The notes under the pieces are model-generated. The model searched no databases. It was not told the origin of the DNA and saw only the letters and a list, made by a program, of their open reading frames with translations. A stretch of 34,103 bases of DNA from a virus, in the IMG/VR virus record IMGVR_UViG_3300023179_000299, positions 1 through 34,103 of that record; one strand, 5' to 3'. This document shows positions 1 through 34,103 of the stretch, piece by piece (the stretch's first letter is position 1; each line of letters starts with the position of its first letter). The position numbers were made by a program, and so were the translations under genes.

Positions 1-2
1 CT

Positions 3-1562
3 TGCGGTGACCTTTCACAAGCAACGACTTTCGTTTTGACTGACTCAGCAGTGAACTCAGGCACAAACGAGATCGGCGGAATTTACACAGGACTCGCGAC
101 AAACCAAGCGAACGTGGCGCAGGCTGAAGCGGTTGGCGGTTACACTATTACATCGTCTGGTACAAAACCAAGCACAACATCAGCTTCGTTTGCAGCGTTG
201 TCTGGAGGAACCGGAACATTTACAACTTTCGGCAAGGCAACATCAGCGGATAATGCGTCGGGTAGTGTTACATTTTCTAGTTTACCAGCTGGAAACTACA
301 TGGTCGCGTATACATCAACAGCAAACTCAGCTGCATCGACGGCATGTCAATTTGAATGGTATGAAGATACTTCTGCATCGCGATCTGGTTATCAATATAA
401 CTTCAACGATACAAACTGGTCGATGCCTACTGGTTACTTCTCATTTACAACAACAGCTTCGAGAACATTTAGAATAAGAGGACAAAGGTCTTCTGGAACA
501 AATACATGTTCGATGGAAAACGCAAATAACATTTCTCTCGTAGTCTACCGCTTTCCCACCTCCTCCGAACTTGTCGTCAAGCCTGAGACGCAGAATACTT
601 GGGGATCTGTAAAGTTTACTCCAGGTGGAACAGTAGTAACAAATTATAGCACACCATCTAACCAAATTTTTAACAATGCGACAGCGTATAGTCCATCAAC
701 GGCATCTTATCAGGGAAAGGCCATTGCACAGTCAGCAAGCTGCGGTGCGGCAAATAATCTTGGACTTTGTATTCCGACGGTTCTACCCGGAACGTATGAA
801 GTTACAGTAGACGGGGTGTTTGATACGATTGCCAATGTTGCTGGAAATGGTTGTCAATTTGAAATCTTTGACGGAACCGCAAAAGGTGGTCAACAAGAAA
901 TTTACAACGAAGTTGCAAATATCGACAAAAACATAGGAACAATTCGAGGCGTTTTCACATATACTTCTGTTCAAACAAACAAACCGTTTTCACTTCGTGT
1001 TGCTGGCAACTCAAATCAGTGTCGAAATGTCGCTGGTTCTGCTCGTCCTGTTAACATGGTATTTCAACCCCTCGACCAACCTTCAAACTCTGCGCTGTAC
1101 GTCCAAGGGCCTGTCAAAGCCGCAGCTACGGGTGATGCTATTCCGGCAGGTTATGTTGGGCAAAGCAAAGTTGGTCAAGGAAGTATCACAAGAACATCAG
1201 GCACTGGAGCGTTTTATGACGTGACTGGCGCAAGCGTATCTCTTGAATCTGGAAACTGGTTTGTTTGCCATTCTCTTTTTGCGTGGAGTTTTTCCAACAC
1301 GACCGCTAACAGATTAGATAGTTTTTTCTCTAGGATGTGGAATACAACTGATAATTCGATCGTTGGCAGGGAATTATATAATCGAGGTTTTTATCCTACG
1401 ATGCAAAGCGATTCATCAGCAACATTCTCACAATGTGCGCCTTTAACAATAACATCGACTAAAAATGTTCAAGTGCAATGTAATTTTTTACCACAAATCG
1501 GAACATTCACATTTGGACAATATAATTGCGATGGATATATCTCAGCCATTCGCCTCAACTAA
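3..1562 (+). CDS. Fibre-like virion structural protein, C-terminal part (5' end outside window)
   Basis: The reading frame is open from the first bases of the window, so the true start lies upstream. The TTG at position 36 is only the first possible start codon visible and has no ribosome site. At least 519 codons are present. The protein is rich in Ser, Thr, Gly, Asn and aromatic residues with very few charges, and looks like a chain of beta-sandwich modules. At least three stretches follow a similar plan: 'LPAGNY/LPGTYEV/LESGNWFV' strands, then a Cys-containing Gln-Phe-Glu strand. That composition is typical of phage tail fibre or tail-tip adhesin proteins, but I recognise no specific family. 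The lipoprotein gene follows 16 bases after the stop. A surface-exposed host protein is the alternative. Confidence 0.6.
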   Translation, partial: CGDLSQATTFVLTDSAVNSGTNEIGGIYTGLATNQANVAQAEAVGGYTITSSGTKPSTTSASFAALSGGTGTFTTFGKATSADNASGSVTFSSLPAGNYMVAYTSTANSAASTACQFEWYEDTSASRSGYQYNFNDTNWSMPTGYFSFTTTASRTFRIRGQRSSGTNTCSMENANNISLVVYRFPTSSELVVKPETQNTWGSVKFTPGGTVVTNYSTPSNQIFNNATAYSPSTASYQGKAIAQSASCGAANNLGLCIPTVLPGTYEVTVDGVFDTIANVAGNGCQFEIFDGTAKGGQQEIYNEVANIDKNIGTIRGVFTYTSVQTNKPFSLRVAGNSNQCRNVAGSARPVNMVFQPLDQPSNSALYVQGPVKAAATGDAIPAGYVGQSKVGQGSITRTSGTGAFYDVTGASVSLESGNWFVCHSLFAWSFSNTTANRLDSFFSRMWNTTDNSIVGRELYNRGFYPTMQSDSSATFSQCAPLTITSTKNVQVQCNFLPQIGTFTFGQYNCDGYISAIRLN

Positions 1563-1578
1563 CCTCAAAGGGGCAAAC

Positions 1579-2505
1579 ATGAGAGTAATCCTTGCTTGCC
1601 TCTTCCTTTCCTCTTGCGGGTTCCCAGACCCGCGAGATCCCTCTCTCTCACCAGACACACTTGCAGCAATCAAACTCAAAGCCTCAGAAACAGCACAGTG
1701 GGCACCGTGGTGTGATCACTATCCATCGCGTGAATTCTGTGATGACGGTGATTCGATGGCACAGATGCTTGGCTTTGGCTGCGCAATTGGCTTTAAGCCT
1801 GCATGTGACGGTGTTTCAGCCTCAATCAAAGATGGACAACTTTACCGCGCACCTAATCGCCAGGACACAGACAACACAGCTTCAAGAGATCAACTCTTTG
1901 GCTTTCTGGCAGCACAGTTGTCAGGCGAACGTGCTTGGCTTGAGGTCAAGAACCACATCAAAGATAACGGACGTATCTGCGAGGACGCTACAGACAATCG
2001 CTGTGAACTTACACCAGTCACTCTAGCTTTGATGGGATTCACACACGCGCATCTTGGCTATACACGTGATCCAACCATGCTGTTCAATGGACTTATTTTC
2101 AGCAAGACACTTCTCACTCAATCGATCACTGTACCTACAGGCTATCAGCTTAACTTGGTGGTTGAAGCTGCCTACATCGCTTGGAAGACAGGCTTTGAAG
2201 ATAGAATCTCATACGAAGCTGCACGAAATGCTTACCTGCGACAACCAGGCAATCCATGGTTTTGCTTTGTAGTCCAAGGTGCAGATGAATCCTGTGCACA
2301 ACTTGCCCTCGCTTTGTGGCCAAAGGAACCCGCTGTGAAGAGTCAGTGGTCTATAGCTAGAGACACTACTGATGGGGCTTGGAGTGAGTCACAAGGCTGG
2401 GAATGGCTGTTTCTCAGCGGCCTGTTTGGAGTTGATCTAAATTCGCTGGAGTACCGAGGCAAACATTATTCCAAAGGTACTCTTCAACTTCAGCAAGCAA
2501 AATAG
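1579..2505 (+). CDS. Predicted lipoprotein of unknown function
   Basis: This is a 308-residue protein starting at ATG 1579 behind an AAAGGGG ribosome site. In-frame codons further upstream overlap the fibre gene and were not chosen. The N-terminus is a short hydrophobic signal (residues 1-12) ending in the lipobox LSSC, with Cys13 as the predicted lipidated residue. The mature protein is likely anchored in the envelope. The rest is mostly helical with several Cys (for example a C-x10-C-D-D-G-D segment near residues 45-60). I do not recognise a domain. Lipoproteins encoded beside receptor-binding genes in other phages (T5 Llp) block superinfection. That is a positional analogy only, and this protein is about four times longer. 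The last 92 bases overlap a minus-strand gene. Confidence 0.8.
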   Translation: MRVILACLFLSSCGFPDPRDPSLSPDTLAAIKLKASETAQWAPWCDHYPSREFCDDGDSMAQMLGFGCAIGFKPACDGVSASIKDGQLYRAPNRQDTDNTASRDQLFGFLAAQLSGERAWLEVKNHIKDNGRICEDATDNRCELTPVTLALMGFTHAHLGYTRDPTMLFNGLIFSKTLLTQSITVPTGYQLNLVVEAAYIAWKTGFEDRISYEAARNAYLRQPGNPWFCFVVQGADESCAQLALALWPKEPAVKSQWSIARDTTDGAWSESQGWEWLFLSGLFGVDLNSLEYRGKHYSKGTLQLQQAK

Positions 2506-2617
2506 CAGCGTGTTGCCTTGTAACCAGGCCGATTTCAGGTGAGTCGATTGAACACTTGAGAGTGACTCGCATAACTTCAAGTTCGTTTTCAGTCAGTTCG
2601 TCCATCCAGCTTTTCAT
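2414..2617 (-). CDS. Small hypothetical protein (67 aa)
   Basis: A short acidic helical protein read from ATG 2617, chosen because GAGG lies 9 bases upstream on the minus strand. A longer in-frame start at 2674 has no comparable ribosome site. It overlaps the end of the upstream minus gene by 29 bases, which suggests coupled translation. Its own 3' end overlaps the lipoprotein gene tail-to-tail by 92 bases. No family recognised. The residue pattern (ELTENELEVM..., LLAEVEEYL) looks like a real helical protein, but a chance reading frame cannot be excluded. Confidence 0.55.
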   Translation of the reverse strand: MKSWMDELTENELEVMRVTLKCSIDSPEIGLVTRQHAAILLAEVEEYLWNNVCLGTPANLDQLQTGR

Positions 2618-2864
2618 CGTCTTCTGCCTCAATGAAAGGTTTAAGAGAAGCCAGAGAGATGTAGTGTCTTTCACAATAATACGCGACTATTTGACCAAAA
2701 CGAAAGCCTCGGTGAGTAAAATTTGATTCATCCAGCTCAATGTCCATATCCCATAGCTGAACGCCTCGTTTGAAACCAAGAGCAAATGACCTTGCCTTTT
2801 GGTAGGACGAGAATGGTACACTCAGATTCAGTTCGCCAGTCGAGCAAATGACAACGTATTTCAT
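2589..2864 (-). CDS. Small hypothetical protein (91 aa)
   Basis: Begins MKYVVICSTGELNLSVPF and reads as a small alpha/beta protein with alternating hydrophobic strands and a central helix (YQKARSFALGFKRG). ATG 2864 has no obvious Shine-Dalgarno sequence. A TGTCAA/TTGACA hexamer lies 37 bases upstream, without a convincing -10 box. The first 80 bases upstream are shared with the leader of the plus-strand membrane cassette, so this is a divergent gene pair. No family recognised. Confidence 0.6.
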   Translation of the reverse strand: MKYVVICSTGELNLSVPFSSYQKARSFALGFKRGVQLWDMDIELDESNFTHRGFRFGQIVAYYCERHYISLASLKPFIEAEDDEKLDGRTD

Positions 2865-2943
2865 GAATCAATCGTGTGGTGCGGCGGCTTACCTTGCAAG
2901 TGTCAAAAGTTCGACTGGCCTTTCACTCGATCTGGAGGAAAGA

Positions 2944-3201
2944 ATGAAGAACAATCAACAAGAGCACTGGCCTGAATGGATATTGAGAGTTGTTCTTCTT
3001 GGCATCGCTGGATTTGCCGTTTCTTACCTCAAAGACATCGGACGTGAGACAGCATCGCTTTCCACGCAGTTCCTTGAGCTGAAGTACGAAATCAAGCGCT
3101 TGGCAGAGAACCAGATTGAGATGAACACTCAGTTCGCCAACAAGCTCGAAAAGATTGACCAGCGTGTGATTGACCTCGAACGCAAAGGAGCGAAGCGATG
3201 A
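2944..3201 (+). CDS. Small single-pass membrane protein with coiled coil (lysis-cassette candidate)
   Basis: An 85-residue protein from ATG 2944, preceded by GGAGG five bases away. Starts further upstream would add an unrelated tail and lack a ribosome site. One membrane segment spans roughly residues 12-29 (WILRVVLLGIAGFAVSYL). It is followed by a long heptad-like helix to about residue 80. TM-then-coiled-coil is the plan of inner-membrane spanins (Rz) and of some holin-associated proteins, so a role in lysis or envelope spanning is plausible but not shown. It is the first of three overlapping plus-strand genes (2944-3939) that end at a strong terminator. Confidence 0.75.
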   Translation: MKNNQQEHWPEWILRVVLLGIAGFAVSYLKDIGRETASLSTQFLELKYEIKRLAENQIEMNTQFANKLEKIDQRVIDLERKGAKR

Positions 3202-3455
3202 CTGATGTGAAAGAATCCAAAGAACTCTTGATTGCTTTGGTGAAACTCGGCAAACTTGCAGCCAAACAACTCGGTGATGGTGTGGACTTGAGCGATGCGG
3301 TCGCCATTGCGAAGGCATTGGCTGACGAAGAGTTCCGCAAAGCATTGATTGATGGCTTCTCTGGCTTGTCTTCTGTTCCAGCGGAATTGAAAGACATTGA
3401 CGCTGCCGAAGCGGTTGCTTTGATTGGCGCGTTGTATGCCGAAATCCAAAAGTGA
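3198..3455 (+). CDS. Small hypothetical helical protein (85 aa)
   Basis: Starts at ATG 3198, overlapping the previous stop by four bases (ATGA), with an AAAGGAG ribosome site. The protein is largely amphipathic helices, rich in Ala, Leu, Lys and Asp. It has no signal peptide and no strong membrane segment. It lies between two membrane-protein genes in one operon, so it may be a cytoplasmic or peripheral partner of that cassette. No family recognised. Confidence 0.75.
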   Translation: MTDVKESKELLIALVKLGKLAAKQLGDGVDLSDAVAIAKALADEEFRKALIDGFSGLSSVPAELKDIDAAEAVALIGALYAEIQK

Positions 3456-3939
3456 AGAAGTAAAGAAATGGCTTGGCCGGATAGGATGGATTTCCGGTCT
3501 GTTGGCGCGTTTTATGCCTGCTAATGTCAAAGTATTGATGGTTGCTGTAAGCACCATCGCCGGAGGCTTGGTTGCACTGCTTGACAGATGTGACCATCAA
3601 GATAAGTCTCCGGCTTCTCCTGTGCCTTCAGCCTCGCCTGTACCAACGCCTGCCATCACACCATCACCAACACCTCAACCAACTCCTACAAAACCACCGC
3701 TTCCAGAGCTGAAAGCACCTCGCTTTGTGAAGTCTGGTGAGCTGTTCAAAGTCGAGTTGTGTAATGTTGGCAATCGCTATGACGTGAGCTTGTTCGCTGA
3801 AGAGTACCGCCTTGCTTACATTGGCTTTGGCAAGCCTTGCATGTTCGTGCATGTGAAGCTGAATCAAAAAGGCAAAAGAGAATTGATGGCACTTGGGCCT
3901 GATAACTTGCGCGTGTTCGCGGATGTGGTAGTGGAATAG
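3436..3939 (+). CDS. Membrane protein with proline-rich linker and C-terminal exported domain
   Basis: 167 residues from ATG 3436, overlapping the preceding gene by 20 bases. A TTG at 3424 is a possible longer start, and neither has a clear ribosome site. A positively charged N-terminus leads to a hydrophobic segment at about residues 31-49. Next is a Pro/Ser/Thr-rich linker (about 58-95, with repeated PSP, PTP and PKP) and a C-terminal beta-rich domain with two Cys. The layout suggests an inner-membrane anchor, an extended periplasmic spacer and a periplasmic head. This resembles spanins and TonB-like proteins only in architecture. A Cys follows the membrane segment, but LDRC is not a lipobox. 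It is the last gene before the terminator at 3977-4010. Confidence 0.75.
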   Translation: MPKSKSEEVKKWLGRIGWISGLLARFMPANVKVLMVAVSTIAGGLVALLDRCDHQDKSPASPVPSASPVPTPAITPSPTPQPTPTKPPLPELKAPRFVKSGELFKVELCNVGNRYDVSLFAEEYRLAYIGFGKPCMFVHVKLNQKGKRELMALGPDNLRVFADVVVE

Positions 3940-3976
3940 ACGTTCAATCAAATGGTGCCTCCATTAGTTGAGCCAG

Positions 3977-4010
3977 CCGACAGTTGATTCCCGTCCACTG
4001 TCGGTTTTTT
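3977..4010 (+). terminator. Intrinsic terminator after the membrane cassette
   Basis: A perfect 8-bp stem, CCGACAGT (3977-3984) with ACTGTCGG (3997-4004), a 12-base loop and six T directly after. It closes the operon ending at 3939. Confidence 0.9.
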
Positions 4011-4062
4011 GTTGCCACGATTTGCTTAATTATCGAGTAAGCTCTTTTGAGAGGTGTCTCAG

Positions 4063-4359
4063 ATGAGCAAAAGACATGCGCTTCGCACTTACGAAGTCAC
4101 GTTCTCGCATGGCGAAACACCACAAACAATTCGAATCGAAGGCAGCGCCATTTCTGGATATGCGCTTGGTGATGGCGGCGGTTCTTCGTGTCTGGCTGTT
4201 TATGGCGAAGACGGAAAGACACCTGTGCTGATGCTCGCTTGGGATTCCTTCATCCTGGCGAGGCTGGCTTCTGAAGTTGAAGTTCTCAAAGTGAAACGCT
4301 CACGCAAAGTCATTGACCTGGAGGCACAAGCCGATGACGACAAAGAAGCTGACGCCTGA
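4063..4359 (+). CDS. Small hypothetical protein (98 aa)
   Basis: Read from ATG 4063, eight bases after GAGAGG. It is the first gene after the terminator at 4010, so a promoter should lie in the 50 bases between. A TAAGCT hexamer at 4037 is a possible -10 box but has no good -35 partner. The protein is beta-rich in the first two thirds (TYEVTFSHGE..., a Gly-Asp-Gly-Gly-Gly-Ser turn, CLAVYGEDG) and ends in a basic then acidic tail. No family recognised. Its last 26 bases overlap the metallophosphoesterase gene, so the two are probably co-expressed. Confidence 0.7.
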   Translation: MSKRHALRTYEVTFSHGETPQTIRIEGSAISGYALGDGGGSSCLAVYGEDGKTPVLMLAWDSFILARLASEVEVLKVKRSRKVIDLEAQADDDKEADA

Positions 4360-5569
4360 AAGACGCAAAAAACTGGAAGCAGTTGTCGAAGCGTACAACG
4401 ATGTGACGCGCTTCAAAAGCGTTGACGATTGCGCCAAGCACTTCCAAGTCACTGACAGACACTTCAGACGGATGCTGGCACACGCCAAGCAAGCAGGCTT
4501 CAAACTCAAGCCAAGGCTTCTGGTCAACGAAGCCATCAAAGACCACGAGACACGCTCGGACAACAAGTACGCCAGAGAGAACATGGTTCTCAAAGCACAG
4601 CTCAAGCAATTCCGTGAACAACTGGACGCCAGCCACGAAGATTCCATCTCAAATGAGCGTTTGGTGCGCATCATCCGAAACGCAGCAGATACAGAGCCAC
4701 AGTGCGATAAAAGTTGGTTGACGTACAAAGGCAAAGGCGACTCGTCTAAGAGCGTTCCTGTGCTGTTTTTGAGCGACCTTCATTTCGATGAAGTCGTTGA
4801 ACCTGCACAGGTGGAGTTTGTGAACGAGTACAATCGAGAGATTGCCTCAAAAAGAATCAAAGCAGTATTCAACAATGCGCTCGACCTGCTGACGAAGAAA
4901 CTCAAAGCCAAGTATGCCGGAGCCGTTGTTGCACTCGGAGGCGACCTTCTCTCAGGCAATATCCATGAGGAACTTGCTGAAACAAACGAGGCGACAATCT
5001 TGGAAAGCGTGTTGGCCTTGACTGACATCTTGCATGCTGGCCTTCAGCAGATGGTCGACGAGTTCGGCAAGCTGTACGTTCCATGTGTTGTTGGCAATCA
5101 TGGTCGGATCCACAAGAAACCGCGAGCGAAGTTCCGTGTTCAGCAGAATTATGAATGGATAATTTATCAGCTTCTCGCACAACGATTTGCAGGTGATTCA
5201 CGAGTCACGTTCGAGATTCCAGACAGCACAGACGTCACTTTCAAGATATTCAACACGACTTTCCTGCTGACTCATGGCGACCAGTTCAAAGGCGGCTCAG
5301 GAATCTCTGGCATCTTCACGCCATTGATGCTTGGTGCTTCAAGGAAGCTCAAGCGCCAGCAAGCCGTTCAAAAGCCCTTCGATGTGATGATGGTTGGTCA
5401 CTTTCATTCGTACATTCACACAAGCGGATTGATAACAAATGGCTCAACTAAGGGTCTGGACGAATGGGCTTATTCTATGAATTTTGGATATGAAGAACCA
5501 CAGCAGGCAATGTTCTTAGTGCATGAGAATCACGGCATCACAATCCGAATGCCAGTGCTTTGCAAGTAA
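4334..5569 (+). CDS. Metallophosphoesterase with HTH-like N-terminal region
   Basis: 411 residues from ATG 4334, preceded by GGAGGCAC (4320-4327). All calcineurin-type phosphoesterase motifs are visible: D148-x-H150 (SDLHFDE), GGD204 with LLSGN, G254-N-H256-GR, H314 (THGD) and GHF-H358. These coordinate two metal ions. Family members cleave phosphodiesters or phosphomonoesters, including nucleic acid ends. Residues about 25-60 carry an HTH-like segment (SVDDCAKHFQVTDRHFRRML), followed by a coiled stretch to about residue 105, which suggests DNA or RNA binding. Related two-part proteins occur in other phages. The substrate is unknown. The stop codon directly abuts the stop of the convergent rusA gene, with no terminator between. 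Confidence 0.9.
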   Translation: MTTKKLTPERRKKLEAVVEAYNDVTRFKSVDDCAKHFQVTDRHFRRMLAHAKQAGFKLKPRLLVNEAIKDHETRSDNKYARENMVLKAQLKQFREQLDASHEDSISNERLVRIIRNAADTEPQCDKSWLTYKGKGDSSKSVPVLFLSDLHFDEVVEPAQVEFVNEYNREIASKRIKAVFNNALDLLTKKLKAKYAGAVVALGGDLLSGNIHEELAETNEATILESVLALTDILHAGLQQMVDEFGKLYVPCVVGNHGRIHKKPRAKFRVQQNYEWIIYQLLAQRFAGDSRVTFEIPDSTDVTFKIFNTTFLLTHGDQFKGGSGISGIFTPLMLGASRKLKRQQAVQKPFDVMMVGHFHSYIHTSGLITNGSTKGLDEWAYSMNFGYEEPQQAMFLVHENHGITIRMPVLCK

Positions 5570-5944
5570 TCACTCAACAATTTCGGTGACAGTGATTCGA
5601 AAGCCATCTCCTGCCGACCATTTCTTGGTGCAAACAAGCCGCACTATCTGAGAATCGTCTTCCCACAGAACTTCATTGCCAGCATCCGCAACAGACTTGA
5701 AGAAGTTGTCGCAATCGCCTCGTGGCGGATACGAGAACTCAGTCTTCTTGGGCTTGGCAAAAAAGCATTCCAGCTCGACCTTGATTGGGCCACTGAACGG
5801 CTCGTTGCAGAAGGCACGAAACAACGCCTTGACGGTACGTTCAAATTCGCGTGTCGCTGGATCGGTCAAAGCTATGCCACGATAAAATCTAGGCCTTTGT
5901 TTAGGCTTGACTCGAATATCGGATTCAATCGTGAGGTGCCTCAT
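5570..5944 (-). CDS. rusA: RusA-family Holliday junction resolvase
   Basis: 124 residues, the normal size for RusA endodeoxyribonucleases, which cut four-way DNA junctions as dimers. Diagnostic features are the early KPKQRPRF segment and the acidic catalytic cluster D77-x-D79-N with K83. The distal WEDDSQIV motif (D96, D97) is also present. It probably resolves recombination or replication intermediates before packaging, and it is the most downstream gene of the leftward block that also encodes SSB, Bet and an exonuclease. Start ATG 5944 shares a CATG palindrome with the start of a plus-strand gene. The ribosome site is weak (GGAAT). Confidence 0.93.
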   Translation of the reverse strand: MRHLTIESDIRVKPKQRPRFYRGIALTDPATREFERTVKALFRAFCNEPFSGPIKVELECFFAKPKKTEFSYPPRGDCDNFFKSVADAGNEVLWEDDSQIVRLVCTKKWSAGDGFRITVTEIVE

Positions 5945-6140
5945 GCTTATTCCAATCTCGTCTCAGTTGATGCCTATTATCAATGAATGCCTTTACATAG
6001 CACTTCAAAACACAGAAGACGAGAGAATGGCCGAGGCTATCAAAGAGGTAATGTTTCAACTTGAACAAGCAGAAATTAACGTAGATAACATTGGCGCAGT
6101 AAGGTTTCTCGCTGGTTTCGAAGACCTAAAATTGAATTAA
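5943..6140 (+). CDS. Small hypothetical protein, opposite orientation within the early block
   Basis: 65 residues from ATG 5943, seven bases after GAGG (in GAGGTGCCTC). Its start codon overlaps the rusA start codon on the other strand. The protein looks helical (NECLYIALQNTEDERMAEAI...) and has no recognised family. It occupies the only large gap in the leftward gene block, so it would be transcribed against the early transcript that reads into rusA. That arrangement is unusual and lowers confidence, but the ribosome site and composition favour a real gene. Confidence 0.5.
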   Translation: MLIPISSQLMPIINECLYIALQNTEDERMAEAIKEVMFQLEQAEINVDNIGAVRFLAGFEDLKLN

Positions 6141-6179
6141 AATCATTGAATAAATTGACAAACTTTTGATATTAGAAAT

Positions 6180-6464
6180 TCATTGAATGTCTATTTCTTC
6201 TGCAAGGATTCTCTCAATCATCGCTTGAATCATTTCTTCGGCGATGCCAAGGCGTTCGTCTTTTTTGAGTTTCGGATATTGTCTTCTGATGCGGTCGGCT
6301 ACGTTGGCAACCAAATGAGTTTCAATCATGTCTGGCGACCACTTTTGATTCTTTTTTGAACGAATGAATCGAAGGAAGTTTTCAAGGTCAGCCTTTTCCA
6401 GTTCATCAACTGAATAGACAAGCGCGCTTTGCGCGAGCATAAAATAGTCGCTAGTCATTACCAT
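6180..6464 (-). CDS. Small hypothetical protein (94 aa)
   Basis: Begins at ATG 6464, or at a second ATG two codons later (6458). It overlaps the end of the upstream gene by 14 bases. The protein is helical and charged, with a central segment IRSKKNQKWSPDMIETHL and an acidic C-terminus. No family recognised. It is followed by about 40 AT-rich bases in which I see no clear terminator. Confidence 0.65.
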   Translation of the reverse strand: MVMTSDYFMLAQSALVYSVDELEKADLENFLRFIRSKKNQKWSPDMIETHLVANVADRIRRQYPKLKKDERLGIAEEMIQAMIERILAEEIDIQ

Positions 6465-6678
6465 TCTCGTAATCTGTAAGGTTGTACATGAACCTCACAA
6501 TATCACGGTCTGTCTCTTTGAGTCGATTGAATGAACCGTCAATGTTCCACAAGTGAAACGTGTCTCTGAAGCCAGCTTTCATTAAATAGCCTTCAGCCAG
6601 CGGTTGACTTTCGAGGATGCGCACAATCTCAACAGTATGACCATCTCTGGTCATGTAATAGCCGAGGCTGTCAATCAT
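6451..6678 (-). CDS. Small hypothetical protein (75 aa)
   Basis: ATG 6678 overlaps the upstream stop as ATGA, which is why it is preferred over a longer start at 6708. The sequence (YYMTRDGHTVEI..., FHLWNIDGSF) has the look of the short beta-rich 'RDG' proteins common among phage accessory genes. I cannot assign it. Translation is probably coupled to the Lar-like gene before it. Confidence 0.65.
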   Translation of the reverse strand: MIDSLGYYMTRDGHTVEIVRILESQPLAEGYLMKAGFRDTFHLWNIDGSFNRLKETDRDIVRFMYNLTDYENGND

Positions 6679-6926
6679 ACACGAGACTCGCTGTACAATC
6701 CGTTCCAAGCGACCTTTGCTTCAGCAACAACGCGCTTGGGATTCTCGCTGATAATCCACGGGCCTTGTCCATGGCAGCTTCGGCAATAGATGCGAGCTGC
6801 TTTGCCTTCAAAGCCAACATTCACGCTCAGGTGCTTGCTGGAACAGAACGGACAAGCAGTCAGCGTTGCATCGTCTGTTGTCTCAGGATTGTTTTGCTTT
6901 TGCCATTCAAGCCACGGATAGATCAC
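6675..6926 (-). CDS. Lar-like zinc-ribbon protein (possible restriction alleviation)
   Basis: 83 residues from GTG 6926, which overlaps the upstream stop (GTGA) and is preceded by GGAGGCAC. It has two CxxC pairs, C25-P-F-C28 and C48-R-S-C51, followed by GPW and an Ala-rich helix ending AWN. This is the pattern of the Lar/restriction-alleviation family of small phage zinc ribbons. Rac Lar modulates host type I restriction-modification. Many family members have no tested function, so the anti-restriction role is inferred from the family. Confidence 0.7.
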   Translation of the reverse strand: MIYPWLEWQKQNNPETTDDATLTACPFCSSKHLSVNVGFEGKAARIYCRSCHGQGPWIISENPKRVVAEAKVAWNGLYSESRV

Positions 6927-7195
6927 AGTGCCTCCTTTGTGATTCTGTACTTGTTGCCTCTTGAATCGTGTCGTTCACCGACCATCTCAATCAAACCGTT
7001 TTCAGTTAACCGCTTTAACGCATCTTTTATTTGCACTTCACGCATCGCTTCTGGAATATGCTTTCTGAACTCCATGACTCGCATGTGAACAACGCCGCCA
7101 AGACGACAGATGGTTTCGAGAACCACGGCATCATGTCGAGCTTGTTTTTCACGACATTCAGCCAAATCTCTGATTGGATGACGATACACTCTCAT
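6923..7195 (-). CDS. Small winged-helix DNA-binding protein
   Basis: 90 residues from ATG 7195 (ATGA overlap with the upstream stop). Residues about 25-88 fit a winged helix: helices around VLETICRLGG and REVQIKDALKRLTENGL, then a beta wing (IEMVGERHDSRGNKYRIT). It could be a transcriptional regulator of the early block, though no operator can be assigned to it. There are no ligand or oligomerisation domains. Confidence 0.65.
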   Translation of the reverse strand: MRVYRHPIRDLAECREKQARHDAVVLETICRLGGVVHMRVMEFRKHIPEAMREVQIKDALKRLTENGLIEMVGERHDSRGNKYRITKEAL

Positions 7196-7443
7196 TCGGC
7201 TTCTTCCTGATTGTCTGGATGAGAAGAATGCTTATCACCTGGCCGAACTTCAATAAAGACGCGATGCGCACAATATCGACTATCAGACGGGCCAATGAGT
7301 GACTTCACGCGCCACAGAAGATTTGCAAAGCTGTTGGCTTCATCTTCTTCTGATTCGCCATCATCAAAGACATAGGTGTCTGTCGCTTCCTCGTCTTTGT
7401 AGGTCAAAATCCAGCCGTTGATGGCGCGGTCAATCGTAATCAT
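7192..7443 (-). CDS. Small hypothetical acidic protein (83 aa)
   Basis: ATG 7443 overlaps the preceding stop (ATGA). It starts MITIDRAINGWILTY, followed by an acidic stretch (DDGESEEDE) and a helix. This resembles a widespread class of short phage proteins with an 'NGWIL' strand, whose function is not known to me. It belongs to a run of at least five coupled minus-strand genes. Confidence 0.65.
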   Translation of the reverse strand: MITIDRAINGWILTYKDEEATDTYVFDDGESEEDEANSFANLLWRVKSLIGPSDSRYCAHRVFIEVRPGDKHSSHPDNQEEAE

Positions 7444-7700
7444 TTCGTCCTCAGTTCACGAACGCAGTCGCGGTAAACCATTGCGAGAACGTCTTGAGCT
7501 TGATTCTTTGGAACCTGCGTCAATACATTCACCGGAAACGTGCGTTCGACTTTGCTGTTCAGCGAATCAACAATCATCGAAGCCTTGTGAGTGCGCGAAT
7601 CAATCGTGATGTGAGGAACATAGTTCGGCTCATGCGGAAAGGTCTTGAGCAATTCCATTCCGCGCTGGTGAGCTGATTGAATGATGAACTCGATTGTCAT
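7440..7700 (-). CDS. Small hypothetical protein (86 aa)
   Basis: Starts at ATG 7700 with AAAGGA upstream and an ATGA overlap with the 52-codon gene before it. The protein is alpha/beta, with a strand-rich centre (HITIDSRTHKASMIVDSL) and a C-terminal helix. No family recognised. Confidence 0.65.
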   Translation of the reverse strand: MTIEFIIQSAHQRGMELLKTFPHEPNYVPHITIDSRTHKASMIVDSLNSKVERTFPVNVLTQVPKNQAQDVLAMVYRDCVRELRTK

Positions 7701-7855
7701 GGTACGTCCTTTGGGTCATCTTGTGGAATAGGTTTCATTAGATGCCATTCCTCATCAACGCCGAAAAACCAGACAGTGCCGTCATCGCAAAGGGCGTTCA
7801 GCACTTGCTGGTTCCACATTGTTGTCACAATAAGTTGTATGATTTTGCGTTTCAT
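7697..7855 (-). CDS. Very short hypothetical protein (52 aa)
   Basis: A 52-codon gene from ATG 7855 that ends in an ATGA overlap with the next start at 7700, exactly like its neighbours. The core LCDDGTVWFF followed by W-H-L resembles the 'L-DDGTVW' motif of short phage proteins of unknown function. The stop/start coupling and motif support it despite its length. The first 74 bases overlap the end of the preceding paralog gene in another frame. The ribosome site is weak. Confidence 0.65.
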   Translation of the reverse strand: MKRKIIQLIVTTMWNQQVLNALCDDGTVWFFGVDEEWHLMKPIPQDDPKDVP

Positions 7856-8024
7856 TTTCAGGTTCCCAATCTTGTACCACGTAAAAACCTATCAATGCTT
7901 TTGCTTTGTATGGAGGCGGTAGCATTCCTTGTTCTTCGATAAATTCCAATAAATTATAAACATCTGTAAAATGAATCATTGGAAAGTTTTTTTCGATAGC
8001 CGAAAGCATCTCACTTTTTTTCAT
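7782..8024 (-). CDS. MKRSEM-family small protein, paralog 1
   Basis: 80 residues from ATG 8024 (MKKSEML). ATG 8030 is two codons longer, but 8024 aligns with the paralogs and sits eight bases after GGGAAG. It shares with the genes at 8011 and 8536 the N-terminal MK(R/K)SEM helix and the middle motif (L..)-LE-x2-G-x-PP-x-Y. The acidic end (QDWEPENE) aligns with the C-termini of the paralogs, but here the frame continues for about 20 more residues over the 52-codon gene. That suggests a lost stop codon. Function unknown. Confidence 0.7.
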   Translation of the reverse strand: MKKSEMLSAIEKNFPMIHFTDVYNLLEFIEEQGMLPPPYKAKALIGFYVVQDWEPENETQNHTTYCDNNVEPASAERPLR

Positions 8025-8214
8025 CTTCATCTTCCCAATCGTAACAATCCCATTCCCGATTTAACGAATAAAGACGATATGCTGGTGGTTGCATTCCTGC
8101 CTCTTCCAATGCTGTAAGCAAAACGACGGCTTTAGTGTCATGATCGCTTTTCACTATGCGTTCGAATGATTTTAATACTTCTGTGATCAGTTTGATCATT
8201 TCACTGCGCTTCAT
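8011..8214 (-). CDS. MKRSEM-family small protein, paralog 2
   Basis: 67 residues from ATG 8214, overlapping the preceding stop (ATGA). It begins MKRSEMIKLI, carries LEEAGMQPPAY near residues 42-52 and ends DWEDEDEKK. Two further copies of this plan lie within 0.8 kb. Short proteins of this type are common in phages of Gram-negative bacteria. I know of no established function. Confidence 0.75.
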   Translation of the reverse strand: MKRSEMIKLITEVLKSFERIVKSDHDTKAVVLLTALEEAGMQPPAYRLYSLNREWDCYDWEDEDEKK

Positions 8215-8483
8215 GGAATCGCCTCACCAATACATGCAGATTCGCCAAGCACAGGATATTTGATTTTTGTTTTACTTTTTTGGTTGTTTTTATCTTTGAC
8301 AACGACACCACATTTTCCGTATCTGTCACAAACGCCAATCTCGCTTATTGTGCCGTTCTTTTCGCACGTTTGTTCACGGGCTAGATAAAATATTCCGCCA
8401 CATATACAAAATAAAAGAAAAGAAAATAACATAGAGCCTATAATTGCTTTTGCATCTATGTTACATAACTGATTCGACCACAT
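8211..8483 (-). CDS. Small single-pass membrane protein with Cys-rich tail
   Basis: 90 residues from ATG 8483, chosen over ATG 8510 because AAGGA lies at the right distance. A hydrophobic segment spans about residues 13-34 (AIIGSMLFSFLLFCICGGIF). A polar C-terminal domain follows, with four Cys and a basic patch, probably on the periplasmic side. It sits between two MKRSEM paralogs and may act at the host envelope, for example in exclusion. No family recognised. Confidence 0.65.
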   Translation of the reverse strand: MWSNQLCNIDAKAIIGSMLFSFLLFCICGGIFYLAREQTCEKNGTISEIGVCDRYGKCGVVVKDKNNQKSKTKIKYPVLGESACIGEAIP

Positions 8484-8535
8484 AATTTTATTCCTTAGCC
8501 CACCAACCATTTAAAATGGTAAATCTCGATGCTGA

Positions 8536-8748
8536 TCATTCTGCTTCCCATTCATTGCACGGAATTTTATAAAACAATTTTATTTCTGGTGACGGTGAAA
8601 CTATGCCTTTTGCTTCTACCAACTTATCGTAAGCTGGCGGCTGCGTTCCCTTGCTTTCGAGAAAGTCTAACAAAGCATTCAAATCAATTTGGTCGAGAAA
8701 ATCTCTGTATTCTGTTTCTATTGCTTTTATCATTTCACTACGTTTCAT
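8536..8748 (-). CDS. MKRSEM-family small protein, paralog 3
   Basis: 70 residues from ATG 8748. It starts MKRSEMIKAIE, has LLDFLESKGTQPPAY near residues 26-40 and ends EWEAE. It is the most upstream of the three related genes and is separated from the other two by the membrane-protein gene. The ribosome site is weak (TGAAGTG). Confidence 0.75.
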   Translation of the reverse strand: MKRSEMIKAIETEYRDFLDQIDLNALLDFLESKGTQPPAYDKLVEAKGIVSPSPEIKLFYKIPCNEWEAE

Positions 8749-8757
8749 GGTTGCACT

Positions 8758-9060
8758 TCAAAAAGATAAAATTTCATTCTGTTTCTCACTCTGTTCAATT
8801 GATTTCTGAAGTCGAGCATCTTCCAAAACGCATCCGAGCCACCAAGCAATCTTTGAATCTTTCTCGATCGTCATTACTCGTGCCTCTTGGTTTCCGATTT
8901 TCACGAGCACTACATCATCAAAGAAACTATCTTCTGTGATATAGACTTCATATTGAATGTCTCCGCAATGATTCTCGCACCACCATTCAATGCGAGCTTT
9001 CGTGTATTCAATATCTCTTTGTTTTGAACTCAAAGAGTTATCCGGCCAGATGTGATTCAT
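8758..9060 (-). CDS. Hypothetical protein (100 aa)
   Basis: Starts at ATG 9060 with GAGG (GAGGTGCAAC) upstream. An in-frame start at 9102 would run into ssb and was rejected. Sequence features are an N-terminal Trp/Cys-containing helix (ARIEWWCENHCGD), a beta hairpin (YEVYITEDSFFDDVVLV) and a helical, Gln/Glu-rich C-terminus. It directly follows ssb. No family recognised. Confidence 0.7.
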   Translation of the reverse strand: MNHIWPDNSLSSKQRDIEYTKARIEWWCENHCGDIQYEVYITEDSFFDDVVLVKIGNQEARVMTIEKDSKIAWWLGCVLEDARLQKSIEQSEKQNEILSF

Positions 9061-9073
9061 TTTAGGTTGCACC

Positions 9074-9421
9074 TCAAAAAGGCACGTCAGACACTTCGTC
9101 AAACGCTGGCATATCTTGTTGAGTTTGGTTTCCGGACAGCAATCGTACTTGATACGCTGTCACTTGCAACGATGACTTCTGCGTTCCGTCTTTGCCTTGA
9201 TAGGAATTGATTGCCACTGGACCTTCAACGTAGACAATCGCTCCTTTAGTCGCCTTAGCAAGCCATTCAGCTTGCTTGTCATAAGCCACCACATCGAACC
9301 AAACAGTGTTCTCCTTCGAGCCGGAAGCCAGCGAGACGGAAGCATAGTGAGTTCCTTTTTGAGTGACGCCAACACGAGCATCTTTTCCAGCGCGACCAAT
9401 GAGAGTGAGCTTGTTAATCAT
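9074..9421 (-). CDS. ssb: Single-stranded DNA-binding protein
   Basis: 115 residues. It starts [17 protein letters not shown], the first strand of the SSB OB fold, and continues with the usual WFDVVAYDKQAEWLAKATKGAIVYVEG stretch (in parts) of bacterial SSBs. A short Gln-rich linker leads to the acidic tip DEVSDVPF, matching the DDDIPF-type tail that recruits partner proteins. It protects single-stranded DNA during phage replication and annealing. ATG 9421 overlaps the stop of the 37-codon gene (ATGA) and has AAAGGA upstream. Confidence 0.95.
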   Translation of the reverse strand: MINKLTLIGRAGKDARVGVTQKGTHYASVSLASGSKENTVWFDVVAYDKQAEWLAKATKGAIVYVEGPVAINSYQGKDGTQKSSLQVTAYQVRLLSGNQTQQDMPAFDEVSDVPF

Positions 9422-9531
9422 TTCTTAGTCCTTTCATATTTATCCAACAGGGCAACAAGACTTCCAAGAATGGCGCTGAATACGCCAATGCCAATGATGA
9501 CCAGAGCGAGATTGATCCATTCTTGACTCAT
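9418..9531 (-). CDS. Very short single-pass membrane protein (37 aa)
   Basis: A 37-codon gene whose ATG overlaps the bet stop (ATGA) and whose stop overlaps the ssb start (ATGA). Residues about 5-29 form one hydrophobic helix ([20 protein letters not shown]), followed by a basic tail (DKYERTKK). Double stop/start coupling inside a recombination operon strongly supports translation. The membrane helix suggests an inner-membrane role such as exclusion, but nothing links it to recombination. Confidence 0.75.
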
Positions 9532-10310
9532 GAGAACACCGCATCTCTGACGAGCTTGTTCAACGCATCAGCAGGCTTCGCCCCGCCTTTGATTGCCTGG
9601 TAGCAATCGCGCAGGTTCTTCGTGTCAGCTTCACTCCATTCAGCAACAGGCTTTCCAAGAGCTGTCTCAAGGTCGCGCTGCGTGACGTTCACGGAGAAGA
9701 AAGCCTTGACGATTGGATTCTCATTCGCAGGGCCAATGGCAATCTTTGGAGCTGGCGGTGTCGTTGGTTGAGGCGTGACGTTCTGCATTGGTGCGTCTGC
9801 CTGTTCCATTTCGTCGGTGGTGTACAAGCCAGAAAGTTCCATCGGAAATGCTCGCCTCAAGGCCAAACTCTCTGCACATTTGGCCAACATCAATGAAGGC
9901 ATCTTCTTCCAGATTGGACTTCCTGCGTTGTAAGCTGAGAAGTTCGCCACAGCATACAGCGGCTCACGAAAGCCGGAGCGAAAGACACCAACCTTGGCTG
10001 CAAGAGGCGGTTCATTCTTCAGCCAAACATCTTTCCATTCGCCATCTTCACCGCACCAGAATGGGCCAATCTGACCTTCGTATCGACCAGTGCGTTCAGC
10101 CACCAAGCGAAAGCCATCAATCGAAAGCGTTGTTTGACCAACGCCTCCGCGCTTCACAAAGAAGATTTGTCGAGCAAATGGATCCAAGCCAGTGCGATTG
10201 CAAATCTGAAGGAAGAGCTTCAGCTCATTGTCGCTGGCATCTTTGGCGATGTTCTTTTTGATAAGGTCAACGTCTTGAGCGTTGAGTTCGCGTGTCACAA
10301 GTTGCGTCAT
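9528..10310 (-). CDS. bet: Phage recombination protein Bet (Red-beta-type single-strand annealing protein)
   Basis: 260 residues. The first 170 match the Red-beta/Bet family closely: [15 protein letters not shown], then [17 protein letters not shown], then WCGEDGEW, and the [23 protein letters not shown] block. The protein anneals complementary single strands exposed by a partner exonuclease. The C-terminal third is a Pro/Ala-rich linker plus a small helical domain, as in lambda Red-beta, where it contacts exonuclease and SSB. ATG 10310 is preceded by GGAGGCAC. The exonuclease gene is upstream and ssb downstream. Confidence 0.95.
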
Positions 10311-10355
10311 AGGTGCCTCCTATTGATATGAAATTGTTAGACTGATGGCTTTACT

Positions 10356-11117
10356 TCAAAAACCATCCAGTTGAAAGGCTTTTCCATACCACGGAGGCAT
10401 ATCAAGCTCTTGCACGAACTCAGCAGTTCCAAGGAACGCGCCTTCTTGAGCCTTCCTGACGTTTGAAAGTGCGAGTCTGAGCTTTGCTTGACCAACTGCC
10501 ATGATGCGCTCAGTGGCCTTGTAAACGGCCACGTCAAACGGATGGTCTGACTCGACGACAATCCAGAAAAACGACGGATTGCTTTCGCCTTGCTGTCGCG
10601 CAAGCTCGCAATAGACAGCGGCTTGGAGGTCATAGTGGAAGTTGTCCACGGTTTTGGCGAACTCACTTGCGCTCACCATTCCGCTTGTGGTCTTGAGGTC
10701 AATGAGCGTTTCGCCAAACGACCAGTCAGGCAAGCCTTTCATTGCGATGCCTTCAATCTCACCAAACATTGGCTTGTCAGAGTCAAGCATCTCCAAGTTC
10801 AACGCCTTCACGGCTGGATGCGACTTCACTGAAGCAACGCAGTGCAGAACCTTGTCCATCTCAGCTTGCGTAAGAATGAGCTTGCCAGCGTTCTCTGCTT
10901 TAAAGTCTTTGGCCGCCTTGGTGCGACCGTCTTCAAATGGATTGACAATCACATCTTGAAGTTCGCCTTTGAGAGCCAAGTCAACAGCGGAACCGAAGCG
11001 CATTGCTGCGCTCTCTGTTGGTTGTTGCTGAGTCAAGCCATGCAACGGGCTTTTAAGGTAGGCCTTGAGTTTACTATACGAAAGCGCCTGATGCTGGCGG
11101 TATTCAGTGATGTTCAT
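10356..11117 (-). CDS. PD-(D/E)XK exonuclease (RecE/Cas4-like partner of Bet)
   Basis: 253 residues. The N-terminus (LSYSKLKAYLKSP, then AAMRFGSAVDLAL) is typical of RecE C-terminal and Cas4-like nucleases. The active-site pattern is visible as E120, GLPD131, ID140-L-K142-TT and the Q165-x3-Y169 motif. Such enzymes resect double-stranded ends 5' to 3' to give the single strands that Bet anneals. ATG 11117 overlaps the upstream gene by 14 bases. Direction and processivity here are inferred from the family. Confidence 0.92.
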   Translation of the reverse strand: MNITEYRQHQALSYSKLKAYLKSPLHGLTQQQPTESAAMRFGSAVDLALKGELQDVIVNPFEDGRTKAAKDFKAENAGKLILTQAEMDKVLHCVASVKSHPAVKALNLEMLDSDKPMFGEIEGIAMKGLPDWSFGETLIDLKTTSGMVSASEFAKTVDNFHYDLQAAVYCELARQQGESNPSFFWIVVESDHPFDVAVYKATERIMAVGQAKLRLALSNVRKAQEGAFLGTAEFVQELDMPPWYGKAFQLDGF

Positions 11118-11340
11118 TCTTCACCGCCTTCAAGCTCGTGACCTTATCTTCAGCCATGAGGTTTTTGCAGTGCGCGAGAAGCATCTTGTTTTGGCGAAGG
11201 TGAAAGAGCACTTCGCTTTCTGTCTTGTAATCATCTGGTGCCAAAGCCGCCAAGGTCTTGAGCAGAACGTCCTGCGTCAACTGAGCGACTGTGTAGAATC
11301 CAGCAGCATTGTCTGAAGTGATAATCTCGTACTTGTACAT
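11104..11340 (-). CDS. Small hypothetical protein, first gene of the leftward block (78 aa)
   Basis: Starts at ATG 11340 behind GGAGGCAC. It has a beta-rich N-terminus (MYKYEIITSDNAAGFYTV) and a helical rest. As the promoter-proximal gene before exonuclease, bet and ssb it is likely made early. No family recognised. Confidence 0.7.
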   Translation of the reverse strand: MYKYEIITSDNAAGFYTVAQLTQDVLLKTLAALAPDDYKTESEVLFHLRQNKMLLAHCKNLMAEDKVTSLKAVKNEHH

Positions 11341-11432
11341 CGGTGCCTCCGAATGAATTGTGTTGTTTGGATGCGAGATGTGTTATTTGCACAAACAAAC
11401 GTCAAAAGCAATCAAAAAGTGGAGGCACTTTT
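11341..11432. promoter_or_regulatory. Divergent promoter region between leftward early and rightward genes
   Basis: 92 bases between two divergently read genes, so it should hold promoters for both. On the minus strand a TTGACG lies in a good -35 position, but the best -10-like word (TAACAC) is only 14 bases away. On the plus strand TTGTGT and TGTTAT are 17 bases apart. Both matches are weak, and the assignment rests mainly on gene layout. Confidence 0.5.
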
Positions 11433-11606
11433 GTGAATCTTATCAAGGACTTCTTGGCCTTTGTTGTCTACTGTTTCTGCGTCGTCTTTGTCATGCCAAT
11501 TTTCTTCTATAAGGAATGGAGGAACCTCCGCAATGAACGAAAAATGCGCTCTATGCGAGCAACCAGTTCTGCAAAAGATTCTTGCAGGAAAGATTGTTGC
11601 GATTGA
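11433..11606 (+). CDS. Small membrane protein, holin candidate
   Basis: 57 residues from GTG 11433, seven bases after GGAGG (in GGAGGCAC). One hydrophobic segment covers about residues 7-26 (FLAFVVYCFCVVFVMPIFF), with a basic C-terminal tail. The last 74 bases overlap the amidase gene in another frame. Small size, membrane helix, basic tail and position directly before an endolysin gene suggest a holin. Single-helix membrane proteins of other function are also possible. Confidence 0.55.
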   Translation: MNLIKDFLAFVVYCFCVVFVMPIFFYKEWRNLRNERKMRSMRATSSAKDSCRKDCCD

Positions 11607-12150
11607 CGTTGGTCACGGATGGTCGCAGGCAGCGGCTTATGACGTTGGTGCAACTGGCAACGGAATAACTGAGCAAGAGTTAAACGCCAAGGTTGCTTAC
11701 AAGGTGCAAGTCATCTTGCAGACGCTTGGCGCGGTTGTACATGTGTTTGATTACGTTGCTGCTGGTTCGCCTCGCTTGTGGCTTTCTGAAAAAGGCAAAC
11801 GCGCTGGAGCAGTCAAATCCAATGTGTTCGTTTCCATTCACCACAACGCCTTCAATGGTTCCGCACAAGGCACCGAGGTTCTCGTTCATTCGCAAGCCAC
11901 GGAAGACGATGTTGCGCTTGCAAAGAAGATTCACGCTCGGCTTATCGAGCACGTTGGCTACACAGACCGTGGAATTAAATGGCAGCAACTTGGAGTGCTG
12001 AAAGGTTGTCCTGAATCCATTCCGGCTTGCCTGACTGAAGCGTTCTTCATCGACTGGCGAACCTTTGCAGGCAAGATTCCAGAGGACGTCATCGAAGCCG
12101 AGGCTCTGGCAATCGCAATTGGAATCAAAGACTACTTGGTGAAGCCATGA
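11533..12150 (+). CDS. N-acetylmuramoyl-L-alanine amidase (endolysin)
   Basis: 205 residues forming one Amidase_3 zinc domain. Motifs are IDVGH28GW, the E47-x3-N segment, SIH103HNAF and the catalytic E169 in LTEAFF, giving the usual His-Glu-His zinc site plus catalytic Glu. It cleaves the bond between N-acetylmuramic acid and L-alanine in peptidoglycan. There is no signal peptide and no wall-binding domain, which fits a Gram-negative host and release by a holin. ATG 11533 follows GGAGG. That ribosome site lies in the palindrome-like GGAGGAACCTCC, which could fold into a small hairpin and reduce translation. Confidence 0.92.
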   Translation: MNEKCALCEQPVLQKILAGKIVAIDVGHGWSQAAAYDVGATGNGITEQELNAKVAYKVQVILQTLGAVVHVFDYVAAGSPRLWLSEKGKRAGAVKSNVFVSIHHNAFNGSAQGTEVLVHSQATEDDVALAKKIHARLIEHVGYTDRGIKWQQLGVLKGCPESIPACLTEAFFIDWRTFAGKIPEDVIEAEALAIAIGIKDYLVKP

Positions 12151-12413
12151 AATCAATCTTGGACAAAGACCTAAGAGACATCGCACAGATGATGACGTAT
12201 TGCTGTGGGCCATTCGCTCGTTCACCAGAGGACGTAAAGTCGCTGGCACAAGAAATGTTGCAAGTGGCCATCAAACTTCAAAACAGCGAGCGCGAAGACT
12301 TTCGCTTGATTCACTTCCTTCAGCGCCTCAGTGGCGGGGCAACGGTTGCAGACAAACGAGCGTCGATTGACGAGCACAAGACACTCATCAAGAAGTGGAA
12401 AGAGCTGCTGTAA
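12147..12413 (+). CDS. Small hypothetical helical protein (88 aa)
   Basis: ATG 12147 overlaps the amidase stop (ATGA). The protein is helical throughout, with Cys-Cys-Gly near residue 20 and a Lys-rich end. It is co-translated with the endolysin, but nothing in the sequence points to a lysis role. No family recognised. About 60 bases follow before the methyltransferase gene, with no clear terminator. Confidence 0.7.
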   Translation: MKSILDKDLRDIAQMMTYCCGPFARSPEDVKSLAQEMLQVAIKLQNSEREDFRLIHFLQRLSGGATVADKRASIDEHKTLIKKWKELL

Positions 12414-12474
12414 TTGGTCAGCCTTTCCTTCTTGTGCTAGTCCTTGTTGAACAATGATTCTTCAAGGAGTTCAT

Positions 12475-13719
12475 ATGACCAGCAAGAAGCTGAAAGTTGA
12501 GAACTGGCCAATCGACAAGCTGATTCCATACGCCAGAAACCCACGCAAGAATGACCAAGCTGTTGAACAAGTCGCGGCTGCCATCAGGGAGTTTGGCTTT
12601 CGAGTGCCGATTGTCGCCAAGTCCGATGGCTTGCTGGTGGACGGTCACCTCCGATTGAAAGCTGCACAGAAACTTGGATTGAAGGAAGTGCCGGTCGTCT
12701 TAGCTGATGACCTGTCAGATGCACAAATCAAAGCGTTCAGAATCTCGGTTAATCGCATGGCTGAACTCGCTGAGTGGGATAATGAACTGCTGGCTCTGGA
12801 GTTTGCCGAACTCAAAGACCTTGGCTTCGATACCAGCTTGACTGGCTTTGATGAGGCGATGGTTTCAGAAATCATGCCAAACAAAGCGGAACCACTGACA
12901 GACGAAGATTCTGTTCCAGAAGTCGATGAACAATCGCCACCAAAAACAAAGATTGGTGACGTGTGGATTCTGGGAAATCACAAAATAATGTGTGGCGACT
13001 CAACCGACGAAGCAATGGTGGCGAAGCTGATGAATGGCGTGAAGGCAGATATGGTTTTCACTGATCCGCCGTATAATCACGCCTCTGATGATAAAGGAGT
13101 TGCGGCTTCTGTAAGTAAAGCGCACAAGAACTTGATGGATTCGGAATGGGATAAAAACTTTGATATTCGCAAAACTCTTTCAATCATCGACATGTTCAAA
13201 TCTGAAAATTCAACTGTCTACATCTGCACATCTTGGCACTTAGCTGGCGATATTTGGAAATGGAGCGCAGTCCACAGCAAAACAGATGGATATTGCGTTT
13301 GGCATAAACCGAATCCGATGCCATCGTTGATGAAAAGACATTGGACTTGGGCCAGCGAATTGATCTGCTATGCTACTTTTGGAAAGCATACTTTCAACTT
13401 TCCAGATCAAGGCCACGCTTCATCAGTATGGACTTTCACTAAAGTTTCAAAGTGCGATCTTCATCCGACAATGAAACCGATCTCGGTTCCTGAACACGCA
13501 ATCACGCACAGCTCAAAGCAAGGCGCTTCTGTTCTTGACCTCTTCCTCGGCTCCGGCTCCACACTCATTGCCTGTGAGAAAACCGGACGCAAATGCTACG
13601 GCATGGAACTCTCGCCTCAGTACATTTCGATCATCATCCAGCGCTGGCAGGAATACACAGGCAAAGAAGCGCACCTGGAAGAAACCGGAGAAACCTTCAA
13701 CTCAATTGCGTCAAGATGA
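12475..13719 (+). CDS. ParB-like domain fused to DNA methyltransferase (beta class, N6-A or N4-C)
   Basis: 414 residues from ATG 12475, five bases after AAGGAG. Residues about 8-110 are a ParB/Srx-like domain (LIPYARNPRKND, then LVDGHLRLKAAQKLG). The catalytic motif D197-PPY lies in the middle. The late block HPTMKP...LDLFLGSGSTL (D355 onward) binds S-adenosylmethionine. Catalytic motif before the SAM motif marks the beta class of amino-methyltransferases. Such fusions are common in phages and usually lack a cognate nuclease, so protection from host restriction or regulation is likely. The recognition sequence cannot be read from the protein. Confidence 0.92.
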   Translation: MTSKKLKVENWPIDKLIPYARNPRKNDQAVEQVAAAIREFGFRVPIVAKSDGLLVDGHLRLKAAQKLGLKEVPVVLADDLSDAQIKAFRISVNRMAELAEWDNELLALEFAELKDLGFDTSLTGFDEAMVSEIMPNKAEPLTDEDSVPEVDEQSPPKTKIGDVWILGNHKIMCGDSTDEAMVAKLMNGVKADMVFTDPPYNHASDDKGVAASVSKAHKNLMDSEWDKNFDIRKTLSIIDMFKSENSTVYICTSWHLAGDIWKWSAVHSKTDGYCVWHKPNPMPSLMKRHWTWASELICYATFGKHTFNFPDQGHASSVWTFTKVSKCDLHPTMKPISVPEHAITHSSKQGASVLDLFLGSGSTLIACEKTGRKCYGMELSPQYISIIIQRWQEYTGKEAHLEETGETFNSIASR

Positions 13720-13725
13720 TGCAAT

Positions 13726-13754
13726 TTGAGATTCTGTTCGGTTCAAGGTAAACA
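13726..13754 (+). promoter_or_regulatory. Candidate promoter for the replication gene
   Basis: TTGAGA (13726-13731) and TAAACA (13749-13754) are 17 bases apart. The -35 match is good and the -10 match is weak. The -10 box lies inside the first copy of the 28-base repeat, so a repressor bound there would block it. Confidence 0.4.
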
Positions 13755-13767
13755 CGAACCAGCTTCA

Positions 13768-13804
13768 AGAAAAGAAAAATCCCGGCTGACTGCAATCACC
13801 GGGA
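13768..13804 (-). terminator. Intrinsic terminator on the minus strand
   Basis: On the minus strand TCCCGG and CCGGGA form a 6-bp stem with a 13-base loop (13804-13780), followed by TTTTTCTTTTCTT. On the plus strand there is no T-run after the stem. No minus-strand protein gene ends here. Confidence 0.65.
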
Positions 13805-13834
13805 ATGGAACAAACCAGATGTGATGGTCGGTTC
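13768..13834 (-). ncRNA. Candidate short antisense-orientation RNA (about 67 nt)
   Basis: A minus-strand promoter-like pair, TTGCAA and TATGTT with 17-base spacing (13869-13841), would start transcription near 13834. The minus-strand terminator at 13804-13768 would end it. The product would be a short RNA just upstream of the replication initiator, on the opposite strand. Lambda makes a similar short RNA (OOP, 77 nt) beside its O gene. This is a prediction from signals alone. Confidence 0.35.
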
Positions 13835-13840
13835 AAGGTG

Positions 13841-13869
13841 AACATAGTTCAGCTTTGCCTCCGTTGCAA
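13841..13869 (-). promoter_or_regulatory. Candidate minus-strand promoter overlapping repeat copy 2
   Basis: -35 TTGCAA (complement of 13864-13869), spacer 17, -10 TATGTT (complement of 13841-13846). Each hexamer matches consensus at four positions. The -10 box lies inside the second 28-base repeat. Confidence 0.35.
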
Positions 13870-13889
13870 TATCAAGCAAGGAGGCTTTT

Positions 13890-14780
13890 GTGTCAGAAGA
13901 ATTCGATTCCGAACTAGAAACCGGATTTACAATGATGCCGAACGTGGTCTGGGATATTGGCCTGTCTGGCAACGAGATGATCGTGCTTCTTAGGATTATC
14001 TATCGAGCTGGCTTGCGAGGTCAGTGCTTTGAATCCAGAGTCAGCATAGCTAAGGCTTGCGATATTCATGAGCGAACTGTCGGAACAATTTTTGCGGAAC
14101 TAGAAAGCCTAAATATCGTGCAAATCATAAGGCGGCGAGCTGAGAACAAGCCGAATCTCATTCGCGTCCGACATCCTGCCGCTTGGATAAGCAAATGTAA
14201 AAAAACTGCAACGAAGGAGCAACCTCAGGATCTCAGATCCGGAGGGCTTAGGATCTCAGATCCGGAGCCTCCGGATGTCAGATCCTATGGAACTATATTC
14301 CCTGAACTAAACTCCATTGAACAAGATTCCTTTCTTAATACGGTTGCAACGGCTGAAGCCGCTGCGCCTCAGAAGGCCATTGAGCCAGAAGTCTTGATTG
14401 ATGAGCCAAAAGCCAAAGCTCAGAAGTCAGCAGGTTCGCTTATCTTTGAAGCATATCGAGAAGCCTATCTCAGACGGTACAACGTGGAGCCGCTGAGAAA
14501 CTCCAAGACCAATGGTATTTGCAGCCAGATTTCCAAACAATTACCGCTTGATGAAGCCATTGCCTTGATGCACTTCTTCCTTCAGCAGAACGTCGCTTTC
14601 TACATCCAGCGCGGCCATGCCATTCAGCTTGCCTTAGGCGACCTTCAAGCCTTGCGAACAAATATGTTGAACAACCAAGCAATGTCTTCTAGGCAGGCCC
14701 AACTTGCTGACAAGCAGCAGGCACAGAAAAACGCTTTGCAGAACTATCTGGAGAATAGGGAAAAGTATGCTCTCAAGTAA
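13890..14780 (+). CDS. Replication initiator (lambda O-like layout)
   Basis: 296 residues from GTG 13890, five bases after AAGGAGG. Residues about 15-100 form a winged-helix DNA-binding domain (GNEMIVLLRIIYRAGL..., ESRVSIAKACDIHERTVGTI). Residues about 112-170 are a linker, encoded partly by the iteron array. Residues about 180-280 form a helical domain seen in phage replication proteins (IFEAYREAYLRRYNVEP, then FYIQRGHAIQLALGDLQALR). DNA-binding domain, linker carrying the origin, and C-terminal partner-binding domain is the plan of lambda O, which binds its own gene and loads helicase via P. Function is inferred from domain layout and the iterons. Confidence 0.75.
   Translation: MSEEFDSELETGFTMMPNVVWDIGLSGNEMIVLLRIIYRAGLRGQCFESRVSIAKACDIHERTVGTIFAELESLNIVQIIRRRAENKPNLIRVRHPAAWISKCKKTATKEQPQDLRSGGLRISDPEPPDVRSYGTIFPELNSIEQDSFLNTVATAEAAAPQKAIEPEVLIDEPKAKAQKSAGSLIFEAYREAYLRRYNVEPLRNSKTNGICSQISKQLPLDEAIALMHFFLQQNVAFYIQRGHAIQLALGDLQALRTNMLNNQAMSSRQAQLADKQQAQKNALQNYLENREKYALK
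14227..14286. other. Candidate replication origin: palindromic iterons inside the initiator gene
   Basis: Two exact 18-base copies of AGGATCTCAGATCCGGAG (14227-14244 and 14250-14267) lie 23 bases apart. A third, inverted and slightly diverged copy follows at 14268-14286. Each unit is centred on the near-palindrome GGATCT-C-AGATCC, and the three centres are spaced 23 and 22 bases, about two helical turns. The block contains five GATC sites. The following 55 bases are AT-rich. The placement in the initiator linker matches the lambda origin. Confidence 0.7.
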
Positions 14781-15363
14781 AACCATTACTTTTATCGTTG
14801 GAGCCTTTGCGGCCAATGGCATCGAGCTGAATGAAGGAGCGATGGCAGTTATCGAGGCCGCTTTAGAAGACCAGGACGAGGAACTTATTCGCAAAGCTAC
14901 AACAAACGCCTTAAAAAAAGGCGAACGTATGAGCTTGGCCGCCATCAACAAAGAGTTGGCCGAACTCAAAGGCGAAAGAGTGTCAAAGAAGGACGCTGCT
15001 GCATTGGCAGAGAGAGCCTTTGCCTTGCTTCGATTTCCTCAACGAACAGGCCAGGGCGCGGCGGAAAGCCATGATTCAGAGGCATACGCTCTGCTGACCT
15101 CAATCGGTTCTTGGTGGGATGTTCACAATCGTTCCGAGTTCGACTTGAAAGGACTTAAGCAAGACCTTAAGGACATGGCACCAAAGGTTATCAAAGAACG
15201 CCAGCAAGCTGCCTTGACTGCCTCGACCGATGAAAGACTCAAGCTCGCTTCTGAAATGCAGCCGCGGCCTTCTTTGGAAGTCTTTGTGCCCGATCCAGAT
15301 ATTGCTCGGAAAATAGAAGAAATGACGAAAGCTAATCTTGCAAAGCTGAAGGCAAAGCGATGA
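14767..15363 (+). CDS. Possible helicase-loader-type replication protein (position-based)
   Basis: 198 residues from ATG 14767, behind AGGG and overlapping the initiator gene by 14 bases. The protein is helical and charged. It starts SSKTITFIVGAFAANGIELNEG, has a Lys/Glu-rich centre, a Trp-Trp segment (SIGSWWDVHN) and a basic C-terminus. I recognise no domain. The gene directly after an O-like initiator is often a helicase loader (P or DnaC type), but there is no visible Walker A motif, so a P-type role is only a guess from position. Confidence 0.75.
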   Translation: MLSSKTITFIVGAFAANGIELNEGAMAVIEAALEDQDEELIRKATTNALKKGERMSLAAINKELAELKGERVSKKDAAALAERAFALLRFPQRTGQGAAESHDSEAYALLTSIGSWWDVHNRSEFDLKGLKQDLKDMAPKVIKERQQAALTASTDERLKLASEMQPRPSLEVFVPDPDIARKIEEMTKANLAKLKAKR

Positions 15364-15758
15364 ACCACGATAAACTTGAACGCAAGAACCTCATCTTCCA
15401 CCTCGAAGGCCAGCTCAAGAAAGGCTATCCGAGGCAAGTCATGAATCAACAGCTCATCAAGGAAGTCTCTGAGAAGACCATGATGAGTCGAGCCTGGCTT
15501 ATCAAAATGGAAGTGCCAGTCGATATGGCTGGAGATTGCAGCCAAGCCATGACTTGGGTTCAGTCGAGAATCCATAACTTCATCGGTGCTGGCTTCTACC
15601 ACCTCGGAACCGAGGCAGCCATCAAGGAAGTCTCAATTGATGGAAAGAAGCAGGAAGTGCCTTTCTGGTTCATTCATGTTGTTCATCCGGAATACAAAGA
15701 CCCAAGAGATTGCGTGGAGAAGTGCGTGGATTACAACCACAAAGAATGGTCAACGTGA
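15360..15758 (+). CDS. Hypothetical protein (132 aa)
   Basis: ATG 15360 overlaps the previous stop (ATGA), with AAGG upstream. The N-terminal helix is basic. The second half is an alpha/beta stretch (FWFIHVVHPEYKDPRD, then CVEKCVDYNHKEW). It belongs to the replication operon. No family recognised. Confidence 0.75.
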   Translation: MNHDKLERKNLIFHLEGQLKKGYPRQVMNQQLIKEVSEKTMMSRAWLIKMEVPVDMAGDCSQAMTWVQSRIHNFIGAGFYHLGTEAAIKEVSIDGKKQEVPFWFIHVVHPEYKDPRDCVEKCVDYNHKEWST

Positions 15759-15824
15759 GAACTTGCGGCGAGATCTCATATTGATAGGCAGATTGATGTA
15801 CACTGTTGAAAACAGAGGTCATCA

Positions 15825-16184
15825 ATGGAAATCGAACTGATTCAAAAGATTCTGCCGCTTGATTGTGGAAAGACCGGCAAGCTGGTGCTGCTCATCATGG
15901 CCGCACACCTCAGCGAGAAACAATGGTTCGTAAAAGACCTGATGGAAATCATTGGCGGAGATGCCAAGACGGTTCGCTTCGCATTGCGTGAGCTTGTGGA
16001 CAGAAGGCTTGTGAACCTGGTCGGCAAGACGGAATTGCAAGCCAACATCTTTGAACTCAACGTCAAAGAAGTCCTTAAGTACCAGCTACCATACCTCGAC
16101 CGAGATACGCGTTTCGCTTTAGAACGTCTTGGGCGTCAAGCTCAACAACACCATCTTCCTCGCAGCACTCGACCAAAGCCTTGA
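15825..16184 (+). CDS. Small winged-helix protein
   Basis: 119 residues from ATG 15825, behind AGAGG. Residues about 15-70 fit a winged helix (GKLVLLIMAAHLS, KDLMEIIGGDAKTVRFALREL, then the wing RRLVNLVGK), so it probably binds DNA. A TGTACACT word 26 bases upstream resembles the -10 words before the capsid and tail-tube genes, without a good -35. The last 110 bases overlap a convergent minus gene, and the final 20 residues (Gln/His/Arg-rich) look like unconstrained read-through. Confidence 0.7.
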   Translation: MEIELIQKILPLDCGKTGKLVLLIMAAHLSEKQWFVKDLMEIIGGDAKTVRFALRELVDRRLVNLVGKTELQANIFELNVKEVLKYQLPYLDRDTRFALERLGRQAQQHHLPRSTRPKP

Positions 16185-16479
16185 GAAACAGCTTCACGAG
16201 CTTGCTTGCCAAGCCAGGTGAGACTTCAATCTTGCAGTTCTCTGTCACGTCATTGCGAAACAGACAAACCACATGATTGAAGCTCATCTGCTCATCCAGC
16301 ATCACGGAATAGAACTGGCCTTCAACCAACGAAAGCTCGTACTCGTTCATGCGCTCGATGATGTACTGGTAAACATCGCAAAGCGTGTTTTCTTCAGCCA
16401 GTCGAAGGATTTCTTGTCGTTCACTGAAAGACAATTTCAGTTCTTTGATGTCTTGCGTTCGGCCAATCAGAGCATTCAC
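16075..16479 (-). CDS. Hypothetical protein (134 aa)
   Basis: Starts at GTG 16479, overlapping the upstream stop (GTGA), with GTGGAG eight bases before. It is mainly helical (SFSERQEILRLAEENTLCDVY, in parts), then a strand-containing middle (FYSVMLDEQMSFNHVVCLF) and an acidic C-terminal helix. No family recognised. It converges on the winged-helix gene with a 110-base overlap and no terminator. Confidence 0.7.
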   Translation of the reverse strand: MNALIGRTQDIKELKLSFSERQEILRLAEENTLCDVYQYIIERMNEYELSLVEGQFYSVMLDEQMSFNHVVCLFRNDVTENCKIEVSPGLASKLVKLFLKALVECCEEDGVVELDAQDVLKRNAYLGRGMVAGT

Positions 16480-16808
16480 TCAGCAGACTCCACAGCATTG
16501 TCGAGCTTGAACAACATCAACGCAGCAACGGCTTTCAAAGGATTTACCTTGTCCTTCAAGGCGTCCTCGAAATACTTCACGTCCTCTTTGGCTTTCTTGT
16601 AGTTCTCGTTGCCTTGCACTTCACGTTTCGCACGTTCTGTTTCAACAAGCGCTTCAGCCAGACGGTTTTCCATCTCTTCGCGTGACAAATTGCAAAGGTC
16701 TTGGACGTGTTCAATATCCAATTCCTTTGAGATTTGAGCTGCGAGTTTCTCAGGAATGCCTTGTTCTTCAATCAGAAACGAACGCGATGACCACAGTTCA
16801 TCTTGCAT
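16476..16808 (-). CDS. Hypothetical helical protein (110 aa)
   Basis: ATG 16808 follows GGAGGCAC. The whole protein is charged helix, with a coiled-coil-like centre (EEMENRLAEALVETERAKRE). It is the first gene of a two-gene minus unit, divergent from the terminase genes. A TATACG word with an upstream TG could be its extended -10 box. No family recognised. Confidence 0.7.
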   Translation of the reverse strand: MQDELWSSRSFLIEEQGIPEKLAAQISKELDIEHVQDLCNLSREEMENRLAEALVETERAKREVQGNENYKKAKEDVKYFEDALKDKVNPLKAVAALMLFKLDNAVESAE

Positions 16809-16884
16809 GTTTGTGCCTCCATGTTATTTGACTAGCCGCTTCGTATAGCAGAAGATTGCCTAAGATGAAAGCATGGAAGGCACA

Positions 16885-17355
16885 ATGAAACTGACCAACG
16901 CACAACACGAAGAAGCACTCCGAGCCATACGCAATGGCGCTTCTGTGCATCAGATTGCGGCAAAGTACAAACTCAGCATTGATGAATCAAACGAACTGAT
17001 TGCAGTCGTTGCAAGAGAAACACGCGAAGGTGCAAGCAGTCATCGCATCATGCTCCGCGCTTTGTTGCGTGAGCAAGCACCGCTGGCGTTGAAGACGTTG
17101 GTTGACCTTTGCCAGCCGAACTTGAACGTCGAGAATCAAATGGACTTGCAGGTACTGAACCTGCGACTCAAGGCTGCTGAGAAAATTCTTGGCTATGCAA
17201 GCCGCATGATGATTGAAGATGTCGTGACTGGCATGGTGGAAGCTGGTAAGGAAGAACAGATGCAAGAAACGCTGTTCGACTTTGAATCGGTTGTCAATCC
17301 AGATGGTGGCACGACTCTTGTCGCGCAACCTAAACTCAAGTTGGTTGAGAATTGA
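16885..17355 (+). CDS. Terminase small subunit (predicted)
   Basis: 156 residues from ATG 16885, behind AAGGCAC. An in-frame ATG at 16873 lacks a ribosome site. Residues about 8-40 form an HTH (AIRNGASVHQIAAKYKLSIDES), the DNA-recognition part of small terminases. Central helices (APLALKTLVDLCQ, VLNLRLKAAEKIL) would form the oligomer core. It selects phage DNA and presents it to the large subunit, whose gene starts two bases after this stop. The family call relies on HTH plus position. TTGACT and GAAGAT, 17 bases apart, may be its promoter. Confidence 0.8.
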   Translation: MKLTNAQHEEALRAIRNGASVHQIAAKYKLSIDESNELIAVVARETREGASSHRIMLRALLREQAPLALKTLVDLCQPNLNVENQMDLQVLNLRLKAAEKILGYASRMMIEDVVTGMVEAGKEEQMQETLFDFESVVNPDGGTTLVAQPKLKLVEN

Positions 17356-17356
17356 G

Positions 17357-18775
17357 ATGCAGCTTACACTTCCGAAGCCGTATTCATCGTGGCAAAAGCA
17401 TCTTATCAATGAAAAAACGCGATTAATTTGCCTGGCACTAGGGACAAAGGTCGGTAAGACTTTAGGCGGAGCTGGTCGCATTGCGAACTTCAGTTTCCAA
17501 GCTCCACGCGAACAAGCAGCACTTTATCGAATTGTCGCTCCGACATATCAGCAAGCCAGCATCACTTACAAATATCTTGACCGATTGTTTCCACAGGTGC
17601 TTCCGCCTCAAGCTGGATTGACTCCTGAGCAATACAAAGCAGCGCAGCATCAATGGTCACAACTCACGCCAGAGCGCAGCGAATCGCGCATGAGAATGAA
17701 GTGGAATCACAACGGTGCAATCATTCAGTGCGTTCATGCTCAAGATCCAGAACGTAGCATTGAAGGTGAGCGCACACACGGAAACCTAATTGACGAAGCT
17801 GCAAAATGTTCAGCTCAGACATTCGCTTCGGTTATGTCCACAACTTCGCAAACTGGCGGCTGGATTGCTTTGACTTCAACTCCAAGAGGTAAGAACTTTT
17901 TCTACGATTTATACCGCCAATGCCAAGAACACATGGCTTGGTCAGAAAAGCACCAAAAACCATATGAAATGTTCTGTGCAACGGCCAGGACGATTGATTC
18001 GCCTTATGTTGACAAGCGCGTGGTTGAGCAGGCGAAGCTCTCACTGCCTGACAGGCTGTTCCGCCAGCTTTACCTTGCCGAGTTCCTTGATGACGGTTCG
18101 GTCTTTGTCGGGCATCGAGATTGCGTTGAAGGCGATTTGATTGACGTTCACGGCAAGATGCAAGCCTGGCAGGTACCAGATGCCAAGACACGCAAGGTGG
18201 TCATCGGAGCCGACTGGGCAAAGAGAACGGACTATGGCGTCTTCATTGCCTTCGAAGTTGGAACCTCAAGACCGCGAGTCGTTGGCTTTCGCCGCTTCCA
18301 AGGCTTGGACTACAAGGTCGCCATTCGAGAGCTGTACCAGTTCACCGAGCAGTTCAACGAAGTCCTGCTGATTCGCCATGACCGCACTGGTATTGGTGAC
18401 GTCATCAACGATATGCTCTCAAACTTCAGTTGTCCGATTGATCCGGTCGTGTTCACCAACGAAAGCAAGTCATCAATGGTTGATGCCTATATGGTGGCCA
18501 TTGAGACACGGAACCTCGTTCTGCCGAACTGGCTTGACCTCATCAAAGAGCATGACAACTACGACGTGAAGATGAGCGTCCTTGGAAAGCCAACCTATTC
18601 GGCACCGCCTGGATTGCATGACGACATCGTGACCGCCTGCTTCTTGGCTTGGTCAGCCGTCCTTGAGACTCAAGACCGTGTATTTGATGTGCGTTTCTTG
18701 GAAGACCTGCCAAAAACTGCGCTTTCCGTGGAGTCGTGGTACGCTAACCTCGCCGACGAAAACGATGACTTCTGA
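17357..18775 (+). CDS. terL: Terminase large subunit (packaging ATPase/nuclease)
   Basis: 472 residues from ATG 17357. The ATPase half shows Walker A G29-TKVGKT35, Walker B LID146-EA and the coupling motif TSTPRG. The RNase H-like nuclease half has D286 (IGADWAKRTDYG), D342 (RHDRTG) and D422-D423 (LHDDIVTAC), the three acidic metal-binding positions. It pumps DNA into the prohead through the portal and cuts it. The motifs fit the Terminase_6 type. The ribosome site is weak, so translation is probably coupled to the small subunit. Confidence 0.97.
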   Translation: MQLTLPKPYSSWQKHLINEKTRLICLALGTKVGKTLGGAGRIANFSFQAPREQAALYRIVAPTYQQASITYKYLDRLFPQVLPPQAGLTPEQYKAAQHQWSQLTPERSESRMRMKWNHNGAIIQCVHAQDPERSIEGERTHGNLIDEAAKCSAQTFASVMSTTSQTGGWIALTSTPRGKNFFYDLYRQCQEHMAWSEKHQKPYEMFCATARTIDSPYVDKRVVEQAKLSLPDRLFRQLYLAEFLDDGSVFVGHRDCVEGDLIDVHGKMQAWQVPDAKTRKVVIGADWAKRTDYGVFIAFEVGTSRPRVVGFRRFQGLDYKVAIRELYQFTEQFNEVLLIRHDRTGIGDVINDMLSNFSCPIDPVVFTNESKSSMVDAYMVAIETRNLVLPNWLDLIKEHDNYDVKMSVLGKPTYSAPPGLHDDIVTACFLAWSAVLETQDRVFDVRFLEDLPKTALSVESWYANLADENDDF

Positions 18776-18807
18776 CGCAATCCATCACCAACCGGAGCAG
18801 AGACAAG

Positions 18808-19026
18808 ATGGCCTTGGTCGTGCAGCTTAAAAAAGGCGAAGCACTCAGAGTCGGTGACCAAGTGTTGATCGTAAGCGCAAGCCGTGGTGCTCGCATTGTC
18901 CTGGACGCTCCAAAAGATGTGAAGATTGAACGGCTCGGAGTCTTGCACGATGAGGAACAACGAGATGCGGAACGACAAGGAGCGGTCATCGTCAAAAGAG
19001 CGAATGAGGCGAAAGCCAAGGAGTGA
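18808..19026 (+). CDS. CsrA-like RNA-binding regulator
   Basis: 72 residues. Residues 3-44 align with CsrA/RsmA: KKGEALRVGDQV corresponds to RRVGETLMIGDEV, RIVLDAPKDVKIER to RIGVNAPKEVSVHR, and R42 occupies the place of the RNA-binding Arg44. CsrA dimers bind GGA motifs in mRNA leaders and change translation or stability. At the other RNA-contact edge K8-K9 partly replace the usual Arg-Arg. The C-terminus extends as a charged helix. It sits between terminase and portal genes, and the portal frame starts inside it. The role is unknown: it could regulate phage mRNAs or take over host CsrA targets. Confidence 0.8.
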   Translation: MALVVQLKKGEALRVGDQVLIVSASRGARIVLDAPKDVKIERLGVLHDEEQRDAERQGAVIVKRANEAKAKE

Positions 19027-21208
19027 TTATTCGCTTCGCTATATTGATCCCAACGGAATGCCTTCAGATGAGCCTTTCAACTCGGCATGGTCGGTTGAAA
19101 CCAAGGCATTTCTGACAAGCCAGAACCTAAAGGCTTTGTTCTTCAGCGAGGATTGGGTTTTCATTTGCGTCGATGCTTACGCTCAACCGATTTCGTCATT
19201 GCCGTTGCAGGTCATCCGCAAAGGCTCCGAAGATGGACAAGCTGTCGAGAAGCCAGTTCAATTCCATCCAGTGTCTCAGCTTCTTGAGAATCCAAACCAG
19301 TTCGTTGATGGCGTGGCTTTGAAATACTCGCTTGCCTGCGACTACGTTCTCGGTGGCAACTCGTTCCTGTACCATGCCAAGCAAAACAAACAGGCATACC
19401 ACATCAGCTTTGACCGAGTGCAGTACAAGCTCGATGGCAACGGCTTGCCTGAAAGTTACATCGTCTATCCAGACAATGAAGAAATCATTCCAAATGTGAC
19501 CAAAGGAATCACCATCCAGCTTTCCGAGATGGTTCACGTTCGCAGACCGAACCCAAGCTCACCAATCTGGGGCCTTTCGCCATTCGTTCCAGGTAGACGC
19601 TCGGTTCTTTTCAATCGTTACTCTCAAGACTACCTGAACAGCTTCTACCTCAAAGGAGCAACGCCTCAAGGCATCCTTGAGATGGAACAATCAGCCAATG
19701 AGCAGTCTGTTCTCCGCTTGCTGCGCTCGTTTGAGTTGGCTCACACTGGCAGACGCAACCAACGCCGCACGATGCTTTTGCCGAAAGGCGTGAAGTGGTC
19801 TGCTGCCGACCACAAGATTGCCGACCAGCAAATCGTTGACCTCGTTCGCATGAACCGCGAGACAATTCTCAACACGCTGCACATTCCGAAGCACGTCGTG
19901 TCTCTTCAAGAAGCTGGCTCGCTCGGCTCAGAAGAACACAAAATGGCGCTTAAGTATTTCTGGACAGCGGCTTTGCTTCCAACGGCAAATGCTTTGGCTG
20001 CCTCTTTGACCAAACACTTCCGTCAAGCCGGAATGCTGGCAATCAATGAAGAGCTGCGCTTTGACACGTCCGAAGTAGCAATCTTGCAAGATGACCTCAA
20101 GGCCAATGCTGAGACAGCGAATTTGCTTCTCAAGACGCATACGCTCAACGAAGTTCGTGCTCAGGTCTTTGGTTTGCCTCCACTACCAGAAGGCGACTAC
20201 ACGCCTGGTGTTGCTCAACCGTTGCCAACGCTTGGTTTGACGTCAGCAGAACCAATGCCTCAGCCGGAACTGCCAAAGCTGGAGGTCATCGAAGCAGTTG
20301 AACCTCAGCCAGTATCAGAAGAACAGCCGGCGCAAGTTGAGATGCCTCAAACTAAGGAACTTGGCCGCTATGCTTCTCAGGTCAAAGCAAACGAGGACAG
20401 CTTGGACGCTTACCTGAAGAAAGAGCTGCCAACAGTGACTGAAGCTGCGTTGGACTTCCTTGCTCTTGAAGCTGAGACAGCGGTCAAAACGCTGCGTTCA
20501 AGCAAGGGCATCAAGGCAGACCTTCCATCAGCAAAAGAATACAAAAAGCGTTTGGATAAGGCGCTCAAAAGCCTTCAAAAGCAATACAATGAGAAGTTCA
20601 ATGAACCGCTTGAAGCCTCGATGAGCCTTGGCTATGACCTCCAAGCGAACATGATATTCGACAAGCCGAGCCGTGACGCTCTGCTGGCTGCTAAGCAAAC
20701 AGATGCAAAAGGTCGCTCTGCTGCCTTGGAAGCTCGCAACATCGAAACCTTCAAGAACGTCAGCAAGACAACCACCGACCGCGTGATGAAGATTGTCCAA
20801 AAAGGAATCGAAGATGGTATTTCAGTCGATGACGTGGCAAAGCTGATTGTCGAGGACTCAATCAAGATTGGTGCAAGCCGCGCTCAGACGATTGCCAGAA
20901 CGGAAACGCTCACAGCCGTTTCACTTGGACAGGCATCAATGATGGAGCTTGCTGCAAAGGCGATTCCTGGCCTCAAAAAGAGCTGGATTTCATCTCAAGA
21001 CGAAGACGTCCGTGAGTCGCACAAAGCGGTGAATGGTGAGATTCGGGATAGTGACGAAAAATTCAGCAATGGTTTAATGTATCCAAGAGATCCGGATGCC
21101 GAACCAGGCGAGTCAATCAACTGCCGATGCGTCCTAGTGACTCTGGCACCGGAAGACCTTGAAGATTATCGTGCTGAACTCGAAGCACTGAAGGAGAATG
21201 CAGAATGA
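18950..21208 (+). CDS. Portal protein fused to Mu gpF-like head morphogenesis domain
   Basis: About 752 residues from ATG 18950 (GGAG upstream). ATG 18965, with GAGGA eight bases before, is equally possible. The N-terminal ~400 residues are an HK97-type portal (VFICVDAYAQPISSLPLQV, DYVLGGNSFLY, LNTLHIPKHVVSL). A Pro/Glu-rich linker is encoded near 20200-20360. The C-terminal ~130 residues are a Mu gpF domain: RAQTIARTET, then WISSQDEDVRESH, ending with INCRC. Portals form the dodecameric DNA gate, and MuF proteins are minor head proteins that bind the portal. The two are usually separate neighbouring genes. Confidence 0.92.
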   Translation: MRNNEMRNDKERSSSKERMRRKPRSDYSLRYIDPNGMPSDEPFNSAWSVETKAFLTSQNLKALFFSEDWVFICVDAYAQPISSLPLQVIRKGSEDGQAVEKPVQFHPVSQLLENPNQFVDGVALKYSLACDYVLGGNSFLYHAKQNKQAYHISFDRVQYKLDGNGLPESYIVYPDNEEIIPNVTKGITIQLSEMVHVRRPNPSSPIWGLSPFVPGRRSVLFNRYSQDYLNSFYLKGATPQGILEMEQSANEQSVLRLLRSFELAHTGRRNQRRTMLLPKGVKWSAADHKIADQQIVDLVRMNRETILNTLHIPKHVVSLQEAGSLGSEEHKMALKYFWTAALLPTANALAASLTKHFRQAGMLAINEELRFDTSEVAILQDDLKANAETANLLLKTHTLNEVRAQVFGLPPLPEGDYTPGVAQPLPTLGLTSAEPMPQPELPKLEVIEAVEPQPVSEEQPAQVEMPQTKELGRYASQVKANEDSLDAYLKKELPTVTEAALDFLALEAETAVKTLRSSKGIKADLPSAKEYKKRLDKALKSLQKQYNEKFNEPLEASMSLGYDLQANMIFDKPSRDALLAAKQTDAKGRSAALEARNIETFKNVSKTTTDRVMKIVQKGIEDGISVDDVAKLIVEDSIKIGASRAQTIARTETLTAVSLGQASMMELAAKAIPGLKKSWISSQDEDVRESHKAVNGEIRDSDEKFSNGLMYPRDPDAEPGESINCRCVLVTLAPEDLEDYRAELEALKENAE

Positions 21209-22515
21209 TTAAGTCAATGAAGGAAGCCAAGTTCAAAGCACTTGGCCAAAAGGCAGCAGACAACGCGGTGGTTATCGAAGGCTACGCCAATCGATTCCTG
21301 AGCGATGCTTACAATGAGCGCATGGATCCATTGAGCGTCAAACTCGAACGCTACAAGCAGAACCCAATTCTTCTTTTCAATCACGACATGAACTATCCTG
21401 TTGGCAAGGTCATTTCCGTGGAGCCTCGTGAAGACGGCTTGTTTGTCAAAGCTGCCGTCAGTCATGCCGACCACGAAAAGGTTGCCTATGTGCGCGAGCT
21501 GGTTGCCGATGGTACGCTCTGCACTTTCTCTGTGCGTTTTGCTGGCGAGCAAGTGGTCGAAGACCCAGAAGTCGCTGGTGGTAAGCTCATCAAAAACTGG
21601 GAATTGCAGGAGGTATCAATCGTGTCCATTCCAGCGCAACCGGATTCCACATTCTCATTGGCAAACGCCAAGTCACTCGGCGAAGCTCGTCAGATGGTTC
21701 TTAAGGCCAAAGGCGCGATGGTCGCTCAAGTGGCTGCTGAACACATTGCGAAGCTCGAAGAGGCTGGCGAAAAGAAAGACGAACTGCTTGAGAAGATTGC
21801 TGAGCAGTCTGGCAGTGAGCCTGGACAGCTTGCCGAAGTTCTCGCAGGCAACGTGACTCCAGTTCCAGAGCCTGTGCTGTCGGCACTTGCTTCGGTTCTT
21901 GGTATCGACTCCAACATGCTTGCGGAACACAACGCTCACGACGTTGAAGCTCAGAAGAAGATGGAAGCTGAGAAGTCTGAAGAGAAGATGGACGAAAAGC
22001 CAGAAGAAATGAAGGAAGAAGCGAAAGCGGATTACGCTCCTTTGTCTCAGGCTGTGCAAGAATGCGTCTCTGAGAAGATTCCTACACTTATCAAAGAAGG
22101 CAAACCTCAAGAACAAGCTGTGGCGATTGCAATCTCGATGTGTTCAAAAGAAAAAGGTTGCTCAGACTTCCAACCAAGCCGTGAGATGATGGTCAAGTGG
22201 CTTGATGATTGCGACAAAGTGAAGCAAGCTGAACAGGAAGGCACACCTCAAGAATCGGTCGCTGTACCGAACAAGGAACCAGAAGGCATGAACGACAACG
22301 CGCTTTTGATGTTGATGAAGTCTCAGCTTGAGATGCTCGGTGCGATTTCCGTCAAGCTCGACAAGCTGGCCGAAGTATTTATGGCCGCACAAAAAAAGCC
22401 AGAAGTCGAAGTTGAAGTTGAGGAGCCGGAAGCGGAAATGCCACCAGAGGCAGCCGATCAAATGAAGGCTATCCTTGACCGTTACGAAGCGAAGCTGAAA
22501 GGCTTGCTCGCTTGA
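21205..22515 (+). CDS. Prohead protease with scaffold-like C-terminal extension
   Basis: 436 residues; ATG 21205 overlaps the portal stop (ATGA). Residues 20-150 match the HK97 gp4-type serine protease: NPILLFNH60D, a Gly-rich strand, FS109VRF and the LQE136VSIVSIPA block. The probable triad is H60, S109 and E136. The remaining ~280 residues are Ala/Glu/Lys-rich helices typical of a scaffold, interrupted by a Cys-bearing segment CVSEKIPTLIKEGKPQEQAV that recurs in phage head proteins. It probably acts as scaffold and then processes head proteins, including the capsid N-terminus. Confidence 0.9.
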   Translation: MIKSMKEAKFKALGQKAADNAVVIEGYANRFLSDAYNERMDPLSVKLERYKQNPILLFNHDMNYPVGKVISVEPREDGLFVKAAVSHADHEKVAYVRELVADGTLCTFSVRFAGEQVVEDPEVAGGKLIKNWELQEVSIVSIPAQPDSTFSLANAKSLGEARQMVLKAKGAMVAQVAAEHIAKLEEAGEKKDELLEKIAEQSGSEPGQLAEVLAGNVTPVPEPVLSALASVLGIDSNMLAEHNAHDVEAQKKMEAEKSEEKMDEKPEEMKEEAKADYAPLSQAVQECVSEKIPTLIKEGKPQEQAVAIAISMCSKEKGCSDFQPSREMMVKWLDDCDKVKQAEQEGTPQESVAVPNKEPEGMNDNALLMLMKSQLEMLGAISVKLDKLAEVFMAAQKKPEVEVEVEEPEAEMPPEAADQMKAILDRYEAKLKGLLA

Positions 22516-22529
22516 AAATTCTATCTGTG

Positions 22530-22588
22530 TGATACACTGTTACTCGGAGCCTCATGAAGAGGCGTTTAACTTTGCGGCAGTCAGCCGC
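22530..22588 (+). promoter_or_regulatory. Extended -10 promoter and double-hairpin leader of the capsid gene
   Basis: TG-a-TACACT (22530-22538) is an extended -10 box, with TTGAAA 15 bases upstream. The leader then holds two short perfect hairpins: GCCTC/GAGGC (22549-22563) and GCGGC/GCCGC (22574-22588), each with a five-base loop. The ribosome site TTTTGGAGGA follows. Leader hairpins often protect abundant phage mRNAs. Confidence 0.55.
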
Positions 22589-22603
22589 GTTTTGGAGGAA
22601 TCT

Positions 22604-23986
22604 ATGTCGAATTTTGAGAAACGGCTGGCTGAGTTTGAAAGCAAAGTTCAGTCTGCTGTCGGTGAAATTGAAAAAGCCAAGTCGGCTGGCATCGTTGGTG
22701 GAGCTACCAGCTTCAGCAACCGCAGCAACAGCGACGAGCAAAGACTTCTCGCTTCTTTCGGCTGCTCGAACGTCAAGCAGTTGCTCGAAGTGAACGTGGC
22801 TCATCCTCGCTTCGCTCACGTCAACGACAACCTCAAGTCTGCTGTTATGCAGCTTAAAAAAGACATGGACATCGCTCGTATGTCGGCTCAGATCTTCGGC
22901 GGTCAGCCTCAAGATCGTGGTGACGAAGACCGCGCTGCTCACGTCAAAGGTGTTCTCGAAACTCCTTTCGCTCGCATGGTTGACCTCAAGGCTCGCTTGA
23001 AGAGCTTCAGTTCTACAGTTGCTAGCGACGGCGATGAGTGGGTTCCTACAGCTATCTCGGCTTCCTACATCGAAGAGTATGAACTTGAGAAGAAACTGGC
23101 TGCTGCATTCCGCGAAATCCCAATGAGCAGCAATCCATTCGAATTGCCTGTTCAATACGGCGTGACCAAAGCTCGCTTGATTGGCGAAGGCGCTGCTGCA
23201 ACTGACGCAAACTTCGGAACCGAGAAGATTCAGTTCTCCGCTCCTAAGTTGGTTGAATACTACCTGTTGCCTGAAGAACTGAACGAAGACTCTGCTCCTG
23301 CAATCCTTGAGCTGGCTCGTCAGGACGTTCTCTCTGCTCAGTTGCGCGCTGTTGAAGACGCAATCATCAACGGTGACACGACTGGAACACATATGGACAG
23401 CGACACAACCGCTGCAAGCTCCAACCGTAAGGCTTGGAAAGGCCTTCGTAAGCTCGCTTTGGCTGCTTCTTCGACTGTTTCTTTCTCCGGCGCTGGCGTG
23501 ACTAAGACTGGCTTGGACGCAATGCGTAAGTTGATGGGCAAGTACGGCACGAATCCAAAGGAACTCGCTTGGGTTGTCGGACCTTCGGCATACGCTCAGC
23601 TCCTGAACATCGACGAAGTTGCTACTGTTGAGAAGTTTGGCCCACAGGCTACTATCCTCAGCGGTGCTCTCGCTGTGTTCCGCGGTATCCCAATCGTTGT
23701 TTCTGAGTTCATCCGTGAAGACGTGAACGCTTCTGGCGTGTACGACGGATCCGTTGTGAACCGCACTGTGTTGCACCTTGCAAACGTCCGTCGTTTCTAC
23801 CTCGGTCGTCGTCGTCCAATCCGCGTCAAGGTTCAGCAAGATGCTCGTGCAGAGTATGATCGTTGGCAGCTCGTTTCTTATCAGCGCGTGGACTTCAAAG
23901 GCCACAAGCAAGCTGGTGAGACATATGCTGGCGGTGAGACATCTGCTGAACGTTCATCTGTTCTTGGAATCAACATCCTCGCTTGA
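22604..23986 (+). CDS. Major capsid protein (HK97 fold)
   Basis: 460 residues from ATG 22604 behind GGAGG. Longer in-frame starts cross the structured leader and were rejected. Residues 1 to about 110 are a charged, coiled-coil-like delta domain (MSNFEKRLAEFESKVQ) that the protease probably removes. The rest has the HK97-type order: N-arm and E-loop region, long spine helix region (APAILELARQDVLSAQLRAVEDAII), then P- and A-domain strands (ELAWVVGPSAYAQLL, IPIVVSEF). The gene follows the protease and is closed by a strong terminator. High expression is suggested by its promoter and ribosome site. Confidence 0.93.
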   Translation: MSNFEKRLAEFESKVQSAVGEIEKAKSAGIVGGATSFSNRSNSDEQRLLASFGCSNVKQLLEVNVAHPRFAHVNDNLKSAVMQLKKDMDIARMSAQIFGGQPQDRGDEDRAAHVKGVLETPFARMVDLKARLKSFSSTVASDGDEWVPTAISASYIEEYELEKKLAAAFREIPMSSNPFELPVQYGVTKARLIGEGAAATDANFGTEKIQFSAPKLVEYYLLPEELNEDSAPAILELARQDVLSAQLRAVEDAIINGDTTGTHMDSDTTAASSNRKAWKGLRKLALAASSTVSFSGAGVTKTGLDAMRKLMGKYGTNPKELAWVVGPSAYAQLLNIDEVATVEKFGPQATILSGALAVFRGIPIVVSEFIREDVNASGVYDGSVVNRTVLHLANVRRFYLGRRRPIRVKVQQDARAEYDRWQLVSYQRVDFKGHKQAGETYAGGETSAERSSVLGINILA

Positions 23987-24008
23987 TGACCTCAAGCAAG
24001 GTATGATG

Positions 24009-24037
24009 AGAGCAGCTTAACCGCTGCTCTTTTTTTT
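24009..24037 (+). terminator. Intrinsic terminator after the capsid gene
   Basis: A perfect 8-bp stem, AGAGCAGC (24009-24016) with GCTGCTCT (24023-24030), six-base loop, and an eight-T run. Only about 24 bases separate it from the next gene, which therefore probably relies on partial read-through. Confidence 0.93.
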
Positions 24038-24061
24038 GCCTTAAAATACTGAGGTTCAGAT

Positions 24062-25312
24062 ATGGCTGTGGTCAATCTGCCGCTTGTTCAAATCAAAGAG
24101 TTTGAAACAAGAGAGCTGTTTCAATTGCGTGAGGTGTCTCCAGGCACCTATCACATTCCTTTGCAGATTGAAGGCAACTCAATTCTGTCGAGCTTGCTCG
24201 TCACTCACGTTTCGCCAGATGCCTCAATCCATGTGAATTACTTTCAAACAACAACAGGCGATGAGAACGAAGAACGCACACCTCTGATAGGCCATAGCCC
24301 AAAAACAAGCGGCTCTCAGGCAGCCGACACGATTATCGTGGCTCGCGTTCACTTGAAACCTGTCTGCGAGGTCGTCATCAGTGGTGGCAATGTGACATTC
24401 GGCCTTATGGTCACGATGGTTTCAGCTTTTGCCTCGGATATTGAAAGCTCGCTGTTCAAAGATGGATACATGGTCGTTGGAACCGAGCGCGGTATTCCGC
24501 TCATGACCATTGACGACAACACTGGACAGATGAAGTTCATGCGCTCCAAAGAAGGCCAGCTCATCATGCGTGAGTCTTCTGAAGGAACGCCTCTTCATTT
24601 GACTCACTCAGACCGCTTGCTACCATTCCAGCGCAAGGTCTGTCTTGCACATCAGCTTTTCGACAAGGCTATGAAGTTCAGCCGCTTCAGCGTTGTCTCG
24701 GCAAGCGACTATCGAGTGACGGTACAGGTCAACGGCTCGCTCGCTTTGAGCGCCAGAACGTCCAAGTATCAACCAACGACTGAGCTAAACTTGGAGCCTT
24801 ACAAGGTCGCGCCAACTGGTTCTCTGGTTACCATTGAGGCACATCGTTTTTCTGAAGAAGATGACGGTACATTCGATGTGTACTTGCGAGGCTATGAGTT
24901 CATCAACGAAGACGAGGAAACTATGAGCAGCTTGACGAAGGTCGTTTACAACAAGAGCGGTGCGCTCATTTTGCCGTTTAAGGCGGTGGCTTGGGAAGAT
25001 GACAACTCGGTCAATCTGGCTGACGCTGACGGCCTTGGATTGGACGATTTCGCTGGTGTCACTCAAGACGGCATCGCGCACCTCGGCTATGGCATCATTC
25101 ACAAGATTGGCGAAGTACCAAACGCACTCATTGGTCTTGGTGCCATCGCTGGACAGCCTGTCTTCCTTGGCAGTGTTCCAGGCCAGTTGACTCTTACGCC
25201 TCCAACAAGCGGCACAATCTTCCGCATCGGTCGTGCAGAGCCACCAAGTGGAGCGCACACTGGCGAAGCAACCTCGTTGTTCATCGATCCACAAATCATC
25301 TCAGAGGCATGA
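24062..25312 (+). CDS. Capsid-associated structural protein (decoration or head-fibre base)
   Basis: 416 residues from ATG 24062, seven bases after GAGG. The N-terminal ~130 residues are strand-rich (YHIPLQIEGNSILSSLLVTH). A middle region follows with repeated IDDNTG- and SKEGQ-type turns. The C-terminal ~120 residues (VNLADADGLGLDDFAGVT, then GQPVFLGSVPGQLTLTPP) form a small beta domain that also ends the long fibre protein at 25514. The location directly after the capsid gene and the shared domain suggest a decoration protein or head-fibre attachment protein. No exact family recognised. Confidence 0.7.
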   Translation: MAVVNLPLVQIKEFETRELFQLREVSPGTYHIPLQIEGNSILSSLLVTHVSPDASIHVNYFQTTTGDENEERTPLIGHSPKTSGSQAADTIIVARVHLKPVCEVVISGGNVTFGLMVTMVSAFASDIESSLFKDGYMVVGTERGIPLMTIDDNTGQMKFMRSKEGQLIMRESSEGTPLHLTHSDRLLPFQRKVCLAHQLFDKAMKFSRFSVVSASDYRVTVQVNGSLALSARTSKYQPTTELNLEPYKVAPTGSLVTIEAHRFSEEDDGTFDVYLRGYEFINEDEETMSSLTKVVYNKSGALILPFKAVAWEDDNSVNLADADGLGLDDFAGVTQDGIAHLGYGIIHKIGEVPNALIGLGAIAGQPVFLGSVPGQLTLTPPTSGTIFRIGRAEPPSGAHTGEATSLFIDPQIISEA

Positions 25313-25313
25313 A

Positions 25314-25511
25314 ATGAGTGATTCACAACGTAAAATATTCATCGATGGAATACCGATGGAATCAGTAAAAGATGACCAAAAATTGGTAACCTTCTTTGAA
25401 GAATTTGATGATACTATTTACCAATCTGCAAACAGGAAGTTTGAGCAGTTGTGCGAAAAGTACGACAAGAAGGCGACGTTGACTATTCTTGTCAAATTTG
25501 AGGAGTCGTGA
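25314..25511 (+). CDS. Small hypothetical protein (65 aa)
   Basis: From ATG 25314, six bases after AGAGG. It is an acidic alpha/beta protein (KIFIDGIPMESVKDDQKLV, then TLTILVKFEES), located between two structural genes. It could be a minor virion component or assembly factor. No family recognised. Confidence 0.7.
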   Translation: MSDSQRKIFIDGIPMESVKDDQKLVTFFEEFDDTIYQSANRKFEQLCEKYDKKATLTILVKFEES

Positions 25512-25513
25512 AT

Positions 25514-28321
25514 ATGGCCACGCAGAATTTTCAGTTGATTCATTGGGATGGCACGAAGCAAAAACGTGTTGAATCCCAGACCATGGAACTCAAGCTCGGC
25601 AAGTTGGCCATTGGCTCGCTTGCTGACATCCGCGAAGTGTCTGGCAAGCTCGACGTTGCTGGAATTGCTCTGACAAACCTTGGTGCTCCATCGGTTGATT
25701 CTGATGCTGCTACAAAAAAGTTTGTTGATGATTCGATTGCTGCAATCAGCTCCGGTTCATTGGCTGCCTTGGAAGCAGATGTTGACCAACTTCAAACCGA
25801 TTTAGCTCAAGAGATTCTTGATCGCGCTTCTGGCGATGCAAGTACATTGTCTTCCGCTCAAGCATATGCCGATCAAAAGGTTGCTGATTTAGTAAACTCA
25901 GCTCCAGCGGTCTTGGACACTCTGAAAGAGCTTTCCGATGCACTTGGTGGAGATGCAAACTTTGCCACTACAATCACAAACTCCATCTCCGCTGTTCAAG
26001 CTGAAGTTGACGCAGTTGAACTTGCTTTGACTTCTGAAACTACTGCTCGTCAAGGTGCTGATAGCGCACTGGATACTCGCCTCACCGCTGTTGAATCTTT
26101 CAAAGATTCTCAGATTTTGTTCGTTAGCAAGTCTGGTAGCGATGTTACTGGTACAGGTGGACAACACAAGCCGTTTGCTTCGATTGGAGCAGCTCTTGCT
26201 GCAATCACGGACGCATCTCCGACCAAGCGTTACCTCATCAAAGTTCTTGCTGGTGCATATACAGAAAGCGCAATCGCACTGAAAGCCAACGTCTTTATTT
26301 GCGGTGACCAAAAAGAAGCGGTTCGTATTAGTGCATCGAGTTTTGCGCTTGCATCTGACTTCAGTGGAAGCGGTGACCATCGCTCTGGAATTTCCAAAGT
26401 CATTCTTGCAGCAGGAAACTGCAACTTCGATTGGTCTGCTGTTACCTCAGCGGCAGGAAAATTGTACTTCAGCGAAGTTTCTATCAATGGCAGCGTCACG
26501 CTGACTGGACACAACAACGCAACTGCTCAAGCGTATTTTGATTCTTGCTTACTCTATAGTTCTTTGACAATCAGCGGAATCAATGTTGGTGTATTCAACA
26601 ACAACATTTGCTTCGGAAACGTCAACCTTAACCAACATCCGAACGGCGGAATGGCTACCATTCTTGCTGCGACTGGTGGACAGGTTAGCGGAACCGTCAC
26701 GCTCACAACAACCGTAAGCGATTTCAATCGTCGATGCGCGCTGTTCGCGAAGAACTTCTATATGGAATACGTCACTATCAACGGTGCGTCTTCTTATGCA
26801 GACATGAACGAAGGCTCGTTGCCTCGCTCACATGACCGCATTCTTTCTCAGAACGGCGGAAACATTGTTTACATAACATCGAGCGCACCTCACGCAGCAA
26901 ATGTGAGAAACCTCGGTGAAGCTGGCAAGCAATATAGCTATGTGTTTGGTTATGTTCACGCTTCCAGTGACAGTGATTTGTATTTGATTTCGATGGGCGC
27001 AGATTACAATCCTTCAAATACTGGCCGCTCTATATTCTTGGAAGCAGACAGTTATGGTCTTGCTTCAAATGTGAACGGCGGAGACATCAATCTCATCACT
27101 GCCGCAACATCTGGCACAGGTGTACGCGGTAAGTTGAAACTTGATGGACGTGTCATTGATGTTTCAGCGAAAAAGATTGTTGACCTTGCCTCTGGTACAG
27201 ATTCAACTGACGCAGTGAACAAAGCACAACTTGATGTTGTCTCTGGCGCTGTTTCAACCGAGCAATCAAGAGCAGAAGCTGCTGAAGCCGCTTTGGACGT
27301 TCGCCTTGATGTTCTCGAAGGTTCTGGCGCTGGTTCCGTTGCCAAGGCTCAGCTTGATGCTCAAGCCTATGCTGACGCTGCTGTGTTGGTCGAGAAAAAT
27401 CGCGCTGAGGCTGCTGAATCTGCGCTCCAAGGCGAAGTCGATGCTGCTGAAGCCAGCATTGCACAGGAAATCCTTGACCGCGCCGCTGCCGTTTCTGCTG
27501 AACAAGTTCGCGCTGAAGCTGCTGAACTTGCACTGCAAGGTGAAGTAGACGCAGTTGAGTCTGCTCTCGCTCAGGAACTGCTCGACAGAGCCGCTGCTGA
27601 TACAGCTCTCCAAGGCAGCATCGACACCGTTGCTGGTGGCTTGGCACAAGAGCTTCTCGACCGCGCTGCTGCTGACACAGCATTGCAAGGCGAAATTGAT
27701 GCGGTTGAAGCTGACCTCGCTCAAGAGCTTTTGGACAGAGCCGCAGCCGTTGCAGCGGTTCAAGCAGAAGTGGATGCCGAAGAAGTTCGTGCGGCTGCTG
27801 CTGAGTTGGCGCTTCAAGGCGAGATCGACGCAGAGGAAACTCGTGCATTGGCTGCTGAAGCTGCAATTCAGGCTGAAGTTGACGCTGAAGAACTCGCTCG
27901 TGCAGCAGCAGATACTGCTTTGCAAGGCGAAATCGACGCTCTCGAAGTGGTCGTTTCTGAACTCAATCTCATCAGCAAAACTGCCGACGCTGCAATCTCT
28001 GCCGGAAAGGTTTGCTTTATCAAGTCCAATGGCAACATCGACTTGGCTGACGCTGACTTGGATATGAGCGATAATGCCTTGGTCATCGCTGCTGCAAGCA
28101 TTGCTTCCGGCGCTTCTGGCAAGGTTGTCATCAAGGAAGGCGCGATTGTTGGAGGCTTCTCTGGGCTTGTTCCAGGCAAGAAATGCTTTGTCTCCAAGAC
28201 CGCTGGTGAAGTGGTTCAGTCTTTGGCTGGCTTCGCATCAGGCAACTCGGTGTATTGTGTTGGACGTGCTATCTCTGCAACAGAGATTGCTTTCCAACCA
28301 GTCTTTGAGTTTGAATACTGA
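25514..28321 (+). CDS. Long fibre protein with beta-helix-like region and coiled-coil repeats
   Basis: 935 residues from ATG 25514, eight bases after GAGGAG. The N-terminal ~70 residues are strand-rich (attachment?). They include 'LTNLGAPSVDSDAATKKFVD', a segment common in phage fibres. A coiled-coil stretch follows. A right-handed beta-helix-like region is encoded at about 26100-27200 (ILFVSKSGSDVTGTGGQHKP start; many Ser/Asn/Gly turns). A 230-residue Ala/Glu-rich coiled-coil repeat lies at 27230-27960. A C-terminal beta domain is shared with the 24062 gene. It probably forms a trimeric fibre. The position between capsid and connector genes suggests attachment to the head. Confidence 0.85.
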   Translation: MATQNFQLIHWDGTKQKRVESQTMELKLGKLAIGSLADIREVSGKLDVAGIALTNLGAPSVDSDAATKKFVDDSIAAISSGSLAALEADVDQLQTDLAQEILDRASGDASTLSSAQAYADQKVADLVNSAPAVLDTLKELSDALGGDANFATTITNSISAVQAEVDAVELALTSETTARQGADSALDTRLTAVESFKDSQILFVSKSGSDVTGTGGQHKPFASIGAALAAITDASPTKRYLIKVLAGAYTESAIALKANVFICGDQKEAVRISASSFALASDFSGSGDHRSGISKVILAAGNCNFDWSAVTSAAGKLYFSEVSINGSVTLTGHNNATAQAYFDSCLLYSSLTISGINVGVFNNNICFGNVNLNQHPNGGMATILAATGGQVSGTVTLTTTVSDFNRRCALFAKNFYMEYVTINGASSYADMNEGSLPRSHDRILSQNGGNIVYITSSAPHAANVRNLGEAGKQYSYVFGYVHASSDSDLYLISMGADYNPSNTGRSIFLEADSYGLASNVNGGDINLITAATSGTGVRGKLKLDGRVIDVSAKKIVDLASGTDSTDAVNKAQLDVVSGAVSTEQSRAEAAEAALDVRLDVLEGSGAGSVAKAQLDAQAYADAAVLVEKNRAEAAESALQGEVDAAEASIAQEILDRAAAVSAEQVRAEAAELALQGEVDAVESALAQELLDRAAADTALQGSIDTVAGGLAQELLDRAAADTALQGEIDAVEADLAQELLDRAAAVAAVQAEVDAEEVRAAAAELALQGEIDAEETRALAAEAAIQAEVDAEELARAAADTALQGEIDALEVVVSELNLISKTADAAISAGKVCFIKSNGNIDLADADLDMSDNALVIAAASIASGASGKVVIKEGAIVGGFSGLVPGKKCFVSKTAGEVVQSLAGFASGNSVYCVGRAISATEIAFQPVFEFEY
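27230..27960 (+). repeat. Coiled-coil-encoding repeats in the fibre gene
   Basis: Repeated variants of RAEAAELALQGEVDA and AQELLDRAAADTALQGEID are encoded here, with DNA words such as GCTCAAGAGCTT and GCAAGGCGAAAT recurring. The repeats predict a long trimeric coiled coil. Repeat number may vary between relatives through recombination. Confidence 0.8.
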
Positions 28322-28328
28322 TTGACCT

Positions 28329-28358
28329 GGCGAGGTGGAGAAATCTGCCTCGCCTTTT
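28329..28358 (+). terminator. Intrinsic terminator after the fibre gene
   Basis: A perfect 7-bp GC-rich stem, GGCGAGG (28329-28335) with CCTCGCC (28348-28354), a 12-base loop, then TTTT. The T-run is short, so termination is probably partial. Confidence 0.7.
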
Positions 28359-28374
28359 ATCAAAGGATTGAACA

Positions 28375-29187
28375 ATGACTCAGCGACTTATTGCGGTCGA
28401 TGACCAAACAGGAAAGCGCAGCTTAATTGCTGTTCCTTCCGGTGGCGGCATTGATCCCGACGTTCAAACATTCTCAGCCAGTGGCACGTGGACAAAACCG
28501 AACGGCTGCAAGCAAGTGCGAGTCATTCTGATTGGCGGTGGTGGAGGCGGAGGTTCTGGTTCATACGGAACAACTGGCACTCAATGTGGTGGCGCTGGCG
28601 GTTCTGGTGGACAGCTTGTCGTCAAAGACCTTGTAGCAAGCGACTTGGCTGCGACCGTTGCTGTGACCATCGGAGCTGGTGGAGCAGGCGGTGCCGCTGT
28701 CTCAACTAACGGCTATAATGGTAAAGACGGAACTGATGGTTCACTCACTTCATTCGGAACACACGCCAAGGCATTCGGTGGTAAAGCTGGAGCAGGTGCA
28801 GGCAAGTTTTTGTCTGGTCGCATCACTATGCAATTCGCAGAAGGCGGATCAGCAAAGCAAGGCGGAGCACGAGGCGGCGGTGGCAAGATTACAGCCGGAG
28901 AATCATCCGCTGACGTAATCGAAGCACCAGGCTCAGGAGGCGGCGGCGCTGGCATCACGACAACTGGACTTTCTGGCGGTCTTGGCGGAGTCAATCAATC
29001 AGGTCTTGGTGGCAATGGTGGCAATGGTGGCAATGGTGGCGCTTCCAAGGCAACTGGCGCAGGTGACGCAGGTGCTGCTGGCTCAGGCTATGGAGCAGGC
29101 GGTGGAGGCGGAGGCGCGTCAAAAGGAACGGCTTCCGGTGCTGGCGGAAATGGCGCTTCAGGCTATTGTGTCGTAATCTCGTACTGA
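28375..29187 (+). CDS. Glycine-rich adhesin-like virion protein
   Basis: 270 residues from ATG 28375, seven bases after AAAGGA. After a short N-terminal part comes FSASGTWTKPNGCKQVRV, the start typical of phage glycine-rich adhesin domains. The protein continues with dense Gly runs (IGGGGGGGSGS, GGNGGNGGNGG, GAGGGGGGAS) and ends in a short strand. Polyglycine-II-type lattices of this kind form the receptor-contacting tip in T-even adhesins. Its place after the long fibre suggests it caps or helps that fibre. No G-x-y collagen periodicity is present. Target receptor unknown. Confidence 0.8.
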   Translation: MTQRLIAVDDQTGKRSLIAVPSGGGIDPDVQTFSASGTWTKPNGCKQVRVILIGGGGGGGSGSYGTTGTQCGGAGGSGGQLVVKDLVASDLAATVAVTIGAGGAGGAAVSTNGYNGKDGTDGSLTSFGTHAKAFGGKAGAGAGKFLSGRITMQFAEGGSAKQGGARGGGGKITAGESSADVIEAPGSGGGGAGITTTGLSGGLGGVNQSGLGGNGGNGGNGGASKATGAGDAGAAGSGYGAGGGGGGASKGTASGAGGNGASGYCVVISY

Positions 29188-29198
29188 AGGAGAATCCA

Positions 29199-29408
29199 AT
29201 GAAACTGAAACTTGTTGAGCTTGACCATCTCGTTGTCTTCCTTGAACCAAAGTACGTCCTCATTGAAGGCGAAGTGGAAGTATCTGAAGCCGAAGGTCAC
29301 AAGCTGCTCGCTGCATATGCCGGTAAACTCGAAAAGGTCGAAGAAAAGAAAGCTGTCGCTGCCAAAGCCAAAGTGCTTCCAGAGGTAAAGGATGAGCCTA
29401 AACTCTAA
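29199..29408 (+). CDS. Small hypothetical protein (69 aa)
   Basis: Starts at ATG 29199, behind AAGGAG. It has strand-rich residues 1-30 (KLKLVELDHLVVFLEP, EGEVEVSE) and a Lys/Glu/Ala-rich helical tail. It overlaps the connector gene by 17 bases. Small proteins at this place are frequent in head operons, but no role can be read from the sequence. Confidence 0.7.
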   Translation: MKLKLVELDHLVVFLEPKYVLIEGEVEVSEAEGHKLLAAYAGKLEKVEEKKAVAAKAKVLPEVKDEPKL

Positions 29409-30021
29409 TGCGCTCTGCACAGTTGCGCAGTGCAAAACTTATCTGGACATCGCATCTGCTGACACGTCGCAAGATGCGAAACTTGAACAGCTCATCAACG
29501 CTTCGTCGTCGATGATCGAAAACTATCTTGACCGCAAACTCATTTATAATCAGTACATTGAACTTCATGATGGTCGAGTGAATGACCGTTTACTGTTGAA
29601 GGAATGGCCTGCAGAGAAGCCATCAGAGATCCGCTCTGACACGCTGTGGTCATTTGACAACACCACCATCATGCCGCCAGAGAATTATGAAATAGATCAG
29701 CAAACGACCGTTGTCCTCAAAGGATACTTCTTTCCGCGAGGCAACCGAAACATCAAGGTAACGTACTATGCCGGATATGCGAGTCCTGTTTCTGGTGGCG
29801 GAGGTTTTCCGTTGCCGACAGAACTCAACCAAGCCTGCATTATGCTCGTCGCATGGCAGTATCAGCTACGAGCTGACAGACGCCTCGGCATTGCTTCAAA
29901 GGGCAAGCAAGGTGAGTCGATCTCTTATGTCAAAGGTCTTCCGGCTGAAATCGCCTTGATGCTTGATTTGCACACGCGCATGGAATTGCCATTCACCTCA
30001 ACAGGAATCGGCAACGGATGA
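29392..30021 (+). CDS. Head-tail connector (HK97 gp6-like adaptor)
   Basis: 209 residues from ATG 29392, behind AGAGG. The N-terminal helices (TVAQCKTYLDIASADTSQDA, then LINASSSMIENYLDRKL) are typical of gp6/gp15-type adaptors that sit below the portal. A strand-rich insert follows (IKVTYYAGYASP) and then a helix ending in residues that would face the ring. Three connector-type genes follow in overlapping order, as in other long-tailed phages. Confidence 0.8.
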   Translation: MSLNSNALCTVAQCKTYLDIASADTSQDAKLEQLINASSSMIENYLDRKLIYNQYIELHDGRVNDRLLLKEWPAEKPSEIRSDTLWSFDNTTIMPPENYEIDQQTTVVLKGYFFPRGNRNIKVTYYAGYASPVSGGGGFPLPTELNQACIMLVAWQYQLRADRRLGIASKGKQGESISYVKGLPAEIALMLDLHTRMELPFTSTGIGNG

Positions 30022-30470
30022 TTCGCTCAGACGCCAAAGCACTTGAAGCTCGCATCATGGCAAAGCTCGAAAAGTTCTTGCCTGACAGCGAGAAGATTCC
30101 TCCTGTTTTGCACAGAATTGGTGCTTTGTTGCGCACTGAAATGATTATGAACGCCACGAGAAAGAACATTGTGGACACTGGAGCGCTGAAGAACTCTATC
30201 AACTATGAGATCGAAGGCACGACAGTTTCAGTCGGTTCTTTTGGTGTTCCTTACGCGAAGTATCACGAGTTTGGCGCGAATCTTGGGCCAGCAGGAATGA
30301 GGGCCATGTTCGCTGCCATGAGAGCAAGAAGGTCAAGTTCAGCAAAACGATACAAAGACAAAAACGTCGTGGTCAATCAAACATTGCGTCCTCGACCGTT
30401 TGTCAGACCAGCCTTTCAAAGTAAACTGAGTCAGGTCAGAAGAATCCTTGCAGAATACGGAGCGCTGTGA
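30018..30470 (+). CDS. HK97 gp10-like head-tail joining/tail completion protein
   Basis: 150 residues; ATG 30018 overlaps the preceding stop (ATGA). Signature elements are NIVDTGALKNSI, VPYAKYHEFG and RPRPFVRPAF, the typical order for gp10-like/virion morphogenesis proteins. An Arg/Ser-rich insert (MRARRSSSAKRYKDK) lies in between. It acts at the neck or tail end during assembly. Confidence 0.88.
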   Translation: MIRSDAKALEARIMAKLEKFLPDSEKIPPVLHRIGALLRTEMIMNATRKNIVDTGALKNSINYEIEGTTVSVGSFGVPYAKYHEFGANLGPAGMRAMFAAMRARRSSSAKRYKDKNVVVNQTLRPRPFVRPAFQSKLSQVRRILAEYGAL

Positions 30471-30910
30471 TGCCAGTTGCATATGACTCAGACATTCTCG
30501 ACGCACTGGAGATTCAGCTCAAGACTCTTACCTGGGCAAAAGTCGTTGAGACGGAAAACATTCGTATTGCTTTTTCCGAACTCGGTGAGCACGAAGTGCC
30601 TTACATTCAGGTCTACGACAACGGTCAAGTCTTTGAGCATCAGCGAGGCGAAGTGTTGACACGATGGCAGGTGGCCGTTGAACTTGTCCTCCGGTCGGCT
30701 TCAGAGAACCAAGTCAACATGAGAACGCTGCTCGACAAGCGCCAAGAAGTTGAACAGTGCATCGGTTCCAAAGTGAACCTTGGCATTCCAGGCGTGGTCA
30801 ATGTGCTTTATCTTAGCAACACGCCAGACATTCAGATTGTGAAGCCGTTCTATGTGACTACGCTGCTCTTTGAGGTGGTTTACCGCAAACGGTATGTGTC
30901 TGAATGTTGA
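30470..30910 (+). CDS. Tail terminator/neck protein (predicted)
   Basis: 146 residues from ATG 30470. A GTG at 30467 is one codon longer and overlaps the previous stop. The alpha/beta layout (DILDALEIQLKTL, VPYIQVYDNGQ, WQVAVELVLR, LFEVVYRKRY) matches gpU-like tail terminators in size and secondary structure. The position between the gp10-like and tail-tube genes supports this. The call is mostly positional. Confidence 0.7.
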   Translation: MPVAYDSDILDALEIQLKTLTWAKVVETENIRIAFSELGEHEVPYIQVYDNGQVFEHQRGEVLTRWQVAVELVLRSASENQVNMRTLLDKRQEVEQCIGSKVNLGIPGVVNVLYLSNTPDIQIVKPFYVTTLLFEVVYRKRYVSEC

Positions 30911-30912
30911 TG

Positions 30913-30970
30913 TGATACGCTCTCAAATGACCTTCGCTCAAAGACTGAGCTTCGCTTTATGTTTTGGAGG
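30913..30970 (+). promoter_or_regulatory. Extended -10 promoter and hairpin leader of the tail-tube gene
   Basis: TG-a-TACGCT (30913-30921) is an extended -10 box nearly identical to the one before the capsid gene (GTGATAC, A or G, CT). No good -35 is visible. A GCTCA/TGAGC hairpin (30936-30950) and the ribosome site TTTTGGAGGA follow, again as at the capsid gene. Confidence 0.5.
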
Positions 30971-30975
30971 ACAAA

Positions 30976-32214
30976 ATGTCGAAGAATTATGCCTCAATTT
31001 ATGCAAACACTGGTGACAGCTCGGCGCTGAACCAACGCTTTTATCTCAAAGAAGAAGTCATAAAAGGAACGATGGCCATTCCAGCAGCCGCTGATTACTT
31101 CTTTGCATTGTCTGGCGGCTCCATCAGCTTCAGCCAGCCAATCACATCGTCGCCTCACCGTTCTGGACGCCACAACAACAACACCATCAAGGAAAAGAAA
31201 GCCCTTGAATGGTCGCTGCCAACGATGGTCAACATCAACACAGCCGCTGCACAAGGAACAGGCGCTCTTGAGCCTGCACTGCGCGTTCTCTGGAAGTCGC
31301 TGCTTGGTCATGAAACAGTTCCCGGTGCTGTTGTTTATGACTCCGCTCAAGATCCAAGCGTCACGTTCAGTATTTTCGAAATTGGAGACAAGTGGGCCAA
31401 ACAGGCTTTCGGCTGCTTTGTGGACTCTTGCGAAATCTCTCTTCCAGGCGACGGTCAATCGCAGTTGAGCTGGTCTGGTATGGGAGTTGAATCGTATCTG
31501 GTAGGAATTGGCAAATCGACTGTTGATAACGACGGCGGCCAGACAGTCACTGTTCAGCCTGGCGAAGGCAAACGCTTTCCAGTTGGCGCTCGTGTGATGT
31601 TGGTTGAAGCTGACGGATCAACTCGTTCGGCTGACACTGTTGCAGGCTCAGCTCGAAAAGTTGTCTCTGTCTCTGGCGACGTTGTGACTCTCGATGGCGC
31701 TGCTTTGGCTGACGCTGACGGCTCATCGACTCCTGTTTATCTATGCTACTTCGAACCTGTTTTGACTGGCAGCGAAGGCATCGACAATCCACAAACTGGC
31801 TTGCAAGGCACGTTCACAAGCTCCAGCATTCCAGGCAATCCTTGCATCCGTTCGGCTACTATTTCTGTCGCCAACGGGCATGAAGTGGTAAACTACTGCT
31901 GGGGAACAGACGCTGCTTCTGGTTCAATCTTCGTTCCAGCAAGCCGTTTGGAAGTCAGCGTTTCAATCGAACTGAACCTGAACCACGACCTTGTTCAGTT
32001 CTACAACTCGGTTCAGCAGTTCGAAGCTCAGGACCTGAACTTCAAGCTTGGCGATACAGCGTTGCGCTTCTTGGAAATCGACCTGCCAAAGGTCATCTTC
32101 CAGGTGCCTTCAATCGACGTGCCTGAAACTGGTTCGATTCCTGTCTCGTTTGAAGGAACGGCTTACCAAAGCGCACTTGACGCTGCTGATGAAATCGTGG
32201 TGTCATACCAGTAA
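30976..32214 (+). CDS. Major tail tube protein
   Basis: 412 residues from ATG 30976 behind GGAGGA. It is strand-rich throughout (NQRFYLKEEVIKGTMAIP start, with FVDSCEISLPGDGQSQLSWSG as a tube-domain strand pair). A possible inserted domain (VGARVMLVEADGSTRSADTV) lies in the middle, as expected for long tube subunits. Its promoter, ribosome site and strong terminator, plus the tail chaperone and tape measure directly after it, support the major tail protein call. It polymerises around the tape measure. Confidence 0.85.
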   Translation: MSKNYASIYANTGDSSALNQRFYLKEEVIKGTMAIPAAADYFFALSGGSISFSQPITSSPHRSGRHNNNTIKEKKALEWSLPTMVNINTAAAQGTGALEPALRVLWKSLLGHETVPGAVVYDSAQDPSVTFSIFEIGDKWAKQAFGCFVDSCEISLPGDGQSQLSWSGMGVESYLVGIGKSTVDNDGGQTVTVQPGEGKRFPVGARVMLVEADGSTRSADTVAGSARKVVSVSGDVVTLDGAALADADGSSTPVYLCYFEPVLTGSEGIDNPQTGLQGTFTSSSIPGNPCIRSATISVANGHEVVNYCWGTDAASGSIFVPASRLEVSVSIELNLNHDLVQFYNSVQQFEAQDLNFKLGDTALRFLEIDLPKVIFQVPSIDVPETGSIPVSFEGTAYQSALDAADEIVVSYQ

Positions 32215-32240
32215 GCAACAAGAGCAATGTTTCCTTTCTG

Positions 32241-32271
32241 ACTCGATGGCCTTTGGCTGTCGAGTTTTTTT
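32241..32271 (+). terminator. Intrinsic terminator after the tail-tube gene
   Basis: An 11-bp stem with two wobble pairs, ACTCGATGGCC (32241-32251) with GGCTGTCGAGT (32255-32265), a TTT loop and a run of seven T. A TATGCT word at 32275 may be the -10 box for the next genes, with TTGGCT 16 bases upstream inside the stem. Confidence 0.9.
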
Positions 32272-32320
32272 GTTTATGCTAAGAGCGCACAAGAGTGCAT
32301 CAACCAAGAAGGAAGTCATC

Positions 32321-32773
32321 ATGGCAATCAACTTGTCTGCTATTCAAGACTCGGTTTTCACGTTCATCTCATCCAAAGACTCGGCAATTGGTAATCCGCA
32401 AAATTATGCGGCATACTTGGAATCGCTTGATGAGTCGTTGCTGGCGCTGAATGGCGAACCGACACGCTTCCATCTCGCGGTTTCGTCAAAGCTCAAGGAC
32501 GTGCTCGCTGCGAAAGACGGTCTGACCTCAATCGCAATGAAAGCCAAGGATGGCGGTGACATTCCACTTTATTCGCTGATGTACCAGCAAGTTCGCATTG
32601 CTCTCAAAGACATCAAAACTGGCGCTGAATCAATGTTCCGTAAAGGTGCTGACGGTCACGCAGCCGATGACCTTATGGCTGCCTTAGCTGCAAACGACAT
32701 CTTGCCTGAGCTGTTTGCTGCATTGCAGAACAAACAACAAAACCGGAGTCCTGAAATCGCAAAAAAAGACTAA
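32321..32773 (+). CDS. Tail assembly chaperone, short form (gpG-like)
   Basis: 150 residues from ATG 32321, behind AAGGA. The protein is helical (DSVFTFISSKDSAIGNPQNY start, LPELFAALQNKQQ near the end). It matches the usual position of gpG between tail-tube and tape-measure genes. The frame stops four codons after GCA, in an A-rich slippery run, from which a -1 shift enters the next frame. In lambda and many other long-tailed phages the short and long forms bind the tape measure during tail assembly and are absent from the virion. Confidence 0.85.
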   Translation: MAINLSAIQDSVFTFISSKDSAIGNPQNYAAYLESLDESLLALNGEPTRFHLAVSSKLKDVLAAKDGLTSIAMKAKDGGDIPLYSLMYQQVRIALKDIKTGAESMFRKGADGHAADDLMAALAANDILPELFAALQNKQQNRSPEIAKKD

Positions 32774-32819
32774 GCGCACTTCTTGAGTTGACCTTTGCTG
32801 ACCATGCAAAGCTCAAGAA
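32761..32819 (+). promoter_or_regulatory. Programmed -1 ribosomal frameshift signal
   Basis: The zero-frame codons GCA AAA AAA GAC TAA contain the slippery run A-AAA-AAA (32761-32767). Twelve bases later a stem of 8 bp (TTCTTGAG 32780-32787 with CTCAAGAA 32812-32819) is extended by 6 bp (CTTTGC 32793-32798 with GCAAAG 32806-32811). It has a five-base bulge on one side only. After the shift the frame is open without a stop into the downstream domain. Confidence 0.85.
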
Positions 32820-33234
32820 AGAAGGACGCAACTTCGATTGCAACGGCTGCAAGGTCGCCAAGCTCAGACGCTGCCAAGAGGACAGGTGGGATTTCACCGA
32901 CAAGGACGCCAACATCTTTCCGATGTACGTTCATCAAGGCGGTGAGCTTTATGGCTTCTGTCCTGCCAAGGCGACTTGGGATTCATGGACGGTGACGATG
33001 TACCGCGCTCTTGTTTGTGCTGTGGCCACTGGAGCACAATGGAACTCTGGAGGCATCTCGGAACAGCCGGAATGGTGGATTGACCTGCTATCATGGTTCT
33101 CGACGCGCTATGATATGAGCAACTTCAGCCACAAGGCTAGAATGGTGCTAGGCGATGGCGACAAAGCCAAGACTCAAGGAGTGAGCAAGAATGGCAATCA
33201 GCAAAGACCAGTTAACCGTCGAGGTCGTTCTTGA
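32767..33234 (+). CDS. Tail assembly chaperone, frameshift extension (gpGT-like T domain)
   Basis: The -1 frame is open from the slippery site, giving 155 residues attached to the first 149 of the short form, 304 in all. The only in-frame start-like codon before the domain is TTG 32788, without a proper ribosome site, so separate translation is unlikely. Early in the domain is a Cys cluster, FDCNGCKVAKLRRC, possibly metal-binding. Next comes a Trp-rich helix (PEWWIDLLSWF), and the tail is basic. The T domain recruits tail-tube subunits in lambda. The end overlaps the tape measure start by 44 bases. Confidence 0.85.
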   Translation, partial: RLSALLELTFADHAKLKKEGRNFDCNGCKVAKLRRCQEDRWDFTDKDANIFPMYVHQGGELYGFCPAKATWDSWTVTMYRALVCAVATGAQWNSGGISEQPEWWIDLLSWFSTRYDMSNFSHKARMVLGDGDKAKTQGVSKNGNQQRPVNRRGRS

Positions 33235-34103
33235 TTCCTCCGGTGCCATCAAAGGCATCAAAGACCTAGAAGGCCAATTCGTTTCCTTTGATAAAGTAGT
33301 TTCACAAACCTCCAAGACAACCGACAAGGCTAATCAATCGACTGGCAAAGTTGGCGACGCTTTCTCTGGATTGTCGGCAACGCTTTCCAAGGCTGCCTTG
33401 CCTTTGCTCGCTGTGCAGACAGCAGTGAATGCTGTCACGCAGGTCTTCGGCGCTCTGTCCAACACACTCGGTTCATTTGTCGATGATTACGCTGCTGCCG
33501 AGCGCGCTCAAACGCTACTGACGCAGGCCATTGAAAACTCAAACGGTCGCATTCAGAACAGTGCTGATGCTTGGGGTGCTTACCTTGACCAGCTTCAAGA
33601 AGTGAAAGCTGTTGATGCTGATGTTCTTCGAGGTCTTGTCGCACAAGCCGTCCAAATGGGCTTCAGTGAAGCGCAAATCAAGTCTCTAGTAGAAGCGTCC
33701 ATTGGCTTGTCAAAAGTGACTGGCGACTCTCTCGATGGCGCGTTTCAAAAACTGATTGGAACAACACGAGGAATGGCTCGTGGCCTGACAGCGATGGTGC
33801 CTGAGCTTCAGAATCTGACAGAAGAACAGCTTCGTTCAGGAGATGCTTTTGCCATTGTTGCAGGCAAATACAAATCTGCTGCTGACGGTGCTGGCTCTTA
33901 CACATACTCGGTCAAGCAGGCTGGACTTGCTGCCGGAGAATTGAGCGAAGATGTCGGCAAGCTGATTGTTGAATCAATCAACCTCAAAGGCGCAATGGAC
34001 GCAGCGACTAGCGTCATCAACGGCGTTCGTGGTGCGATTGCTGCTGTTGATATGGAAGCACTGTCCAAGAGCTTCAAAGAGTTCATCTCTGTCGCTGGCC
34101 CGA
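33191..34103 (+). CDS. Tape measure protein, N-terminal part (runs off window)
   Basis: Open from ATG 33191, eight bases after AAGGAG, to the window end (304 codons seen). The N-terminus (MAISKDQLTVEVVLDSSGAI, then KGIKDLEGQF) is the usual strand-plus-helix start of tape measures. It is followed by a hydrophobic stretch (ALPLLAVQTAVNAV) and long Ala-rich helices (DDYAAAERAQTLLTQAIE, LRGLVAQAVQMG, FSEAQIKSLVEASI). The protein sets tail length and is ejected with the DNA. The remaining length is outside the window. Confidence 0.9.
   Translation, partial: MAISKDQLTVEVVLDSSGAIKGIKDLEGQFVSFDKVVSQTSKTTDKANQSTGKVGDAFSGLSATLSKAALPLLAVQTAVNAVTQVFGALSNTLGSFVDDYAAAERAQTLLTQAIENSNGRIQNSADAWGAYLDQLQEVKAVDADVLRGLVAQAVQMGFSEAQIKSLVEASIGLSKVTGDSLDGAFQKLIGTTRGMARGLTAMVPELQNLTEEQLRSGDAFAIVAGKYKSAADGAGSYTYSVKQAGLAAGELSEDVGKLIVESINLKGAMDAATSVINGVRGAIAAVDMEALSKSFKEFISVAGP

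Follow-up and report, generated by a model that had tools for sequence, protein, structure and literature searches.

A probable lambda-type iteron origin inside the O-like initiator gene of an uncultured phage

Iteron origins located within O-like genes are already known from phages lambda, P22, L and MD8. The lambda iterons, which bind dimers of O beside an AT-rich region that melts, constitute a proven origin (PMC5043065); as annotated, they lie within gene O at spacings of 20, 24 and 23. Gene 18 of P22 and gene 18 of phage L are divergent O-like genes with different gene-specific repeats, each set presumably being recognized by the protein that its gene encodes (PMC8022706). For Pseudomonas phage MD8, an origin has been inferred from repeats in the O-like gene, which were read as supporting the replication assignment (PMC8508860). 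Among plasmids, the RepA_N initiator of pSK41 has a winged-helix N-domain that binds Rep boxes located midway along the initiator gene and a C-domain that contacts the DnaG primase, whereas pPR9 represents a natural swap of a PF13730-type N-domain onto a C-domain that is > 97% identical; its compatibility is altered, and the replicon is compatible with that of pSK41 (PMC5703833).

Here we describe a similar locus in a virus record from IMG/VR that is 34,103 bases long (hereafter the window, i.e. the whole stretch of DNA that was analysed). We assign a probability of about 0.88 to the reading that positions 14228–14340 are the phage replication origin, bound by its own initiator at three iterons. 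Like the lambda ori within gene O, this locus combines palindromic iterons 20–24 bp apart, in the linker-coding part of a winged-helix initiator gene, with AT-rich DNA after them and an overlapping downstream gene in the loader position. Unlike lambda, it has three iterons with a 13-bp core instead of four iterons of 18 bp, a C-domain of another family (phrog_11527) and no homologue of P; the unit sequence is also unrelated to that of lambda, as the preliminary description of this DNA had judged. P22 and phage L similarly carry gene-specific repeats inside divergent O-like genes, but the repeat sequences are different and their partner, gene 12, codes for a DnaB-type helicase. The nearest annotated protein relatives (about 25% identity) come from the Pseudomonas phages MD8, Riah and LESphi3, which also have strong linker repeat arrays, although with more copies and other units; in MD8 and D14E, a P-like loader is found downstream. 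What is less usual here, on sequence comparison, is that near-identical phages differ in the cassette and that the register is base-exact across different unit sequences.

The initiator gene and its iteron array

The features of the locus are as follows (iterons and AT-rich stretch without assigned strand).

13890–14780, plus strand: O-like replication initiator gene, 296 aa (PHROG matches; HTH_36 near the cut-off)
13890–14210, plus strand: N-terminal winged-helix DNA-binding domain, residues 1–107 (AlphaFold2 model, fold matches)
14070–14108, plus strand: predicted recognition helix, residues 61–73 (from the model; poorly conserved across three register-matched relatives)
14228–14240: iteron 1, 13-bp palindrome GGATCTCAGATCC, half-site pairs 6/6
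14251–14263: iteron 2, 13-bp palindrome GGATCTCAGATCC, half-site pairs 6/6
14273–14285: iteron 3, 13-bp palindrome GGATGTCAGATCC, half-site pairs 5/6, flank CGGAGG inverted
14291–14340: AT-rich stretch (70% AT), putative unwinding element
14430–14777, plus strand: C-terminal domain, kept at 98–99% identity by L002 and L003 irrespective of their N-domains
14767–15363, plus strand: downstream gene that overlaps the initiator gene and sits where lambda has P; candidate helicase loader (by position; exchanged with the O C-domain in L109 and L110)

Residues 7–116 of the initiator match PHROG O-like and initiation families (phrog_270, 391 and 678; E-values of 1e-7 to 2e-8), of which phrog_391 and phrog_678 are common to this protein and lambda O, in line with an O-like winged-helix N-domain; residues 163–288 match phrog_11527. 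The Pfam match to HTH_36 (E-value of 2.7e-5) falls just short of the Pfam cut-off. An AlphaFold2 model of the N-domain, built from 14 sequences, is a winged helix with a pLDDT of 78.7; the single-sequence model of the whole protein had a pLDDT of 42 and was set aside. Fold matches to the N-domain were generic winged helices, none with an E-value below 0.001; plasmid initiator N-domains (4pql, 4pt7, 5kbj) were among the best Foldseek matches, and no solved lambda O N-domain was among the fold matches listed. A PDB sequence search with the full initiator gave no matches, and one with the N-domain profile gave uninformative weak matches to MarR-type proteins and to the chromosome replication initiation protein 2vn2 (E-value of 0.032). 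The initiator shares with those of RepA_N plasmids an N-domain winged helix and mid-gene sites, and the pPR9 N-domain is of the PF13730 HTH type matched here. However, those are plasmids and this is a phage. The Pfam scan listed no match to the RepA_N domain (PF06970) at E-values up to 0.1, which speaks against membership in the RepA_N family, and the structural resemblance is common to many winged-helix proteins.

The three palindromic cores span 14228–14285 of the plus-strand gene 13890–14780, with a spacing of 23 and then 22 bp, in agreement with the earlier reading of repeat units centred on palindromes 22–23 bases apart. The two exact 18-base repeats reported there (AGGATCTCAGATCCGGAG) were found at 14227–14244 and 14250–14267, and the third copy (14268–14286) is inverted and diverged, as had been stated: its minus strand reads AGGATCTGACATCCGGAGG, and the inverted pair of copies is 89% complementary over 19 nt. 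Equally correct was the placement of the repeats in the linker-coding part of a winged-helix replication gene. The array encodes residues ~113–132, so that several repeated sites with a period of ~20 bp lie inside the initiator's own gene between the N- and C-domains. The AT-rich stretch said to follow the repeats does adjoin the iterons, although it is moderate: its best 50-mer (14291–14340, 70% AT) is at the 98.8th percentile of the window. Points that weigh against an origin include this moderate AT content and the presence of only three iterons, the third of them imperfect. Cumulative GC skew, suggested as a check, has its minimum near 11 kb and no extremum at 14.2 kb; it lends no support to the origin, and skew as origin evidence is confounded by gene orientation.

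Allowing up to 2 mismatches, the pattern GGATSTSASATCCGGAG is present at five places in the window, all of them within the array; 100 shuffles yielded it 0.04 times on average and never more than twice. We counted 35 local repeat pairs (14-mers with ≤ 2 mismatches, 16–80 bp apart) in the initiator gene, whereas 1,000 synonymous-codon shuffles, which preserve the protein and the codon usage, contained 1.0 on average and 23 at the most. Among the 100-bp bins of the window, the one at 14201 ranks first with 70 pair-ends, against 16 in the next best. In their fixed register, the three 13-mers score a similarity of 37/39, which drops to 21 or less when the register is slid along the gene. Neither spacing (23 or 22) is divisible by 3, which puts the units in different reading frames, and the peptides encoded by the array copies differ (parts of QDLRSGG, RISDPEP and PDVRSYG); therefore, a repeated protein motif cannot explain the array. 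Codon shuffles, slid registers and frame shifts together led us to reject both chance and protein-driven repeats.

Among related O-like genes, significant repeats (repeat content reached by ≤ 2 of 200 codon shuffles) were found in 60 of the 88 genes surveyed, 28 genes failing the repeat test; this census comprised 72 genes from IMG/VR contigs or one MAG and 16 named or window-family genes, and it is partly redundant, so these are not 88 independent cases. All 46 significant-repeat genes with a recognized C-domain motif have the array upstream of that motif. Lambda O, used as a positive control, yielded 16 pairs (0/200 shuffles) and likewise has its array upstream of the C-domain motif.

Changes of the repeat unit and exchange of the DNA-binding domain

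Outside the window itself, the L001 gene is identical over the protein, and L014 is the same contig as L001. Besides L014, the exact iteron 17-mer has two matches in IMG/VR (L013 and L015), both in unrelated genes and attributable to chance. A relative with the same iterons and a somewhat diverged gene, as needed for a synonymous-site test, was looked for, and none was found. Two relatives have the window's array register. The N-domains of L002 and L031 are 57% and 52% identical to that of the window, respectively (the L032 protein is the same as that of L031), and in all three genes the three 13-mers start at exactly gene positions 339, 362 and 384, with the anchor ATGGAACTA kept at gene position 398. 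The units, however, differ from those of the window, being GGTAAAATCTACT-like in L002 and TGCAACCATTGCA in L031. Their similarity across the three 13-mers is 27/39 in L002 and 39/39 in L031, versus at most 20–22 when the same register is slid along the rest of each of the three genes, and for none of them was the observed value attained in 20,000 shuffles of the array region. L002 fails the general repeat test and passes only the fixed-register one. A base-exact register with changed letters requires a constraint at the DNA level.

The preliminary description would have been contradicted by repeats that were absent or scrambled in close relatives that keep the gene. In relatives the unit sequence does change, but it always changes into another self-consistent array, and the change tracks the DNA-binding domain, not the rest of the gene, in two cases in identical base register. 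Across the register-matched N-domains, invariant residues number 0/4 in the turn (59–62), 3/13 in the recognition helix (61–73) and 11/19 in the wing (74–92); the stretch 93–107, outside the core, is variable too. Judging from the model, the predicted recognition helix is thus among the least conserved parts of the N-domain. This co-inheritance of N-domain and units supports the view that the iterons are probably recognized by the protein that their own gene encodes.

Linker residues are not conserved among the relatives, and the exchange boundaries described below are near the linker, as they might be if the repeats were a by-product of a low-complexity linker or of a recombination joint, devoid of function at the DNA level. 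Such an origin of the repeats appears highly improbable, given that the units stand in different frames, exceed the codon shuffles and hold a base-exact register while their letters change; in addition, the exchange partners have no common repeat sequence, so the repeats cannot serve as recombination homology.

In L003, the exchange is evident from the DNA alignment: identity to the window is 99.4% up to 13817 and 91.6% from 14344, and in between there are a different N-domain and different iterons, followed by a C-domain 98% identical to that of the window. The L003 array has five CAAAATG-centred copies, the best of which is the palindrome CCGCCAAAATGGCGG, and no AT-rich stretch directly 3' of it. 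L001 and L003 derive from the same metagenome. Conversely, L109 and L110 align with the window up to 13892 (the start codon), and similarity resumes at 15202, inside the next gene; their N-domain and iterons are those of L003, with 96.7% DNA identity over 517 bp, and are fused to a different C-domain. A fourth N-domain is found in L004, where TATCCTGTTGCCC...AACAG occurs four times ahead of an AT-rich tract. The Pseudomonas phages Riah and D14E share an N-domain segment identical at 80/80 positions, and the linker array is significant in each of them. Their C-tails differ, however: that of D14E ends in TDWTDQVQL (TDWIYGVDL in lambda O) and is accompanied by a P-like loader gene (phrog_109), while in Riah both the C-tail and the downstream gene (phrog_6028) are different ones. 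Thus, as far as can be judged from these alignments, the N-domain and the iterons move together as one specificity cassette. The simplest reading of this handful of cases is that there are two exchange units, the DNA-binding domain with its iterons and the C-domain or tail with the loader.

Could the repeats be sites for some other factor? Upstream of the initiator, positions 12454–13719 encode a fusion of an N6/N4 DNA methyltransferase with a ParB N-terminal domain, and GATC occurs twice in each of iterons 1 and 2, which would be compatible with binding by this ParB-domain protein or with Dam-type GATC control. Nevertheless, L003 keeps the DNA of the methyltransferase at 99.4% (in the part that it holds) and has wholly different repeats, and the array units of L002, L003, L004 and L031 are all free of GATC; we give this explanation almost no weight. 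The alternative that the array is an operator, through which the initiator autoregulates its operon while the origin lies elsewhere, fits the co-change with the DNA-binding domain as well, which indicates probable recognition by the gene's own product and not initiation as such. But an operator would be oddly placed ~340 bp inside the gene, with no promoter-like sites near the array above shuffle expectation, whereas the AT-rich stretch adjoins it and the same layout is a proven origin in lambda (PMC5043065). An operator in place of an origin is therefore very unlikely.

The lambda-type iteron origin proposed in the preliminary description is thus supported by its place in an O-like gene, the palindromes at 22–23 bp, the adjacent AT-rich DNA and the comparison of relatives. 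These loci form a natural series of initiators with one geometry, at least three site sequences and DNA-binding domains that are 46–57% identical, complemented by swaps on near-identical backbones; they provide material for finding the recognition-helix residues that choose the iteron and for testing mutual exclusion of replication types. It is conceivable, although we put it forward with some doubt, that the N-domain and iterons constitute a plug-in specificity cassette, limited near the start codon and the array end and exchanged in base-exact register between otherwise near-identical phages of the same habitat, so that several mutually non-interfering replication types persist, perhaps because phages that evade interference with their origin by co-resident prophages or satellites are favoured.

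Proposed initiation and the downstream gene

By analogy with lambda, initiator dimers would use the N-terminal winged helix to bind the three palindromic iterons, which stand about two DNA turns from one another midway through the initiator gene. The bound initiators would then form an O-some-like complex and open the AT-rich DNA at about 14291–14340, and the C-domain, probably with the product of 14767–15363, would recruit the host replicative helicase. On this reading, a group of uncultured phages gains an origin with good computational support.

In Pfam and PHROG, no P-like loader was matched by the gene at 14767–15363; lambda P and the D14E gene both have such a match (phrog_109). The only similarity seen for the window's gene is a weak profile match, to genes that occupy the corresponding position. 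The locus was not classified as a strict lambda O-P module because no recognizable P homologue follows. The C-domain belongs to phrog_11527 and that of lambda O to phrog_391 and phrog_2357; Riah matches both phrog_11527 and full-length phrog_391, which hints at a possible distant link between the two C-domains. By sequence, the C-domain and the downstream gene of the window are not recognizably those of lambda, and the latter is a candidate for a helicase loader of an undescribed family. In the gene after O (14767–15363 in the window, 3378–4022 in L109), the front part is exchanged with the O C-domain and the last ~160 bp are kept.

Leader element and neighbouring genes

Several other elements were seen around these genes. 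The AT-rich tract after the L004 iterons (4966–5005) consists of three tandem GATATAAAGAGTAA-like units, 11–13 bp apart, an arrangement that recalls the unwinding elements of plasmids. Immediately before its O-like gene, L003 has a small ORF (884–1285, 133 aa) that lacks a C-domain and clearly resembles the N-domain of the O protein of L003 itself, possibly a truncated competitor or regulator of iteron binding; in L109, an ORF in the same place (2143–2511, 122 aa), also without a C-domain, has no PHROG family match. About 1 kb downstream of O, the window encodes a small stand-alone winged-helix protein (15825–16184) with a weak match to GntR.

A 31-nt repeat is found upstream of O in two copies (13735–13765 and 13825–13855; 77% identical), the second of which includes the palindrome GTTCAAGGTGAAC; it may be operator-like or part of a leader structure, and L001 and L002 retain only the 5' half of the second copy. 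A leader element ~40–110 bp before the O gene (13781–13850 in the window) is also present upstream of O in L001, L002, L003, L031, L109 and L004, and is retained even where the N-domain differs. It has no Rfam family at the gathering score. The element comprises a hairpin whose stem pairs 13781–13785 with 13799–13803 (CCCGG/CCGGG), followed by the conserved ATGGAACAAACCA, and the hairpin pairs change compensatorily between phages (G-C to A-U and G-C to C-G).
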